NCBI GenBank assembly: GCA_020846005.1
Contig: JADLEQ010000081.1
Span: 72,783-136,782 of the forward strand
Reading direction: 5' to 3'
Origin: Polyangiaceae bacterium
GTDB taxonomy: Bacteria > Myxococcota_A > Polyangia > Polyangiales > Polyangiaceae
Length of the DNA stretch: 64,000 bases
In this document: positions 1-64,000 of the stretch, piece after piece
Position numbering within the stretch: the first letter of the stretch is position 1
Layout: every line of letters starts with the position of its first letter
Translations under genes and position numbers: made by a program
The notes under the pieces: generated by a model
Seen by the model: the letters and a program-made list of their open reading frames with translations, nothing else
Databases searched by the model: none
Told to the model about the DNA's origin: nothing

Positions 1-437
1 CGGCGTTCGCGCTGCCCGATCACACCGGCGGGATCCTCCGCTCGGACTCCCTCGCGCGCGCTCCGTACGTGCTCTACTTCTATCCGAAGGACGACACCCC
101 GGGCTGCACTCGGGAGGCGTGCGGCTTCCGCGACGCCGGGAGCGAGCTCGCGCGCCTCGGCGTCCGCGTGCTCGGCGTGAGCGCGGACTCGCCCGCGAGC
201 CACGCGCGGTTCCGCGCCAAGTACTCCCTGGACTTCCCCCTGATCAGCGACGTGGATCGGACGCTCATGGCGGCCTACGGCGCCTTCGGGAAGAAGGTGC
301 TCTACGGCAAGGCGACCGAGGGCGTGATCCGCAGCACGTTCCTGGTGGACGCCGCCGGGGTCGTCCGCAAGGCGTGGCGCAACGTCAAGGTCGACGGCCA
401 CGTCGATCAGGTGCTCGGGGCGCTCCGCGACCTCTGA
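1..437 (+). CDS. bcp: Thioredoxin-dependent peroxiredoxin, Bcp/PrxQ type (5' end cut by window)
   Basis: The reading frame is open from the first bases, so the N-terminus lies outside the window. The visible 144 or so residues are the thioredoxin-fold AhpC/TSA domain. The motif [19 protein letters not shown] carries the peroxidatic Cys in PGCT and a second Cys five residues later, the spacing of atypical 2-Cys Bcp/PrxQ enzymes. These reduce H2O2 and organic hydroperoxides in the cytoplasm using thioredoxin. The C-terminal half has the usual [15 protein letters not shown] strand and the VDGHVDQVL helix. The stop is TGA at 435-437. No operon partner is visible upstream; the next gene begins 230 bp downstream. 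The family call is firm; the true start cannot be given. Confidence 0.93.
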
Positions 438-666
438 GGGCCGGGGGCCCGGCCCCGGGGCTCGCGTGAAGATTGCGTGGCCGCGCCGCGCGGGGTGCGC
501 GGCGTGCGCGGGCACCCCGCGCCGGTCGCGGGCGAGCCCGTGGGCGCGGGCGGCGCCCTCGCCCTCGACGGGCCGCCCGCGTGCCGGCACGATGTCTGCA
601 ACGCGCTCGCTGCGAGGCACGCCTCCGCCGGCGCGCACCGCTCGCATCCCCACGGAAGGCCCGGCC

Positions 667-1326
667 ATGACCGAATCTCGCAAGATCCTCCTCGTCGGTA
701 TCGACTACTCGGCGATCGGTGACGCGGCGCTCGACACGGCGTTCGCGCTCGCCGCCCCAGCCGACTCGGGATGGGAGCCGCACGTCGCGAGCGTCGCCAC
801 GCCGTACGGCTCGGTCCTCCGCGTCGAGGTGCCGACCGATGACGAGCTGCTCGGGATCGACGAGGCTGCCGCGAAGCTGCAAGCGCACGTCACCGACCGG
901 CTCGCTCGGTTCGAGCGCGACCGGGGGCAGACGTTCCGCCGCGTGGTGACGCACCTCCGCGTCGGTGACGCCGCGACCGAGCTCGCGCAGCTCGCTGCGG
1001 ATCTCGACGCCGATCTCGTCGTGGTCGGCACCCACGGGCGCCGAGGCCTCGGGCGCGTCGTGCTGGGGAGCGTCGCCGAGCGCACCGTGCGCCTCGCGCG
1101 GTGTCCCGTGCTGGTGGCGCGCGCGAAGGACCACTACCACGAGTCGGAGCACCCGGCGCCGAGCATCGAGCCGCCGTGCCCGGACTGTGCGGAGGCGCGC
1201 CGCGCTTCCGCCGGCGACGAGCTCTGGTGCGCCCGGCACAAGGAACACCACGCGACGGCGCATCGCTACCACTACATCGATCGGTCTTCGTCCAGCGGCG
1301 GCGGGTTCGGACTCCTCGCGCGATGA
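667..1326 (+). CDS. Universal stress protein with Cys/His-rich C-terminal tail
   Basis: A 219-residue protein starting at an ATG preceded by GGAAGG about 8 nt upstream, which I prefer to the longer open frame from 466. The UspA-like Rossmann domain fills about residues 1-155, with [10 protein letters not shown] at the first strand and the ATP-binding signature [18 protein letters not shown] near the end. This suggests an ATP-binding UspA/UspFG-type protein rather than a non-binding one. Beyond the domain is a roughly 60-residue tail with CPDC, then WCARHKEHH and several more His. That pattern could bind a metal, which is my inference. USPs are cytoplasmic stress-survival proteins of mostly unknown biochemistry. 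It stands alone; the convergent EAL gene begins just downstream. Confidence 0.9.
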
Positions 1327-1349
1327 GCCGCGCGGCGCACGCTCGGTCG

Positions 1350-2219
1350 CTAACGCCAGCCCAGCTTGGGCGGCGCGCTCGGCGGCGCCGCCGGGGACGC
1401 GGGCTTGCGCGACTCGGCCGGCCACGACGGGCACGGGAGCGGGAAGCCCGGGCGCGAGAGGACGTACCCCTGCGCGAAGTGGGCTCCGGTGTCGAGCAGC
1501 GTAGAGAGTTCGCCCGGCGTCTCGACGCCCTCGGCCACCACCTTGGCGCCGAGCTCGGTGCAGAGGCGGACGAGGCTCGTCACCAGGCGCTGCTTGCGCG
1601 GGGAGGAGTCGAGCCCCTGGACGAGCCCCCGATCCAGCTTGACGACGCGCGGCTCGAGATCGGCGATGAACCCGAGGTTCGAGTACCCGGCGCCCAGGTC
1701 GTCGATCACGAGGTGGACGCCCGCGCGAGCCTTGAGCTCGGCCAGGACGTCGACGACCAGCTCGAAGTGCGTGAGCGGGACGGACTCCGTGATCTCCAAG
1801 TAGATGTCGTGATCGTGCGCGAAGATGGGATCATCGGGCTGCACCAGCCAGCGCTCGACCAGCTCTTGCGGGTGGACATTGAGGAACAGCGGCATCCCGC
1901 TGCACAACGGGACGGCGATCTCGCGGATCATGCGGCCGAGCCGCCCCACGCACCGCTCCTCGGTCGCCCGCTCGAAGAGCTCCGGCGGGCCGGCGATGGT
2001 GGGGAGGCTGCACCGGACCAGCGCCTCGTGCGCGAAGAGCCGCCCCGTCGCGAGCTCGACGATCGGCTGAAACACGACGCTGAGATCCTGCGGCTGGACG
2101 AGCCGGCGCATGGCGATCATCGAGTCCCGCTTCTGCTCCCAGCTCGGCGAGGGGTTCCCCAGCGGCCGCTCGGGCGGAGGGTGTGGGAGCGGTGGGCGAG
2201 ACGACGTGCCGGGCACCAA
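1350..2219 (-). CDS. EAL-domain cyclic-di-GMP phosphodiesterase
   Basis: About 289 residues if translated from TTG at 2219 (GTG 2216 or ATG 2120 are alternatives, since the first 33 residues are Pro-rich and look unconserved). It is a stand-alone EAL domain with no GGDEF, PAS or membrane part. Residues expected for c-di-GMP hydrolysis are present in order: FQPIV, EALVR (residues 65-69), LNVHP, EITES, IDDLGAGYSN, VKLDR, AEGVE and AQGY. The enzyme is therefore probably active, opening c-di-GMP to pGpG in the cytoplasm. No partner cyclase or sensor lies next to it. The C-terminal 40 residues are Pro/Ala-rich. It converges on the universal stress protein gene, with 23 bp between them. Confidence 0.9.
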   Translation of the reverse strand: MVPGTSSRPPLPHPPPERPLGNPSPSWEQKRDSMIAMRRLVQPQDLSVVFQPIVELATGRLFAHEALVRCSLPTIAGPPELFERATEERCVGRLGRMIREIAVPLCSGMPLFLNVHPQELVERWLVQPDDPIFAHDHDIYLEITESVPLTHFELVVDVLAELKARAGVHLVIDDLGAGYSNLGFIADLEPRVVKLDRGLVQGLDSSPRKQRLVTSLVRLCTELGAKVVAEGVETPGELSTLLDTGAHFAQGYVLSRPGFPLPCPSWPAESRKPASPAAPPSAPPKLGWR

Positions 2220-2271
2220 GGCCTGAGCCTACCACGACACGGGGCCCGCGTGGGCGGGCAAAGGAGACGGC

Positions 2272-3105
2272 ATGCGCGCTACGGCTGAATTCACGACGAT
2301 CTTCGTTCTGGTCTCGGCGGGGCTCGTGCACTGCTCGCGAGACGGAGGGCAGCTCTCGGCGGAGCGCGCGAAGCCGCTCGCGGCTAGCGTCGCGAGGGCC
2401 GCGGAGTCCGACGTGGAGGAGATCCGGAAGGGGTTGCCGGAGGGCTCGAAGCGCCTCGCGCCGCTCTTCGAGAAGGGGGAGCCCGACGCCGCCGCGGCGC
2501 GGGAGGCCCTGGAGACGGCGCGAGCCAAGGTGCAGGACCTCCGCATCGCCAAGAGCACCTTCTTCGCCGTCGTGTCGCGAGAGGGGATCGTCCTTCGCAA
2601 CGACCGCGAGCAGGATGCCATGGCGGGGAAGCCCATCTTCCCGGCCTACCCGGGGCTCCGCGCGGCGCTCGAGGGCGGGTACGTCGAGGCGCGGGGCGAC
2701 CTGCCCGAGGCGGCCGGCGTCCGCGGGCGCGGCGACGGGCAGTGGGTCGCGGCCGCGCCCATCCGCGCCGGGGCCGAGGTCCGCGGGCTCTATGTCACCG
2801 GGTGGAGCTGGTCCTCGTACGCATATCGGCTGGAGAACCACGCGCGCGGCGAGGTCCGCGGCGAGGGCAAGCAGCCGCTCGTCTACGTGTACGTGGTGGT
2901 CGCCGACCAGGTGTTCGGCGCTCCGGTCTCGCCGGACGTGAACGGTCAGGCGATCTTGGCGCTGGATCCGCTGGGCAAGGCCGCGCCGGACGGCTCCTTC
3001 GCGAGCCCGCTCACGATCGAGGGGCGCGACTTCGGCCTCGCGGCGCAGAAGGTCCCTGCGCTGGGGGACCGCGTCGCCGTGGCGGTGCTGCGCAGCGAGA
3101 CCTGA
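2272..3105 (+). CDS. Exported Cache-like sensory-fold protein of unknown function
   Basis: 277 residues from an ATG with GGAGA upstream. A hydrophobic N-terminus (TIFVLVSAGLVHC) is followed at once by Cys21. It could be a lipoprotein, although His at -1 is atypical, so a plain signal peptide or anchor is also possible. Residues about 60-190 look like a single Cache ligand-binding fold: a helix, then FFAVVSREGIVLRND, a loop, and WVAAAPIRAGAEVRGLYVTGWSW. Cache domains usually sense small ligands outside the membrane for a histidine kinase or chemoreceptor, but no signalling domain is attached here. It may be a periplasmic sensor partner or an orphan. No second transmembrane segment is obvious. 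Function unknown. Confidence 0.75.
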   Translation: MRATAEFTTIFVLVSAGLVHCSRDGGQLSAERAKPLAASVARAAESDVEEIRKGLPEGSKRLAPLFEKGEPDAAAAREALETARAKVQDLRIAKSTFFAVVSREGIVLRNDREQDAMAGKPIFPAYPGLRAALEGGYVEARGDLPEAAGVRGRGDGQWVAAAPIRAGAEVRGLYVTGWSWSSYAYRLENHARGEVRGEGKQPLVYVYVVVADQVFGAPVSPDVNGQAILALDPLGKAAPDGSFASPLTIEGRDFGLAAQKVPALGDRVAVAVLRSET

Positions 3106-3147
3106 TGGCGCCCCGGCGGTCTGCGGCGCGTCCGAGCGCGCCGCGGG

Positions 3148-3360
3148 CTACGCGCGCCGCCGGGCGCGGCGCGGGTCATCGGCGCCGAGTCGGCCGAGGC
3201 GGTGCACGCCGTAGCCGAGGCCGATGGCGCCGAGGAACGTCAGCCACGCGCCGAGCGCGCCGGTGCCGACCACGTCGAGCGCGATCCCGCACGCCGTGGC
3301 CAGGGCGGCCGCCTGCAGCCACCGCCGCGCGCCGGCCTCCGCCGGGGCGGCGGCGCTCAC
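3148..3360 (-). CDS. Small two-helix membrane protein, unknown function
   Basis: A 70-residue protein from a GTG start that overlaps the stop of the upstream lipoprotein gene by 4 bp (GTGA), which indicates translational coupling. After a short Ala-rich lead (SAAAPAEAGARRW) there are two hydrophobic stretches around ALATACGIALDVVGTGALG and WLTFLGAIGLGYGVHRLG, then a basic tail [10 protein letters not shown]. The topology fits a small inner-membrane hairpin protein. I recognise no family. The overlap with the lipoprotein suggests the two products act together at the envelope. A longer open frame in the same phase to 3834 is Arg/Pro-rich and antisense-like, so I do not use it. Confidence 0.6.
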   Translation of the reverse strand: MSAAAPAEAGARRWLQAAALATACGIALDVVGTGALGAWLTFLGAIGLGYGVHRLGRLGADDPRRARRRA

Positions 3361-3875
3361 TCCCACTTCTGCGTCCGCGCCAGCACGACGAAGTCCCGCA
3401 CGTCGCGCTGCAGCTTCTTCTCGGCCGTGATCGTCGTCGACTCGTGGTCCGTCCCGACGTGATCGTCCTGGAGGTAGTCGACGTCCCGCAGGATGAGGTA
3501 GCGCGCCCCCTGCTCGTCGCCCGAGCCGGGGAGCACCTGGAGGGAATCGTCGCCGGCCTTGCGCGCCGGGACCGCGCCGCCGAGGGACGTGCGATCGTTG
3601 GAGGTGAGGTACGCGATGCCGATCTTCTTCCCCGCGACCGTCACGTCGAGTCGGAGCAGCTTGCCGTCGGCCACGGGCACGTCTCGATGTGGGCCTGGGC
3701 TCTCGCCCTCGTCGGCGATGCCCTGTCGCATGACCTCGATCGCCGTGCGCTCGTCGAGCGGGCGGGTGGGGTTGGGTGGGCGGGCGTCCGGGCCGCCGCA
3801 GGCGCCGAGCCCGGCGACGAAGAGCGCGGCCCACGCGCCGAGGGAGCCAGGACGAGCGGAGGAGGGGAGCGACAT
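3357..3875 (-). CDS. Lipoprotein of unknown function
   Basis: 172 residues from ATG. The signal sequence ends in a convincing lipobox (VAGLGAC, Cys near residue 26), followed by a Pro-rich linker. The mature domain of about 130 residues has alternating beta-type stretches (LLRLDVTVAGKKIGIAYLTS, YLILRDVDYL) and a basic C-terminus. I do not recognise the family. It is first in a two-gene unit with the overlapping small membrane protein. Mature export to the outer or inner membrane is inferred from the lipobox only. Confidence 0.75.
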   Translation of the reverse strand: MSLPSSARPGSLGAWAALFVAGLGACGGPDARPPNPTRPLDERTAIEVMRQGIADEGESPGPHRDVPVADGKLLRLDVTVAGKKIGIAYLTSNDRTSLGGAVPARKAGDDSLQVLPGSGDEQGARYLILRDVDYLQDDHVGTDHESTTITAEKKLQRDVRDFVVLARTQKWE

Positions 3876-3989
3876 CGCGACGGGAAGCTAGCGAAACCGC
3901 GCTCGGTCGGCCAGCGCGGGCCGCCGCGGCCCGCGGGGACGTCGAGCGCGGCCACCCGCCGGGCAGAACTTGGGCTACGCCTGGGGCCG

Positions 3990-4655
3990 ATGACCCTCGC
4001 TCACCCGCCGCCCCCCCGCCCGGCGCGCCGGCGGATCGGTCGGACGCTTCGGTGGGCGGCGGTCGCGGTCGCGCCCGCGGCGTGCGCGCGGCCAGGGGTC
4101 CCCCCGCCGGAGGCCGCGGTCGCGCGGTGGGCGAGCGCGGCCGCGCGCGGCGACGCGGACGCGATGTACTCGCTGCTCGACGCCGACTCGCGCCGCCGCT
4201 TCGGGCGCGACGGCGCGCGCGCGCGCGTCGGCGAGGCGCGGCGAGAGATCGCCGAGCAAGCTCACGCGGCGGCGGGCCCCCGCGCGCGCGCGGTCGTCCG
4301 TGCCACGATCACCTGGCCCGAGGGGCGGAGCGTCGAGGTCGTCGTCGAGGGAGGGGCGCCGCGCCTGGCGAGCCCCGGCTTGCGCCCGAGCGCGGCGCCC
4401 ACGCCCGCGGCCGCCCTCGCCGAGCTCCGCCGGGCGCTCGAGGGCGTGGACTGGAGCGCGGTGGCTGGCGTGCTCGGCGCGCGCGCCCGTGAGGCGTGGC
4501 TCGCGGAGCGCCGGGCGCTGCTCGAGGGGCTCGCCGAGCCGCACGCGCTCGACGTGCGCGTCGACGGGCGCCGCGCCAGCGTGATCGTGCCGGGCGGCTT
4601 CATCGTCCGGCTCGTGCACGAGGACGCCGGCTGGCGCGTGGAGGCGGTGGAGTGA
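3990..4655 (+). CDS. Lipoprotein, NTF2-like/DUF4878-type fold possible
   Basis: 221 residues from ATG 3990; the much longer open frame upstream is an Arg-rich shadow. The N-terminus is basic, then hydrophobic (WAAVAVAPAACARPG), with a lipobox-like AAC around residue 30. The body begins AVARWASAAARGDADAMYSLLD and ends VRLVHEDAGWRVEAVE. That start (helix with GD.D.MYSLL) and end (beta hairpin with GWRVE) are typical of NTF2-like lipoproteins, and two such units may be present in tandem (the second from about residue 130, LRRALEGVDWSAVAGVL). Function unknown. Its stop overlaps the next start (GTGA at 4652), so it belongs to the same operon as the DUF4159 protein. Confidence 0.7.
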   Translation: MTLAHPPPPRPARRRIGRTLRWAAVAVAPAACARPGVPPPEAAVARWASAAARGDADAMYSLLDADSRRRFGRDGARARVGEARREIAEQAHAAAGPRARAVVRATITWPEGRSVEVVVEGGAPRLASPGLRPSAAPTPAAALAELRRALEGVDWSAVAGVLGARAREAWLAERRALLEGLAEPHALDVRVDGRRASVIVPGGFIVRLVHEDAGWRVEAVE

Positions 4656-5419
4656 GCGGCCGCCCCGATCCCGGGCGCCGCCTTGCGCTCGCCGCGCTGG
4701 CGACGCTTGCGCTACCCGCGCCGGCGAGCGCGCAGGGCAGCGGGGCGTTTCAGTGCCGCCTCCTCTCGACGGGCGGGATCCGGCCGTCGGGGGTACGCGC
4801 GAGCGGCGCGGCGCGCTGGGCGTGGGAGGTCTCGCGTCGCACGAGCGCCCCGACGCGCATGGTCCGGTCCGTGGTGCGCGCGGACCAGCGGGCGCTCCTC
4901 GCCGAGCCGTTCGCCCTCTGGAGCGGGAGCGACGCGATCCCGCCGCTCACGGGCGCGGAGCGCCGCGGGCTCGAGCGGTTCCTGCGCATGGGGGGGATGC
5001 TCGTGGTCGACGACTCGGCGCCGGCGGAGGGGGCCTTCTCGCGCTCGGTCCGGGCCGAGCTCGCGCAGGTCCTGAGCGAGGCCGTGCCGGTGCAGCTCGA
5101 GCCGAACCACGTGCTCTACAAGTCCTTCTACATCGTCGAGCGCCCCGTGGGGCGGGTGGCGGGGCCGGAGCGGATCGACGCGATCGTCCGAGGCGGGACG
5201 GCGCAGGTCCTCTTCCTCCAGCACGATCTGCTCGGTGCCCTCGCCCGGGAGCCGGCGGGCGGCTGGGCGCTCGACGTGACGCCCGGCGGCGCGCGCCAGC
5301 GCCAGCTCGCCATCCGCTTCGCCGTCAACATCACCCTCTACCTCCTGTGCAGCGACTACAAGGACGATCAGGTGCACGCCAAGTGGATCCTCCAGCGCAG
5401 GGCACGCGCTCGTCGTTGA
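4652..5419 (+). CDS. DUF4159-type periplasmic protein
   Basis: 255 residues from a GTG overlapping the previous stop by 4 bp. A signal peptide is clear (LALAALATLALPAPASAQGSG, cleavage after ASA). The mature part matches DUF4159: FLRMGGMLVVDDSAP, then a conserved patch around EPNHVLYKSFYIVERPVGRV and a C-terminal FAVNITLYLLCSDYKDDQVHAKWIL. In other bacteria DUF4159 proteins are encoded with MoxR ATPases, DUF58 and VWA membrane proteins in an envelope-related cluster. Here the VWA/GATase-like membrane protein follows 9 bp later, but MoxR and DUF58 are not in this window. The fold resembles a glutamine-amidotransferase-like sandwich without catalytic residues (inference). Biochemical function unknown. 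Confidence 0.85.
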   Translation: MSGRPDPGRRLALAALATLALPAPASAQGSGAFQCRLLSTGGIRPSGVRASGAARWAWEVSRRTSAPTRMVRSVVRADQRALLAEPFALWSGSDAIPPLTGAERRGLERFLRMGGMLVVDDSAPAEGAFSRSVRAELAQVLSEAVPVQLEPNHVLYKSFYIVERPVGRVAGPERIDAIVRGGTAQVLFLQHDLLGALAREPAGGWALDVTPGGARQRQLAIRFAVNITLYLLCSDYKDDQVHAKWILQRRARARR

Positions 5420-5428
5420 GCCGGGGGG

Positions 5429-7633
5429 GTGAGCTTGATCGACATCGGCTGGGCGCCCGACGACGATCTGTCGCCGTTGGTCGTGCTCGTGGCCGCGCTC
5501 GTGATCCTCGGTTGGTGCGCGCTGCTGGCCGTCGAGCTCAGGAGGACGGCTCGCGCGCGGCTCGCGCTCGCGGCGTCCGGCGCGCTCGCGGCCGTGGCGC
5601 TGCTGGCCGCCGCGCTCCGGCCCGTCGAGGTGCGCGAGCGCACCTCCCGCGTCGGCCCGCGCGTGCTCGTGCTCGTCGATGGATCGCGGCGGCTCCTGCT
5701 GCCGTCGGGCGCGGCGACGCGCCGCGACCGCGCGCTCACTGCGGCTCGCGCGGTCGTCGGTGCGTGGGGCGGCGCGCGCCCCCGCGTGCTCTCGTTCGGT
5801 GCAGGTACGCCCGCGCCGTTGTCGCTCGACGGCGCTCCCCGCGCGGCGAGCGAGCTCCCACCGGAGAGCGATCTGGCCGTCGCGATCGCCGCGATGCGCG
5901 GCGATCCCGCGGAGCGGCCAGCGGCGGTGGTCGTCGTCAGCGACGGCCGCCTCGCGGCGCCGGCGCCCGAGGCGGGGGAGGAGGAGCTCCGCGCCGCCCT
6001 GCGCGGCGTCGACGTGCCGATCCACACCGTTCGGGTCCTCGAGCAGAGCCCCGCCGACGCCAGCGTGCGGCGCGTCCGAGCCGTGGGGGCCGCCGTGGCG
6101 CACCAGCGGTTCGCGCTTGAGGTCCAGGTGGGTTGCGTGGGGGTCGACTGCGCGGCCGTCCCGGTCACCGTCCGTGAGCTCCGCGCCGGCAGCGAGCCGT
6201 CCGTGCTCGCCACGGGCGTCGCTCGCGCGTCCGGCGGGAGCGCCACGGTGCAGTTCGACGTGGTGCTGGAGCGCGCCGGCGTGCGCGTCGTCGAGGTCGC
6301 GCTGGAGGCGCCGTCCGGGGACACGATCCCGGGGAACGATCGGCGCCTGATCCCGTTCGCCGTGGCTCGCGACCGCCTGCGGTTGCTCCACGTCGCCGGC
6401 CGCCCCACCTACGACGTCCGCGCCCTCCGGGCGTGGCTCGAGGCGGACGAGTCGGTCGACATGGTGGCGTTCTTCATCCTGCGCGAGACCGGCGATGATC
6501 CCGACGCCGAGGACGATGAGCTCGCGCTCATACCGTTCCCGGTCGACGAGCTGTTCACGGATCACCTCCCGGGCTTCGACGCGGTGATCCTCCAGGACTT
6601 CGACGCCGTGGAGTATCGCCTGGCGCGCCACCTCGAGGGTCTCGCGCGCTACGTCGAGCAGGGGGGCGGGCTGATCCTCGTGGGCGGGCCCTCCGCCTTT
6701 GCCGGGGGAGGGTATCCAGGGTCCGCGCTGGAGCGGGTGCTGCCGGTCGCCGTGCCGGAGCTCGAGCCGCCCTACGACGGCGTCCCGGCCGCGCCGCTGG
6801 TGACGGCGTCCGGTCGCGCGACGCCGGTGCTCCGGCGCCTCCTCGAGCTCGAGGGCGAGGCGCTCGCTCCGTGGCCCGGGTTCAACCGTGTCGGCGCGGC
6901 GCGGCCGGGCGCGCTGGTGTTGCTCGAGCACCCGACGCAGCGCGTGGGGACGGAGGGCATGCCCGTGCTGGCGCTCGGGGAGGCGCGCGACGGCCGGGCG
7001 ATCGCGCTCGCCAGCGACGCGACGCACGGCCTCGGCTTCGGGGAGCGCGCCGCGGAGAGCGCCGGGCGCGGGCACGGGCTGCTCTGGGACGGCTTGCTCG
7101 GCTGGCTGATGCGGGATCCCCGCTTCGAGGCGGCGTCCGTCGCGGTGGTGGGGGACTGCGTGGCGGGCGAGCCAGCGCGGCTCCGGGTCGTCGGCGCGCC
7201 GGGGCTCTCCGGCGAGGTCACGCTGCGCGTCGAGCGGCTGGCCCCGGACCGCGCCCCCGTCGAGCGCCGGGCGGTCGTCCGCGAGGGCGCGGCGGTCGAG
7301 ATCGACGTGGGGGCGCTCGAGGCTGGCGGGTACACCGCCCGGGCGTCCGTAGGGGCGGCGCCTCCGGCGCGCTTCGACTTCGCGTGCGAGCTCGGCGGCG
7401 ACGCCTGGGCAGACTCACGCGCGGCCCCGGACCTCCTCGAGCGGATGGCCCGCGCCAGCGGCGGGCGCAGCGTCACCGCCGCCGAAGCCGCCACATTGCC
7501 CGAGCCCGCCGCACAGCGCGTGACCGCGGAGCGCTCGGTCCGGCCCCTCGCGCCGCCCTGGGTGTGGGCGCTGCTCGCCGCCGCGGCGCTCGGGGCACAC
7601 CACGTCGTGCGTCGCCGCGCCGGGCTCGCGTGA
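5429..7633 (+). CDS. Large membrane protein with VWA-like and class I GATase-like regions
   Basis: 734 residues from GTG. Two N-terminal transmembrane helices (LVVLVAALVILGWCALLAVE and the following Ala/Leu segment) are followed by a VWA-like strand VLVLVDGSRRLL, whose MIDAS DxSxS motif is incomplete. A large periplasmic region follows with RLLHVAGRPTYDVRALRAWL and a GATase1-like segment GGGLILVGGPSAFAGGGYPG. A last transmembrane helix lies near the C-terminus (WVWALLAAAALGAHHVV). This is the layout of the big membrane partner of DUF4159/MoxR/VWA clusters. It is 9 bp after the DUF4159 gene, so the two are probably co-transcribed. It likely works as an envelope complex subunit; catalytic activity is doubtful. 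Confidence 0.8.
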   Translation: MSLIDIGWAPDDDLSPLVVLVAALVILGWCALLAVELRRTARARLALAASGALAAVALLAAALRPVEVRERTSRVGPRVLVLVDGSRRLLLPSGAATRRDRALTAARAVVGAWGGARPRVLSFGAGTPAPLSLDGAPRAASELPPESDLAVAIAAMRGDPAERPAAVVVVSDGRLAAPAPEAGEEELRAALRGVDVPIHTVRVLEQSPADASVRRVRAVGAAVAHQRFALEVQVGCVGVDCAAVPVTVRELRAGSEPSVLATGVARASGGSATVQFDVVLERAGVRVVEVALEAPSGDTIPGNDRRLIPFAVARDRLRLLHVAGRPTYDVRALRAWLEADESVDMVAFFILRETGDDPDAEDDELALIPFPVDELFTDHLPGFDAVILQDFDAVEYRLARHLEGLARYVEQGGGLILVGGPSAFAGGGYPGSALERVLPVAVPELEPPYDGVPAAPLVTASGRATPVLRRLLELEGEALAPWPGFNRVGAARPGALVLLEHPTQRVGTEGMPVLALGEARDGRAIALASDATHGLGFGERAAESAGRGHGLLWDGLLGWLMRDPRFEAASVAVVGDCVAGEPARLRVVGAPGLSGEVTLRVERLAPDRAPVERRAVVREGAAVEIDVGALEAGGYTARASVGAAPPARFDFACELGGDAWADSRAAPDLLERMARASGGRSVTAAEAATLPEPAAQRVTAERSVRPLAPPWVWALLAAAALGAHHVVRRRAGLA

Positions 7634-7705
7634 AGGGGCCGCGGGGTCTCGCGCGAGGGCTCCGGTCCCGCGCGCCGCTTCGCCCGCCGTGGTAGAGCCT
7701 CGCGC

Positions 7706-10171
7706 GTGAGGCTCGGTCGAGGCTCTGTGGCGTCACTCGCGGCGCTCCTCGTGCCGCTCGCGGCGGTGCTCTCGCCGGTCGTGCCCAGCCGCGCCGCCGC
7801 GGCGGCCTGGCCGAGTCGCGGCGCGCAGCTCGAGCGCGCGATGAGCGGCGCCGACCCGCAGGCGCGGCTCGCGGCCGTCCGCGCAGCGGCGGGCGCCGGG
7901 CCCGCGAGCGCCAGGCGGATCCTCGCTCGGGCGATGCAGGACGAAGATCCGGCCGTGCGGCTCGAGGCGCTCGAGCTCGCGCGCGAGCTGCGCGTGGCGG
8001 AGGTCGAGGACGCCGCGGTGGCGTGGCTCGCGAGCGGGGACGTGTCGCTCCGCCGGGCCGCCGCGGAGCACTTCGCGCGGCGCGCGCACGCCGCGGCGGT
8101 GCCCGCGCTCGCCCGCGCCCTGGCCGATCCGGAGAGCGCCGTCCGCCTCGCCGCGGTGCGCGCCCTCGGGCGCTCCGGCGCCTCCACCGCCGTGGTCCCG
8201 CTCCTCGGTCGGCTCGACGATCCGGCCAATGAGGTGCGCGTCGCGGTGGTGGACGCGCTCGCGGCGCTGGGAGACGCCTCCGCCGCCGTCCCGCTGCTGG
8301 CGCGCCTCGTCGACTCCAGGGTCGAGGTGCGGGCCGCCGTCGCGCGCTCGCTCGGGCGGCTCGGCGAGCCGTCCGCGGTGCTCCCGCTGGTCGACGCGCT
8401 GGGCGACTCGGACGACGAGGTGCGAGCTGCCGCGGCGGAGTCGCTCGGGCGCCTCGGCGCCGCGACGACGGAGCCCGCGCTGACGCGCGCGCTCGGCGGG
8501 GCCTCGCCCCGGGTCGCGGCCGCCGTCGCGCACGCGCTCGGGCGGCTGGGCACCGCGCCCGCCGTGGCCGCGCTCGTGGAGCTCCTCGCCTCCACGGACG
8601 ACGGCTCCGTAGCGTACCAGGCGAGGGTAGCTCTCGCGCGCGCGCCGGCAGAGGCGGCGGCCCCGCTGCAGCGCTGCGTCGCCGCGGCCGTCCCGGCGCC
8701 GCACGCCCGCCGCTGCGCGATCGCGCTGGAGGAGCTGCGCGTCGCGAGCGCCGCGCCGCTGCTCGTCGAGGCGGTGCGTGGCGGTCGCTTCGAGCCCGAG
8801 GCGCTGAGCGCGCTCGCCGCGATCGGGGATCCGGCGGCGCTCGGCGCGGTGCTCGAGCGGCTGGCAGACGACCGCGCGGCCGTGCGCCACGCAGCGATCG
8901 AGGCGGCGGCGCGGCTCCTCGATCCGAGCGAGCCGGACGGGCGGGCCGTCGAGCCCCTCGCGGCCGCGCTCCGCGTCCGGGGTCGCGGCCTCGACGAGCG
9001 AGAGGCGCTGGTCGTCGCGCTCGGGAGGACGGGCGCGCCGCGGGCCGCCGCCGTGCTCGATCCGTTCGCCCGCGAGGGGCGCTCACCGCGGCTGCGGCTC
9101 GCCGCGATCGAGGCGCTGGGCGTGTTGGGGGCCGCCGGCCGGGTGCCGGCGATCGATCGGGCGCTCACGGATCCCGACCCCGCGGTGCGCCTCGCTGCCG
9201 GCGTCGCGCTTGGCCGGAGCGGCGCGGCGGCGGACGCCCGGCGCTGGCTCGATCTCGCAGCGCGGGGCGCGGCCGATCGGGGCGCCGTCGCGCTCGCGGT
9301 GGCCGGGATCCTCGCGCGCGTGGACGCGCCCGAGGTCGTGGACCTCGTGGAGCGCGCCGCGCGGCTGGGGCACGGCGGGGAGCGCGATGCCTGGATCGAC
9401 GCGCTGTCTCGCGCCCGCGGAGCGCTCGCGCCGCTCACGCGGCTGCTCACCACCGATCCCGCGGATCGCGCCAAGGTGGCCGAGGCGCTCGCGACGCGGC
9501 CGGGCTCGGCCGGGCTGCTCGTCCGCCTCGCCCGCGATCGCGATCCGGCGGTCCGCGCGAACGCCGTCTGGGCCTTGGGTGTCGCCGGCGGCGCGGAGCA
9601 GCTCGGCGCGCTCGCCGCGGCGATCGGCGATCGCGATCTCGCGGTGTCCGGGAGCGCGGTCGCGGCGCTGGGGCGCGCGGCGGCGCGTCTCGGGCGCGAC
9701 GAGCGCGCCCGGCTGTGCCGGCTCATCGGCGATCCCCGCCCCTACGTGCGGGTGAACGCGCTCGCCGCGCTCGCCGCGCTGGGGCGCCGCTGCGACGGTG
9801 GCCCGGAGCTGCGAGCGCTCCGCGAGGAGGAGCTCGACGAGGTGCGAGCCGCCGCGGCGCGGCTGGTCGTGCTGGTGCCGGGCGACCGCCGCGCCGACGA
9901 GGCCGCGCTCGAGGCGGCGGGGTTCGAGCGCCCGGCGGAGCGCGTCCGGCTCGCACGACCCGCGGCATCCGGCGCGCCCAGGGGGGAGTCCGTGTGGATC
10001 CACGTGGTCCCCGCCGGGGAGAGCGAGCCGGAGCCACGCGCGGCGTTCGCGCTGATCTCAGCGGAGGGCTACGCGCGGCTCGGGCGCGCGGATCGGCGGG
10101 GCGTCGTCGTCGCCCATGAGGGGACCGCCGGCGCGCTCCGCCTGGGCGTCCCTGCGGCGTTCCTCCGCTGA
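7706..10171 (+). CDS. Exported HEAT-repeat (PBS lyase-like) solenoid protein
   Basis: 821 residues from GTG. A long hydrophobic signal (LAALLVPLAAVLSPVVPSRAAAA) precedes about 20 HEAT/PBS-lyase-like repeats of roughly 31 residues with the recurring pattern ALGRLG..AVP.L...L.D....VR.AA. The array covers nearly the whole chain. The last 110 residues are different: they contain GESVWIHVVPAGE and end RLGVPAAFLR, perhaps a small beta cap. Such solenoids are scaffolds; no enzyme motif is seen. It follows the VWA/GATase-like gene by 72 bp on the same strand and may belong to the same envelope complex (inference). The repeat DNA is divergent enough that it should not be a slippage hot spot. Confidence 0.85.
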   Translation: MRLGRGSVASLAALLVPLAAVLSPVVPSRAAAAAWPSRGAQLERAMSGADPQARLAAVRAAAGAGPASARRILARAMQDEDPAVRLEALELARELRVAEVEDAAVAWLASGDVSLRRAAAEHFARRAHAAAVPALARALADPESAVRLAAVRALGRSGASTAVVPLLGRLDDPANEVRVAVVDALAALGDASAAVPLLARLVDSRVEVRAAVARSLGRLGEPSAVLPLVDALGDSDDEVRAAAAESLGRLGAATTEPALTRALGGASPRVAAAVAHALGRLGTAPAVAALVELLASTDDGSVAYQARVALARAPAEAAAPLQRCVAAAVPAPHARRCAIALEELRVASAAPLLVEAVRGGRFEPEALSALAAIGDPAALGAVLERLADDRAAVRHAAIEAAARLLDPSEPDGRAVEPLAAALRVRGRGLDEREALVVALGRTGAPRAAAVLDPFAREGRSPRLRLAAIEALGVLGAAGRVPAIDRALTDPDPAVRLAAGVALGRSGAAADARRWLDLAARGAADRGAVALAVAGILARVDAPEVVDLVERAARLGHGGERDAWIDALSRARGALAPLTRLLTTDPADRAKVAEALATRPGSAGLLVRLARDRDPAVRANAVWALGVAGGAEQLGALAAAIGDRDLAVSGSAVAALGRAAARLGRDERARLCRLIGDPRPYVRVNALAALAALGRRCDGGPELRALREEELDEVRAAAARLVVLVPGDRRADEAALEAAGFERPAERVRLARPAASGAPRGESVWIHVVPAGESEPEPRAAFALISAEGYARLGRADRRGVVVAHEGTAGALRLGVPAAFLR

Positions 10172-10202
10172 GCCCCGGCGGCGGGCGCGGCGTGCGCTCC
10201 GC

Positions 10203-11477
10203 TCAACCGCCTCGCGCGGCGCAGCGCATGGCGCACTGCAGGTCGCCGGGCTTGCAGCCGCACGCGGACTTCGGCTTCGACGTCGCCGCGGGCGGCGGCG
10301 CGGCGGCCGGCGCGGCGGGCTTGGTCTCGCCGGCCGCCGGTCGCTTGGTGGCGGCGGCGCCCGCGGCGGGCTTGGCGCCGGCGGCGGCCTTCTTCTCGTC
10401 GGGTGGCGGCTCGGTGGCGCCGGTGCCCGTCGCGGGCGGCGTGGCGCCGACGGTGTCCACTGGCGCCGCCGTGGCAGGCGCCGCCGCGGTCGGCGTGGCC
10501 GGCGGCGCGGCCGCCGTCGCGACCGGCGCCGCGGGGGGCGCCTTGCCGGAGGTGGCGACGAGCGCGCCGGCGATCGCGATCGCCGCGACCGCGATCCCGC
10601 CACCGACGTACAGGCCCATCTTGCTGCTCTTCTGCGGGGCGTTGGCTTGCGCGTCGGAGGCCCCACCCCCGAGCGGCGGCGCGAGCCCGAGCGGCGCGGC
10701 CATGCCGAGCGGCGCGATGCCGAGCGGCGCGCCGGCGCCGAGCGGCGAAGCCGACGCCTCCTCGGGCTTCGTCGCGGTGAGCGCCTTCAGGTCGATCAGG
10801 CCCGAGTCCTCGCGCGACGCGGTGGTCGCGCCGCTCGCCTTGGGCGGGTCGGCGGCCTTCGTGAGCGCGGAGAGCGAGAACAACACGCTCGACTCGTTGC
10901 GCGCACCGGTCGCCGCGGCCGCGGGCTCGCTCGCCGCGCTGGTCGCCACGTCGCTCTCGCTCCCGGCCTTGTCGATGCCGCCGAAGAGGTCGGCGGTCGA
11001 CCCGCGGCCGCCGCTCCGCGCGGCGGGTTTCGCGGCCTCCGGCGCCGATCCGAACAGCCCGGCGCCGGCCGGGACCGCGAACGGATCGGGCTTGGCGGCG
11101 GCGGAGGGCGACGAGCCCACGGCGGCCAGGATCTCCGGGACCTCGGAGATGGGCTTCCAGTCGCCCATGCCGTCCGTCCAGACGAAGGTCTCCGCGGTGA
11201 TCTGGCCCGCGCGGTACGCGGCCGCGACGTCGGCGAGCGACAGCGAGCGCTGGTCGTTGTCTCCGAAGTCGACCGAGTACTCGCCCGCTGCTGCTGGGGA
11301 CGACTCCTCGGCGCCGCCCGCCCCTGCCTCGCCAGCGTGCACGTGCGGTGGGTTCACCTTGCCGTCGATGACGATCGTGGTGCCGCACTTCCGGCAGCGG
11401 ATCTTCGCCAGCCGGTCGTTCACCTTCTCGTCGGCGATCGAGTACTTGGCGGCGCACGAGGGGCAGGAGATCTTCAC
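10203..11477 (-). CDS. MJ0042 zinc-ribbon / GYF_2 single-pass membrane protein
   Basis: 424 residues from ATG. Residues 1-36 form a zinc ribbon of the MJ0042 type (CPSC at 5-8 and CRKC at 28-31). Residues about 65-115 are a GYF_2 domain (SLSLADVAAAYRAGQI...VWTDGMGDWKPISEV). A long Ala/Pro/Ser-rich linker contains repeated PLG units (10660-10760). A single transmembrane helix (LYVGGGIAVAAIAIAGALV) is followed by a Pro/Ala-rich external tail ending in a Cys cluster CGCKPGDLQCAMRC. The order zinc ribbon-linker-GYF-helix is like the cytoplasmic part of the Myxococcus gliding protein GltJ, where these modules bind MglA. This protein lacks an obvious TonB-like C-terminus, so orthology is not claimed. 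It is convergent with the HEAT-repeat gene. Confidence 0.85.
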   Translation of the reverse strand: MKISCPSCAAKYSIADEKVNDRLAKIRCRKCGTTIVIDGKVNPPHVHAGEAGAGGAEESSPAAAGEYSVDFGDNDQRSLSLADVAAAYRAGQITAETFVWTDGMGDWKPISEVPEILAAVGSSPSAAAKPDPFAVPAGAGLFGSAPEAAKPAARSGGRGSTADLFGGIDKAGSESDVATSAASEPAAAATGARNESSVLFSLSALTKAADPPKASGATTASREDSGLIDLKALTATKPEEASASPLGAGAPLGIAPLGMAAPLGLAPPLGGGASDAQANAPQKSSKMGLYVGGGIAVAAIAIAGALVATSGKAPPAAPVATAAAPPATPTAAAPATAAPVDTVGATPPATGTGATEPPPDEKKAAAGAKPAAGAAATKRPAAGETKPAAPAAAPPPAATSKPKSACGCKPGDLQCAMRCAARGG

Positions 11478-11814
11478 GGTCGGCCTTCCTCCAGCCCGTC
11501 CGGGGCGACGGGCTCGTGGTCTGTGGGTGGGTGGGAGTACCTACGTTCGAGGGGGGCTGCTCGGTTCAGGAGCCCGCCGCCGAGGCGGATTCGAGGGGTC
11601 GACAAGGTACCACGAATTCCGCCCGCGGCGGTAGATCTGCGCGCGCTTCGGCCGGGCCGGCGCCGCCGCACGCCTCGGGTCGGCCCCGCCGCGCGCGGCC
11701 GGTTGCGATCGGGGGCCGGTTCTCGTAGAGATCTCCGCGCATCGGGGACCGATCGATGGCTTCGACCCTCCGCCCGCGCTGCGCTTGGCCTCCCGCCCAC
11801 GACCGGGGCCGCGG
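11478..11814. other. Non-coding gap between divergent genes
   Basis: About 337 bp between the divergent zinc-ribbon/GYF and deoC genes. It must hold both promoters. I see no RNA gene, no clear terminator and no well-matched -35/-10 pair. The stretch 11590-11630 is slightly richer in A and T (ACAAGGTACCACGAATTCC) and is the best place to look for start sites. No convincing ORF is present on either strand; the open frames here are Arg/Pro-rich. Confidence 0.5.
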
Positions 11815-12750
11815 GTGAGCGCGGCGGACGCCGCCGGGGCGGCCGCGCGGGGCCTGCTGCCACCGCTCGGCGCGTCGCCGCCGGTCGAGCGGGTGGCCGC
11901 GGAGGAGCGCGCCGCGGCCCTCGGGCGGCGTAGCTTGAAGCGCGCGGCCAAGGTCGCTGGCCTCCGCCTCGCCGTCCGCTGCATGGACCTCACCACGCTC
12001 GAGGGCGCCGACACGCCGGCGCGGGTCGCGGCGCTGTGTCGCAAGGCGATCGCCCCCGGGGGCGCCGCGTCGGACGTGCCGTCCGTCGCCGCGGTCTGCG
12101 TGTACCCCTCGTTGGTCGGCGCCGCGCGGCGCGCGCTGGCGGGGTCGGCCGTGCGCGTCGCCAGCGTCGCGGCGGGGTTCCCGAGCGGGCTCACGCCGCT
12201 CGCCACTCGCGTCGACGAGGCGCGTCGCGCCGTCGACGCCGGGGCGGACGAGATCGACATGGTGATCGACCGCGGCGCCTTCCTCGCCGGGGAGCAGGAG
12301 CGGGTGGGGGACGAGATCGAGCTGGTGAAGGAGGCGTGCGGCGCCGCGCGCCTCAAGGTGATCCTCGAGACGGGCGAGCTCGGCACCTTCTCGAACGTCC
12401 GCCGCGCCAGCGACGTCGCGCTCCACGCCGGCGCGGACTTCCTCAAGACCTCCACCGGCAAGATCCAGCCCGCGGCGACGCCCGGCGTGAGCCTCGTCCT
12501 GCTCGAGGCGATCCGCGACTTCTACTTCCGGACGGGGCGCCGCGTGGGGATGAAGCCGGCCGGGGGGATCCGCACCGCGCGGCAGGCGCTCCACCACCTC
12601 GTGCTCGTCAAGGAGACGCTCGGCGACGCCTGGCTCGATCCGGAGCTCTATCGACTGGGCGCGTCGACGTTGCTCGACGACGTGCTCCTGCAGCTCGAGA
12701 AGGAGCGGACCGGCGCGTACGGCTCGCTCGAGTACCTGCCCGCCGACTGA
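11815..12750 (+). CDS. deoC: Deoxyribose-phosphate aldolase
   Basis: About 311 residues. I use the GTG at 11815; a TTG at 11785 in the same frame would add 10 residues. The TIM-barrel has all DERA signatures: RCMDLTTLEG at strand 1, VCVYPSLV, DEIDMVID with the catalytic Asp, DFLKTSTGK with the Schiff-base Lys, and MKPAGGIRT with the second Lys. It splits 2-deoxyribose-5-phosphate into glyceraldehyde-3-phosphate and acetaldehyde in the cytoplasm. The length is above the usual 220-260 because of an N-terminal extension of about 55 residues typical of eukaryote-like DERAs. It is followed by two aldehyde dehydrogenase-type genes, so the acetaldehyde is probably oxidised by the neighbour. Confidence 0.95.
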   Translation: MSAADAAGAAARGLLPPLGASPPVERVAAEERAAALGRRSLKRAAKVAGLRLAVRCMDLTTLEGADTPARVAALCRKAIAPGGAASDVPSVAAVCVYPSLVGAARRALAGSAVRVASVAAGFPSGLTPLATRVDEARRAVDAGADEIDMVIDRGAFLAGEQERVGDEIELVKEACGAARLKVILETGELGTFSNVRRASDVALHAGADFLKTSTGKIQPAATPGVSLVLLEAIRDFYFRTGRRVGMKPAGGIRTARQALHHLVLVKETLGDAWLDPELYRLGASTLLDDVLLQLEKERTGAYGSLEYLPAD

Positions 12751-12767
12751 CCCCACGAGGAGACCCC

Positions 12768-12902
12768 GTGCACGCGCCCCTCCCGATCCCCCGCGCTCCG
12801 ATCGCCGGAGCCGGCGTCGCGCCGGCCGATCGCCGCGGCGCCCGACCCGCGCGGCGCCGAGGCGAGCCGCGAGCCGCGCGCCCAGTGGGAGGCGCGTGCT
12901 GA
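12768..12902 (+). CDS. Possible 44-residue leader ORF coupled to the ALDH start
   Basis: A short frame begins with GTG at 12768, five bases after a near-perfect ribosome-binding site (GAGGAG), and ends with TGA at 12900-12902, so it overlaps the ALDH start (GTG 12896) by 7 bp. The peptide is Pro/Ala/Arg-rich with no recognisable motif. The strong site and the overlap suggest translational coupling or a relic of the original ALDH start after a frameshift. It may equally be chance, since this composition keeps frames open. Confidence 0.3.
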   Translation: MHAPLPIPRAPIAGAGVAPADRRGARPARRRGEPRAARPVGGAC

Positions 12903-14413
12903 AGCTCATCGAGGGCGGCGGGGCGTCGCAGGACCGCCGGAGCGGCGAGCGGCGCCTCGAGTTCGGCGATCGCTGGCCGTACGAGCCGTCGCCGGAGGCG
13001 ATCGATCGCGCCGGCCTCCGGGATCGCTGGGACGCCTTCATCGACGGTCGCTTCGTCCCGCCGGCGGAGGGCGGGTACGCCGCCGATCTCTGCCCCGCCA
13101 CGGCCGAGCCCTTCGCCGCGGTCGCCGAGTCGACGGCGGCCGACGTCGACTCGGCCGTCGCCGCCGCGCGGCGTGCGTTCGAGGGCGCGTGGGGGCGACT
13201 CGCGCCGCTCGAGCGTGGCAAGCACCTGTTCCGGCTCGCGCGCGCGGTGCAGGAGCGCGCCCGAGAGCTGGCGGTGCTGGAGACCCTCGACTCGGGGAAG
13301 CCGATCCAGGCGTCGCGCGATTTCGACCTCCCGCTCGTGGCCTCGCACCTCTTTCATCACGCGGGGTGGGCCGACAAGCTCGAGTGGGCGTTCCACGGCC
13401 GCACGCCGCGCCCGCTCGGGGTCGCGGCCCAGGTGATGCCCTGGAACTTCCCGCTGCTGATGGCCGCGTGGAAGATCGCGCCCGCGCTCGCCTGCGGCAA
13501 CACCGTGGTCCTCAAGCCCGCGGAGACCACGCCCCTCTCGGCGCTGCGGCTCGCCGAGATCGCGAGCGAGGTGGGGTTCCCTCCTGGGGTAGTGAACGTG
13601 GTGCCGGGAGGGCCCTCGGTCGGAGCCGCGCTGGTCACTCACCGAGGAGTCGACCAGGTGGCGTTCACCGGGTCGACCGAGGTCGGCAAGGTCATCCGTC
13701 GTGCGGTGGCCGGCAGCGGCAAGCGCCTGCTCCTGGAGCTCGGCGGTCCGTCCGCGCACCTGGTCTTCGCCGACGCGCCGCTCGACCAGGCCGTCGAGGG
13801 CGTGATCGCCGGCGCGTTCTTCCACCAGGGCCAGGTGTGCTGTGCCGGCGCGCGCCTGCTGGTCGAGGAGAGCGTCCACGACGTGTTCGTGGCCAAGCTC
13901 CGCGATCGGATGGAGACGCTCCGGGTCGGCGACCCGCTCGACAAGAACACCGACCTCGGCCCCGTCGGCTCGGCCGCGCAGCTGGCCCGCGTCCGGGAGC
14001 TCGTCGCCAGCGCCGAGGCGGAGGGCGCCGCCCGCTACTCCGTCGCGCGCGAGCTGCCGGCCCGCGGCTGGTACGTCGCGCCCACCCTCTTCACGGGCGT
14101 CGCGCTCGCCCACCGGATCGCGCGGGAGGAGATCTTCGGCCCCGTCCTCGCCGTGCTGACCTTCAGGACGGACACCGAAGCGGTGCGCAAGGCCAACGCC
14201 ACGAGCAGCGGTCTCGCCGCGGGGGTGTGGACGAGCCACCCGGGCCGCCTGCTGGAGCTCGCGCGCGGGCTGGAGGCGGGCGTCGTCTGGGCCAACAGCT
14301 ACCACCGCTTCGATCCGACCTCGCCCTTCGGGGGCTGCAAGGAGAGCGGCCTCGGGCGCGAAGGGGGGCGGCAGGGGCTCGCCGCGTATGTACGGCTCGA
14401 GGAGGACGCATGA
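12896..14413 (+). CDS. NAD(P)-dependent aldehyde dehydrogenase
   Basis: 505 residues from GTG with GGGAGG five bases upstream. A complete ALDH: the oxyanion Asn in MPWNFPLL, cofactor-binding VLKPAETTPLSAL and FTGSTEVGK, catalytic Glu in LELGG, nucleophile in GQVCCAG (the usual G-Q-x-C site), and the C-terminal EEIFGPVLAVLTF and SPFGGCKESGLGRE oligomerisation motif. Together with the upstream deoC it probably oxidises acetaldehyde from deoxyribose-5-phosphate to acetate, generating NADH. The specificity is inferred from context. The first 40 residues are an extension not needed for the fold. The stop overlaps the start of the next ALDH-like gene by 4 bp (ATGA). Confidence 0.95.
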   Translation: MLKLIEGGGASQDRRSGERRLEFGDRWPYEPSPEAIDRAGLRDRWDAFIDGRFVPPAEGGYAADLCPATAEPFAAVAESTAADVDSAVAAARRAFEGAWGRLAPLERGKHLFRLARAVQERARELAVLETLDSGKPIQASRDFDLPLVASHLFHHAGWADKLEWAFHGRTPRPLGVAAQVMPWNFPLLMAAWKIAPALACGNTVVLKPAETTPLSALRLAEIASEVGFPPGVVNVVPGGPSVGAALVTHRGVDQVAFTGSTEVGKVIRRAVAGSGKRLLLELGGPSAHLVFADAPLDQAVEGVIAGAFFHQGQVCCAGARLLVEESVHDVFVAKLRDRMETLRVGDPLDKNTDLGPVGSAAQLARVRELVASAEAEGAARYSVARELPARGWYVAPTLFTGVALAHRIAREEIFGPVLAVLTFRTDTEAVRKANATSSGLAAGVWTSHPGRLLELARGLEAGVVWANSYHRFDPTSPFGGCKESGLGREGGRQGLAAYVRLEEDA

Positions 14414-15309
14414 CGGAGCGGCCCCGCGAGGACGGCCCGCCGAGGCGTTCGGAGCCCGAGGCCGCGCGGGTCGGGATCCGCAAGACGTGGAAGCTGTTCG
14501 TCGGTGGCGCCTTCGTGCGGGGTGAGTCGGGGCGCTACCGGCCGCTCGGCGGCGGTGAGACGTGCCCGCTCGCGTCGCGAAAGGACCTCCGAGACGCCGT
14601 CCGAGCTGCCGCGGAGGCGAGCGCGAGGTGGTCGCGGACGAGCGCGCTCCTGCGCGGGCAGATCCTCTACCGGCTGGCGGAGGTCCTGGAGGCGCGCCGA
14701 GCCGAGCTGTCGGCGCAGCTGGCGGCCGGCGGCGCGCCCGCCCCGCCGCGTGAGCTGGACCTCGCGATCGATCGGGTCGTGAGCTTCGCCGGGTGGGCGG
14801 ACAAGCTCTCGCTGCTCGCGAGCACGGTGAACCCCGTCGCCGGTCCCTATCTGTCGGTGAGCCAGCCGGAGCCCATCGGGGTCGTCGGCCTCGTCGCGCC
14901 AGGGCGGCCGGCGCTCCTCGGGCTGGTCGGCACGCTGTGTCCGCTGATCGCCGCGGGCAACGTCGCGGTCGTGGTCGCGGGCGAGCCCGATCCGCGCACG
15001 GCGCTCGCCTTCGCCGAGTGCGTCGCGACGAGCGACGTCCCGCCGGGCGTCGTGCAGGTGCTGACGGGCGACCGCGCCGAGCTCGTCCCCGTCCTCGCCC
15101 GGCACCTCGGCGTGCGGGGGCTCGACGTGTGGGACGCCAGCGAGGCAGACGCGCGGGAGCTCGAGCAGCTCGCCGCCGACGGCATGAAGCGGGTCGCGTT
15201 CCGGAGCTGGGCGGTGAGCGCGTTCGAGGACGCGCGGCGCGCGTCCTCGCCAGCGATGCTGGAGCGGTTCGTGGAGACGAAGACGCTCTGGCACCCGCTC
15301 GGGGCGTGA
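14410..15309 (+). CDS. Truncated aldehyde-dehydrogenase-like protein without catalytic domain
   Basis: 299 residues from ATG overlapping the ALDH stop (ATGA). It aligns with the N-terminal NAD-binding half of ALDHs: WKLFVGGAFVRGESG, then helix-rich sequence with FAGWADKLSLLAS, and EPIGVVGLVAPGRPALLGLV followed by PLIAAGNVAVVVAGE. The oxyanion position (PWN in active enzymes) reads APGRP. The frame then passes through DVPPGVVQVLTG and jumps to a C-terminal segment ending ETKTLWHPLG, which looks like the tail of larger ALDH-like proteins. The catalytic Cys and general-base Glu segments are absent. It is intact as an ORF and coupled, so it is likely a pseudoenzyme subunit or regulator of the upstream ALDH rather than a decaying gene. 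Confidence 0.85.
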   Translation: MTERPREDGPPRRSEPEAARVGIRKTWKLFVGGAFVRGESGRYRPLGGGETCPLASRKDLRDAVRAAAEASARWSRTSALLRGQILYRLAEVLEARRAELSAQLAAGGAPAPPRELDLAIDRVVSFAGWADKLSLLASTVNPVAGPYLSVSQPEPIGVVGLVAPGRPALLGLVGTLCPLIAAGNVAVVVAGEPDPRTALAFAECVATSDVPPGVVQVLTGDRAELVPVLARHLGVRGLDVWDASEADARELEQLAADGMKRVAFRSWAVSAFEDARRASSPAMLERFVETKTLWHPLGA

Positions 15310-15364
15310 GGGCGGAGCGCGCTCGGATCGCCGGGCTCCCGGCAGGGCTCACGCGCCCGCGAGA

Positions 15365-15913
15365 TCAGTCGCCGGAGGCGAACAGCGCGAGGTCGAGCGC
15401 GTCGATGCGCTCGTCGAGGTCCGGCGTCGCGCCCCCTTCGTAGTGCCGGGCCATCTTCAGCTCGCGCATCGCCCCGGCGAGATCGCCCTGGTCGATGAGC
15501 TCCTCGGCGCGGCGCGCGCGCTGGCGGGCGGCCGGGGACTCAACCAGCTCTTCGAGCGCGCGGCGACCGGTGACGCTCGCGTTCGCGGCTGGGACCTCAC
15601 GGGCGCCCAGGCGGAGCTGGCCGCGGGACAGCGCGAAATCGTACCGCTGGCGCGCCGCCGGATCCGACAGGACGCGGTAGGCCTCCGCGCCGCGCTGGAA
15701 CACGCGCCGCGCGGCGCCGCGCACGCTCTCTTCGGCGCCGAGGTGCGCGTCCGGGTGGAACGCACGAGCGAACTCGTGAAACGCCGCCTGGATCGCGCCC
15801 TCGTCCGCGATCTCGAGCACGCCCAGCAGCTCGTAGTAGTTCGACTCGTCGAGCACCTCGTCCCAGTCGAACACGCGGTGACGCTCGGCGCCCATGGGCG
15901 ATCCCGGCCTCAC
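15365..15913 (-). CDS. J-domain (DnaJ-like) co-chaperone
   Basis: 182 residues from a GTG that overlaps the Hsp70 stop by 4 bp; an ATG at 15895 is an alternative. The J-domain spans about residues 22-90: YYELLGV, then the essential HPD in FHPDAH, and AYRVLSDPAARQRYD. The G/F-rich and zinc-finger regions of classical DnaJ are absent. The C-terminal 80 residues form a helical segment (RRAEELIDQGDLAGAMRELKMA) reminiscent of a TPR hairpin. J proteins deliver substrates to and stimulate ATP hydrolysis by Hsp70; the tight coupling makes the preceding unusual Hsp70 its likely partner. Confidence 0.9.
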   Translation of the reverse strand: MRPGSPMGAERHRVFDWDEVLDESNYYELLGVLEIADEGAIQAAFHEFARAFHPDAHLGAEESVRGAARRVFQRGAEAYRVLSDPAARQRYDFALSRGQLRLGAREVPAANASVTGRRALEELVESPAARQRARRAEELIDQGDLAGAMRELKMARHYEGGATPDLDERIDALDLALFASGD

Positions 15914-18900
15914 ACCACCTGCGGCTGCTGGCGCGCGAGCATCGCAGCGAGCTCGCCTACGCCGGCCGCCGCGACCAGGCGCACGCGCGCGGTGGTGTGC
16001 CGGCCCGTCTCGACGTCGCGCGCCGAGACGTTCAGCATGCCGTCGGTGTCGAGGGCGAACGTGACGGAGAGCTGCACGGTGCCGCGCGGCGCGGGGCGGA
16101 GGCCAGAGAGCTCGAGCTCTCCGAGCAGCGTGTTCTCGGCGAACCGCTGCGACTCTCCCTGGCTCACCCGCACGCGGACGGTCGTCTGGTTGTCGGCGGC
16201 GGTGGCGAACTCCCGCGCCCGCTCACAAGGGACGGGAGAGTTTCGCTCGATCACCGTGTCGCAGAAGCCGCCCACCGTCTCCACGGAGAGGCTGAGCGGC
16301 GTCACGTCGACGAGCACCGGCGCGGCGGGCGCCATGTCGCGGATGACCGGCGAGGCGAGGGGCGCCGTCACCGCCGCCGCGGCCAGGCCCCAGCCGGCGG
16401 GGCCGGCTGCTGGCGCCGCGGTGGGGAGGGGAGGGGGAGGCGGCGCGACCGCCGGGGCCGGGGCTCCCCAGCCAGGCGGCGGGGCGGCGGGCGCCGCCGC
16501 CGGGCGCGCGCCGGGGGAGAGCGGCAGCGGGCTCGGCGCGAACGGCGCCTTCACGGGGGTCATCCGTGGGGAGTTGGCGGCCGTGAGGACCTGCGTGCGA
16601 TCGAGGACGGGCCGGGCCTGCGGCGGCGCGTGCGCCTCCGAGCCCGGATCCGGGACGCCGGGGATCGGGAGGCTGCTCTCCGCCTCCTCCTCGATCTCGA
16701 ACGTGCTCTGGAAGCCCGCGCCCGTACGCCGGAGGCCCGCGCCAGTGCGCCGCGGATCCGCACCGGTGCGCCGCGGATCGGCCCCGGTGCGCCGTGGATC
16801 GGCGCCGGTCTGCCGCGGATCGGCCGGCGGTCCCGGCGGGGCCTCGCCGCCAACGAGCGGGAGCGGGGGGAAGGACGCCGCCGCGGCCGGCGCGCCGCGG
16901 CCCGTCTGTCGCGCGATCGCCGCAGCGGCGACCGCCGCGCCCGCGCCGAGCGCGACCGTGGAGCCGAACCCACCTCGGGGGGCGGCGGCGGGCGCGGTGG
17001 GTCCCGTCTGGCGCGACGCGGCCTGGCCCGCGTGGGTGGTCTCCTCCTCCTCGGCCTCGGCGGGACCGGGCTCGTAGGGCGCGATCACGTCTTCGTCGAG
17101 GACCCACGCGCCGCTGGCCGTGCGGTCCGTCGCCCCATCGGGGAACGGGGCGGCGGCGACCGGCGACGCATCGAGCATGACCGTGCCGGTCCCCAGCGCG
17201 GCGCGGGCGCCGGCCGCGCCGGCCCGCGCGCCCGCCGAGTCGAGGGTCGGGAGGTAGCCTCGCGGCGGTACCGGGGGGGGCTCGACGGCGTCCGGGTCGG
17301 CGGGCGCCTCGAGCTCGTCGACGCCGTCGTCCTCCAGGCCGAGGTCGTCCGCGTCGAGCGTCTCCAGCGGCTCGCCGCCGCCGGGGGGGATGGAGTCGGC
17401 GGACGACCAGCCCGCGTCGAGCGCGGCGGCGGACACCGTGGAGTTCGTGGTGCGCGCGGTGCCGGCTGCGACGGAGGCGCTCATGAGCGTCGCTGCATCG
17501 CGCCTCGCCGCGCCCGCCGCCGGGCCGAGCCCCGATCCGGTGACGACCCGCCCGCGAGGCCCCAGCCCCGCGACCGTCTCCGGCGGCGGCGCCGCGCCGG
17601 CCCCGGGCGCCGTGATGCGTCGCTGGCGGACGTCGGCGGTCTGCGGCGACGGCTGCGAGGGGAAGCCCTCCGGCGGCGGGACCACGACCCGAGGCCGCCC
17701 GGCCGCCACCGCGCCCTCCTCCGGCTGGATACCCGGGTTGGTGGCCATCCGTGCCCGCGGGGGGCCCGGGATCGCCTCGGGCGGCACGCCGCTCGGGCGC
17801 TTCGTGCCGGGAGGCAGGGTGCCACCCCGGCCCGGGGGGCGTGAGCGCGAGCGGCCGATCCCGGGCTGAGTGCGGGCCGCCGGGCGCGGCGCGGACGGGA
17901 TCTCGGACGAGCGCCGCCGCTCGGCGCCGGTGAGCGCGCTCGCCTGGATGGCCGCGCCGATCGCGACGACCTCGTCCGGGTTGACGTAGTGCAGCGCCTC
18001 GCGCTGAAAGAATTCCTCGACCCGCTGGCGCACCATCGGGACGCGCGTGGAGCCGCCGACGAGCAGCACGCGGTCGAAGTCGCTCGGCGACAGGCGCGCG
18101 ACCCCGAGCGCCTCCCGGCACGTGTCGAAGGTGCGGTCGACGATCGGGCGCGCGAGTCGCTCGAGCTCCGCCCGCGACATCGAGAAGCGGAACGAGATCG
18201 CGCGGCCGCCCGCGCCGTGACCGAGCTCGTCGAGGACGATCTCCGTCTCCGTCCGCTCCGACAGCGCCATCTTCACCTCTTCGGCCGCGCTCCGCAGCCG
18301 CTCGAAGGTGGGGCGCTCTTGGCGGGCGTCGAGGCGAGTCTCGGCCAGGAGCTGCGCGGCCATCTGCTCGGCGATCGCCAGGTCGAGGTCGTCGCCTCCG
18401 AGGAAGCTGTTGCCGGCCGTCGCGAGCACCTCGAAGACGTTGTCCGAGAGGTCCAGCAGCGTCACGTCGAACGTGCCGCCGCCGAAATCGTAGACGGCGA
18501 TCCGCTCGTTCGCCTGTTTGCCGTAGCCGTAGGCGAGCGCCGCCGCCGTGGGCTCGTTCAAGATGCGGAGGACCTCGAGGCCGGCGACGCGCCCCGCCAC
18601 CTTGGTCGCGGCGCGCTGCAGGTCGTTGAAGTTGGCCGGCACGGTGATCACCGCCCGCTCGACCGCCGTGCCGAGCGCCGCCTCGGCGATCGCCTTCGCC
18701 TTGCGCAGCACGAAAGCGCTGATCTCGGGCAGCGTGTACGTCTCGTTCCGCGCGACGACCAGCGCCGCCTTGCCGGGGCCCTCCTTCATGAGGAAGGGGA
18801 ACCGCGCGCGCGCGCGCTGGACCTCGTCGCTGTCCCAGCTCCGCCCGATCAGGCGCTTGATGGAGTAGACCGTGTTCGCGCCGTCCATCAGCCGGCGCGC

Positions 18901-19065
18901 CTTCGCCTCGCGCCCCACGAGGACGTTGCCGCCCGGGTGGAACGAGACGACGCTCGGTAGCAGCCGGTGGCCGTCGGAGTCGGCGAGCGCCGCGGCCTGG
19001 CCGTCGCGGACGACGGCCACCACCGTATTGGTGGTGCCGAGATCGATGCCGACTACCGGTCCCAT
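15910..19065 (-). CDS. Hsp70 (DnaK-like) with ~535-residue low-complexity insertion and no lid
   Basis: 1051 residues from ATG with GAGAG upstream. Residues 1-380 are an intact Hsp70 ATPase domain: GIDLGTTNTVVAVV, ITVPANFNDLQRAATK, NEPTAAALAYGYG, VYDFGGGTFDVTLLD and VLLVGGSTRVPMV. The substrate-binding beta domain is at about 917-1051 (VDVTPLSLSVETVGG, then NVSARD). Between them lie about 535 Pro/Ala/Gly/Thr-rich residues (DNA 16318-17925) with acidic patches and RQTG/RRTG repeats. The inter-domain linker of normal DnaK is a few residues, so allosteric coupling must differ. The helical lid is also missing: the chain ends soon after the beta domain. It is followed by a coupled J protein. It is probably a specialised chaperone or scaffold, not the housekeeping DnaK. 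Confidence 0.93.
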   Translation of the reverse strand: MGPVVGIDLGTTNTVVAVVRDGQAAALADSDGHRLLPSVVSFHPGGNVLVGREAKARRLMDGANTVYSIKRLIGRSWDSDEVQRARARFPFLMKEGPGKAALVVARNETYTLPEISAFVLRKAKAIAEAALGTAVERAVITVPANFNDLQRAATKVAGRVAGLEVLRILNEPTAAALAYGYGKQANERIAVYDFGGGTFDVTLLDLSDNVFEVLATAGNSFLGGDDLDLAIAEQMAAQLLAETRLDARQERPTFERLRSAAEEVKMALSERTETEIVLDELGHGAGGRAISFRFSMSRAELERLARPIVDRTFDTCREALGVARLSPSDFDRVLLVGGSTRVPMVRQRVEEFFQREALHYVNPDEVVAIGAAIQASALTGAERRRSSEIPSAPRPAARTQPGIGRSRSRPPGRGGTLPPGTKRPSGVPPEAIPGPPRARMATNPGIQPEEGAVAAGRPRVVVPPPEGFPSQPSPQTADVRQRRITAPGAGAAPPPETVAGLGPRGRVVTGSGLGPAAGAARRDAATLMSASVAAGTARTTNSTVSAAALDAGWSSADSIPPGGGEPLETLDADDLGLEDDGVDELEAPADPDAVEPPPVPPRGYLPTLDSAGARAGAAGARAALGTGTVMLDASPVAAAPFPDGATDRTASGAWVLDEDVIAPYEPGPAEAEEEETTHAGQAASRQTGPTAPAAAPRGGFGSTVALGAGAAVAAAAIARQTGRGAPAAAASFPPLPLVGGEAPPGPPADPRQTGADPRRTGADPRRTGADPRRTGAGLRRTGAGFQSTFEIEEEAESSLPIPGVPDPGSEAHAPPQARPVLDRTQVLTAANSPRMTPVKAPFAPSPLPLSPGARPAAAPAAPPPGWGAPAPAVAPPPPPLPTAAPAAGPAGWGLAAAAVTAPLASPVIRDMAPAAPVLVDVTPLSLSVETVGGFCDTVIERNSPVPCERAREFATAADNQTTVRVRVSQGESQRFAENTLLGELELSGLRPAPRGTVQLSVTFALDTDGMLNVSARDVETGRHTTARVRLVAAAGVGELAAMLARQQPQVV
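16718..16822 (-). repeat. Five tandem 21-bp units encoding RRTG-type heptads
   Basis: Within the Hsp70 insertion, five direct repeats of 21 bp lie head to tail (units at 16718, 16739, 16760, 16781 and 16802). Read on the minus strand they encode a heptad like ADPRRTG. The three middle copies are nearly identical and the outer two have drifted. Two more RQTG copies lie apart from the array. The near-identity suggests recent expansion by slippage. Confidence 0.85.
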
Positions 19066-19108
19066 GGGCGACTCTCTGGGCGCGCGCCGCCGTGCGGACG
19101 GGCCCGGA

Positions 19109-19123
19109 CGTCGATTCTCGACG
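19109..19123. promoter_or_regulatory. Perfect 6-3-6 palindrome upstream of the Hsp70 gene
   Basis: CGTCGA-TTC-TCGACG lies 44 bp before the Hsp70 start, next to an AAAAA run and in one of the few AT-rich spots of the region. It could be an operator. It is not CIRCE (TTAGCACTC-N9-GAGTGCTAA), and on the minus strand the T-run precedes the hairpin, so it is not a terminator for the upstream gene. Confidence 0.35.
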
Positions 19124-19132
19124 AAAAATCCC

Positions 19133-19720
19133 TCACCGTCGACATTTGGGCAGGTCCTCGGCCCGGCCGGCCGTCCCTTCGGCCTCGATCCGGCCGAGCG
19201 CGGCGTCGAACCAGCGCTCCACCTGCCGGCGGAAGGGCCACATCCAGCCGTAGTCCGGCCCGAGGAACCGCCCGACGATCCGCTCGCGGAGCGCCGGATC
19301 GCGCGCGGCGCCCGGGCCGAGGAGCTCGGCCGTCGCTCGGAGCGTCTCCTCGTACGCCTCCCACTCCAGGCGGGCGCGGCCGTACGCGAGACCGAGCGGG
19401 AGGAACGGGATCAAGTAGACGGCGGCCATGCCGAGCCGCCCCAGCCGGCGCCGCTGGCGGAGGTGGACCCGTTCGTGCCGGAGGAGGACCGCGCGCTCTC
19501 GGTCGCCCATCGAGTCCCACCCGGGCGGCGTGTAGAGCGTGGCGCCGAGCACGGTGAAGTACTCGGTGAGGTACCGATCCTGGGCGCCGAGGGTGACGAC
19601 GCGCAGCGCCCCGTCGATCGCTCTCGAGAGCGCGTCGCCCGCCTTGGGGCGGACGGCGAAGTCGGGGAATTCGCTCTGGATTTCCTCGCAGAGCCGATCG
19701 GAGATGGGGCGCTCCGTCAC
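19133..19720 (-). CDS. Putative membrane-associated HExxH zinc protease-like protein
   Basis: 195 residues from a GTG overlapping the fmt stop (GTGA). The key motif is LLRHERVHLRQ at residues 80-90, an HExxH zinc site (H82, E83, H86), followed about 35 residues later by an acidic cluster LEWEAYEETL that could give the third ligand, as in gluzincins. A hydrophobic segment between them (MAAVYLIPFLPLGLAY) could insert in the membrane. The C-terminus has a WMWPFRRQVERWFD helix. I do not know a named family, though myxobacteria and relatives carry similar small HExxH proteins. It sits between fmt and the Hsp70 gene in the same direction, perhaps in protein quality control (inference). Confidence 0.75.
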   Translation of the reverse strand: MTERPISDRLCEEIQSEFPDFAVRPKAGDALSRAIDGALRVVTLGAQDRYLTEYFTVLGATLYTPPGWDSMGDRERAVLLRHERVHLRQRRRLGRLGMAAVYLIPFLPLGLAYGRARLEWEAYEETLRATAELLGPGAARDPALRERIVGRFLGPDYGWMWPFRRQVERWFDAALGRIEAEGTAGRAEDLPKCRR

Positions 19721-20652
19721 GGCGGCGCGGCCCCGAGCACCGCGCCGTCCCGGACCGCGCGGCCGTTGACGAGGTCCCGCGCCGGGAGCGCCCGCCGCCC
19801 CTCCACCTGGGCGCGCAGGATCTCGAGCGCCCCCCCGCCCGTCTGGACGAGGATGCGCCCGTCGCGGGTGGTCACCGTGCCCGGCGGGCCGCTCACCGGG
19901 ATCGGCACCTCGCGTGCCTCGAGCACGCGGAGCCGGACGCCGCCCGCCTGGGTGTGCGCCCCGGGCCGCGGCTGGAAGGCGCGCACTCGGCGCGCGAGCT
20001 CCGCGGCCGTCGAGCCCCAGTCGAGGCGCGCGTCTGCGGGCTCGAGCGGCGGGGCCAGGGTCGCGCCGCCCGGATCCTGCGCCACGGGCGGCAGCGCCCC
20101 GGCGAGCGCGCGGGGCAGATCGTCGCGGACCACGGCCGCGGCGAGCGCGGCGAGGCGCTCCTCGAGCGTGCCGGCGGTGTCGTCCGACCCGATCGCGACC
20201 GAACGACGCGCGGCGACCGGCCCCGTGTCGAGGCCCTCGTCCATCATCATGAGCGAGATCCCCGTCTCCGTGTCCCCGGCCTCGATCGCGCGCGGGATCG
20301 GGGCGGCGCCCCGCCAGCGCGGCAGCAGCGAGGCGTGGAGGTTCCAGCAGCCGAGGCGCGGCGCCGCCAGCACCGCCGGCGGCAGGATCCGCCCATACGC
20401 CAGCACGATGGCGGCGTCGGGCCGGAGGGCCTCGAGCCAGGCGAGGAGCGCGCCGTCCCGCACCTTGGCCGGCTGGAGGCACGGGACCCCGTGCGCGCGC
20501 GCCCAGCGGGCGACCGGCGGCTCGGCCTCGGCGAGCCCGCGGCCCGCGGGGCGGCTGGGCTGCGAGACCACGCCCACGAGCTCCGTCGTCTCGGCCACCG
20601 CCGCGAGCGCCGGGAGCGCGATCGCCGGGGTCCCGAAGAACGTGGTCCGCAC
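19717..20652 (-). CDS. fmt: Methionyl-tRNA formyltransferase
   Basis: 311 residues from GTG 20652; an upstream in-frame extension to 20754 overlaps the lon promoter area and is unlikely. The N-terminal formyltransferase fold starts TTFFGTPAIALPAL and holds the catalytic Asn, His and Asp in CWNLHASLLPRWRGAAPI and MDEGLDTGPV. The C-terminal tRNA-binding OB-like domain begins around ARLDWGSTAAEL and includes VRAFQPRPGAHT. It transfers a formyl group from 10-formyl-THF to initiator Met-tRNA. The usual partner def (peptide deformylase) is not adjacent. It is first in the leftward operon with the HExxH protein (4-bp overlap), the Hsp70 and the J protein, and is divergent from lon. Confidence 0.95.
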   Translation of the reverse strand: MRTTFFGTPAIALPALAAVAETTELVGVVSQPSRPAGRGLAEAEPPVARWARAHGVPCLQPAKVRDGALLAWLEALRPDAAIVLAYGRILPPAVLAAPRLGCWNLHASLLPRWRGAAPIPRAIEAGDTETGISLMMMDEGLDTGPVAARRSVAIGSDDTAGTLEERLAALAAAVVRDDLPRALAGALPPVAQDPGGATLAPPLEPADARLDWGSTAAELARRVRAFQPRPGAHTQAGGVRLRVLEAREVPIPVSGPPGTVTTRDGRILVQTGGGALEILRAQVEGRRALPARDLVNGRAVRDGAVLGAAPP

Positions 20653-20768
20653 GGCCCCGCTCGTAGCACGCCCCTGATCCCGGTGTCCGCCTTGACCGTG
20701 CGCGCTGGACGTCGCAAATGCGCGAGGTGCCCGGCGTTCCAGCCGGGGCGCCACCCGAAGGATCCGCG

Positions 20769-23217
<2,449 letters not shown>

Positions 23218-23219
<2 letters not shown>

Positions 23220-23246
23220 GCCGGGCGCCGCTCAGGGCGCCGGCTC
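23218..23246. terminator. Hairpin between convergent lon and lipoprotein genes
   Basis: An 11-bp stem with one bulged G (arms 23218-23229 and 23236-23246) closes a short loop. It overlaps the lon stop (23217-23219) and the stop codon of the convergent lipoprotein gene (23232-23234), so it could stop transcription from both sides. There is no T-run, as is common in very GC-rich genomes. Confidence 0.45.
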
Positions 23247-24446
23247 GACCTCGCTGTGGGGCCCCGCGCCGAGCAGGTAGACGATCCCCCCCACGAAGGC
23301 GGTGAGCCCGACCGGCACGGCGATGTAGCCGGGGGTGCAGCTCGACTTCTCGCCCGTGATGCTGTCCTCCTCGCCGCACCGCAGGAGGCTCGCGAGCCCG
23401 AGGCCGAACGCGATCCAGCCGGCCCCCGAGACGCTGCCGCCCACGACCATGCGGGTCGTGTCGGTGCCGTACGCTCGCGCACGCAACGGTCGTCCGGAGG
23501 GCGCTTCGCTCAGATCCACCGCGGCCGTCGACCAGAACCAGGCGTCGTTCTCCATGGCGTAGGGCAGCGTGGGATCCACCCAGCGCTTGCACGGCGTCTT
23601 GCACAGCACCTTGTCGCCGATGCGCACCTCCCACTCGCGGAGGGCGTCGCCCGACACGAAGCTCACACGGACCGTCCCGGGTGGGCCGTCCGCGCTCTCC
23701 TCGGCCGTCCGCGGGAGCGGGACCAGGAAGAGCTGGAGCGGCGAGCTGCAGTCGACGTGAGGCGCGGCGTCCGTCGCCTCGCCGCAGCGCGCCGGGTCGC
23801 CCGCTGAGCGCATCACGCTCTCCTCGCTCGCGGTGGCCGCGCCGCCGCCCACGACGGGGCTGCTCGCGCCGCCGCTCGCGGTGAGCGTCCCGCCCGAGCG
23901 CATCCGGAACGCGCCGACGCTCAGGGCGCCGATCACGTGCGTCGCGTCGCGGCACGCGCCGGCCGCCGGGACGTCCGACGGGCGGGCGTCGAGGAGCTGG
24001 AGCTGACCCCCGACGGTCGTCTGCACCGAGATCCGTCCGCTGCGGGACAGCTCACCCTCAAGCGACGCCGCGCCGAGCGGCAGCTTCGCCCAGAGCTCAT
24101 CCTCGCTCCGCACCTCCAGGGTGTCCGTGGCGACGGTCGTCCGCTTGAACGCGTAGCGCCCTTTGATCTGGCACTCCGGGAGGAGCCTCATCGAGCAACC
24201 GGAGTAGGCGACCGCGACCGCGCCGGTGGCGAGCCGCGCCTCGAGGTTCGCCTTCTCGCTCGCCGGCCACTCGGTGACGAGCGGGTTCGACTGGCTGGCG
24301 GCGACCTTGCACTTCGCGCTCCCCGTGGGGACCTCCGGCGCCTCCGCGCGGAGCGACGGCGCGCCGCCGCACCCCCCGATCGCGAGCCCGAGCGCGGCGC
24401 TGCCTGCGGCGATCGCCGCCGGCCCGGCGTGGCGTGGGCGCCTCAA
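23232..24446 (-). CDS. Lipoprotein of unknown function, PEGA-like C-terminal region possible
   Basis: 404 residues from a TTG that overlaps the stop of the upstream kinase gene (TTGA at 24443-24446); there is no better start. The signal (AAIAAGSAALGLAIGGCGG) has a good lipobox with Cys near 26. The mature part has a beta-rich domain with paired Cys (CSMRLLPEC), a Gly/Ser-rich stretch, then VRVSFVSGDALREWEVRIGDKVLCKTPCKRWVDP, the last resembling a PEGA-like lumenal beta domain with two Cys. Two hydrophobic stretches near the end (WIAFGLGLASLL and VPVGLTAFVGGIVYLLG) suggest it is inserted in the membrane. No function assigned. Coupled to the ROK kinase gene. Confidence 0.75.
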   Translation of the reverse strand: MRRPRHAGPAAIAAGSAALGLAIGGCGGAPSLRAEAPEVPTGSAKCKVAASQSNPLVTEWPASEKANLEARLATGAVAVAYSGCSMRLLPECQIKGRYAFKRTTVATDTLEVRSEDELWAKLPLGAASLEGELSRSGRISVQTTVGGQLQLLDARPSDVPAAGACRDATHVIGALSVGAFRMRSGGTLTASGGASSPVVGGGAATASEESVMRSAGDPARCGEATDAAPHVDCSSPLQLFLVPLPRTAEESADGPPGTVRVSFVSGDALREWEVRIGDKVLCKTPCKRWVDPTLPYAMENDAWFWSTAAVDLSEAPSGRPLRARAYGTDTTRMVVGGSVSGAGWIAFGLGLASLLRCGEEDSITGEKSSCTPGYIAVPVGLTAFVGGIVYLLGAGPHSEVEPAP

Positions 24447-25168
24447 CCGGCGAGCCCCCACAGCCGCGCCCCGCCGCGGAGGGCGTCCCGGCTGGAGAAG
24501 AGGTGCGCGTTGGGCGGCAGGGCGACGCCGTCGAGCCGCTCGGCGTTCCCGCCTCCGAGGTAGATGGCGTCGTAGTTGAAGATGGGCTCGAGCTGCGTGA
24601 GCATCTCGAGCACGCGCGCCGTCCAGCGGCGCTTGCCGAGCTCCTTGCGGCGCACCTCGCCCACGTGCCCCTCGTAGGTCCGCCGCTTCTTCCACGGGTG
24701 GTGGGCGAGCTCGAGGTTCGGGACCAGCCGCCCGTCGACGAAGAGCGCGGCCCCGAGCCCGGTCCCGAGGGTGAGGACCATCTCCACCCCGCGCCCCGCG
24801 ATCACCCCGTAGCCCTGCAGGTCGGCGTCGTTCAGGGCTCGGGTCGGCGCGTGGACCCGCTCACAGATCACGAGCTCCAGGTTCGTCCCCGCCCACGCCT
24901 CGGTGCCGAGGTTCGGGGCGGTGTGCACGACTCCGTGCTTCACCACGCCCGGGAAGCCGACCGAGATCCGCTCGAAGGCCGGCTGCGACTTCGCCATGGT
25001 CGCGATGACCTCGAGGACGGCGTCGGGCGTGGCGGGGTGGGGCGTCAGCTCGCGTGCCCGCTCGTTGATGGGGCTGCCCTCGCCGTCGAGGACGAGCTGC
25101 TTGATGCCCGTGCCGCCCACGTCGACGACCAGCGTGAAGGGCCCCACGGACGTTCCTGGTTCGCTCAT
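24443..25168 (-). CDS. ROK-family sugar kinase, polyphosphate-glucokinase-like
   Basis: 241 residues from ATG 25168 (an in-frame ATG at 25180 is possible). The ASKHA fold shows the phosphate-1 loop VVDVGGTGIKQLVLD, the glycine-rich LTLGTGLGAALFVDG, and YLGGGNAERL at the end. The length, the lack of the N-terminal HTH of ROK repressors, and the segment TYEGHVGEVRRKELGKRRW fit polyphosphate glucokinases, which phosphorylate glucose with polyphosphate or ATP. The canonical ROK zinc site (CxCGxxGC) is absent, as in PPGKs. Substrate choice is inferred. Its stop overlaps the start of the downstream lipoprotein. The gene is divergent from the next one, with about 95 bp between starts. Confidence 0.85.
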   Translation of the reverse strand: MSEPGTSVGPFTLVVDVGGTGIKQLVLDGEGSPINERARELTPHPATPDAVLEVIATMAKSQPAFERISVGFPGVVKHGVVHTAPNLGTEAWAGTNLELVICERVHAPTRALNDADLQGYGVIAGRGVEMVLTLGTGLGAALFVDGRLVPNLELAHHPWKKRRTYEGHVGEVRRKELGKRRWTARVLEMLTQLEPIFNYDAIYLGGGNAERLDGVALPPNAHLFSSRDALRGGARLWGLAG

Positions 25169-25262
25169 TGGATCGAGCATACACCAGCTCTCCGGCCCGC
25201 CGGATGGGAGGTGTCCGCGTCCCCTCGCGGATGCGCCCGGGGCGTCGTAGCGTTGGAGCGTC

Positions 25263-26933
25263 ATGCGCTCGTTGCTGGCTGTCGTCGCGGTCGTTGCCTG
25301 CTCGGGGGCGTCGCCGTCCGCGCCGGCGCCCGGCGCGGGTTCGGCGGGGGCGGACGCCCAAGCGGTGCCCGCGCCCGGGGCCGCGGCTCCCGCTCCGTCG
25401 CGCGGCTTGGCGCCGGAGGACCCCTGCGAGGCCGAACGCGAGCGCCTGCGCGCGGCGCCGGCCCTCCCCGGCGCGCCCTCGCTCGACGCGCGGCGGCACG
25501 AGGTCCTGGCGCGCGCGAAGGCCGCTCCGGTCGTGTTCGTGCGCGTCCCCGAGATCGATCCTTCTGCGCCGCGCGAGGCCGTCGTGCATCGAGCCCAGCT
25601 CGAGGCGAGCGCGGCGCCGGCCTGGCACCTGTCTCGGGTCTGGAGGCTCCTGGCGAACCGGGAGGAGCTGGCGCGCGCCGTGTTCCTCCGCGAGGGCTAC
25701 CTCTACTTCGAGGCGCCGGCCGTGGCCGCGGCCGTGGTCGAACACCTCGAGCTCCATCACCTGTTCCGCGAGCGCGAGCTGGTGCTCGAGCGCGGCGGCG
25801 ATCGCCACCGGCTGCTCCGCGAGCGTGGCGGCTACCACCACGCCGACGGTCCGCTCGCGGGCCAGCGCGCGAAGCTCGTCCTCTTCGACCGCGCGTGGGC
25901 GGCGGGCCGGGAGCCAGGGCCGCCGCTGCATCGTGACCTGACCGCCGTGCGTGAGGCCGCGGGCGCTGACGAGATCGGGGTCGAGCGGCTCACCGAGGCC
26001 GGCGCGCTGGTGACACTCCGTGTCGGTGATCTGGCCGTTCCCGCGGCGCTCCGCGCGCGCGGAGCGGCGTTGGAGCTCGCCTGCGAGTCGGTGGCGCCCG
26101 GCGATCGGGCGAGGGTCGCCGCGGCCCGCGAGGAGACGGCCCGGCGACTCCGCGCCGTCCGGCGGCTCCGCGCCGCGATCGATCTGATGGTCGACGAGGC
26201 GCTGCCCTTCGACGAGCCGCGCACCGAGGAGGGCCAACAGGACGGCAACCTGCGCCCGGCCTGGCTGTGGGCGTACCGGCACGGGTGGGACTCCTATACG
26301 TTCAACGACGACGGCTATCCGGTGTTCGACGCCCAAGGCAGGCCGCTCGTGCCGCAGGTCTGCGTGGACTTCGTCACCGACGCGCTCGAGCGCGCGAGCG
26401 GCACCTGGTACCTCCCCCGCGGTCGGGCGCGCGAGCGAACGGTCGGGGGGCTCGACCTGGATCGCCTCGGGATCGACAACCGTCGGAGCGTCGAGCGACT
26501 CGTCGAGTTCGCGTGGCGCCGCCCCGATCTGGTCGACGTGGTGGACCTCGCCCCTGAGGAGCGCGTCCCGTTCTTCCAGAGGGCGGAGTTCTACGGCCAC
26601 CTGTTCGAGCATCGCGCGCGGTACCGAGAAGGCGACGTGATCACGATCCACGGGCTCCGGAGCGACGGCCAGCTCCACTACCACTCGTTCTTCGTCGTCG
26701 GCTCCGACCCGGTCTCCGGCATGCCGACGACGCTCGCGAGCAACGCCGGCCGTCCGCGGCTGCGGACGTGGGAGCAGGAGATGCGCGCCGCGCCCCGCCG
26801 CTCGATCCGTTCGCGACTTCGCTTCCGTCTGGGGTGGCTGGAGCCGCCGACCGTGGACCCGATCGAGCCGGCCGCCGTTGCGGACCCTGATCCGGAGATC
26901 ACGGTCGACGCGAGCTCATCGAGGAGCATCTGA
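25263..26933 (+). CDS. Lipoprotein with possible NlpC/P60- or CHAP-like cysteine hydrolase domain
   Basis: 556 residues from ATG. A short signal with lipobox (VVAVVACSG, Cys 13) precedes an Ala/Pro-rich linker. Residues ~90-290 are of unknown fold. The C-terminal 230 residues contain a Cys in PQVCVDFVTDALERASGTWY, where the Cys starts a helix, and later a His strand QLHYHSFFVVGSDPVSGMP, then TLASNAGRPRLRTW. This Cys-helix / His-strand order is that of NlpC/P60 and CHAP papain-fold peptidases that cut peptidoglycan or other amides. This is inference from motif order only. It is expressed alone, divergent from the kinase gene. A weak hairpin follows. Confidence 0.65.
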   Translation: MRSLLAVVAVVACSGASPSAPAPGAGSAGADAQAVPAPGAAAPAPSRGLAPEDPCEAERERLRAAPALPGAPSLDARRHEVLARAKAAPVVFVRVPEIDPSAPREAVVHRAQLEASAAPAWHLSRVWRLLANREELARAVFLREGYLYFEAPAVAAAVVEHLELHHLFRERELVLERGGDRHRLLRERGGYHHADGPLAGQRAKLVLFDRAWAAGREPGPPLHRDLTAVREAAGADEIGVERLTEAGALVTLRVGDLAVPAALRARGAALELACESVAPGDRARVAAAREETARRLRAVRRLRAAIDLMVDEALPFDEPRTEEGQQDGNLRPAWLWAYRHGWDSYTFNDDGYPVFDAQGRPLVPQVCVDFVTDALERASGTWYLPRGRARERTVGGLDLDRLGIDNRRSVERLVEFAWRRPDLVDVVDLAPEERVPFFQRAEFYGHLFEHRARYREGDVITIHGLRSDGQLHYHSFFVVGSDPVSGMPTTLASNAGRPRLRTWEQEMRAAPRRSIRSRLRFRLGWLEPPTVDPIEPAAVADPDPEITVDASSSRSI

Positions 26934-26965
26934 GCCCCGCGCGCATCCCCTGCGCGATTTCGTAG

Positions 26966-26985
26966 GCACGAGCCCGGCTCCGTGC
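26966..26985 (+). terminator. Weak hairpin after the hydrolase-like lipoprotein gene
   Basis: GCAC-GAGC-CCG-GCTC-C-GTGC forms an 8-bp stem with one bulge and a 3-base loop, 33 bp after the stop. No T-run follows. A terminator is plausible because the LuxR-type gene starts about 90 bp later. Confidence 0.3.
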
Positions 26986-27073
26986 TAGCCGGAGGGCGCG
27001 AGCATACCCGTAGGGGCCGGGGCCGTCCGCATCGGCGGACCTTCCGGCGCCCCAGGTCCGGTGACGAAATATC

Positions 27074-27334
27074 GTGTCCATGGGGACGACAGACCTAGAC
27101 CCCGATCGCGCGCACGCCACGGCGTGGGCTGCCCGGTGGCGGCTCGCCCCGCGGCACGCGCGGGTGGCGGCGCTGGTCATGCGCGGGCTGTCGGACAAGG
27201 AAATCGCTCGCGAGACGGGGCTGTCGTTCGCGACCGTGCGGACCTATGTCAAGGCCGTCTTGCGCGCGGCGGGCGTCCACAATCGGGTCGAGCTGCTCCG
27301 GGCGGCGCTCGGGGTGAACGGTCGGAGCCGCTGA
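27074..27334 (+). CDS. Stand-alone LuxR/FixJ-type HTH protein
   Basis: 86 residues from GTG 27074, or 84 from the ATG at 27080. It is nearly only a LuxR C-terminal helix-turn-helix: RVAALVMRGLSDKEIARETGLSFATVRTYVKAVLRAAGVHNRVELL, with the conserved KEIA..TG.S..TV..Y recognition helices. There is no receiver or autoinducer domain, so it is probably a small DNA-binding regulator working as a dimer or a partner of another regulator. Its targets are unknown; the gene downstream encodes an aminopeptidase on the same strand after a 75-bp gap. Confidence 0.8.
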   Translation: MSMGTTDLDPDRAHATAWAARWRLAPRHARVAALVMRGLSDKEIARETGLSFATVRTYVKAVLRAAGVHNRVELLRAALGVNGRSR

Positions 27335-27409
27335 GCCGCCGCGCCGGGGGGGCCGCGCGCGCGGCGGGGCGGCTTGCCTTCGTCCCCGCGTTCTGCGACG
27401 GTCGGGCCC

Positions 27410-30160
27410 GTGCTCGCCCGCTCGAGAGTCCGGCTCGCGGCGAGCGCCGCGCTCGCGGGCGCGCTCGCGAGCGCGGGCTGCGCGGCTGCTCCGGCCGGTC
27501 GCCAGCCGCCGCCCGCCGCGAGCGCGCGCGGCGCCGCCGACGCCCCCGCGGCGTCGCGCGCGGCGCCCGCTCCAGCGGAGGACGGTCGCCTCCCGCCGGG
27601 CGTACGCCCGACCCGGTACGCGGTCGAGCTGACCGTGGATCCCGCCGCGCCGCGGTACCTCGGGCGCGTCCGGATCGCGGTGGAGCTGGCGGAGCCGCTT
27701 CGGCACGTCGTGCTCCACGCGCGCGGCCAGCGCGTGCTCGTCGCCACGGTCCGCCAGGGCGGTGAGGCGCGGCGCGCCAGCGCGACGGCGCGTCCGGCGG
27801 CGCACTCGGTCGGAGCCGACGAAGAGCTCGTCGTGGAGGTCGAGCGGCCGCTCGCCGCGGGGGCGGCGGAGCTCGATCTGGAGTTCGACGCGCCGTTCGG
27901 GGACGATCTCGCGGGCCTCTACCGCGTGCAAGAGGGCGGCGCCTGGTACGCGTTCACCCAGCTCGAGCCGAACGACGCGCGGCGCGTGTTCCCGTGCTTC
28001 GACGAGCCGAGCTTCAAGGTGCCGTTCGAGCTGGCGCTCACGATCCCGACGGGCCAGCTCGCGTTCGCGAACGCCCCAGAGGCGCAGCGGGCCGACGACG
28101 CCGCGAGCGGGCGGACGACTGTCCGGTTCGCCGCGACCGAGCCGCTCCCCACCTACCTCTTCGCGCTCGCGGTCGGGCCGCTGGAGGTGCTCGAGGGGCC
28201 GCGCGAGCCGGTGCCGCTGCGCCTCGTCGCCGCGAAGGGCAAGGCCGCGCTCGGGAAGGCGGCGCTCGACGTCGCCGCGGCCCAGCTCCCCCTCCTCGCG
28301 GAGTGGTTCGCGCGCCCGTACCCGTACGGCAAGCTCGACATCGTAGCGGTCCCGCAGCTCTCCTCCGGCGCGATGGAGAACGCGGGGCTGGTCACGTTCC
28401 GCGAAGAATTCGTGCTGCTCGAGGACCGCGCGGCCCCCGCCACCCGCCGCGCCCTCGACGGCATCATGGCGCACGAGCTCGCGCACCAGTGGTTCGGCAA
28501 CTGGGTCACGCTCGCGTGGTGGGACGACATCTGGCTCAACGAGGCGTTCGCGACGTGGATGGGGAGCAAGGTGCTGGAGCGGCACCGCCCGGAGTACCCG
28601 ACGCCGCAGGAGCGCGCCGCTCGGACGGCGTCGGTGATGGCGCTCGACGCGCTCCCCGGCGCCCGCAGGATCCGCCAGCCCGTGCGCAGCACGAGCGACG
28701 CTCGCGAGGCCTTCGACGGCATCACCTACGTGAAGGGGGCGGCGCTCCTGCACATGATCGAGGGTTGGATCGGGGAGGCGGTCTTCCAGCGCGGCGTGCG
28801 CGACTACGTCACGCGGCACGGCGGGGGCAACGCGGCCGCGCCGGATCTCTACCGGGCGCTCTCCGCCGCGAGTGGGCGCGACGTAGCGGGCGTGATGGGC
28901 TCGTTCACCGAGCAGACGGGCGTCCCGGTGGTCACGGCGACGGCCACCTGCGCGGCGCGCCCGAGCGGAAGGGCGCGCCCGCGCCTCCGCCTCGCCCAGG
29001 CGCCCTACCGCGCGCTCGGCGTAGCCGAGGCCGAGGGCGTGTGGGACTTCCCGGTCGCGGTGCGCGTGGGCGCTGCCGGCCGGTCGCGCGTCGCTGTGCT
29101 CCCGATCACCGAGGGCGAGCTCGAGCTGGAGGACGCCGAGTGCGCCGGCTGGTGGCTCGCGAACGCAGGCGCGCGCGGCTACCACCGGGTCGCGCTCGGC
29201 GCGGAGCAGCTGCTCCGCCTCGCGCCCGAGCGCCCGCTGGGGCTCGAGCCCGCGGAGCGCGTGGCCCTCGCGAGCGACGCCTGGGCCTCGGTCGTGAGCG
29301 GTGCGCTGGGCGCGGACGCCTACGTGAGCTGGCTCGAGTCCTGGCTGCGCCCCGAGGAAGATCGGATCGTGTGGGAGACGGCGCTCGACGGGCTGGCGAC
29401 GCTCGACGCCACCGTCGTCTCGGACGCCGCGCGCCCCGCGCTCCGCGCGCGCGTGGCGCGCCTGGTGGCGCCTCGAGCGCGGCGCTTGGGGTGGAAGGTG
29501 CGCCCCGGGGAGCCGCTCGAGGTGAGGCGGCTGCGTGGCACGCTGCTCGGGGCGCTCGTGACGCTGACCGACGATCCGTGGGCGCACACGGAGGGGCGGC
29601 GCGTCGCGGAGGCGTGGCTCGCCGCGCCCGCGAGCGTCGAGCCCGACGTGGCGCGCGTCGCGGTCCTCGCCTACGCGGGTCGCGCCGGCGCCTCGGAGGT
29701 CGACGCGCTGCTCGCCCGGGTCGCCGCGAACGCCTCCCCCGAGCAGCGGCTCATCGCGCTGGCCGGGCTCGCCGCCGTGAGCGACCCGGCGCAGGTGGAG
29801 CGGGTCCTGCAGGCGACGCTCGACGGGCGCATCCGGGCCGCGGATCTCCGGTACGTGCACCCCGAGCTGTTCGCGCGTCGCGCGTCCCAGCCGGTGGCGT
29901 GGCGCTGGGTCCGGTCGAGGATCGCGGAGCTCCGCGAGCGCCTCCCGCAGTTCGCCGTGGCGCGGACCTCGGGCGTCATCGCCGGGCTCTGCGACGAGGC
30001 GCTCGTCAGCGAAGCGGAGGCGTTCTTCCAGCGGGAGCTGCGGGCCGTCGAGGCGAGCGCTCGCGGCGTGGCGCTCGCCGCGCAGGCGGGGCGCCTGTGC
30101 GCCGCGAGGCGCCGCCACCACGCGCCGCTGCTCGATCGCGCGTTCGGCGCCGGGCCGTGA
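27410..30160 (+). CDS. M1-family aminopeptidase lipoprotein
   Basis: 916 residues from GTG 27410; a TTG at 27374 is in frame, but the GTG leaves a clean signal (RLAASAALAGALASAGCAAAP, lipobox ASAGC). It is a full M1 gluzincin: N-terminal beta saddle, exopeptidase motif GAMENAG, zinc site HELAHQWFGNWV (His ~355) with the third ligand in NEAFATW, and a C-terminal helical ERAP1_C-like domain of about 330 residues. M1 enzymes remove N-terminal residues from peptides; the lipobox suggests it works in the periplasm or outer surface, useful for a predator or scavenger. Three HEAT-like helical stretches near the C-terminus fit the family. Confidence 0.94.
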   Translation: MLARSRVRLAASAALAGALASAGCAAAPAGRQPPPAASARGAADAPAASRAAPAPAEDGRLPPGVRPTRYAVELTVDPAAPRYLGRVRIAVELAEPLRHVVLHARGQRVLVATVRQGGEARRASATARPAAHSVGADEELVVEVERPLAAGAAELDLEFDAPFGDDLAGLYRVQEGGAWYAFTQLEPNDARRVFPCFDEPSFKVPFELALTIPTGQLAFANAPEAQRADDAASGRTTVRFAATEPLPTYLFALAVGPLEVLEGPREPVPLRLVAAKGKAALGKAALDVAAAQLPLLAEWFARPYPYGKLDIVAVPQLSSGAMENAGLVTFREEFVLLEDRAAPATRRALDGIMAHELAHQWFGNWVTLAWWDDIWLNEAFATWMGSKVLERHRPEYPTPQERAARTASVMALDALPGARRIRQPVRSTSDAREAFDGITYVKGAALLHMIEGWIGEAVFQRGVRDYVTRHGGGNAAAPDLYRALSAASGRDVAGVMGSFTEQTGVPVVTATATCAARPSGRARPRLRLAQAPYRALGVAEAEGVWDFPVAVRVGAAGRSRVAVLPITEGELELEDAECAGWWLANAGARGYHRVALGAEQLLRLAPERPLGLEPAERVALASDAWASVVSGALGADAYVSWLESWLRPEEDRIVWETALDGLATLDATVVSDAARPALRARVARLVAPRARRLGWKVRPGEPLEVRRLRGTLLGALVTLTDDPWAHTEGRRVAEAWLAAPASVEPDVARVAVLAYAGRAGASEVDALLARVAANASPEQRLIALAGLAAVSDPAQVERVLQATLDGRIRAADLRYVHPELFARRASQPVAWRWVRSRIAELRERLPQFAVARTSGVIAGLCDEALVSEAEAFFQRELRAVEASARGVALAAQAGRLCAARRRHHAPLLDRAFGAGP

Positions 30161-30251
30161 GGGCGCGCCGCGGGTACCCGCGCGCGGAGAGTCGTACTAG
30201 CGTCGCGGCCGTCCGGCGCGCGGGCTCCCTGGCACGGCCGGCGTCCTCCCC

Positions 30252-31568
30252 ATGATCGCGAAAGAACGTGTGAAGTTCCCCGTCCGGGTCGGGCTCCTCG
30301 GCTGCGGCACCGTAGGCGGCGGCGTGCTGCGCTTGCTCGAGGAGAACCGCGAGTACCTCGCCTCACGTGTCGGCGCGCCGCTCGAGGTGACGCGGGTCCT
30401 GGTACGGGACGACGAGAAGGACCGCGTCCCGGAGTGTCGCCGCGAGTGGCTGACGACCCGCGCCGACGACGTGCTCAGCGCGGATCTCGACGTGCTCATC
30501 GAGGTGATGGGCGGCGAGGAGCCCGCCCGATCGCTCGTCGCGCGCGCGCTGGACGCCGGCAAGAGCGTGGTGACGGCGAACAAGCTGCTCGTCGCGCGGC
30601 ACGGGACGGAGCTCGTGGCGCGCGCGGTCGCCAACGGCGCCGATCTGGCGTTCGAGGCCTCCGTCGGTGGGGGCATCCCGATCCTCCGGACGTTGCGCGA
30701 GGCGTTCACCAGCGACTGGGTGGTCAGCGTGCACGGCATCTTGAACGGCACGTGCAATTACATCCTCACCCGGATGCGCGACGAGGGGCTGGCGTTCGAC
30801 GACGCGCTCGCCGAGGCCCAGCGGCTCGGGTACGCCGAGGCCGAGCCCTCCCTCGACGTGGACGGCCACGACGCGGCACAGAAGCTCGTCGTCACGAGCA
30901 TGCTCGCGTTCGGCGCGAGCGTCGACGTCGCGTCCGTGCCGGTCGAGGGCATCCGGAGCATCGATCGCCTCGACTTCGAGTTCGCGGCGCGCTTCGGCTA
31001 CACGATCAAGCACCTCGCGATCGGGCGGGATCTCGGGGATCGCATCGTCCTCCGAGTCCACCCGGCGCTGGTGCCGAAGACCAGCGTGCTCGCCAACATC
31101 GACGGCGTGCTGAACGGCGTCAAGGTGGTCGGGCGCGCGCTCGGGCCCTGTCTGCTCGTGGGTCGCGGCGCCGGCGACATGCCGACGGCCGTGAGCGTCG
31201 TGGCGGACGTGGTCGACGTGGCACGATCGAAGATTGGAGGCGAGCCCGGGCTCGCTACGCGCGGCATCCAGGTGAAGGAGCGCCCGCTGGTCCCGCTCGC
31301 CGAGGTGCACGCCCGGTACTACCTCCGCTTCGACGTGGAGGACCGGCCGGGTGTGGTGGGCGCGATCGCCACCGAGCTCGGGCGCGCGGGGGTGAGCATC
31401 GAGCAGATGGTGCAGGACGGCCGCGCCAAGGACTCGGACTCGGCGGTGCCCGTGCTCCTCGTGACCCACGAGACGGACGAGCGCGCCCTCCGTGGCGCGC
31501 TCGTCGCCATCGGCGCGCAGGGCTTCCTGCGAGGCCAGGCTCGGCTGCTCCGCATCGAGGCGGTGTGA
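30252..31568 (+). CDS. hom: Homoserine dehydrogenase
   Basis: 438 residues from ATG. Domains in order: NAD(P) Rossmann fold (VGLLGCGTVGGGVLRLL), catalytic domain with VVTANKLLVA, FEASVGGGIPI, GTCNYILTRM and LDVDGHDAAQKL (Asp and Lys of the active site), then a C-terminal ACT domain (YYLRFDVEDRPGVVGAIATEL). It reduces aspartate-semialdehyde to homoserine, the branch to threonine and methionine; the ACT domain usually gives threonine feedback. It is normal length. The gene runs into murI with a 4-bp overlap (GTGA), an uncommon pairing of amino acid and wall synthesis. Upstream gap 91 bp. Confidence 0.97.
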   Translation: MIAKERVKFPVRVGLLGCGTVGGGVLRLLEENREYLASRVGAPLEVTRVLVRDDEKDRVPECRREWLTTRADDVLSADLDVLIEVMGGEEPARSLVARALDAGKSVVTANKLLVARHGTELVARAVANGADLAFEASVGGGIPILRTLREAFTSDWVVSVHGILNGTCNYILTRMRDEGLAFDDALAEAQRLGYAEAEPSLDVDGHDAAQKLVVTSMLAFGASVDVASVPVEGIRSIDRLDFEFAARFGYTIKHLAIGRDLGDRIVLRVHPALVPKTSVLANIDGVLNGVKVVGRALGPCLLVGRGAGDMPTAVSVVADVVDVARSKIGGEPGLATRGIQVKERPLVPLAEVHARYYLRFDVEDRPGVVGAIATELGRAGVSIEQMVQDGRAKDSDSAVPVLLVTHETDERALRGALVAIGAQGFLRGQARLLRIEAV

Positions 31569-32428
31569 GCGGGGCCCCGTCGATCGGCGCCGCGGCCGCG
31601 CCGATCGGCGTCTTCGACTCCGGCCTCGGCGGGCTCACGGTCGTGCGGGCGCTGCGCGGCGCGGTGCCGGACGAGAGCCTCCTCTACCTCGGCGACACCG
31701 CTCGCGTCCCGTACGGCACGCGCTCCGCGGAGACGGTCGTCCGTTACGCGCGCAGCTGCTCGCGTGAGCTCGTCGCGAGGGGAGTGAAGGCGCTCGTCAT
31801 CGCCTGCAACACCGTGAGCGCGGTGGCCGTCGAGGTGCTCGCGGCCGAGCTCGATCTGCCCGTCCTCGGCGTCATCGAGCCGGGGGCCGAGGCGGCCGTG
31901 GCCGCGGCCGAGGCGGTGGGCGCCGCGGCCGGCGCGCTGCCGAAGATCGGCGTGCTCGGCACCCAGGGGACGGTGCTCTCCGGCGCGTACCCGAGGGCCG
32001 TCGCGCGGCTCTCCTCGCGGCTCGAGGTCGTCGCGCAAGCCGCTCCGCTCCTCGTCCCGCTGGTGGAGGAGGGCTGGGTCGAGGGCGAGGTGCCCGAGCG
32101 CGTGGTGGAGCGCTACGTCGATCCGCTCGTCGCCGAGGGGGCGGGGGTGCTCGTGCTCGGGTGCACCCACTACCCGCTCCTCGCGCCGGTCATCGCGCGC
32201 GTCGCCGAGCGCCTCGCCGGCCGCCCGATCCCGGTGGTGGACGGCGCGGCGGCCACGGCCCGGCGGGTCGCAGAGTGGATCCGGACCGAGCGACTCGAGC
32301 CCGCCCCGGCGGGCGCTGCGGGGACGCTCGAGCTCCTCGTGACGGATCTCCCGGCCTCGTTCGCTCGCCTGGCCGAGTCGTTCCTCGGGCGCGGCGAGGC
32401 GCCGGTCGCTCAGATCGACCTGCGCTGA
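31565..32428 (+). CDS. murI: Glutamate racemase
   Basis: 287 residues from a GTG overlapping the hom stop. The two active-site Cys are in IACNTVSAVA and GCTHYPLL; the start motif IGVFDSGLGGLTV and YLGDTARVPYG are typical. It makes D-glutamate for peptidoglycan in the cytoplasm. The length is normal. Translational coupling to hom is likely. Confidence 0.96.
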   Translation: MSGAPSIGAAAAPIGVFDSGLGGLTVVRALRGAVPDESLLYLGDTARVPYGTRSAETVVRYARSCSRELVARGVKALVIACNTVSAVAVEVLAAELDLPVLGVIEPGAEAAVAAAEAVGAAAGALPKIGVLGTQGTVLSGAYPRAVARLSSRLEVVAQAAPLLVPLVEEGWVEGEVPERVVERYVDPLVAEGAGVLVLGCTHYPLLAPVIARVAERLAGRPIPVVDGAAATARRVAEWIRTERLEPAPAGAAGTLELLVTDLPASFARLAESFLGRGEAPVAQIDLR

Positions 32429-32607
32429 GCGGCGCGCGCGACGCCGTCGCGCGCCGCCGCGCTCTCGTGACGCTGTTCGCGTCCAGTCGGCGCGGAAGCC
32501 GACGGCGCGCGGGGCGGTTAGCAAACTGACGGCGAATGGCACCGGATGCAGCTTCAACCCGGACGATCTGCGCGAGAATTGCGCCGTCCGCCGCGGTTTA
32601 CGCCCTG

Positions 32608-32624
32608 CGGCACACACGTTGCTT
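32608..32624 (+). promoter_or_regulatory. Sigma54 (-24/-12) promoter candidate for the metzincin gene
   Basis: CGGCAC-ACACG-TTGCTT matches TGGCAC-N5-TTGCW with one mismatch (C for the first T) and the correct GG/GC spacing of 12. The start site would fall near 32634, leaving a leader of about 50 nt with the SD GAAGGAG before the ATG at 32685. The 256-bp gap from murI is long for this window. An enhancer-binding protein site was not identified. Confidence 0.55.
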
Positions 32625-32684
32625 CCGGGCCGCTGGCCGTAGTGCACGCCCCGCCGGGTGCGCCGGTCGCCGAAGGAGCCCCGC

Positions 32685-35600
32685 ATGAAGACCAGGTACC
32701 GTCTCGCTCTCGGAGTGGCCGCCAGCCTCGCGCTCGGTGCGGGGTGCGCGGAGGAGCGCGAGCCCATCAGCCAGGTGCAGCCGAACGCCCTGGACAAGTC
32801 GTTCTTCGTCGGGGCCGATCTCGCCGACCCCGCCGACGACCACGAGTTCTACACCGCGGCGACGGTGATCGACGTGCCGTACGGTGAGGACAACGCGGGC
32901 CTCTTCCCGGGCGGGACGGGCGGGCTCCGCCGCGTGAAGTTCGAGATTCTGGAGGACGTGATCAACGTCCGCATGACCTACGAGGAGATCGAAGGCGTCG
33001 ACGGCCACGGCAACGCGACCACCAACAACGGCCGCGTGATCGCCTCGTACCCCATCACCAGCCACTTCGACATCAAGCGGGCGTACAACTCCTCGACGGG
33101 TGAGGAGATCAACGTCATCACGGAGAACTCGAGCGATCGCCCGTGGTACCAGCGACGCTTCATGCGGGTCGACTGGTCGACGAACCTGGTCACCTCGTCG
33201 ATGCACTGGGATCCGATCGCCCAGGAGAGCGCCTTCGGCTCGTCGCTCGACGTGGAGCCCCTGGCCTACAACATCAGCGACCCAAACCACGCCGACGCCC
33301 CGCTCTTCGATCTCGAGACGCACTACTTCGACGTGACGAACCGGCTCTACGTGAAGCCCCGCCAGGTGAGTCTGTTCGGCCAGACGGTGAACGCCTGCCT
33401 CTACCGAGGCGGGTTCGTCCTGGGCGGCACGGCCCCCTGGGGCAACTGCGAGAACTCGGAGATCACCGTCCGCTACTCGTACAAGCGGATCGCGCGACCG
33501 GGCGAGGCCAGCCACACCGACTACGAGCCGAAGGAGTGGGACGGCACGCGGCAGAACGCGTTCGGCGTCTTCACCGCGGATCGGCTCGGGTGGGACGACC
33601 GCTACGGCGTCGTCGACTCGAAGTGGCATCGCCTCGCGCAGCGCTACAACGTCTGGCAGCGGAGCCACACCGAGCAGCGGTGCTCGGCGGACGTGGACGC
33701 GGACACCAACGGCACCTCGGATCAGTGCGAGACCTCGGGCGCCGGCTCCCAGTGCGACACGCTGAGCGGGCTGTGCACACTCCCGTACGCGCTCCGCGAG
33801 GTGCGACCTGTGGCGTGGCACTACTCCGTCGGGCCCGCCGGGGACGCCGTCATCCGGCGCTGGACGCGCAAGGCCACCGAGGAGTGGGACGTCGTCCTGC
33901 GGACCGCGGTGCAGGCGGCGCGGCTGGTCGAGTGCAAGCGCACCCAGGGGCGATCGCTCGAGGGCTCGCCGTGGCGCAACTTCTACGATCCGGCGAGCGG
34001 GGCGAATTGCGCCGGCGCCTTCCCGATCCAGCAGTCCGAAGGGGTCGATCTGGCCCAGGCGCGCGAGCTCCTCGAGTGCCAGTACCGCGCAGGGTATGGC
34101 GCGAAGGAGTGCGAGGATCTGAAGGCGGCGCGGTACGACGTCGTGCCCCCGGTGGCGGTCGCCAACCTGCGGTCGATGGTCGTCTTCTGTGAGAGCCCCG
34201 TCCCGGTCGGAGCGGATCCCGCTTGCGGGAAGCCCGGCACGGTTGCGCGCCCGGGGGACATCCGCTTCCACCACCTCGCGGTGTGGCCGACGCGCCACAC
34301 GAGCTCCCCGTGGGGGTATGGCCCGACGGGCGCCGACCCGCTGACCGGCGAGGTGATCGCGGCGTGGATCAACGTGTACGACGCCGTCACGGAGAGCGCC
34401 GGCCAGGGCTTCGTCGATCAGCTCAGGTGGGTGAACGGCGAGATCGCGACCTCCGACATCACGAGCGGGGAGTACTCCCGCGGTTGGGTGAGCGCGGACG
34501 ACGCCCCCGAGGAGCGGTCGGCGAAGCTCAGCGCCGCACAGCGCCAGGTCGCCGGTGGCTTCCTGCTCACCCCCGAGGAGGTGCAGAAGCGCACCTCCGC
34601 CGTGCTCGGCGCCGACGTGAAGCCGCCGTCGCCGTTCCTCCCGCAGCTCGGCGATCCGGCGAAGCTGGTGCGCGATCTGCGGCGCGACCTCGATCATCGC
34701 CGCGTGCCGCCTGAGCTCGCGGTCAACAACCGCGCGATCTTCGATCGCCGTATCGAGCTCGCCAAGGCGTCGGGCGTCGAGGCGGAGCTCATCGGCCCGA
34801 TGTGGCTCCAGGCCGCGGGCCTCTCGCCGGACGAGCCGATCACCGAAGAAGCGCTCGAGCGCGCGTCACCGCTCCGTGGGCTAAACCACCAGGTGCTCCG
34901 CCGCGCCGAGCAGAAGCTCCACCGCACGTTCGCCGAGCGCGGCCAGTGTCTGGTCGCCGCACCGGAGCCGACCGGCCTGCCCGCGTTGGCCAAGGTGATG
35001 GCGCGGAAGTTCCCCGCGGCGCCGGACGAGGCCCCGGATCAGACGCGCGCGCGCGTCGACCGGATGTACGACTACCTGCGCGGTCGGATGCACTACTCGG
35101 TCATCCTGCATGAGATGGGGCACACCGTCGGCTTCCGTCACAACTTCGTGAGCTCGTACGACAAGTTCAACTTCCGCACGCAGTACTGGCAGCTCCGCAC
35201 GAACAACGGCCAGGTGACGCAGCCGTGCACGGGCCCGTCGGACGGTGAGAGCTGCGTCGGTCCGCGCTACTACGACCCGCTCACGCAGGACGAGATGGAC
35301 CAGTCGATCTGGACCTGGCAGCACTCGACCGTCATGGACTACCCCGGCGAGCTCACGCAGGACATGCTGGGGTTGAGCGTGTACGACTACGCTGCGGCGA
35401 GGGCGTTCTACGCCGACGTGGTCGACGTGATCGACGATGTCGACGCGAACGGCGAGCGGATCATCGCCACCACGGATCTCAACGGCAACGGGCAGGTCGA
35501 TGGCGAGGACGCGACCGGGAGCTTCGCGGGTGACAGCATCGCGGAGAACCTCGTCGACAACATGGGCGGGCTCATCGGTCAGCAGCTCTGGAGCGGCGGC

Positions 35601-37442
35601 AACGACGCCATCCACTACTCGGAGTGGAACAACGTCTTCGGGTTCCTGCGCAACTGCCGCCCGCACACGCCCACCCCGCCGCTCGACTGGGACCCCGAGG
35701 TGGACGGCGAGTTCGATCCGGTCTTCGACGGCCAGGTCGTGCTCGGCACCGTCTGCGATCGGATGCACGTCGACTACATGCGCTACGACGACCTCATCCC
35801 CGACCAGGTGAGCTTCGACTACTCCGTCGACCCCCGAGCGAACACCTCGCGCAGGGCCCGCGACCTGACGGGCCGCCCGCGCGTCCCGTACGGCTTCGAG
35901 TCGGACGAGTACGCCGACAGCTGGTACCCCTCGACGTACCGGCACGACAACGGCGCCGATCTCTACGAGGAGCTCGTCTTCCACTCGAACCTGTACGAGA
36001 ACCGGCACGTCTTCGACAACTACCGGAACGGCCGGTCCACGTTCACGATCGCCGGCGCATACAACCGCGCGATGAGCCGGTACCACCAGAAGATCGCCGA
36101 TCTCACCCAGGGCGTCGCGTACCTCTTCGGCTACTACTTCGGTGAGTATGCGCGCACGGCGGGCGTCGAACGCAGCTACTTCCTCAACGTGCTGGCCGGG
36201 GTCGGCAGTCCGCAGAGCGGCTTCCGCGACATGCTCGTGGGGGCCGGGCTCGGCTTCGACCACTTCATGCGCGTGCTCACCCGGCCGCACCCGGGCCGGC
36301 ACCGCCGGGAGGATCGGAACGGCGATTTCGTGGCCGACTCGCTCCTGCCCGAGGCGGACGAGATCGGTGGCGGCGCGGGGCTGTCCGTCAGCTCGACGCT
36401 GCTCACGATGCCCAACGGCCCGAGCTTCAACGAGAGCGGAGAGCTCATCTACGGCGCCAAGCCCGTCAACAACAACTTCGAGGGTGGGCACGGGTACTTC
36501 GGCGTCGACTACCTGAACCAGGCCGGCTCCTATTACGAGAAGGCGCTCGCCTTCGATCTGCTGCTGCAGGCCGGGTACAACGTGCTCACCTTCTCGCGGA
36601 ACGACGGCGTCGACGCCCGGTTCCACCACAACAACTTCGTCGACATGTGGCCGGACTCGATGCGGCGTCTCGTCGGCGCGATGCTGACGGGCGATACCGA
36701 TCTCTTCGCGCCGCGCGTCACCACCGTCGGGCCGGGCGCGCCCGAGGTCACGCCGATGGAGGAGGGCTCTACGAGCTGCACCTCGAACAGCTGCTTCCCG
36801 AAGCGCCCGCTCGGTTGGGTCTCGTACGTGCCCGCGAGCGGCCCCGAGGTGTGCTGGCCGCGCGACGGCGTCATCGTGTGCAACGACGGCGTCGGCAACC
36901 CGATCGGCAACGAGAACCTGGCGAGCCTCCCCGTGGATCCGCAGCTCGGGTTCGAGGTGCAGAAGTTCATCGCGTTCTGGTCGTACGTCTACATGCCCGA
37001 GGCCTGGGAGCTCGACTGGGTCGACATGATGCGGATCTACGTCGTGGGCCCGGACCAGAGCCCCGACTACCTGCCGGGGCAGTTCGTCGAGTGGCGCGAT
37101 CCCGAGTCCGGGCTGCGCTACCTCGCCCGGCGCTTCGGCGACGAGACGCTCCTCGGCAAGACGTACGACAAGGGCATCGCCGCGAAGATGATCCAGTGGG
37201 CGAACACCCTCACGGCGGCGGCCTACCAGGTCGAGTCCGTCGATCCGGTGACGGGTCGGGTGACGCCGAGGGTGGACGCCGCCGGGAAGCCGCTCCTCCA
37301 GGGGTCGATGCCGACGTGCAACGAGTCCAAGCAGTGCGCGTCCGTGCGCGCCTACCGGGGCCTGCTCGACTACATGCGAGACACCGCCGCGCGCCTGGGC
37401 TTCCCGGAGCCGGCGCTGCAAATCTACGGCTGGGGCGAGTGA
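32685..37442 (+). CDS. Giant metzincin-type zinc metalloprotease lipoprotein
   Basis: 1585 residues from ATG with GAAGGAG 8 bp upstream. The signal peptide (LALGVAASLALGAGCAEE) has a good lipobox at Cys 21. The zinc site is HEMGHTVGFRHN (first His at about 809), the HExxHxxGxxH of metzincins, followed by a Met-turn candidate in STVMDYPG. The motif and great size resemble zinc-dependent metalloproteases of the DUF5117/DUF4953 type; assignment to a named family is inferred. Long stretches before and after are Tyr/Asp/Asn-rich and have Ca-binding-like pieces (DVDADTNGTSDQCE, DLNGNGQVDGEDATG, resembling dockerin/EF-hand loops). It is probably surface- or outer-membrane-anchored, acting on proteins of prey or matrix (inference). 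Confidence 0.85.
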   Translation: MKTRYRLALGVAASLALGAGCAEEREPISQVQPNALDKSFFVGADLADPADDHEFYTAATVIDVPYGEDNAGLFPGGTGGLRRVKFEILEDVINVRMTYEEIEGVDGHGNATTNNGRVIASYPITSHFDIKRAYNSSTGEEINVITENSSDRPWYQRRFMRVDWSTNLVTSSMHWDPIAQESAFGSSLDVEPLAYNISDPNHADAPLFDLETHYFDVTNRLYVKPRQVSLFGQTVNACLYRGGFVLGGTAPWGNCENSEITVRYSYKRIARPGEASHTDYEPKEWDGTRQNAFGVFTADRLGWDDRYGVVDSKWHRLAQRYNVWQRSHTEQRCSADVDADTNGTSDQCETSGAGSQCDTLSGLCTLPYALREVRPVAWHYSVGPAGDAVIRRWTRKATEEWDVVLRTAVQAARLVECKRTQGRSLEGSPWRNFYDPASGANCAGAFPIQQSEGVDLAQARELLECQYRAGYGAKECEDLKAARYDVVPPVAVANLRSMVVFCESPVPVGADPACGKPGTVARPGDIRFHHLAVWPTRHTSSPWGYGPTGADPLTGEVIAAWINVYDAVTESAGQGFVDQLRWVNGEIATSDITSGEYSRGWVSADDAPEERSAKLSAAQRQVAGGFLLTPEEVQKRTSAVLGADVKPPSPFLPQLGDPAKLVRDLRRDLDHRRVPPELAVNNRAIFDRRIELAKASGVEAELIGPMWLQAAGLSPDEPITEEALERASPLRGLNHQVLRRAEQKLHRTFAERGQCLVAAPEPTGLPALAKVMARKFPAAPDEAPDQTRARVDRMYDYLRGRMHYSVILHEMGHTVGFRHNFVSSYDKFNFRTQYWQLRTNNGQVTQPCTGPSDGESCVGPRYYDPLTQDEMDQSIWTWQHSTVMDYPGELTQDMLGLSVYDYAAARAFYADVVDVIDDVDANGERIIATTDLNGNGQVDGEDATGSFAGDSIAENLVDNMGGLIGQQLWSGGNDAIHYSEWNNVFGFLRNCRPHTPTPPLDWDPEVDGEFDPVFDGQVVLGTVCDRMHVDYMRYDDLIPDQVSFDYSVDPRANTSRRARDLTGRPRVPYGFESDEYADSWYPSTYRHDNGADLYEELVFHSNLYENRHVFDNYRNGRSTFTIAGAYNRAMSRYHQKIADLTQGVAYLFGYYFGEYARTAGVERSYFLNVLAGVGSPQSGFRDMLVGAGLGFDHFMRVLTRPHPGRHRREDRNGDFVADSLLPEADEIGGGAGLSVSSTLLTMPNGPSFNESGELIYGAKPVNNNFEGGHGYFGVDYLNQAGSYYEKALAFDLLLQAGYNVLTFSRNDGVDARFHHNNFVDMWPDSMRRLVGAMLTGDTDLFAPRVTTVGPGAPEVTPMEEGSTSCTSNSCFPKRPLGWVSYVPASGPEVCWPRDGVIVCNDGVGNPIGNENLASLPVDPQLGFEVQKFIAFWSYVYMPEAWELDWVDMMRIYVVGPDQSPDYLPGQFVEWRDPESGLRYLARRFGDETLLGKTYDKGIAAKMIQWANTLTAAAYQVESVDPVTGRVTPRVDAAGKPLLQGSMPTCNESKQCASVRAYRGLLDYMRDTAARLGFPEPALQIYGWGE

Positions 37443-37505
37443 GCGTCGGCGACTCGCGGGCGCGCCGGCCGGGCGCGCTCGCGGGCGGGACGAGACCCGC
37501 GCGGT

Positions 37506-37529
37506 GCGCGCGCTGGCGTCAGCGCGCGC
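37506..37529 (-). terminator. Perfect 10-bp hairpin at the pyrB stop
   Basis: GCGCGCGCTG-GCGT-CAGCGCGCGC is an uninterrupted 10-bp stem with a 4-base loop, overlapping the pyrB stop codon (37519-37521). It lies between the convergent metzincin and pyrB genes and could end both transcripts. There is no T-run. Confidence 0.5.
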
Positions 37530-38463
37530 CGGGTGTCTCGGCCCCCGCGGCGCACAGGTGGAGCACGGCCATCCGGACCGCGACGCCCGCCTCGACCTGA
37601 TCGAGGATGGCGCTCCGCGGGCCGTCCGCGAGCTCGTCGGAGAGCTCGACGCCCCGGTTGATGGGGCCCGGGTGCAGGACGAGCGCGTCCGCCTTGGCGA
37701 GGGCGAGGCGGCTCGAGTTGAGCCCGAACTCGCGCGCGTACTCGCGGAGGGAGGGGAGGGCGGCGCCGCTCAGGCGCTCCTGCTGGATCCGGAGCATCAT
37801 CACCACGTCGGCCCCCGCGAGCGCTGGCTCGAGGCGATCGAAGACCTCGGCGCCGAGCGCGTCCGCGCGATGAGGGAGGAGGGTCCTCGGCCCGGCCAGG
37901 CGCACCCGGGCCCCGAGCAGGGGCAACAGCAGCGCGTTCGAGCGCGCGACTCGGCTGTGCGCGATGTCGCCACAGATCGCGACGGTGAGCCCCGCCAGCG
38001 TCCCCTTGGCGGCGCGGAGGGTGAAGGCGTCGAGCAGCGCCTGGGTCGGGTGCTCGTGCATGCCGTCGCCGGCGTTGACGACGGCCGCCCGCGCGCGCCC
38101 GCGCGTGGCGACGTGGTGGGCGGCGCCGGACGCCGGGTGTCGCAGGACGATGACATCCGCGTGCATGGCGTCGAGGTTCGCGACGGTGTCCGAGAGCGTC
38201 TCACCCTTCGTGGTGCTCGAGCTCGAGGCGCTCACGTTGACCACGTCGGCGCCGAGCCGCTTGCCGGCGAGCTCGAAGGAGGTGCGCGTGCGGGTCGACG
38301 CCTCGTAGAAGAGGTTGACGATCGTCTTGCCTTGCAGCGAAGGCGCCTTGCGGATCGGGCGCCGCGAGACCTCGAAGAACTCGCGCGCGAGGTCCAGGAT
38401 GCGCTCCGCGGCCGCGGCGTCGAGGTCTCGGATGCTCGTCAGGTGGGGGAGGCGCGCGCTCAT
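37519..38463 (-). CDS. pyrB: Aspartate carbamoyltransferase, catalytic chain
   Basis: 314 residues from ATG. Carbamoyl-phosphate site [13 protein letters not shown], then the second-site [12 protein letters not shown], and the aspartate-binding C-terminal half with the conserved [11 protein letters not shown]. It condenses carbamoyl phosphate and aspartate, the committed step of pyrimidine synthesis. The length is normal. The usual myxobacterial neighbours (pyrC, pyrR) are not seen, and no regulatory chain is present. The promoter must lie in the 133 bp to the rhomboid-like gene. No pyrR-type leader is evident. Confidence 0.96.
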
Positions 38464-38596
38464 GCTGCTGGGGAGGGGCCGGCGCCGCTCACGGCCATGG
38501 CTCGCGGTGGAGCTCCGGCGGGCGGGACGCGCGGCCCGGCCGTCGATATCACGCGCCGCGCGCCGACGCGACGCGGCCGCGCGGGCGGGGTCCGCG

Positions 38597-39421
38597 CTAG
38601 TTCAGCCACTCGCCGCCCGGGCGGCGGCGCGGGCTCGACGGCGGGGGCTCGTCGCGCGAGCCGCCGTCGATCACGCGCAGGCCGGAGCGGGCGACCCGGG
38701 CCTGGCGCTCCTTGCGCTCGCGCTCGACCTCGGCGTCGAGCCGGCGGAGCCGGGCCCGCAGCCACCACCGGCGGAGCGGGGAGGGCGTGCCGCCGCCGAG
38801 CAGCCACCCGCTCAGCATGGCGCCGAACGGCGCGATGGGACCTGCGGGCGACCCCGACAGCGCCACGAACGCGAGGAGGTTCATGCCGATCACGATCCAG
38901 AGGAGCGCCCGCGACGAGACCGGCAGCACCAGGAAGAGCCGGATCTCGCGCCCCTGGAAGCTGAGCGCCCACGCCACGGAGAGGGCGGTGATCACCGGCA
39001 TGAAGCCGAACCACACCTCCGGCGCGGTGCGCGCGGCGAGCGCCGCCGGGACGGTGATCGCCCACACGAACTGCACGCCGTAGGCGATGAGCGCCGACGC
39101 CCCGACGAAGCCCAGGAAGCGCCGGGGCCCCCACTCTGTCTCGAGCGATGGCGCCAGGAAGAGCAGCCCGAGCAACGACGACACGATGTGCCCGATGCTC
39201 CCGGAGGTGACATGGACCAGCGGCGCCGTGGCGAACCGCCACACCTCGCCGCGCAGCACCGCCTCGGTGTCGCCGACCAGCCACTCGAGGATCGCCGGCG
39301 ACAGGCCGAGGAAATTGACGCCGAGCGCGAGCCCGAGCCACACGCCGAACAAGCCGATCATGAGCCCGGAGACGACGCGGCCCGGGCGCTGCAGGCCGAG
39401 CGGCGTCCGATCCTGGGTCAC
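38597..39421 (-). CDS. Rhomboid-fold membrane protein lacking catalytic residues (derlin/TMEM115-like)
   Basis: 274 residues with about six hydrophobic helices and a charged C-terminal tail ([13 protein letters not shown]). The first helices have [28 protein letters not shown], matching the rhomboid His-rich loop and LG..LE segment. The GxSG serine motif is replaced by GFMP, the Asn of the HxxxN motif by Ser, and the last His (AHxxG) by AMLSG. So the fold is kept and the protease is lost, as in iRhoms and derlins, which bind and sort membrane proteins. Function here is unknown. It lies 133 bp upstream of pyrB on the same strand. Confidence 0.8.
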
Positions 39422-39447
39422 CCCTCACCCGTAGCGACGCCGCTGGC

Positions 39448-40521
39448 TCACGGCAACCGGACGGGGAGGCAGCGGGCCAGCGCCGTGGCGCCGGGCGTCA
39501 CGAGCGCCTCGCACGTCGTCGCCGCGAGGGCTCCGCCGGCCAGCTGCAAGACGACCGTCGCGGTCGCGACCCCCCCCGGCAGGTCTCGAGCGTCGAGCCG
39601 GCGACACTCGGCGCTGGGCCCGAGGGGGACGTGGCCGCGCGCCGTCGTGACCGTCGCGCTCGCCGACGCGAGCCCCGCCGCGTCGCAGCTCGAGCCGCTC
39701 GCGGCGAGGAGGGCGGGCACGTCGATCGTCAGCCCTCCGCGGGTCGCGAGCGGATCGCACGGCGTGTCCACGACCGTGCCCGCGCGCGGGACGCCGGTGC
39801 ACGTCGTCCCCGCCACCGGCTCAGCGCCACCTACCGCGAACGCCAGCACGTCGAACGTCACCGGGCGCCCGGCCTCCAGCGCCGTCCACTCGAGCCGCTC
39901 GCCGCAGGACGCCTCCCGCGCGGGCCCCCCGCGCGGCGCCACGGTGAAGCGGGGGAACGCGGGCGCGCCCCCGCACGCGGCGAGCGGGCCGAGGTCGACC
40001 GCCAGCCCGCCCGTGGTCGGCGCGCCCTCGGCGCGCAAGGGATCGCAGCGCGTCACGCGCACCGTCCGGTTCGGGAGCGAGAGCGTCGCGTCCTCGCGGT
40101 CGCCGCCCCGCCCGCAGCTCGTCGTCCAGCGGGGCGCCACGGGCTGGCCGGCGGGGTCGATCAGGACGCGGCTCCCTGGCGCGAGGGGGGTGAGATCGGC
40201 GCGGTCGTAGCCGTCGAGATCCGCGACGTACTGCAGGCCGGGGACCACGAACCCGAACGCGATCGTCCGCGCGCACGGTTGCGGCGCGGAGCTCGGGAGC
40301 GCGAACTCGCCTGCGCCGTCCAGATCGCCCGACACCTCGCTCAGGGTCGCGACGTACGCCTGCATCCCACCCGCCGCCGCCGTGCACGGCACGTCCCCGA
40401 GGAAGTCGTCCGGCGCGACGGCGACCAGCGTCGGCGTCGCCTCGCCGGTGCTCCCGAGGGAGTCCTCGAAGCACGCGCCCAGGACCACCGGGAGCACGAG
40501 GACGAGAGCGGAGCGGCGCAC
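39448..40521 (-). CDS. Lipoprotein of unknown function with repeated Cys pairs
   Basis: 357 residues from ATG; the signal ends in VVLGACFED with a clear lipobox at Cys 17. The mature part has about ten further Cys in pairs and beta-rich repeats (TVRVTRCDPLRAEG and TVVDTPCDPLATRG share a TC/RCDPL.A.G pattern), so two tandem domains are likely. I recognise no family. It is one of three consecutive leftward lipoprotein genes and sits 26 bp before the rhomboid-like gene. Confidence 0.72.
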   Translation of the reverse strand: MRRSALVLVLPVVLGACFEDSLGSTGEATPTLVAVAPDDFLGDVPCTAAAGGMQAYVATLSEVSGDLDGAGEFALPSSAPQPCARTIAFGFVVPGLQYVADLDGYDRADLTPLAPGSRVLIDPAGQPVAPRWTTSCGRGGDREDATLSLPNRTVRVTRCDPLRAEGAPTTGGLAVDLGPLAACGGAPAFPRFTVAPRGGPAREASCGERLEWTALEAGRPVTFDVLAFAVGGAEPVAGTTCTGVPRAGTVVDTPCDPLATRGGLTIDVPALLAASGSSCDAAGLASASATVTTARGHVPLGPSAECRRLDARDLPGGVATATVVLQLAGGALAATTCEALVTPGATALARCLPVRLP

Positions 40522-40584
40522 GGCGCGCTCCTTACCACGGCGGAGCCGCTCCAGGCGGCTGCCGCGAGAAAACCTCCGCCGCGG

Positions 40585-41163
40585 TCACTCGGGGAGGAAC
40601 ACCCGGCGCTCCCCCGCAGGCTCGAACGGCACGAGCTGATCGGCGCGGAGCACGAACCGGACCCGCTCGGCGGGGACCGTCACCACGGGATCCGGCGGCC
40701 GCCCGCCCTGGCAGCTCCGGCGGAGCAGCAGGCGAGGGCGCACCACCTCCACCGCGGGCTCGCCGCGTCGTCGTCCGAAGGCGAGGCTGACCGTCCGCTC
40801 GCCGCTCGCCGTGCACGTCGCGCGCTGCCCGGTCGCCAGCTCGAGCTCCTCCTCGAGCCGGACCAGCTCGCGCCCACGCTCGCCGTCGGTCAACGTGAGG
40901 TGGAGGGTCTGCACGCTCCGGTATCTCACGATGGCGGCCCGGCGGATCGGGGTCCCTCGCTCCTCCATCGAGGAGCTCCACGACGTGCCCACCCGCCGGA
41001 TCGACGTCTCGGCCGTCTCCTCGGCGATGTCGTTGGGCGCGTGGGCCTCCCCGCCGCCGCAGCCCGCTGCGAGCAGCGCGGCGGACGCCACCGCCCCGAA
41101 GACGCTCCCCCGGTCCGCGCGGAGGCGCCCCGCGGCCCGTTGCGACGCGCCCGCGACGGTCAT
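40585..41163 (-). CDS. Lipoprotein of unknown function
   Basis: 192 residues from ATG. A basic N-terminus precedes the hydrophobic VFGAVASAALLAAGCGGG, lipobox AAGC at about 35. The mature domain is beta-rich with LHLTLTDGERGRELVRLEEEL and a C-terminal RVRFVLRADQLVPFEPAGERR. There is no known motif. It is six bp downstream of the next lipoprotein gene and 63 bp upstream of the previous, so these three are probably co-transcribed. Confidence 0.7.
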   Translation of the reverse strand: MTVAGASQRAAGRLRADRGSVFGAVASAALLAAGCGGGEAHAPNDIAEETAETSIRRVGTSWSSSMEERGTPIRRAAIVRYRSVQTLHLTLTDGERGRELVRLEEELELATGQRATCTASGERTVSLAFGRRRGEPAVEVVRPRLLLRRSCQGGRPPDPVVTVPAERVRFVLRADQLVPFEPAGERRVFLPE

Positions 41164-41169
41164 CCTCCC

Positions 41170-41733
41170 CTACCTCCCCGGCAGCGGCGGCGAGGCGGCG
41201 TCCAGGTGCTGCACGTCTGCGTCGGGCGGCGGGAGCTGCTGCACGTTCCCGCCGTCCGACGGGGCCACCGGGCCGTCCTCGGTCAGCCAGCCACACTCGA
41301 CCGTCTGTTCGGGCTCCGCGACCAGGTCGCACGCGGTGGCCAGCGTCGTCGGGCCGAGCTCGGCGTCGAACGCGCACGACGCGAGGGGGGTGTCCGGCCC
41401 AGAGGCCGCCGCGCACCGGCCGGCGGCCTCGATCGTGCGCCGGCACGCCGTCAGCTTGCGCGTGCTCGGCGCGGCCGAGACGGTGAGCCCGTGCAGGCAG
41501 TGGTCGCGGTAGAAGCGCTTGCACGCCTCGACGTCGGCGAGCACGACGCCGTCCTCGTCGGGGCACGTCGCCGTGGCCTCGCACCGGGCGTATTCGACCT
41601 CGCGGCACGCGTCGACGCCGATCGCCTCGCTCCCACAGCCGGGCAGCGCGCCCGCGACGGCCCACGCGGTGCCGAGGAGAACGACCGGGAGGCGCACCGG
41701 CGTCGGGTACCACGCGCGGCGCCGCGCCTCCAA
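41170..41733 (-). CDS. Cys-rich lipoprotein of unknown function
   Basis: 187 residues if started at TTG 41733; a GTG at 41697 (175 residues) leaves a cleaner signal peptide. The signal (LPVVLLGTAWAVAGALPGCGSEA) has a lipobox with Cys near 33. The mature domain carries about nine Cys (CREVEYARCEATATC, FYRDHCLHG, TACRRTI, RCAAA), typical of small disulfide-stabilised exported proteins of myxobacteria. The C-terminal 40 residues are Pro/Asp/Gln-rich. No function assigned. Confidence 0.7.
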   Translation of the reverse strand: MEARRRAWYPTPVRLPVVLLGTAWAVAGALPGCGSEAIGVDACREVEYARCEATATCPDEDGVVLADVEACKRFYRDHCLHGLTVSAAPSTRKLTACRRTIEAAGRCAAASGPDTPLASCAFDAELGPTTLATACDLVAEPEQTVECGWLTEDGPVAPSDGGNVQQLPPPDADVQHLDAASPPLPGR

Positions 41734-41798
41734 ACAAACGCCCTCACGCGAGGTCGGGCGGGCTTCCCTCGCCGGTCGCCCCGGGGCAACATGCTGGG

Positions 41799-42677
41799 GT
41801 GCCGACGGGCATGGTGCTCTGCGCAGGCCTCGGCACGCGGCTCCGCCCGCTGACGGGCGAGCTGCCGAAGCCCCTCGTGCCGATCGGGGATCGGTCCGTG
41901 CTCGAGCACGCGCTCGATCACCTCGAGCCTCACGTCGCGGGGAAGGTCGTCGTCAACGTCCACCACCTCCCTCGCGAATTCGAGCGTTTGCGCTCCAGGG
42001 TGGAAGTGATTCTCGAAGGATCGCTGCTCGGGACGGCGGGCGGCGTCGCGGGCGCGCGCTCGCTGCTCGAGCCCCCCGCGCTGGTTTGGAATGGTGATAT
42101 CTTACTTTCGGGTTCATGCGCTGAGCCGCTGAAATCCTTGATGAAAGTCGACTTCCTGTCGCTCCTCGGGGTCGCCCGCCCGGCCGGGCAGGGGACGGTA
42201 GGGGTGGGGAGCGGGGGAGAGGTCGTGCGCCTGCGCGGGGAGCGCTTCGGCGAGGAGCGCGCGGGCGCCGACTACGTGGGGGTGTGCGCGCTCGGCGGGC
42301 GAGCGCTCGCCGCCCTGCCGCCCGCCGGCTGCCTGATCGGCGATGTCGCGCTGCCGTACCTACGGAGCGGGGGCCGAGTGGAGGTCGTCGTGCGCGACCT
42401 CGGCTGGACGGACGCCGGCGACCCCGGCGCGTACCTCGCCGCGAACCTGGGGTGGCTCGCGGACGCCGGCCGTGACGCCTGGGTCGGCCCCGAGGCGTCG
42501 CTCGGCCCCGGCGTGACACTCGAGCAGGCGGTGGTGGGGCGCGGCGCTCGCGTCGAGGGGTGGGGCCGGCTGCGCCGCGTGGTCGTCTGGCCCGGCGCGG
42601 TGGCGTGCGCGCCGCTCGAGGACGCCGTCGTCACGCCCGCGAGGGTCGTGCACGTGGTCGCCCCGGTTGCGTCGTGA
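41799..42677 (+). CDS. NTP-transferase family sugar-1-phosphate nucleotidyltransferase (MurU/GlmU-N-like)
   Basis: 292 residues from GTG. The nucleotide site MVLCAGLGTRLRPLTGELPKPLVPIGDRSVL is the classical GxGTRLxPLT...PKP signature, and WNGDIL gives the metal-binding Asp. The C-terminal 60 residues contain hexapeptide-like left-handed-helix fragments (AWVGPEASLGPGVTLEQAVVGRGARV). Possible substrates are mannose-1-P, glucose-1-P or MurNAc-1-P; no AmgK-type kinase neighbour is present to favour MurU. An AT-rich patch with a TTA codon interrupts the otherwise GC-rich gene at about 42084-42145. Convergent with the propeller-like lipoprotein gene, leaving one base between stops. Confidence 0.88.
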   Translation: MPTGMVLCAGLGTRLRPLTGELPKPLVPIGDRSVLEHALDHLEPHVAGKVVVNVHHLPREFERLRSRVEVILEGSLLGTAGGVAGARSLLEPPALVWNGDILLSGSCAEPLKSLMKVDFLSLLGVARPAGQGTVGVGSGGEVVRLRGERFGEERAGADYVGVCALGGRALAALPPAGCLIGDVALPYLRSGGRVEVVVRDLGWTDAGDPGAYLAANLGWLADAGRDAWVGPEASLGPGVTLEQAVVGRGARVEGWGRLRRVVVWPGAVACAPLEDAVVTPARVVHVVAPVAS

Positions 42678-42678
42678 G

Positions 42679-44055
42679 CTACTCGCCGGCCGCCGCGGAC
42701 GGGACGGCGCAGAGCCCGGGAGGCGTATAGAGCTCGAGCGTCGTCGCCGCCGTGCCGTCCGCCCGGCGGCCGCCGAGGATCGCGACGTGCCCCGTGGGGA
42801 TCGCGAGAGACGCCGCGCCCGTGCGCGCCTCGCGGAGCGCGACCGGCGTCGCCGCGGACGGACCGACGTGCCACGCCGCCCACGCGCCGGTCGCGTCAGC
42901 GCCCGTGGCGAGCGCGTCCCCTCCGGGGAGCGGGTACGCCTCCGCGCGCGTCAAGGGGACGTCCGGCCACGCCGGCAGCGGCACGCAGGCGTCGCCCGAG
43001 CAGCCGAGGGCCAGCGTCGCGCTCGGCGCGGGCTCGCCCGCGGCGCCGCTCCCGCCGAGGCGCACCGCGGTAGCGGTGTCGGCCGGCACGAGCGCGGCGC
43101 CGACGGTGGCGTCCGGCGGAAACGGGAGCGAGACGAAGGCGCCCGCGCCGTCGGACAAGAGCTCCACGCCGGGGCCCGTCGCGCTCCCGCCCGCCACGAC
43201 GAGCCCGCGGCCAGCCACCCAGGCGGCCGCCGCACCCGCGCGTGGGGCCGCCAGCGACAAGACGCGGAGCTGGCCGTCGGCGTCGGCGCGCAGCACCGCC
43301 GCGGTGGGCGCCCCCACGCGGGTCCCCCCCACGACGTAGCCGCCGCCGTCGCTCGTCGGGATGGAGCGGCCCGCGGCGAGGTCCGCCCAGCTCGCCAGGC
43401 CGGCCGGCGGTGGCAGATCGGCGCCCGCGCCCTCGGCGAGGTCGAGGGAGACGGCCCAGTTGTCGCCCAGGACCAGCGCCAGCGCCCCGTCGACGACCAG
43501 GAGCGAGGTGACCTCGCACGGCATCGCCGGGCACTCGAGATCGAGCGTGGAGGCGACCGGGCTCCAGGTCGCCAGATCGTAGCCGTCCACGATCAGCCGA
43601 CCCTCCGGGGTGCCGCCGGCCGCGAGGATCACCCGCCCGCCGCCGACGGCGACCGACGCCCGCGCGAGCGCCGCCGAGAGCGAGCCCGGCGGCCGCGCCA
43701 GCGCGCCCGACCGGGCCACGAAGAGCGGCAGCTCGAGCGCCGCGAGCCCGACCGGATCGACCTCCACCGATCGCGCGCAGACGAGCTCGTCGCCGGCCTC
43801 CCCGAGCCCGGCGACCAGGAACCGCATCGGATCGCGGTAGCCGAGCGAGAAGCGCTTGAGCGGCGGCTCCGGTGTCGCGAGCAGCGCGCGCGAGCCGTCC
43901 GCGCGCTCCGAGCCGATCCGCGCCTCGATGGGCGCCGGCGCCTCGCCCCACGGGTCGGGCTCGTGCCCGGACGTGAGCACCGCCACTCCCGGCGGGAGCA
44001 GCTCGCTCCCGCACCCGGCGCACACCAGCCACGCCCAGGGGATCGCTCGTCGCAT
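42679..44055 (-). CDS. Kelch/beta-propeller-like lipoprotein
   Basis: 458 residues from ATG 44055; the long upstream frame lacks a signal and is ignored. The signal (AIPWAWLVCAGCGS) ends in a lipobox. The mature part has repeated beta motifs with GG and hydrophobic pairs (VAVGGGRVILAAGG, GYVVGGTRVGA, GLVVAGGSATG, HVAILGGRRADG), like Kelch blades of about 45-50 residues; six or seven could be present. Such propellers bind proteins or sugars. It is divergent from the outer-membrane-type protein gene, with 205 bp between starts. Confidence 0.75.
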   Translation of the reverse strand: MRRAIPWAWLVCAGCGSELLPPGVAVLTSGHEPDPWGEAPAPIEARIGSERADGSRALLATPEPPLKRFSLGYRDPMRFLVAGLGEAGDELVCARSVEVDPVGLAALELPLFVARSGALARPPGSLSAALARASVAVGGGRVILAAGGTPEGRLIVDGYDLATWSPVASTLDLECPAMPCEVTSLLVVDGALALVLGDNWAVSLDLAEGAGADLPPPAGLASWADLAAGRSIPTSDGGGYVVGGTRVGAPTAAVLRADADGQLRVLSLAAPRAGAAAAWVAGRGLVVAGGSATGPGVELLSDGAGAFVSLPFPPDATVGAALVPADTATAVRLGGSGAAGEPAPSATLALGCSGDACVPLPAWPDVPLTRAEAYPLPGGDALATGADATGAWAAWHVGPSAATPVALREARTGAASLAIPTGHVAILGGRRADGTAATTLELYTPPGLCAVPSAAAGE

Positions 44056-44233
44056 CGCGGCGGCCTCGTAGCGCGCCTCCGTGCGCCACGCACGCGGTCG
44101 CGCCGGCAGGCGCTGCGCACCGGGGCCCGGCGCGCGCGAGGTCTTCGCGAATCCTCCTCGGGATCGGGGCGCCGGGCCGCGCGATCGCGCCGAACCTCCG
44201 CCGCGCCGCGGCGTCGCGCGCTGCGCCGCGCCC

Positions 44234-44249
44234 TGGCACGCCGGCTGCA
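44234..44249 (+). promoter_or_regulatory. Sigma54-like motif just before the outer-membrane protein start
   Basis: TGGCACG-CCGG-CTGCA matches the -24/-12 consensus with one mismatch (C for T at -13). The predicted start site would be within a base or two of the ATG at 44261, giving a leaderless message; consistent with that, no Shine-Dalgarno sequence precedes the ATG. Chance is possible. Confidence 0.3.
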
Positions 44250-44260
44250 CGCGGCGGCGC

Positions 44261-45148
44261 ATGATGCGTCCCGTTTCGTCTCTCTTGCTCCTCTCCGGTC
44301 TCCTGGTCGCCCCCGCGGCGCTCGCCGAGGGCGCTGGCGCGCCGAAGCCTCCGCCGTACTCCTTGCCGTGGCAGCTCCGGCCGATCGCCCCCGCGAACGT
44401 CGTGCGCCTCGATCTCCCGGTCGCCTCGCACGAAGGCGGTAGCACCTATGCTCCCGTGCTGACGGGGGGATACGCGGTTACCCCGGAGTTCGGCGCCCTC
44501 GCGCGGGTCGGGTACGTCAGCACGGCCCCCGACGAGGGCGCTGGCGCCTCCGGCTTCACCAACCCCCTGATCGGCGCGCTCTACTCGCCGAAGCTCGGCG
44601 GCGAGCTGAAGCTCGCGTTGTTCGCTGGCGTCGCGCTGCCGCTCGGCAGCGGCGGCGGCAACGACCCCGACCCGAAGTCGCGGATCGGCGCGGGCGTCCT
44701 CGCGCGCTCCGCGCTCGACAACGCGCTCTTCGCCGTCAACGACCTCGTCCCGCTCGCCGGCGTGGACGTGGCCTGGGTGAGCGGCGGCTTCACCCTGCAG
44801 GCCGAGGCGACCGTCCTCGAACTCCTCAGGATGCGTGGTGAGGACGTCCAGAAGGACAAGACCAAGACGAACTCGACGGCTGGCCTGCACGCCGGGTACT
44901 TCTTCATCCCGCAGCTGTCGATCGGCCTCGAGCTCCGCCACCAGCGCTGGCTGTCGACACCGTCGTTCCTGAAGGGTGCGCCGTCGGAGAACCGCGACAA
45001 CACGACGGCCGCCGCGGGGCTGCGCGGCCACGTCGCGGCCGGGGACGTGAAGCTCAAGCCCGGCCTCGCGTACGTGATGCCGCTCGACGACCCGATGAAG
45101 GAGGGCAAGTACGGGATCGTCTTCGCCGACGTCCCCGTGATCTTCTGA
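44261..45148 (+). CDS. Predicted outer-membrane beta-barrel-like protein
   Basis: 295 residues from ATG 44261 (or 44264). A clear signal peptide (SSLLLLSGLLVAPAALA, cleavage before EGAG). The mature chain has alternating amphipathic beta stretches with Gly/Tyr/Phe (GGYAVTPEFGALARVGYVS, AGYFFIPQLSIGLELRHQRW, YGIVFADVPVIF), ending in the aromatic C-terminal Phe required by the BAM machinery. Barrel and porin-like role are inferred. No homolog is named. A sigma54-like motif precedes it. Confidence 0.75.
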   Translation: MMRPVSSLLLLSGLLVAPAALAEGAGAPKPPPYSLPWQLRPIAPANVVRLDLPVASHEGGSTYAPVLTGGYAVTPEFGALARVGYVSTAPDEGAGASGFTNPLIGALYSPKLGGELKLALFAGVALPLGSGGGNDPDPKSRIGAGVLARSALDNALFAVNDLVPLAGVDVAWVSGGFTLQAEATVLELLRMRGEDVQKDKTKTNSTAGLHAGYFFIPQLSIGLELRHQRWLSTPSFLKGAPSENRDNTTAAAGLRGHVAAGDVKLKPGLAYVMPLDDPMKEGKYGIVFADVPVIF

Positions 45149-45167
45149 TCCGTGCTCCCCGCCCGGG

Positions 45168-46376
45168 GTGGCGGTCCGACACGAGGCGGGGCAGGCTCCG
45201 CGCCCCGTGTCGCCGCCCGCCCGCTCCGTTCCCTGGCTCGCGAAGGGCTTTCGGCCCTTCTTCCCCCTCGCGGCCGCCTACGCCGTCGCCGCGATCGGCG
45301 CGTGGCTGCACGCGGTGGCGGCGCGAGCGTCCGTCGCGCCGTACTTCCCTCCACCGTACTGGCACGCGCACGAGATGGTGCACGGCTTCTCCGCGGCGGT
45401 GCTCGCGGGGTTCCTGCTCACGGCCGCCTCCAACTGGACGGCGCGCGAGACGCTGGTCGGAGCCCGGCTCGGCGCGCTCGCCGCCGCATGGGTCGCCGGG
45501 CGGGCGGTCGTCGCGGTCGGGCACGCGCTCCCGGCGCCGCTCGTCGCGGCGGTCGACCTGGCGTTCCTCCCGGGGCTCCTGGCCGGCGTCGGGCGCCCGA
45601 TCGTGGGCAGCCGGAGCCGCCGCAACTACGGCCTCCTCGCCCTGCTCGTCGGGCTCGCCCTGGCGAACGGCGCCATGCATCTCGGCGCGCTCGGCCTCCT
45701 GCCCGGCGGGCTGCAGCGGGGCGCCGCCGCGGGCGTCGGGCTGGTCGCGCTGGTCGTCGTCGTCGTGTCCGCCCGGGTCGTCCCGATGTTCACGCGCAAC
45801 GCGACCGGGGCGCCCGTCCGCGTCACGCCGCGGGCGGACTGGCTGGCGTTCGGGGGGCTGGCCGCGCTCGTGCTCGCGGACGCCGCCGGCGCTGGGCCGG
45901 AGCTCGTCGGGCCGGTGGCGGCGCTCACGGCGCTCGCGCTCGTCCTGCGGTCGTGGGGGTGGGGCGCGTGGGCGTCGCGCTCCGTCCCGCTGCTGTGGGT
46001 GCTCCACGTCGGGCACGCGTTCCTCCCGCTGGCGCTCGGGCTGCGCGCGCTCGCTGCGGCGGGGCTCGCGCCGTCGAGCGCGTGGCTGCACGCGGTCGGC
46101 GCCGGCGCGATCGGCACGCTCGCGCTCGGGATGATGACCCGCGTCGGGCTCGGCCACACCGGCCGGCCGCTGGTCGCGGGGCGCGCGATGACCGTCGCGT
46201 TCGCGCTCGTGATCGCCGGTGCCGGGGGCCGCGTGCTGGCTGCGTTCGCGCCCGCGGCGCAGCAGGCGACCGCCGTCGTCGTCGCGGGCGCGCTGTGGAG
46301 CGCGGCGTTCGCCGTCTACCTCGTCGCGTGCGGTCCCGCGCTCGCGCGCCCGCGCGTCGACGGCCGCCCGGGCTGA
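45168..46376 (+). CDS. nnrS: NnrS family membrane protein
   Basis: 402 residues from GTG with about 12 hydrophobic helices. NnrS signatures are all present: KGFRPFFPLA near the start, WHAHEMVHGFSAAVLAGF, RVVPMFTRNATG, and IGTLALGMMTRVGLGHTGRPL. NnrS is a haem- and copper-containing inner-membrane protein that protects against nitric oxide or nitrosative stress and is common with denitrification genes. It follows the barrel gene by 19 bp and converges on a radical SAM gene, which is itself near a cytochrome c gene. No nitrite or NO reductase is in the window. Confidence 0.93.
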   Translation: MAVRHEAGQAPRPVSPPARSVPWLAKGFRPFFPLAAAYAVAAIGAWLHAVAARASVAPYFPPPYWHAHEMVHGFSAAVLAGFLLTAASNWTARETLVGARLGALAAAWVAGRAVVAVGHALPAPLVAAVDLAFLPGLLAGVGRPIVGSRSRRNYGLLALLVGLALANGAMHLGALGLLPGGLQRGAAAGVGLVALVVVVVSARVVPMFTRNATGAPVRVTPRADWLAFGGLAALVLADAAGAGPELVGPVAALTALALVLRSWGWGAWASRSVPLLWVLHVGHAFLPLALGLRALAAAGLAPSSAWLHAVGAGAIGTLALGMMTRVGLGHTGRPLVAGRAMTVAFALVIAGAGGRVLAAFAPAAQQATAVVVAGALWSAAFAVYLVACGPALARPRVDGRPG

Positions 46377-46398
46377 GCTGGCGCCGGGGGTCCGCGGG

Positions 46399-47529
46399 TC
46401 AGGGGCTCGGGGGCGCCACCGGCAGCGCCCGCGGGGCTGGGCGCTGCTCGTGGATGACCACCCTGCCCTGGTAGCCGGGAGGCACGTAGCTGCACAGCGG
46501 ATCGGACCCGATCACACTGCCCTCCATCGCGTACGCGCGCCCGCGAGAGCCGCCGCACACCTTTCGGTACTCGCACGCCCCGCACTTGCCCTCGAAGCGG
46601 TCCTCGTCCCGGAGCGCCCGGAACGTCGCGTGGCGCTGGTAGACGTCGATCGGGTCGACCTCGCGCACGTTGCCGCAGCTCACCGGCAGAAACCCGCTGG
46701 GGAACAGCTCGCCCAGGTGGGAAACGAAGAGGAACCCGCGCCCGTCGTTCACGCGGAACCCCGCGGCCCGATCGCGGCCCGGGCCGGGCGCGACTGCGTC
46801 GCTCGCCCGGCGGCGCGCCCGCTGCTGCTCGAGCACGACCCGGCGATAGTGCGGCGCCGCCGTCGTCTTGATCGCGAAGGCGTGCCGCTCGGAGAGCTCG
46901 AACAGCTGGACGAGCGTCGCCTCCACCGCGGTCGCGCCGGGCAACGACGCGAGCTCCGCGCGGCCGGTCGGCACCAGGTAGAACACGCTCCAGAGTACGC
47001 TGCCGAGCGACTCGACGAGCGCGGCGATCTCGCCCAGACGCTCGATGGACCCGGCGTGGACCGTCGTGTTGACCTGGGTCGGCACGCCGAGCTCGCGGCC
47101 CGCGCGCAGGATGCGGAGCGACTCGTCGAAGCTCCCCGGCACGCGGCGGAAGGCGTCGTGCGTCGCTGCGTCCGGGCCGTCGACGCTCACCGCGAGTCGC
47201 TTGACTCCGGCCGCCGCGACGCGGCCGAGCAGCTCACGGGTGACGAGCGGCGTCGCCGAGGGCGTGAGCGCCATGTTCAGCCCCTGCTCCGTGCCGAACG
47301 CGATCAGCTCGACCAGGTCCTCGCGCTTGGCCGGATCACCGCCCGTCAGCACGACCAGGGGCACTCGCGCCGCGGCGAGGCGGCTGAGCAGGCGCTCGCC
47401 CTCCGTCGTGGTGAGCTCGCCGGGGTCGCGGCCGACGCGCGCGTCGGCCCGGCAATGCTGGCAGAGCAGATCGCAGGCCTGGGTCGTCTCCCAGATGGTG
47501 AGGTGGGGGCGCTGCTCGGCGAGATCCAT
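46399..47529 (-). CDS. Radical SAM/SPASM protein (NirJ/AhbD- or TIGR04053-like)
   Basis: 376 residues from ATG 47529. The 4Fe-4S radical SAM site is TTQACDLLCQHCRADA (CxxxCxxC), followed by LVVLTGGDP. The C-terminal SPASM-type domain binds more clusters: SCGNVREVDPIDVYQRHATF and the Cys set GKCGACEYRKVCGGSRGRAYA and DPLC. This layout is that of NirJ, AhbC/AhbD and related haem d1 or haem b biosynthesis enzymes, and also of TIGR04053 proteins. Which reaction it performs is not shown. It lies between nnrS and the cytochrome c gene, so a link with haem or NO metabolism is a fair inference. Confidence 0.85.
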   Translation of the reverse strand: MDLAEQRPHLTIWETTQACDLLCQHCRADARVGRDPGELTTTEGERLLSRLAAARVPLVVLTGGDPAKREDLVELIAFGTEQGLNMALTPSATPLVTRELLGRVAAAGVKRLAVSVDGPDAATHDAFRRVPGSFDESLRILRAGRELGVPTQVNTTVHAGSIERLGEIAALVESLGSVLWSVFYLVPTGRAELASLPGATAVEATLVQLFELSERHAFAIKTTAAPHYRRVVLEQQRARRRASDAVAPGPGRDRAAGFRVNDGRGFLFVSHLGELFPSGFLPVSCGNVREVDPIDVYQRHATFRALRDEDRFEGKCGACEYRKVCGGSRGRAYAMEGSVIGSDPLCSYVPPGYQGRVVIHEQRPAPRALPVAPPSP

Positions 47530-47710
47530 GGGGAGTTCCTCGGGCCGCCGCGCCCCTCGCGCCAGCGGGAGGGCGGGCTCACGCGAAGCTAGCGCATCCT
47601 CGCCGGGATTCACGCCGCGACGCCGGCTGGCGACGCGCCCCGGCGCCGGGCGCCCTCGTTGCCGCACGCGAGCTTGATCCTTCGGGAGACCTGCTGTAGC
47701 GGGGCGGCCC

Positions 47711-48139
47711 ATGACCCTGAAGCCCCTCGCCCTCGCCCTCCCCGTCCTCCTCGTCGTCGCCGGCTGCTCGAAGAGCGAGCCGACCGGTGGCGCGGCTCCC
47801 GCCGCGACCGGCGCCGCCGCGACCGGCGCGGCCGTCGCCGCGAAGCCGGCTGGCGGCGCCGACGACTCGGCCAAGCAGTTCAAGAACCGCTGCTCGACGT
47901 GCCACGGCGAGGCGGGCAAGGGGGACGGCCCGGGCGGCGCCGCGCTCAACCCGAAGCCGCGTAACTTCGCGGACGCAGCCTGGCAGGCGAAGGTGACCGA
48001 CGAGCACCTGGAGAAGGTGATCGTCGAGGGCGGCGCGGCCGTCGGCCTGAACGCCGCCATGCCCGGCGCTCCCGACCTCAAGGAGAAGCCCGAGGTCGTC
48101 AAGGGTCTCGTCAAGATGATCCGCGGCTTCAAGGGCTGA
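47711..48139 (+). CDS. Lipoprotein cytochrome c, monohaem
   Basis: 142 residues from ATG. The signal peptide and lipobox (VLLVVAGCSKSE, Cys 19) anchor it in the membrane. A 35-residue Ala/Gly/Thr linker precedes the haem motif CSTCHGEAGKGDGPGG, and AAMPGAPDL supplies the probable axial Met. It resembles class I cytochromes of c551/c555 type that ferry electrons in the periplasm. It is divergent from the radical SAM gene with 181 bp between starts; a lone TTGAT half-site lies about 40 bp upstream. Confidence 0.92.
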   Translation: MTLKPLALALPVLLVVAGCSKSEPTGGAAPAATGAAATGAAVAAKPAGGADDSAKQFKNRCSTCHGEAGKGDGPGGAALNPKPRNFADAAWQAKVTDEHLEKVIVEGGAAVGLNAAMPGAPDLKEKPEVVKGLVKMIRGFKG

Positions 48140-48202
48140 TCGCCGCCCGGCGCCCCGCCGCCGGTTGCGCGGGCGGCCGGCGGCGCGTACGGCTCGCCGC
48201 CC

Positions 48203-49504
48203 ATGGCGCTCGTCGCTCGCGAGGTGCACCTCGCGCCGGATCCGCTCGCGCTCGCGCGCGCGCTAGGCGACGCGCCGGGCGCCGTGGCGCTGGTCGGCTG
48301 CGCGGGGGAGTCGTACTTGGGGTGCGAGCCCGAGCGCGTGGTGCACGCGCTCGATCCGGAGCCGGAGCGGCCCATCGCGGCGTCAGGGGATCGCGCGCGC
48401 GCACCCGCCTGGGTCGGCTTCGTCCCGTACGAAGCGGTGAGGGCGGCCGAGCTCGGCCGTGATCCCGCCCGGGTGGACGCGCGGCCCGAGCCGCACGCGA
48501 CCCGGGCGTGCTGGGCGCGCTACGGCGCGATGGCGGTGGTCTCGTCGCGGGGCGTCGAGGTGGTGGGGGACGACCCGCGAGCCGTCGATCGCCTGGTCGC
48601 GCGCCTCGCGCGACCGCGGCGGGAGGCGCCCGCGTCGCTGCGCGTCGTGGAGGCGGACGCGCCGGCCGACCACCTCGAGCGGATCCGCGCGGCGCTCGAT
48701 CACATCGCCCGCGGGGACGTGTACCAGGTCAACCTCGCGAGACGCTTCCGGCTCCGCGCCGGTGGCTCGGCGAACGCGCTGCTCCGGGCGCTGTGGCGCC
48801 ACGCGCCCGCGCCGTACGGCGCGGCCATCGAGCTCGACGGCGTGCGGATCGCCGGCACCTCGCCGGAGCTCTGCCTCGAGCTCCGCGGTGACCGGAGCGT
48901 CCGGGCGGCGCCGATCAAGGGGACCCGGCCCCGCGGCGACACCGCGGCGGCCGACCGGGCGCTCGCCGCCGAGCTCGACGCCGACGAGAAGGAGCGGGCG
49001 GAGCTCGCGATGATCGTGGACGTCCAGCGCAACGACTTCGGGCGGGTCGCCGAGCCGGGCTCCGTCCGCCTGGAGCGACTCCCGGGGGTGGTCACCCACG
49101 CGACCGTCCACCACCGCGAGGCGCTGGTGGTCGCGCGGCTCCGCGAGGGCGTCAGCCGCGCCGCGCTCCTCGGCGCCGCGCTCCCCGCGGGCAGCGTCAC
49201 CGGCGCCCCGAAGCTCCGGGCGATGGAACTCATCGCGCGCCTCGAGCCCTGGCGCCGAGGCCTGTACACGGGGGCGTTCGGCCTCGTCCAGCACGACGGC
49301 GGGATGCGCCTCGGGATGGCCATCCGGACGCTCACCGTGCGGGACGACGAGGGGCACTACCACTCCGGCGGCGGGATCGTCGCGGACAGCGATCCGCGCC
49401 GGGAGGTCGACGAGACGGTCTGGAAGGCGCGGCAGTTGCTCGCGCTGGCCGGCGAGCTCGCCGGCCCGCACCAGGAACTGGGCCAGCTGGCGCCCAGCCG
49501 GTAA
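48203..49504 (+). CDS. pabB: Aminodeoxychorismate synthase component I
   Basis: 433 residues from ATG. The chorismate-binding domain has PIKGTRPRG: the Lys there is the PabB nucleophile, where anthranilate synthase TrpE has Ala (PIAGT). Other motifs: ARGDVYQVNLARRF, SPELCLEL, ELAMIVDVQRNDFGRV, GSVTGAPKLRAMELI, and GGGIVADSDPRREVDETVWKA. It makes 4-amino-4-deoxychorismate for folate. The glutamine amidotransferase PabA and lyase PabC are not adjacent or fused. It runs 15 bp before argS. Confidence 0.93.
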   Translation: MALVAREVHLAPDPLALARALGDAPGAVALVGCAGESYLGCEPERVVHALDPEPERPIAASGDRARAPAWVGFVPYEAVRAAELGRDPARVDARPEPHATRACWARYGAMAVVSSRGVEVVGDDPRAVDRLVARLARPRREAPASLRVVEADAPADHLERIRAALDHIARGDVYQVNLARRFRLRAGGSANALLRALWRHAPAPYGAAIELDGVRIAGTSPELCLELRGDRSVRAAPIKGTRPRGDTAAADRALAAELDADEKERAELAMIVDVQRNDFGRVAEPGSVRLERLPGVVTHATVHHREALVVARLREGVSRAALLGAALPAGSVTGAPKLRAMELIARLEPWRRGLYTGAFGLVQHDGGMRLGMAIRTLTVRDDEGHYHSGGGIVADSDPRREVDETVWKARQLLALAGELAGPHQELGQLAPSR

Positions 49505-49519
49505 CCAGGAGGAGAGCCC

Positions 49520-51298
49520 ATGGGACTCGAAGCGATGCTCCATTCCCGCGTGGCCGCCACGCTCGACACGCTGGTGGCGAGCGGCGCGCTGCCGGAGGCC
49601 GTCCGCGGCGTGCCGTTCAAGGTCGAGCCGCCGGGCCGCGGCGGGTCCGGGCACCTCGCGACCAACGTCGCGCTCGCCCTCGGCAAGCGCGCCGGGCGCC
49701 CCCCCCGCGACGTGGCCGGGCTGCTCGCCGCGGCGCTCTCCGTCGCGCCCGAGGTGGAGAAGGTGGCGGTGGCGGGCCCCGGGTTCCTGAACGTGGAGCT
49801 GCGCCCGGAGGCGTTCCACGAGGTGCTCGCCGAGGTGCTGCGCGAGGGGCCCACCTACGGGCGCGCGCGCGCGGCCGGCGGCCAGCGCGTGCTCGTCGAG
49901 TTCGTCAGCGCCAACCCGACGGGCCCGCTGCTCCTCAGCCACGCGCGTGGCGCCGTCACCGGCGACGTGGTCGCCCGGCTGCTCGAGATCGCCGGGTACC
50001 GGGTGACGCGCGAGTACTACGTCAACGACTACGGCAACCAGGTGCGCCTCCTCGGAGAAAGCGTGCTCTGCCGGCACGAGGGGCGCGAGCCGCCGGAGGG
50101 CGGGTACGGCGGGTTCTATGTCGACGCGCTGGTCGCCCACTTCCGCGCGCGGGCCGCCCACCTGCTGGAGCGCGCGCCCGAGGGCGGCGCCAGCGACGCG
50201 CTCGTGCGCGAGGCGATCGCGCTGATGATGGTCGGCGTCCCCGGCGCCGACTTCGCGGGGATCCGGCCGACGCTGCTGCGCCTCGGCGTGGAGCACGACG
50301 TGTTCACCAGCGAGGACGGCCTGCACCGCTGGGGGTTCGTCGAGCGCGCGCTCGCGCAGCTCGACGCGCAGGGTCGCCTCCAGCGCCTCGACGACGGCGC
50401 GGTCGTGTTCGTAACCGGGGACGAGGACGACAAGAACCGCGTCGTTCGCAAGCGAGACGGCCTCACCACCTACTTCGCCAGCGACATCGCCTATCATGCG
50501 GACAAGCTCGCCCGCGGCTTCGAGCACCTCATCGACGTGTGGGGCGCCGACCACCACGGCTACATCGCGCGGATGCGGAGCGGGCTCGAGGCCATGGGGG
50601 GCGCTCCCGAGCGGCTCGAGGTGCTCCTCGTCCAGATGGTGAGCCTGATGCGGGACGGCCAGCCGTTTCGCATGGGCAAGCGCCTCGGCAACCTCATCAC
50701 CATCGAGGAGGTGCTCGACGAGATCGACGAGGCGGTGGGTCGCCCGGGCGCCGGCCGCGACGCCGTCCGCTACTTCTACCTCGCCCGCCGCACGGACGCG
50801 CAGATCTCGCTCGACGTGGAGGTCGCGAAGAAGCAAAGCGCGAACAACCCGGTCTTCTACCTCCAGTATGGCTACGCCCGGCTCTGCGCCATCCTGCGCC
50901 GCGCGCGCGAGGTGTTCGGGCTGGAGATCCCGGCGTGGTCGCCGCAGCTCGCCGCGCGAGTCGTGCACCCCCTCGAGCTCGATCTGCTCGCGGAGCTCGG
51001 GCGCTACCCGGCGGTGCTCGCGGAGGCCGCGGCGGAGCGCGAGCCGCTGAAGGTGCTCACCTTCGCGGAGCGCCTCGCCCAGGCGTTCCAGAGCTACTAC
51101 ACGCAGCTCAGCGTCGAGGGCGACTCGATCCTCCCGCGGGAGCGCGACCGCGGGCCGGGGTGGGAGGCGCGTTGGGATCGGGAGCAGACGCGCGGGAGGC
51201 TCCTCTGGGTCGAGGCGATCCGCCTCACCTACGAGTCGGCGCTCGGTGTGCTGGGTATCGCGGCGCCCGAGCGAATGACCCGCGACGAGGACGAGTGA
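49520..51298 (+). CDS. argS: Arginyl-tRNA synthetase with altered HIGH motif
   Basis: 592 residues from ATG with AGGAGGAG upstream. Domains in order: N-terminal Add1 domain, Rossmann catalytic core, DALR anticodon domain at the C-terminus (YLQYGYARLCAILRRA onward). The class Ia HIGH motif, usually HVGH in SANPTGPLHVGH, reads LLSH in SANPTGPLLLSHARGA. The KMSKS loop is RMGKRLGN. Other landmarks are conserved (YVNDYGNQV, DIAYHADKLARGFEHLIDVWGADHHGYIARM). Arg is attached to tRNA-Arg in the cytoplasm; loss of the first His and Gly of HIGH should weaken catalysis unless compensated. Either this lineage has this variant or another argS exists. A SPOR-domain gene follows 13 bp later. Confidence 0.93.
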   Translation: MGLEAMLHSRVAATLDTLVASGALPEAVRGVPFKVEPPGRGGSGHLATNVALALGKRAGRPPRDVAGLLAAALSVAPEVEKVAVAGPGFLNVELRPEAFHEVLAEVLREGPTYGRARAAGGQRVLVEFVSANPTGPLLLSHARGAVTGDVVARLLEIAGYRVTREYYVNDYGNQVRLLGESVLCRHEGREPPEGGYGGFYVDALVAHFRARAAHLLERAPEGGASDALVREAIALMMVGVPGADFAGIRPTLLRLGVEHDVFTSEDGLHRWGFVERALAQLDAQGRLQRLDDGAVVFVTGDEDDKNRVVRKRDGLTTYFASDIAYHADKLARGFEHLIDVWGADHHGYIARMRSGLEAMGGAPERLEVLLVQMVSLMRDGQPFRMGKRLGNLITIEEVLDEIDEAVGRPGAGRDAVRYFYLARRTDAQISLDVEVAKKQSANNPVFYLQYGYARLCAILRRAREVFGLEIPAWSPQLAARVVHPLELDLLAELGRYPAVLAEAAAEREPLKVLTFAERLAQAFQSYYTQLSVEGDSILPRERDRGPGWEARWDREQTRGRLLWVEAIRLTYESALGVLGIAAPERMTRDEDE

Positions 51299-51311
51299 AC
51301 GGAGGACGACG

Positions 51312-52148
51312 ATGAGCCGAGTGAACGTTCGCAACCTCGACGACATCCAGGAGCAGGAGCCGACCGCGCGCTCCTCGCGACTCGGCGCGGCGCTGCTGTT
51401 CGCGGTCGGCGGGACGGCCATCGTCACGGCGCTCGCCCTCGCCGAGCGGCGCCAGGGCCCGCCGGCGCGCTCGTCGGAGGATCCGCTCGCGGCGCTGGTC
51501 GCGGAGGCGAAGACGAAGCCGGCCCCCGCCGCCGGGAAGCTGGCCGAGGGTGAGGTGAGCTTCCCCGGCGTCCTCAGCGACGGCGATCGCCCGACGACGG
51601 CGCTCGCGGCGGTCAAGGACGAGCGCGGGACGCTCGTGGCTCCAGACGCGCTCGTGCTCCCACCCGGATCGCCCACCACGCCGCCGCTCGCGAGCGACCG
51701 GCTGCCGGTGGTGCCGCTGCCGGCGGGCGCGCTCCTCGGCGCGACGCCGGTGACGACGGCGCCGAAGGATCCGCTCGCGCAGCTCGCCGCCGGCTCCTCG
51801 ACGCCGAGCGCCGAGGGCGCCCTCGCTCCCCCAGGCGCCGACGGCGGCTACCAGATCCAGGTGGCCAGCTTCAAGACGCAGCCAGAGGCGGACGCCTTCG
51901 TGCAGCAGCTCCGCGCGCGCGGCCACTCCGCCTGGCGGCAGGCGGCGTACGTGAAGGACCGCGGGCTCTGGCACCGTGTCCGTGTCGGGCCGTTCAAGAC
52001 GAAGTACGAGGCGCAGGCCTACAAGACGAAGTTCGAGCAGGCCGAGGGCCTCTCGCCGTTCGTCATCGATCCGCACAAACTCAAGATGGAAGAAGAGGTC
52101 CGCGAGGCGAAGCGGGCCGCCCGCGTCAAGAAGTACGGTCGCGAGTGA
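51312..52148 (+). CDS. SPOR-domain membrane protein
   Basis: 278 residues from ATG with GGAGG upstream. An N-terminal cytoplasmic tail precedes one transmembrane helix (LGAALLFAVGGTAIVTALALA, residues ~23-43). A long Ala/Pro/Ser linker leads to a SPOR domain at about 175-255 (GYQIQVASFKTQPEADAFVQ...RVRVGPFKTKYEAQAYK), then a Lys/Arg-rich end. SPOR domains bind denuded peptidoglycan at the septum, so a role in division or wall remodelling is likely. It is 13 bp after argS. Confidence 0.92.
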   Translation: MSRVNVRNLDDIQEQEPTARSSRLGAALLFAVGGTAIVTALALAERRQGPPARSSEDPLAALVAEAKTKPAPAAGKLAEGEVSFPGVLSDGDRPTTALAAVKDERGTLVAPDALVLPPGSPTTPPLASDRLPVVPLPAGALLGATPVTTAPKDPLAQLAAGSSTPSAEGALAPPGADGGYQIQVASFKTQPEADAFVQQLRARGHSAWRQAAYVKDRGLWHRVRVGPFKTKYEAQAYKTKFEQAEGLSPFVIDPHKLKMEEEVREAKRAARVKKYGRE

Positions 52149-52216
52149 GCGCGGCGCGTACGCGAGGCGGCGGCGCTGGTTGACGCCGCGGCTCGCAGGG
52201 GGCCACGCTAGCGGCC

Positions 52217-52720
52217 ATGAGCGAGCTCGTGAGGTTCGGCGTGGCGATGGAGCAGCCGCTGCTCGACGCCTTCGACGCCCTGGTGACGGAGCGAGGTCAC
52301 GTGAACCGCAGCCACGCGCTGCGCGATCTGGTGCGGCGGGAGCTCGACCGCGACGCCTGGAAGCTTGGCGCCGAGTGCGTCGCCACGATCTCCCTCGTCT
52401 ACGATCACCACGCCCGCGATCTCACCGAGCGGCTGACGGAGCTCCAGCACGATCACGAGCACCTCATCGTCTCCGCGCTCCACGTGCACCTCGACCACGC
52501 GCACTGCCTCGAGGTCATCGCCGCGCGCGGTCCCGCGCGGGAGCTCGAGGCGCTCGCGGACGCGCTGACCCACGTCAAAGGCGTGCTGAGCGGCCAGGTG
52601 GCGGCGACCACCCTACCCGGGACCGGCGGTGCGGCGGCGCCCGGGCGAGCGCGCGGGGGCCGGCACGCGCACCCGCCGGCGGCCCCCGCGTCGACGACCT
52701 CGCGGCGCCGCCGCCGCTGA
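52217..52720 (+). CDS. nikR: Nickel-responsive regulator NikR
   Basis: 167 residues from ATG. Ribbon-helix-helix at residues 1-45 (VRFGVAMEQPLLDAFDALV..GHVNRSHALRDLVRRELD) and an ACT-like nickel domain with the ligand pattern QHDHEHLIVSALHVHLDHAHCLEV (His, His, His, Cys). In E. coli it represses nickel uptake genes when Ni is plentiful. The last 35 residues are an extra Arg/His/Pro-rich extension. No nickel transporter, hydrogenase or urease gene is in the window. It stands 68 bp after the SPOR gene. Confidence 0.93.
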   Translation: MSELVRFGVAMEQPLLDAFDALVTERGHVNRSHALRDLVRRELDRDAWKLGAECVATISLVYDHHARDLTERLTELQHDHEHLIVSALHVHLDHAHCLEVIAARGPARELEALADALTHVKGVLSGQVAATTLPGTGGAAAPGRARGGRHAHPPAAPASTTSRRRRR

Positions 52721-52731
52721 CGCGCAGCGCC

Positions 52732-53892
52732 TCACCCGCGCTTCTGTTTGCGCTCGAGCTGCTGGCGGACGGCGGTCTGGATGGCGCCGGGGACGTTCTT
52801 GCTCTTGGAGAGCGAGCGCAGGTCGTTCTCGCGCAGGAGCGGGACCAGGCGCGAGGCGAACGTGAGCGGGGTCCGCGGATTGGAGACCAAGTTGAGCTTC
52901 ACCTGGTAGTCCCGGGTGAACTCCCGGTTCATCGCGATGGTGCGCAGCACCTCCTCGGGGACGGCGCGGCTCGCGCTGATCCGAGCCGCCTCGTCCGGGC
53001 GCATGAGCGGGCTCTTCACCGCCGCGGCGGCGATCAGCCGGTTGGGGTCGCGCACGAGCAGGTAGCGCTCCGCAGCGGTGCCGAGCGTCGCCGCGCGGAC
53101 CTTCTGCGAGACCGTCATCTGCGCGAGGCGGGCGTGCAGCGGCAGGAACTTGTCGCGGACGTGCTCGTTCCCGTCCTCGTCCTCGTCATGCGTGTCTTCG
53201 TCGGGGTGCGAGCCGAGGGCGTCTGCCAGGACCGTCGTCTCGGCGAACAGCACGTCGTCGAAGGTCGGCTCCTCCGACTGCTCGACGATGAGCTCGTCCC
53301 GGATCGCGGCCGCGGCCTCCCGATACGTCGGGATGTCGAGCTCGAGGTCGTTCCGCACCGCGAGCTCGAGGAGCCGGTCCGCCGTCGACATGCGGACCCG
53401 GCGGTTCATGTAGAGCTTCTCGATCACGCGGGGCGACCGGAGCAGGCGGTCTTCGTTCGTGGCGATGAGCTCGCCCAGCCGCTCGTCGGCCTGCTCTGCG
53501 AGCGCGACCAGCGTGTCGTCGGCGATGCGCGGCATGCGCAGCAGCGCCGCCGCGTGGTCCGGGTCCGACGCGTGGACGGCCGCCAGGCGGTCGATCACCG
53601 CCGGCTCGAGATCGCTCCCGAGCGCGCCGGCCAGCAGCGGGGGGGGGAGCCGCTCGAGGGCCGCGTTCGCGGCGGCCGAGACTCCCGCGTCGTCGGAGCC
53701 GGCCAGGACGACCATCACGGCGAGGAGATCCGCCGGCCGTACCCCGGGGATCACGCCTCGGGCAGCCATCAGCCGGACCGGGCCCGGCGCCTCGGCGGAG
53801 AGCACCCGCTGCGCGGCGGCGGACAGCCGCGACGGGTCGATGGGTTCCAGCGTCACGGTCGGAGCTTCGTCGCTCGGCGCCCGGGTTGGCAA
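52732..53892 (-). CDS. Helical solenoid protein conserved in myxobacteria (unknown function)
   Basis: 386 residues from ATG. It is mostly helical with HEAT-like hairpins (VRLMAARGVIPGVRPADLLAVMVVLAG, AAVIDRLAAVHASDP-like). An acidic linker (SHPDEDTHDEDEDGNEH) splits it in two halves. The second half has AATLGTAAERYLLVRDPNRLIAAAAVKSPLM and LVSNPRTPLTFASRLVPLL..SKSKNVPGAIQ, a pattern I associate with a widespread myxobacterial family of no known function. No signal, helix or catalytic motif. Convergent with nikR (11 bp) and divergent from the SPFH gene. Confidence 0.75.
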   Translation of the reverse strand: MPTRAPSDEAPTVTLEPIDPSRLSAAAQRVLSAEAPGPVRLMAARGVIPGVRPADLLAVMVVLAGSDDAGVSAAANAALERLPPPLLAGALGSDLEPAVIDRLAAVHASDPDHAAALLRMPRIADDTLVALAEQADERLGELIATNEDRLLRSPRVIEKLYMNRRVRMSTADRLLELAVRNDLELDIPTYREAAAAIRDELIVEQSEEPTFDDVLFAETTVLADALGSHPDEDTHDEDEDGNEHVRDKFLPLHARLAQMTVSQKVRAATLGTAAERYLLVRDPNRLIAAAAVKSPLMRPDEAARISASRAVPEEVLRTIAMNREFTRDYQVKLNLVSNPRTPLTFASRLVPLLRENDLRSLSKSKNVPGAIQTAVRQQLERKQKRG

Positions 53893-54017
53893 GAGGCCGC
53901 CCGGCCGGACGTGGACGCGCCCGCTAGGACGACCTAGATTCCCGACCGTCCCCCTGCCCGACCGGGCAGGGACGAGCCAGCCGACCGTCGCCGTCCGTCG
54001 AGGAGAAGAGGAACGAC

Positions 54018-55286
54018 ATGGGAATCATGGATTTCGTGAAGCAGGGCGTGAAGGAGATGATGATCGCCCGGGACGACCGGTTCAAGGACAAGGTCGTCTA
54101 CAAGCACCCCGATCAGAACTTCCCCTTCTGGAGCCAGCTCACCGTCGACCAGGACGAGGTCGCGCTGTTCTTCAAGGACGGACAGTACCAGGGCGCGCTC
54201 GGGCCCGGGCGTCACACCCTGCAGACGCAGAACATCCCGTTCCTGAACAACCTGGTCGACAAGTTCACGGGCGGGAACGTCTTCATCTCGGAGATCTACT
54301 TCGTCACCACCCGCCCGATCTACAACCAGGGCTTCGGCGGGCCGATCGGGTCGATGCGGGACCCGGAGCTCGAGATCCGGGTGAACCCACGGGCGTTCGG
54401 GACGTACTCGTACCGCGTCGCCGACCCGGTGAAGTTCGTGGTCGAGTTCGTGGGCCAGAGCGGCGCTAAGGATCCCGAGATCGCCATGAACTGGGTGCGC
54501 GACCAGGTCCTCATGGGCCTGAAGTCGACGCTCACCAAGCTCCTGAAGGGCGGGGACATCACCATGATGGACCTCGGCACCGCCGGGCCGGACGTGGCGC
54601 GCGCGATCGTCCAGGACTGCCCCGACCTCGCCCGCATCGGCGTCGCGGTGCTCGAGATCGCCAAGCTCAACATCAACCTGAGCGACGAGGATCAGGCGCG
54701 GATCGACGAGTTCCAGGACCAGATCGTCCAGGCCAAGATCGACGCCCGCAAGGCCAAGATCGGCGTCGGTCAGGCCGAGGCGATGGCGGCGCAGAAGCAG
54801 TTCGAGCTCGACCAGCAGTTCGCCAACCAGGCACGGTTCGTCAACAACCTCGACATGAACCGATACCAGCAGTACGCGGCGGCGCAGGCGCAGATGGGCC
54901 TCGGGCAGGGCCTCGCGCAGGGCGGCGAGGGCGCCGGCGCGGCCATGGCCGGCGCCGGGCTCGCGGCGGGCATGGGCATGGGCGCGGGCATGATGTACGG
55001 CGGCCGGATGGCGGCCCCCGGTTATCCCCCCCCGGGCTACCCGCCGCAGGGCTACCCGCCGCCCGGGTACCCGCCGCAGGGCTACCCGCCGCCCGGGTAC
55101 CCGCCGCCCGGCTATCCCCCGCACGCCGCCGCTCCGGGCTACCCGCCGCCCGGCTATCCCCCCCATGGGGCTCCTGGGTATCCGCCGCAGGCGGCCGCGC
55201 CGGGCGCGCCCCCCTGCCCGAAGTGCGGGACGCACAACCAGCCGGGCGCGAAGTTCTGCGCGAACTGCGGCGGCGGCCTCGCGTGA
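54018..55286 (+). CDS. SPFH/Band 7 protein with GYPPP repeats and C-terminal zinc ribbon
   Basis: 422 residues from ATG with GAGGAGAAGAGG upstream. Residues ~1-230 are an SPFH domain of the YdjI/COG4260 (virion core-like) type: YKHPDQNFPFWSQLTVDQDEVALFFKDG and PGRHTLQTQNIPFLNN. A helical stretch follows, then a Met/Ala/Gly-rich stretch. The tail has about ten repeats related to GYPPP/GYPPQ, ending in a double zinc ribbon (CPKCGTHNQPGAKFCANC). In Bacillus the YdjI-like protein works with PspA/LiaH-type stress response. No transmembrane helix is present. Upstream is a divergent gene and downstream a zinc-ribbon kinase, perhaps functionally linked. Confidence 0.88.
   Translation: MGIMDFVKQGVKEMMIARDDRFKDKVVYKHPDQNFPFWSQLTVDQDEVALFFKDGQYQGALGPGRHTLQTQNIPFLNNLVDKFTGGNVFISEIYFVTTRPIYNQGFGGPIGSMRDPELEIRVNPRAFGTYSYRVADPVKFVVEFVGQSGAKDPEIAMNWVRDQVLMGLKSTLTKLLKGGDITMMDLGTAGPDVARAIVQDCPDLARIGVAVLEIAKLNINLSDEDQARIDEFQDQIVQAKIDARKAKIGVGQAEAMAAQKQFELDQQFANQARFVNNLDMNRYQQYAAAQAQMGLGQGLAQGGEGAGAAMAGAGLAAGMGMGAGMMYGGRMAAPGYPPPGYPPQGYPPPGYPPQGYPPPGYPPPGYPPHAAAPGYPPPGYPPHGAPGYPPQAAAPGAPPCPKCGTHNQPGAKFCANCGGGLA
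55015..55203 (+). repeat. Tandem GYPPP/GYPPQ-coding repeats
   Basis: The DNA carries 15-bp-based direct repeats coding for GYPPP and GYPPQ, about ten units in ~190 bp, the central six nearly identical (GGCTACCCGCCGCAGGGCTA-like). Slippage-prone and probably length-variable between strains. The Pro/Tyr repeats give an extended, sticky linker before the zinc ribbon. Confidence 0.8.
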
Positions 55287-55314
55287 GCTGAGCGCGCCCC
55301 GGTCGCCCGCCGCT

Positions 55315-55378
55315 CCCGCCCACCAGACCGCCCGCCCACCAGACCGCCCGCCCACGAGACCGCCCGCCCACGAGACCG
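55315..55378. repeat. Four 16-bp tandem repeats in an intergenic region
   Basis: Four head-to-tail copies of CCCGCCCACCAGACCG (last two with CACGAGACCG) lie between the SPFH and kinase genes, starting 29 bp after the SPFH stop. A fifth partial copy CCCGCCC follows. They are non-coding in the sense direction. Possible roles: regulator binding array or neutral minisatellite. Confidence 0.85.
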
Positions 55379-55427
55379 CCCGCCCCTGCCCGTGGCCGCC
55401 GCGCGCCGCGGGCAGGGTGCTAGGCTC

Positions 55428-56966
55428 GTGAGACGCGCCGTGTCACAGACGACGATCGTTCAGTTCCCGGGCCAGGGCGCGGCGCCCGCTCCGGCGAGCG
55501 TCGAGGCGCTCCGGGTCTGGCGATGCCCCAGCTGCGCCCAGACGTTCGCGCGGGTCGACGCGCGGTTCTGCCCCTTCGACGGCCAGCGCCTCGTCCCGGC
55601 GATCGAGGTCGCCCCGCCCCAGGATCCGCTGGTCGGGTCGCTCGTCGACGATCGGTACGAGATCCTCGCCGTGCTCGGTGAGGGAGGGATGGGGACGGTC
55701 TACCGGGTGCGGCACCGGCACCTGGGGCGCACGCTCGCGCTGAAGGCGCTGCGCCGGGATCTCGCCCGGGAGTCGGACCTCGCTGAGCGGTTCCTGCGCG
55801 AGGCGCGCGCCGCCGCGCTGGTGGTGCACCCGAACGTCGTGGCGATCATGGATTTCGGCCAGCTCCCGAGCGGGCAGCCGTACTTCGTCATGGAGTACCT
55901 CGAGGGCTCCACGCTCGCCGAACTGCTCCGCGCGGGGGGGCCGGTCCCCGCCGGGCGGGCGGTGCACATCGTGCGGCAGGTGGCCGAGGCGTTGGCCGCG
56001 GCGCACGCGGCCGGAATCGTGCATCGTGATCTCAAGCCGGACAACGTCTTCCTGGCCCGCGCCGCCGAGGATCGGCCGGTCGTCAAGGTGCTGGACTTCG
56101 GGCTGGCGCGCGTCGCCGGCGCGAGCCGCCTCACGCAGGCCGGGACCGTCTTCGGCACGCCGCACTACATGAGCCCCGAGCAGGCGATGGGGGAGGCGGT
56201 CGACCATCGCGCGGACATCTACGCGCTCGGGATCGTCATGTACGAGATGTTCACCGGGCGCGTGCCGTTCGAGGCCGACTCGTACATGGGCGTCCTCACC
56301 AAGCACCTCTACGTCGCGCCGACGCCGCCGAGCGAGCTGCTCGGAGAGGGCGCCAGGGAGCTCGGTGCGCTGGAGGCGGTCGTCCTCACCTGCCTCGAGA
56401 AGCGTCCCGCGCAGCGCTTCGCGGATCTGGGTGAGTTCCTCGCGGCGATCGCCGCCGTCGTTCGCCCGACGACGGATGGGGGGGTCGAGGTGCGGGCGCG
56501 GGGCGAGAGCGCTGCGCGCCCCCGATCCCTCCTCGCCGACGAGCTCGAGGTGCCCACGCTCGAGGAGGTCCGGGCCCGCGAGGCGGGGCAGCGCGTGGCC
56601 CGCCGCCGCCGGTCGCTCCGCGCCGCCGTGGGGTCGGTGGTGGGGGTAGCCGGCGTCGGGGCGTTGGTCGCCTGGGGGCTCGGCGCTCGCCGGCCGGCCC
56701 CCGGACCAGCGCTCGCCGGGGGGAGCGCCCTACCCGCTCCGGAGAGCGCGCCGAGCGCCCGAGTGGCGCCCGCGCCGCTCCCGTCGGGCGGGCCGCCCCC
56801 GCCGCCGTTCAGCGCGGCCGCTGCGCCGGATCGGCCCGTCCGCCGCCCGCCGCCGCCGGGCGCTGGCCGCCCCCGGCTGCCGCCCGCCCCGGCTGGCCCG
56901 CCGCCTGCGCAGGCCCCACCTCCACCGGTGACGGGTGGCGACATCATCGACCCCTGGGCAAAATGA
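55428..56966 (+). CDS. Hanks-type Ser/Thr protein kinase with N-terminal zinc ribbon
   Basis: About 512 residues from GTG 55428 (another GTG at 55440 would start VSQTT). Residues ~33-60 form a zinc ribbon (CPSCAQTFARVDARFCPFDG). The kinase domain spans ~70-340: LGEGGMGTVYRVRHR, the Lys in LALKALRRD, HRDLKPDNVFL, DFGLARV, GTPHYMSPEQAM, YALGIVMYEMFTGRVPF, all intact so it should be active. A single transmembrane helix (AAVGSVVGVAGVGALVAWGLG) precedes a Pro/Ala-rich periplasmic tail without a known ligand-binding domain. Myxobacteria have dozens of such kinases that control development. The upstream 16-bp repeats may influence expression. Confidence 0.93.
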   Translation: MRRAVSQTTIVQFPGQGAAPAPASVEALRVWRCPSCAQTFARVDARFCPFDGQRLVPAIEVAPPQDPLVGSLVDDRYEILAVLGEGGMGTVYRVRHRHLGRTLALKALRRDLARESDLAERFLREARAAALVVHPNVVAIMDFGQLPSGQPYFVMEYLEGSTLAELLRAGGPVPAGRAVHIVRQVAEALAAAHAAGIVHRDLKPDNVFLARAAEDRPVVKVLDFGLARVAGASRLTQAGTVFGTPHYMSPEQAMGEAVDHRADIYALGIVMYEMFTGRVPFEADSYMGVLTKHLYVAPTPPSELLGEGARELGALEAVVLTCLEKRPAQRFADLGEFLAAIAAVVRPTTDGGVEVRARGESAARPRSLLADELEVPTLEEVRAREAGQRVARRRRSLRAAVGSVVGVAGVGALVAWGLGARRPAPGPALAGGSALPAPESAPSARVAPAPLPSGGPPPPPFSAAAAPDRPVRRPPPPGAGRPRLPPAPAGPPPAQAPPPPVTGGDIIDPWAK

Positions 56967-57056
56967 CGCCGCGTGCCCTAGCCTCCGGCTCGCTCCGATC
57001 GTGAGCGCCTCTCGCGCGTAGGATCCCCCGACCCTCAGGCGACGACCGAGAACTCC

Positions 57057-59306
57057 TTGGCCAAGCAGCAGCTCCTCCTGGTCGACGCCGATCCGCGCAG
57101 CGTGCGGGTGCTCGAGGTCAGCCTGAAGAAGGCCGGCTACACCGTGACCACGGCGGACGACGGCGCCGACGCGCTCACGAAGATCGAGCTCTCGGCCCCG
57201 GACCTCGTCCTGACGGACACCCGCCTGCCGCGTGTCGACGGCTACGAGCTGGTCCGTCGCTTGAAGACGAACCCCGAGCACGCCGCGATCCCGGTCGTGT
57301 TCCTCACCAGCCAGCGATCGATCGAGGACAAGATCCGCGGGCTCGAGCTGGGGGTCGAGGACTACCTCACCAAGCCGATCTTCGTCCGCGAGCTCATCGC
57401 GCGGGTGAACCTCCTCCTCGCCCGGCGCACGCAAGAGCGGATGGCGACCACGCAGCCGACCAGCGCGCGCACGCGCCTGAACGGCTCGCTCGAGGACCTC
57501 GGCGTCGTCGATCTGCTCCAGACGTTCGAGGTGGGGCGCAAGAGCGGCGTCGCCAGCATCACCGACGGCCGCCGCCGGGTGCAGATCTTCTTCCGGGACG
57601 GCAAGGTCGTGGACGCCGAGCTCGGCCGGCTGCGCGGCGAAGAGGCCGTCTACCGCGCGCTCATCTGGACGAGCGGGGACTTCGAGGTCGAGTTTCGCCC
57701 GGTGAGCAACGAGGACGTCGTGCCCACGTCGACGCAGGGCCTGCTGATGGAGGGCATGCGGCGGCTCGACGAGTGGGGGCGCCTGCTCGAGCAGCTGCCC
57801 CCCCTCGTGACGGTGTTCGAGGTGGATCACGAGGCGCTCGTCGAGCGGCTGAGCGAGATCCCCGACGAGCTGAACGGCATCCTCCGCCTCTTCGACGGCA
57901 GGCGCACGCTGCTCGACGTGGTCGACGAGTCGCCGTTCGAGGATCTCTCGACGCTGTCGACGGTCACCAAGTTGTTCTTCGAGGGACTCCTCGTCGTGGG
58001 CGCCGAGCCGCACCACGACGACGTCGTCCCGAGCCTGGAGGGCGAGCGGCTGGAGCGCGCGCCGTCCGCCGAGCACGAGCCGATCGTGCCGGACCGCCCC
58101 GCGAGCGAGCCCCGGCTCCCGCTCTCCGTGCCGCCGCCGACGCCGCTCCCCGAGACGGCCATCGCCGTCCCGCGGCCGGTCGACTCGGCGCCGGCGGCGG
58201 CGGTACGTCCCGCGGCGAAGACGGTCATCGGCGTCGCCGGGCCCGCGGCCCTCGAGATCGCCGCGGCCGCGCCGCTCGCGTCCGCAGAGGAGATCGAGGC
58301 GGCGGTGACGGCGCTCGCGCCTCGCGCTCCGGCGGAGGCGCCGGCCCCGCCCGGGACGACGACCGCGGTCATGGACGCGCTGCGCCTCGCGCCGCCCGCG
58401 CCGATGCCGGCGCCGGTCGGCGTGGCCGAGCCGTCTCCACCCGCCAGCACGCTGGCCGACAGCCCCGAGGCGCGCGCTGCCGCCGTCGCCGCGCGGACGG
58501 CCGTCGGGCTCCCGTCGACGGCGCGCGAGACGCCGCAGGGCAAGGCCGCGGCCGCGAAGGTGATCCCGTTCCCCGCGGCGCCGCCGCCCGGCTCGCCTCC
58601 GCGCGAGCCGGCCGAGCTGCCGCCCGCTTCCCCCGGCGAAGCGAGCGAGCCGGATCCGGCGACGATCGCCGCCATTCCGCGCGCGCTGCGGCACGGGGAG
58701 GCCTCGCCGGGGCCCGATTCTTCGCCGCCGCGCCCTGCGGGCGACGACGAGTTCTTCACCGCGGGCGACGAGGGGCGTTACGAGGGCGGGCACGCCCACC
58801 TCGCGGAGGACGAGCTGGACGATCTCGACGGGCCCGCGCGGCGCCCGCCCCGAACGCCCGAGCAGGAGCAGCGGCGCGCGCGCTTCATCCGGCTCGTCGC
58901 GGGCGTCGCCGGGTTCGCGATCGCGGTGTTCGCCGTCGCCGTGGTGACCCGCCAGGGGCCTGCCCCGGCTCCCTCCCCGGCCCCCCGCGCGCCGGAGCCG
59001 CCGGTCGCCCTGGAGCCGCGCGCGCCCGCAGCGACGACCGCAGCGACGACCGCAGAGCCCCGCGCGGTCGCCGAGCTGCCGCCGCCTCCGGAGCAGCCGC
59101 CACCGCGCGCGTCGGCGGCCCCGGGCGCCGCGGCGACCGCGCTGCCGCCGGCTGCGGCGCCTCCGCCGGGGCCGCCGCCCGCCGAGCGCAGGCCGCCGTC
59201 GCGGCCTCGTCCGGTGGCGCCCCCGCCGGATGATCCGCCGCCCGCGCCGCCGCCGCCCGTGCGCCCGCCCGGCACCAAGCCGCCCACGGCCGCGTTCCCC
59301 GAGTGA
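57057..59306 (+). CDS. Response regulator receiver-DUF4388 (PATAN) protein with membrane anchor
   Basis: 749 residues from TTG. Residues 1-125 are a receiver domain ([22 protein letters not shown], phosphoacceptor Asp in [16 protein letters not shown], Lys in YLTKPIF). Residues ~138-240 are DUF4388 ([29 protein letters not shown]), then a winged-helix-like segment ([25 protein letters not shown]). A long Pro/Ala-rich disordered region precedes one transmembrane helix ([17 protein letters not shown]) and a Pro-rich exterior tail. PATAN domains are cytoplasmic signalling adaptors (RTX-like in cyanobacterial motility). The kinase gene 90 bp upstream could be a partner. The partner histidine kinase is not in the window. 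Confidence 0.9.
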
Positions 59307-59327
59307 GCTCGCCCGGCGCGGACGCGC

Positions 59328-60308
59328 TCAGCGAGCCGCGGAGCCGGCGGTGAACGCGAGCCGCTCCGGCCGGGCGCGCACCCTGCCGAGGAACCCGTCG
59401 CTCGCGTAGTGCGCCACCAGCGAGGCGCTGTCGCCGTAGAACACGCTCGTCCGCGGCACGGCGAGCAGGCTGGACGAGCCGAGCGCCACCGGCGCGCCGC
59501 TCGCGACGAACGCCCCCCGATACCCGGCGGCGCGGACGTAGGGCTCCGTCCGCGTGTCGTGCGCGCCGAGGGGGTAGAAGTACGCGACCGGCGCGCGCCC
59601 CAGCTCGCGCGCGATGAGCTGGCGGGAGAGCTCGAGCTCCTCGGCGCGTCGGCTGGCGTTCAGGCTCGGGAGACGTCGGTGCAGGTGACCGTGGCTCGCG
59701 ATCTCGCACAGCCCGGTGTCGACCAGTTCGCGGAGCTGTTCCCAGCTCATGTTGCTGCCGGCGCGCGACCGCAGGCCGACGAGGCCGGTCGGCACACCGA
59801 GGGTGAAACGCGCGCCCCGATCGCGGAGGAGCGGCCACGCGCGAGTGTACACGCTCGACATCCCGTCGTCGATCGTGAGCACGACGACCCTCGCGGGGAG
59901 GCGGCGCCGCCCCTCGAGGAACTCCACGAGCTCGGTCGTCGTGACGAGCTCGGCGTTCCCCTCGGTCAGGACGCCCAGGTGGGCGGCGAAGTCGCGCGTC
60001 GACACGCTGAGCCGCTCGCGGCCTACTCCGAAGGCGTGGTAGAGGAGCAGGACCGCGCGCGTCTGGTCCGGGTCGACGAGCGGGAGCCGGAAGCTGCGTT
60101 CAGGGGGGACGATCGGCGGTGCGTCCGGGGTGGGCGGCGGCGGGGGCGGCATCCGAGCCGGCGGGGCGGGCGCTGGCCTGGCGCGGGCGCCGGCGCGAGG
60201 GGTAGGCGCGAGGGGCGCGGGCCGGCCCGGCGCGCGCTCGGCGCAGGCGAGCCCGAGCGCGCCGAGCGCGAGCAGCGCCGCGCGTCGGCCGGAGGGGAGG
60301 GGAGTCAC
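59328..60308 (-). CDS. Polysaccharide deacetylase lipoprotein (PgaB/IcaB-like)
   Basis: 326 residues from GTG 60308; a longer frame to 60368 lacks a signal at its start. The signal (RRAALLALGALGLACAER) has a lipobox Cys. A Pro-rich linker of ~50 residues leads to a NodB homology domain: VVVLTIDDGMSSVYTRAWPLL (catalytic and metal Asp), then CEIASHGHLHRR with the two metal His. These are the de-N-acetylase motifs of PgaB/IcaB that remove acetyl groups from poly-GlcNAc. It probably modifies an exported polysaccharide in the periplasm. The next gene on the opposite strand is a ZIP transporter. Confidence 0.9.
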   Translation of the reverse strand: MTPLPSGRRAALLALGALGLACAERAPGRPAPLAPTPRAGARARPAPAPPARMPPPPPPTPDAPPIVPPERSFRLPLVDPDQTRAVLLLYHAFGVGRERLSVSTRDFAAHLGVLTEGNAELVTTTELVEFLEGRRRLPARVVVLTIDDGMSSVYTRAWPLLRDRGARFTLGVPTGLVGLRSRAGSNMSWEQLRELVDTGLCEIASHGHLHRRLPSLNASRRAEELELSRQLIARELGRAPVAYFYPLGAHDTRTEPYVRAAGYRGAFVASGAPVALGSSSLLAVPRTSVFYGDSASLVAHYASDGFLGRVRARPERLAFTAGSAAR

Positions 60309-60476
60309 GGCGCCGATCCGGTGGGGTCGCGAGGGGCAGCGGTCGAGGCGAGCGTACGACGACGCCACCTCGCCGGGCAGGTTCCCGGCGAGGTGGCGCG
60401 GTCGTGGGGAGCCGAGCGCGCCTTGCGGCGATGGGGGCGCGGGGGTACGCCGGCCGCTCGCCTCGCAGGCCCGACG

Positions 60477-61289
60477 TTGATCCCGAGCGTTGTCATCGTC
60501 CTCGCCGTCGCGGTCGGAGCCGTCGCGGGGTTCCTGCCGGGGTGGGGGAGCGGCGCCGGTCCGTTCATTCGCGGCTTCGCGCTCGTCGCGGCGCTCGGCG
60601 TCGCGGCGCTCCAGCTCCTGCCGGAGAGCGTGGAGTCACTCGGCCTCACGGCGCTGGCGACCGCGGCGGCCGGGTATGGGCTCCCCGAGCTCGTCGGGCG
60701 ATTCGGTGCGAGGGTCGGCTCGCCGGCTCGCGCGGGGAGGCTCGCGCTGGAGGTCGGGTGGGCGGCGTTGCTCGCCCATCAGCTCGGCGACGGCCTCGCG
60801 CTCGGGGCGATGTCGGGCGGCGCCCACGCGGGGCACGCGCACGGGGAGCTGGTGCTGGCGCTGGCGGCGCACACCGTCCCGCTCGCGACGATGACGGTGC
60901 TCACCTTCCGGGAGCGCTTCGGCTACGCCGCCGCGGCGCTCCGCGCGGCGGGCCTGGCGGTCGCTACCATCGCCGGCATCGCCGCCGCGGGGACGATCCC
61001 GGTCCGGACCCTCGCGGAGCTCGGGCCGGTGATCTCCGGGGTGGTCGCGGGCGGGCTCGTCCACCTCGCGATCCACCAGCTCCCCTCGGCGTCCGCCAGC
61101 CGCGGCGTGGGTGCGCCGCTCGGCGCGGCCGTCGGGCTCGCCGTCGCCGCGTTCGGCGCGCTCACCCACGCCGACGAGCACCCGGCGAGCTCCGGGGCGC
61201 GCGTGTACGCGGCCGTCGCCGTCGTCGGCGCGATGGTCTGGGTGGGGTGGCACCGGCGCGCGCGTGAGGCCCGCGGAGCCGCGGGGTAG
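60477..61289 (+). CDS. ZIP-family metal (zinc) transporter
   Basis: 270 residues, start TTG 60477 because no ATG or GTG in frame precedes the first helix. Eight hydrophobic helices. ZIP metal-site residues are present: the HQLGDGLALG segment (HxxxD as in TM IV) and AHTVPLATMTVL (HxxP of TM V), and a His-rich loop (GAHAGHAHGE) between them. The C-terminus is VAVVGAMVWVGWHRRARE. ZIP proteins import zinc or other divalent metals. Divergent from the deacetylase gene. Confidence 0.85.
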   Translation: MIPSVVIVLAVAVGAVAGFLPGWGSGAGPFIRGFALVAALGVAALQLLPESVESLGLTALATAAAGYGLPELVGRFGARVGSPARAGRLALEVGWAALLAHQLGDGLALGAMSGGAHAGHAHGELVLALAAHTVPLATMTVLTFRERFGYAAAALRAAGLAVATIAGIAAAGTIPVRTLAELGPVISGVVAGGLVHLAIHQLPSASASRGVGAPLGAAVGLAVAAFGALTHADEHPASSGARVYAAVAVVGAMVWVGWHRRAREARGAAG

Positions 61290-61322
61290 CGGGCCACGCG
61301 GAGGGGGGGAGACGCGGTCGCG

Positions 61323-64000
61323 CTACGCGTCCGCGCGCCGGCGTCTGCGCGGCGCCGCCGGGGTGTCGGCGCCGGGCTGGGGCGGGCTGCTCGCCTCTGC
61401 CTGGGCGCGGGCCCGCTTCGGCGCCGGGCCCTCCGCGGCCGAGCTCTTGGCCTTGCGCTTCGGCCGAGCCGCGGCCGCCGGCTTCTTCGCCGCGGCGCTC
61501 GGCGCGCGCTTCTTCTTCGCGGCGCGCGCGCCGTCGCCTGCGGGCGCCGAGGCGCGCGCCTTCCCGGCACCCCGCTTCGACTTCGCCAAGCCCCGCCGGC
61601 CCGGGGCGGGGCCCCGCGCGCGGCGCTCCGCGAGGAGCTCGTGCGCTCGCTCGGGGGTCACGCTCTCCGGAGTGTCTCCGCGCCGCAGGGAGGCGTGCGT
61701 CTCGCCGTCCGTCACGTAGGGCCCGAAGCGCCCTTCGCGCAACACGATGGGCTTGCCGCTCGCCGGGTCGGGGCCGAACTCACGCAGCGGCGCCGCGGCC
61801 GCCGCCCGAGCCGCGCGGCGGGGCGGCTGGGCGAAGAGCGCCAGCGCCTCGTCGCGCGTGACGCGGAACACGGCGTCCTCGGAGTCGAGGCTGCGGCTCT
61901 CCTTGCCGCGCGCCACGTAGGGCCCATACCGCCCGATCTGCGCGGTGATGGGGACCCCCGACGCCGGGTCGTCCCCGAGGACGCGCGGCAGCGCGAGCAC
62001 GCGCAAGGCATCCTCCAGCGTCGCCTGGGCTGGATCGACGCTCTTGAGCAGCGACGCCGTCCGCGGGCGCTCGCCGCCCGCGGTGGCCTCGCCGACCTGG
62101 ACGTAGGCGCCGAACCGGCCCACGCGGAGCAGCACCGGGAGGCCCGTCCCCGGATCCGTGCCGAGCGCGCGGTCGGCGCTCGGCCGTGCGAGCAGCTCCT
62201 CTGCCTTGCTCACGTCGAGCTCGTCGGGCGCGAGATCCTCGGCGAGGGTCGCCGTCTCCTCGCCGCGCGCGAGGTACGCGCCGTACTTGCCCACGCGCAC
62301 CGTGAGCTCGCGGCCCTCGGAGTCCTTCCCGAGCACCCACGAGTTGATCGCCCGGGCGTCGATGCCCTCGAGCCGGTCGGCGACCAGCGCCTTCAGCCCT
62401 ACGCCGAACGTCCCGGCGGTGTCGCCGCCGCCGTAGTAGAAGCGGCGGAGCCACGGCTCGCACGCCTGCGCCCCGCGCGCGATCGAGTCGAGATCGTCTT
62501 CCATCCGCGCGGTGAAGGCGAAGTCGACCAGATCCCCGAAGTGCTGCTCCAGCAGCTTCACGACGGAGAACGCCGTGAACGACGGCACGAGCGCGGTGCC
62601 CTTCTTCCACACGTAGCCACGATCCTGGATCGTCGAGAGGATCGACGAGTAGGTCGACGGGCGCCCCACCCCGAGCTCCTCGAGCGCGCGGACGAGCGAG
62701 GCCTCCGTGAGGCGCGCCGGCGGTTGCGTCTCGTGCCCCTGGGCCTCCACCGCCCGAGCCGCCAGCGCCTGGCCTCGATCCATCGCCGGCAAGGGGCGCT
62801 CGCGCCCCTCGAGCTCGGCCTGCGGGTCGTCGCTGCCCTCGACGTAAGCGCGCAGGAACCCGGGGAACACGATCACGTTGCCGCTCGCCGTGAGCTCGGC
62901 GACCTCGAACGGCGCGCCGCGCTCGGTCGGGCGGGCCTCGACGCGCGCGACGACGCTCTCCCCGCGGGAGTCGACCATCTGGGACGCGACCGTCCGCATC
63001 CAGACGAGCTCGTAGAGCCGCGCCTCGTCGCCGCCGAGCTCGCGGGCCACCTCCTCCGGGAGTCGGAACGCCTCACCGGCCGGCCGGATCGCCTCGTGCG
63101 CCTCCTGCGCGTTCTTCACCTTGTTCGCGTACGTGCGGGGCGCGGCGGGCAGGTACTCGCGGCCGTACAGCCGCTCGATCTGGGCGCGCGCCGCGGACAA
63201 CGCCACGTCCGAGAGCGTGGTGCTGTCCGTCCTCATGTACGTGATGAAGCCGTTCTCGTAGAGGCGCTGCGCGACCTGCATCGTGCGCTTGGACGAGAAA
63301 CGGAGCTTCCTCGCCGCCTCCTGCTGCAGCGTCGACGTCATGAAGGGCGGGGGGGGCGAGCGCCGGGTCGGCTTGCGCTCGATCTCCCGAACGACGTACG
63401 CCGCGCGCTCGAGCGGCCCGACGAGCGCGTTCGCGCGCTGCTGGTCGAGCACCAGGGCCTCCGCCCGCGTGAGCTTGCCGTCCGAGCCGAAGTCCTTGCC
63501 GGTCGCGAGGCGGGCGCCGTCGAGCTGCACCACCTGGGCGGGGACGGGCGCGCCCCCGCTGGAGAGCTCGAGCGTCGCCTCGATGCCGTAGTACGCCGCG
63601 CGCCGGAACGCGATCCGCTCCCGCTCCCGCTCGACCACGATACGCACCGCGACGCTCTGGACGCGACCCGCGGAGAGGCGCGGGAGCACCTTCTTCCACA
63701 GGACGGGCGAGACCTCGTAGCCGTACAGGCGGTCGAGGATGCGGCGGGCCTCCTGCGCCTCGACCAAGCGGCGATCGATGTCCCTGGGGTGCGCGATCGC
63801 CTCGCGGATCGCCGACGCGGTGATCTCGTGGAACACCATGCGCCGGACCGGGATCTTGGGTGCCAGGACCTCCGCGAGGTGCCACGCGATGCTCTCGCCT
63901 TCGCGGTCTTCATCGGTCGCGAGGTAGAGCACGTCGGCCTGCGCCAGCAGGCCCTTCAGCTTCTTCACGTGGTCGCGCTTGTCGGCGTCGACGACGTACA
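61323..64000 (-). CDS. topA: DNA topoisomerase I (5' end cut by window)
   Basis: At least 892 residues are visible; the start lies beyond 64000. The Toprim acidic residues are in LYLATDEDREGES. The active-site Tyr is in NGFITYMRTDST (codon 63237-63239). A C-terminal region carries about four topoisomerase C-terminal repeats (GxxLxxGRxGPYVxxG-like: LRVGRFGAYVQVG, TAQIGRYGPYVARG, LREGRFGPYVTDG), replacing the zinc fingers of E. coli TopA, and a Lys/Ala/Arg tail. It relaxes negative supercoils. Layout matches Gram-positive/myxobacterial TopA rather than the E. coli form. Confidence 0.95.
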   Translation of the reverse strand, partial: YVVDADKRDHVKKLKGLLAQADVLYLATDEDREGESIAWHLAEVLAPKIPVRRMVFHEITASAIREAIAHPRDIDRRLVEAQEARRILDRLYGYEVSPVLWKKVLPRLSAGRVQSVAVRIVVERERERIAFRRAAYYGIEATLELSSGGAPVPAQVVQLDGARLATGKDFGSDGKLTRAEALVLDQQRANALVGPLERAAYVVREIERKPTRRSPPPPFMTSTLQQEAARKLRFSSKRTMQVAQRLYENGFITYMRTDSTTLSDVALSAARAQIERLYGREYLPAAPRTYANKVKNAQEAHEAIRPAGEAFRLPEEVARELGGDEARLYELVWMRTVASQMVDSRGESVVARVEARPTERGAPFEVAELTASGNVIVFPGFLRAYVEGSDDPQAELEGRERPLPAMDRGQALAARAVEAQGHETQPPARLTEASLVRALEELGVGRPSTYSSILSTIQDRGYVWKKGTALVPSFTAFSVVKLLEQHFGDLVDFAFTARMEDDLDSIARGAQACEPWLRRFYYGGGDTAGTFGVGLKALVADRLEGIDARAINSWVLGKDSEGRELTVRVGKYGAYLARGEETATLAEDLAPDELDVSKAEELLARPSADRALGTDPGTGLPVLLRVGRFGAYVQVGEATAGGERPRTASLLKSVDPAQATLEDALRVLALPRVLGDDPASGVPITAQIGRYGPYVARGKESRSLDSEDAVFRVTRDEALALFAQPPRRAARAAAAAPLREFGPDPASGKPIVLREGRFGPYVTDGETHASLRRGDTPESVTPERAHELLAERRARGPAPGRRGLAKSKRGAGKARASAPAGDGARAAKKKRAPSAAAKKPAAAARPKRKAKSSAAEGPAPKRARAQAEASSPPQPGADTPAAPRRRRRADA

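Follow-up and report, generated by a model that had tools for sequence, protein, structure and literature searches.

What drives expression of the giant lipoprotein gene at 32685–37442, and what would its product do? The window, the whole 64-kb stretch of DNA that was analysed, carries on its plus strand a sigma54-type −24/−12 element, CGGCAC-ACACG-TTGCT (32608–32623), in which the GG occupies 32609–32610 and the GC occupies 32621–32622. The element reads CGGCACACACGTTGCT, which corresponds to GG-N10-GC with exact −24/−12 spacing in a GGCAC-N5-TTGC context. The gap from its end to the ATG at 32685 is 61 nt, and the sequence thus bears out the original prediction of an exactly spaced sigma54 match 61 bp before the gene start. 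The predicted length of 1585 residues is likewise confirmed by the open reading frame at 32685–37442 on the plus strand, which encodes a metzincin-like lipoprotein of 1585 aa.

The sigma54-type element and its genomic setting

From the geometry of sigma54 promoters, transcription is predicted to start at 32634 (plus strand), ~12 nt past the −12 element, giving a predicted leader of ~50 nt. A ribosome-binding site, AAGGAG (32673–32678, plus strand), is located 6 nt ahead of the ATG. A homoserine dehydrogenase gene (30252–31568) lies upstream on the same strand, followed by an Asp/Glu-racemase gene (31565–32428) that is directly upstream of and co-directional with the lipoprotein gene, and an aspartate/ornithine carbamoyltransferase gene (37519–38463) lies downstream in convergent orientation. 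With 256 nt of free upstream DNA and a convergent gene downstream, the lipoprotein gene is most likely transcribed alone, so that 32608–37442 most likely constitutes a single-gene unit. No sigma70-type promoter was found in 32300–37700, which argues against the alternative that GC-rich DNA produced the element by chance, with transcription of the gene left to a housekeeping or ECF-type promoter.

We searched the 5.7-Mb genome with a strict sigma54 pattern, GGCACNNNNNTTGCW, using the same pattern read backwards as a control. Genes were defined with a home-made, codon-usage-based caller written for this analysis, in which gene starts were chosen by our own procedure and by which ~91% of the genome is coding. 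The strict pattern yielded 21 matches compared with seven for the reversed control, a threefold excess. With this gene caller, 20/21 strict sites were intergenic versus 0/7 control sites, all seven of which fall within genes, and 15 of the 21 were both intergenic and located no more than 207 nt from the start of a co-directional gene. The excess and the intergenic placement of the strict sites both count against a chance match. A loose scan of the 64-kb window, allowing up to three mismatches, displayed no enrichment (46 found versus 61.9 expected); this result favours a chance match, and only strict sites were consequently treated as informative and used.

The element resembles the sigma54 promoters of the Nla28 regulon of Myxococcus xanthus, for which the published consensus is TGGCACG-N4-TTGC(T/A) (PMC9765219). 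The two sets of sites differ in their placement, however, in that 9 of 12 sites in the Nla28 regulon are situated inside genes (PMC9765219), whereas the strict sites of this genome are nearly all intergenic.

Promoters across the lipoprotein family

Of 108 genomes from the bacterium's own taxonomic family (Polyangiaceae), at least 94 encode relatives of the lipoprotein, as do at least 176 of 377 genomes sampled over the phylum (Myxococcota). Among the matches listed, we surveyed the 130 nt before the start of each homolog whose start could be placed at a signal peptide. A total of 89 promoters were taken, with L141, L160 and L171 omitted because no start was found. Removal of L098 (wrong start) and 17 near-duplicates left 71 promoters, and removal of six from named MAGs, taken as lying outside the taxonomic family, left 65. 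Sites were scored with our own weights on the sigma54 consensus (maximum 24; threshold ≥20), which agrees with that given in PMC9765219.

A correctly spaced site on the coding strand scored ≥20 in 17 of the 71 promoters, compared with none on the opposite strand and 0–5 at other spacings. The exact motif GG-N8-TTGC, to which the following counts are confined, was present in 21/65 family promoters in the forward direction, in 1/65 on the opposite strand and in 0/65 when reversed, and was absent from 44/65. Similarly, GGC-N7-TTGC occurred in 12/65, while spacers of N5, N6, N8, N9 and N10 gave 0–2. Chance may account for some of the lower-scoring sites. A further set of 40 homologs, reduced to 35 by the omission of five without a start and to 27 non-redundant promoters by the removal of eight near-duplicates, included two that scored ≥20, namely L186, from outside the taxonomic family, and L173, from a genus mate inside it.

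Scores of ≥20 were reached by 17/65 family promoters but by only 7/145 other genes preceded by free DNA (Fisher 2e-5). The 145 control genes consisted of 53 from the own genome, mostly from around activator genes, and 92 from relatives' loci. These controls bear on whether sigma54 use reflects a general preference of these genomes at exported or envelope genes and is nothing special to the protease family. Sigma54 is broadly tied to the bacterial exterior, lipoproteins included (PMC3162934), and the own-genome controls also score (6/53), though largely from activator-gene loci. In the relatives' loci, by contrast, 1/92 controls reached the threshold, a comparison with the family in which the controls are unmatched for lipoprotein genes. 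We regard a general preference as a serious contender, with a probability somewhat short of even. A sigma54-driven surface lipoprotein would fit a known theme, given the link of sigma54 to the bacterial exterior (PMC3162934). Among the papers searched, none was found to describe this lipoprotein family under sigma54 control.

When the presence of a site was mapped as a label on the family tree, it required 15 changes versus a shuffled average of 23.2, and none of 500 shuffles was as low. Site presence is therefore clustered on the tree yet labile, and near-copies add to the clustering. As judged from these sequences, sigma54 control appears to recur among the lipoproteins of this taxonomic family but to be labile, a pattern suggesting that some of the paralogs are expressed on demand. 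The turnover of promoter type is shown here inside one gene family, and a widespread, unnamed family of myxobacterial surface proteins is linked to sigma54 control with strong strand and spacing controls. This link offers a concrete handle on when the proteins of the family are made and what for.

Individual relatives reveal both retention and loss of the element. The relative in G038 (L092), from another genus, has ~51–59% identity to the window protein, depending on the segment, and is a positional ortholog in which three upstream neighbours, the genes for an M1 peptidase, homoserine dehydrogenase and racemase, as well as the downstream carbamoyltransferase gene, are kept; its promoter carries TGGCCCGGAAGTTGCG at 69 nt before the start. 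The paralog in the own genome (L101) carries GGGAACGCAACTTGCT at 40 nt before the start; its branch in the tree is very long, so that its position is unsure. The only relative in the genus mate, L173, carries AAGCACGAATCTTGCT at 86 nt before the start, and no ortholog as close as that of G038 was found in the genus mate. L093–L095 from G021–G023, the three closest relatives in the tree, lack a site within 130 nt of the start, and so do three more members of their clade, L096, L097 and L099; over these genomes, the site is absent from the relatives of the lipoprotein in G021–G023, G092, G093 and G016. The original prediction named loss of the GG/GC pair in close relatives as a result that would speak against it. 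The outcome is mixed, neither a clean pass nor a clean failure, with the pair kept in the positional ortholog of G038 and absent in G021–G023.

All 12 relatives tested, G021–G023 among them, possess rpoN. With both strands summed, strict and control sites numbered 77 and 12 in G021, 76 and 13 in G022, and 64 and 18 in G023. These three genomes (genus g16) combine an excess of strict sites with nearest metzincin relatives that have none, and they would make a clean case in which to study promoter-type switching. In four of the 12 relatives, G093, G085, G053 and G038, the strict pattern did not exceed the reversed control, which makes the single-genome evidence weak in each of them.

The chance-match scenario gains some ground from these last genomes and from the lack of a site in the three nearest relatives. 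It is opposed by the positional ortholog, the own paralog and the many family members in which an exactly spaced site occurs solely on the correct strand, and we consider it very unlikely. The genome-wide, strand, spacing and positional-ortholog controls strongly support the original assignment, and the designation of 32608–32623 as a sigma54 promoter is well supported computationally.

Motifs and likely nature of the encoded protein

The gene begins with a signal peptide and lipobox (32685–32747, plus strand), in which Cys21 (codon 32745–32747) is the predicted lipid acceptor and is followed by Ala22. Both residues are kept in 22/22 aligned members, which have 29–59% identity to the window protein. 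The lipobox, MKTRYRLALGVAASLALGAGC-A, conforms to that of a lipoprotein, with an atypical Gly at residue −3. In addition, the window protein has 24 cysteines, and 15 of them, Cys21 included, recur in all 22 members; the many conserved cysteines other than Cys21 suggest disulfides outside the cytoplasm. At the level of motifs, the protein thus has the lipoprotein character that had been claimed for it, and its export and lipidation are supported by the sequence.

The zinc site, HEMGHTVGFRH (residues 809–819; 35109–35141, plus strand), and the Met-turn, STVMDY (residues 881–886; 35325–35342, plus strand), are features that the protein has in common with matrixins and reprolysins (M10/M12 metzincins). 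His809, Glu810, His813 and His819 are invariant in 22/22 members, as is Met884 of the Met-turn, while in the homologs L100, L108 and L110 the Gly of HExxHxxGxxH is replaced by Ala (HEMGHSFALRHNF). The best Pfam match of the window protein is PF16313 (DUF4953, Met-zincin), aligned over the zinc helix HExxHxxGxRHNF, and DUF4953 was matched in all 22 members at E ≤ 0.01. The window protein itself, however, fell short of the 24.2-bit cut-off with a score of 22.5 bits and covered 26 of the 316 model positions, and for these reasons we name it metzincin-like and not a DUF4953 member. Weak matches to Reprolysin_5 and Matrixin were obtained for 14/22 and 6/22 members, respectively, and no similarity to matrixins or reprolysins was detectable beyond the zinc helix. 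The predicted metzincin therefore stands at the level of HExxHxxGxxH and the Met-turn, and the protein appears metzincin-like by motif only.

The sigma54 promoter could be real and the product nevertheless no working protease: it might serve at the surface as an adhesin or scaffold and have retained its metzincin-like zinc site for structural reasons. Only ~26 residues resemble known metzincins, and outside this zinc-helix stretch nothing was matched in Pfam or NCBIfam, no NCBIfam model matching the window protein at all. A profile search of the PDB returned karilysin at E=1 over profile positions 808–833, corresponding to the zinc helix alone, which also leans towards a non-protease. Karilysin is a chain of 166 residues, unlike the window protein, which is ~10 times longer, lipidated by motif and rich in conserved cysteines. 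A PDB sequence search with the single window protein gave chance-like matches only, and two AlphaFold2 models built from eight sequences had mean pLDDT values of 30.5 and 43.1, a low confidence at which they are unusable for the fold. What tells against an adhesin or scaffold is that neither the ligands of the zinc nor the catalytic Glu nor the Met of the Met-turn varies across the 22 members despite their divergence, given that a purely structural zinc site would presumably have no need of the Glu. We therefore judge a non-catalytic role to be unlikely, and catalysis by the window protein is inferred from these invariant residues.

Three loops of the calcium-binding type, D-x-[DN]-x-[DNS]-G, begin at residues 338, 918 and 931. 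The first, DADTNG (residues 338–343; 33696–33713, plus strand), is flanked by the conserved Cys333 and Cys348, and a loop of this type is found at residues 341–373 in 20/25 full-length homologs. The other two, DVDANG and DLNGNGQVDGED (residues 918–942; 35436–35510, plus strand), are located in an insert that none of the other 21 members of the alignment has. Three or more such loops occurred in 0.25% of 2000 shuffled copies of the window protein. None of the EF-hand models in Pfam matched the window protein at E ≤ 1. Of the EF-hand-like repeats originally proposed, the three calcium-type loops stand, while two of them are confined to the protein's own insert and no EF-hand model recognises any; the label 'EF-hand repeats' thus appears overstated.

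Candidate activators and a proposed mode of expression

On the promoter and protein sequences together, it is likely that a promoter for the sigma54-RNA polymerase drives a giant exported lipoprotein belonging to a widespread family of metzincin-like zinc proteases in the Myxococcota. RpoN-polymerase would sit in a closed complex on 32608–32623 until a distant activator, bound elsewhere, opens this complex using ATP, and transcription would then begin near 32634. The product would be exported, lipidated at Cys21 and, held by disulfides, would stay at the outer membrane or beyond, where it may cleave extracellular proteins in a zinc-dependent manner. Expression of the lipoprotein is probably signal-gated under such an arrangement, with starvation, prey contact and nitrogen as candidate signals. 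More speculatively, the giant metzincin lipoproteins of this myxobacterial family may form a dedicated sigma54 regulon, in which paralogs repeatedly gain and lose −24/−12 promoters and one or a few distant activators switch surface proteases on upon prey contact or nutrient limitation. We put this forward tentatively, as the less probable outcome; if true, it would amount to an evolving, signal-gated programme of surface digestion, of which the papers searched gave no description.

The genome contains one copy of rpoN and 29 matches to the sigma54-activator domain PF00158, 24 of which are strong, and no sigma54 activator gene was found on the contig of the window. The enhancer-binding protein genes that had been suggested as a check are accordingly present in the genome, with none near the lipoprotein gene. 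The exact Nla28 half-site was not found near the lipoprotein gene, the nearest copies being at 26655 and 41819, and the inverted and direct repeats upstream of the gene comprised many weak GC-rich pairs, none of them convincing as an activator site. Among the 17 sigma54-positive family promoters, the most widely shared upstream 8-mer had a count of five, and shuffles reached seven. Inspection of the surroundings of homologs revealed one divergent EBP-like gene, in G053, and none in the nine other regions inspected.

Among the homolog loci inspected, that of G053 (L222, 18352–19899, G053:C23; also L107, 11352–13655) is the only one with an activator gene within ~2 kb. The activator-like gene there is divergent and ~1.7 kb upstream from the homolog, and the homolog with this neighbour carries AGGCACGGCGGTTGCC 50 nt before its own start.

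Several other genes of the organism are preceded by sites of the same type. Genes downstream of the strict sites (L071–L091) include those encoding FlgD, a ClpB-like ATPase, a sigma-70-type factor, a protein with a CBS domain and a DUF6600 protein, and they provide a first sketch of the sigma54 regulon of this organism. Flagellar genes are classical sigma54 targets. Within the window, a second sigma54-like site, CGGCACGATGTCTGCA, is present at 585–600, 66 nt before a universal-stress-protein gene (667–1326). Finally, TGGCACGCCGGCTGCA lies at 44234–44249, 35 nt before a gene of 287 aa without a database match (44285–45148), which is followed by an NnrS gene (45207–46376); nitric-oxide genes are often controlled by a sigma54 activator.
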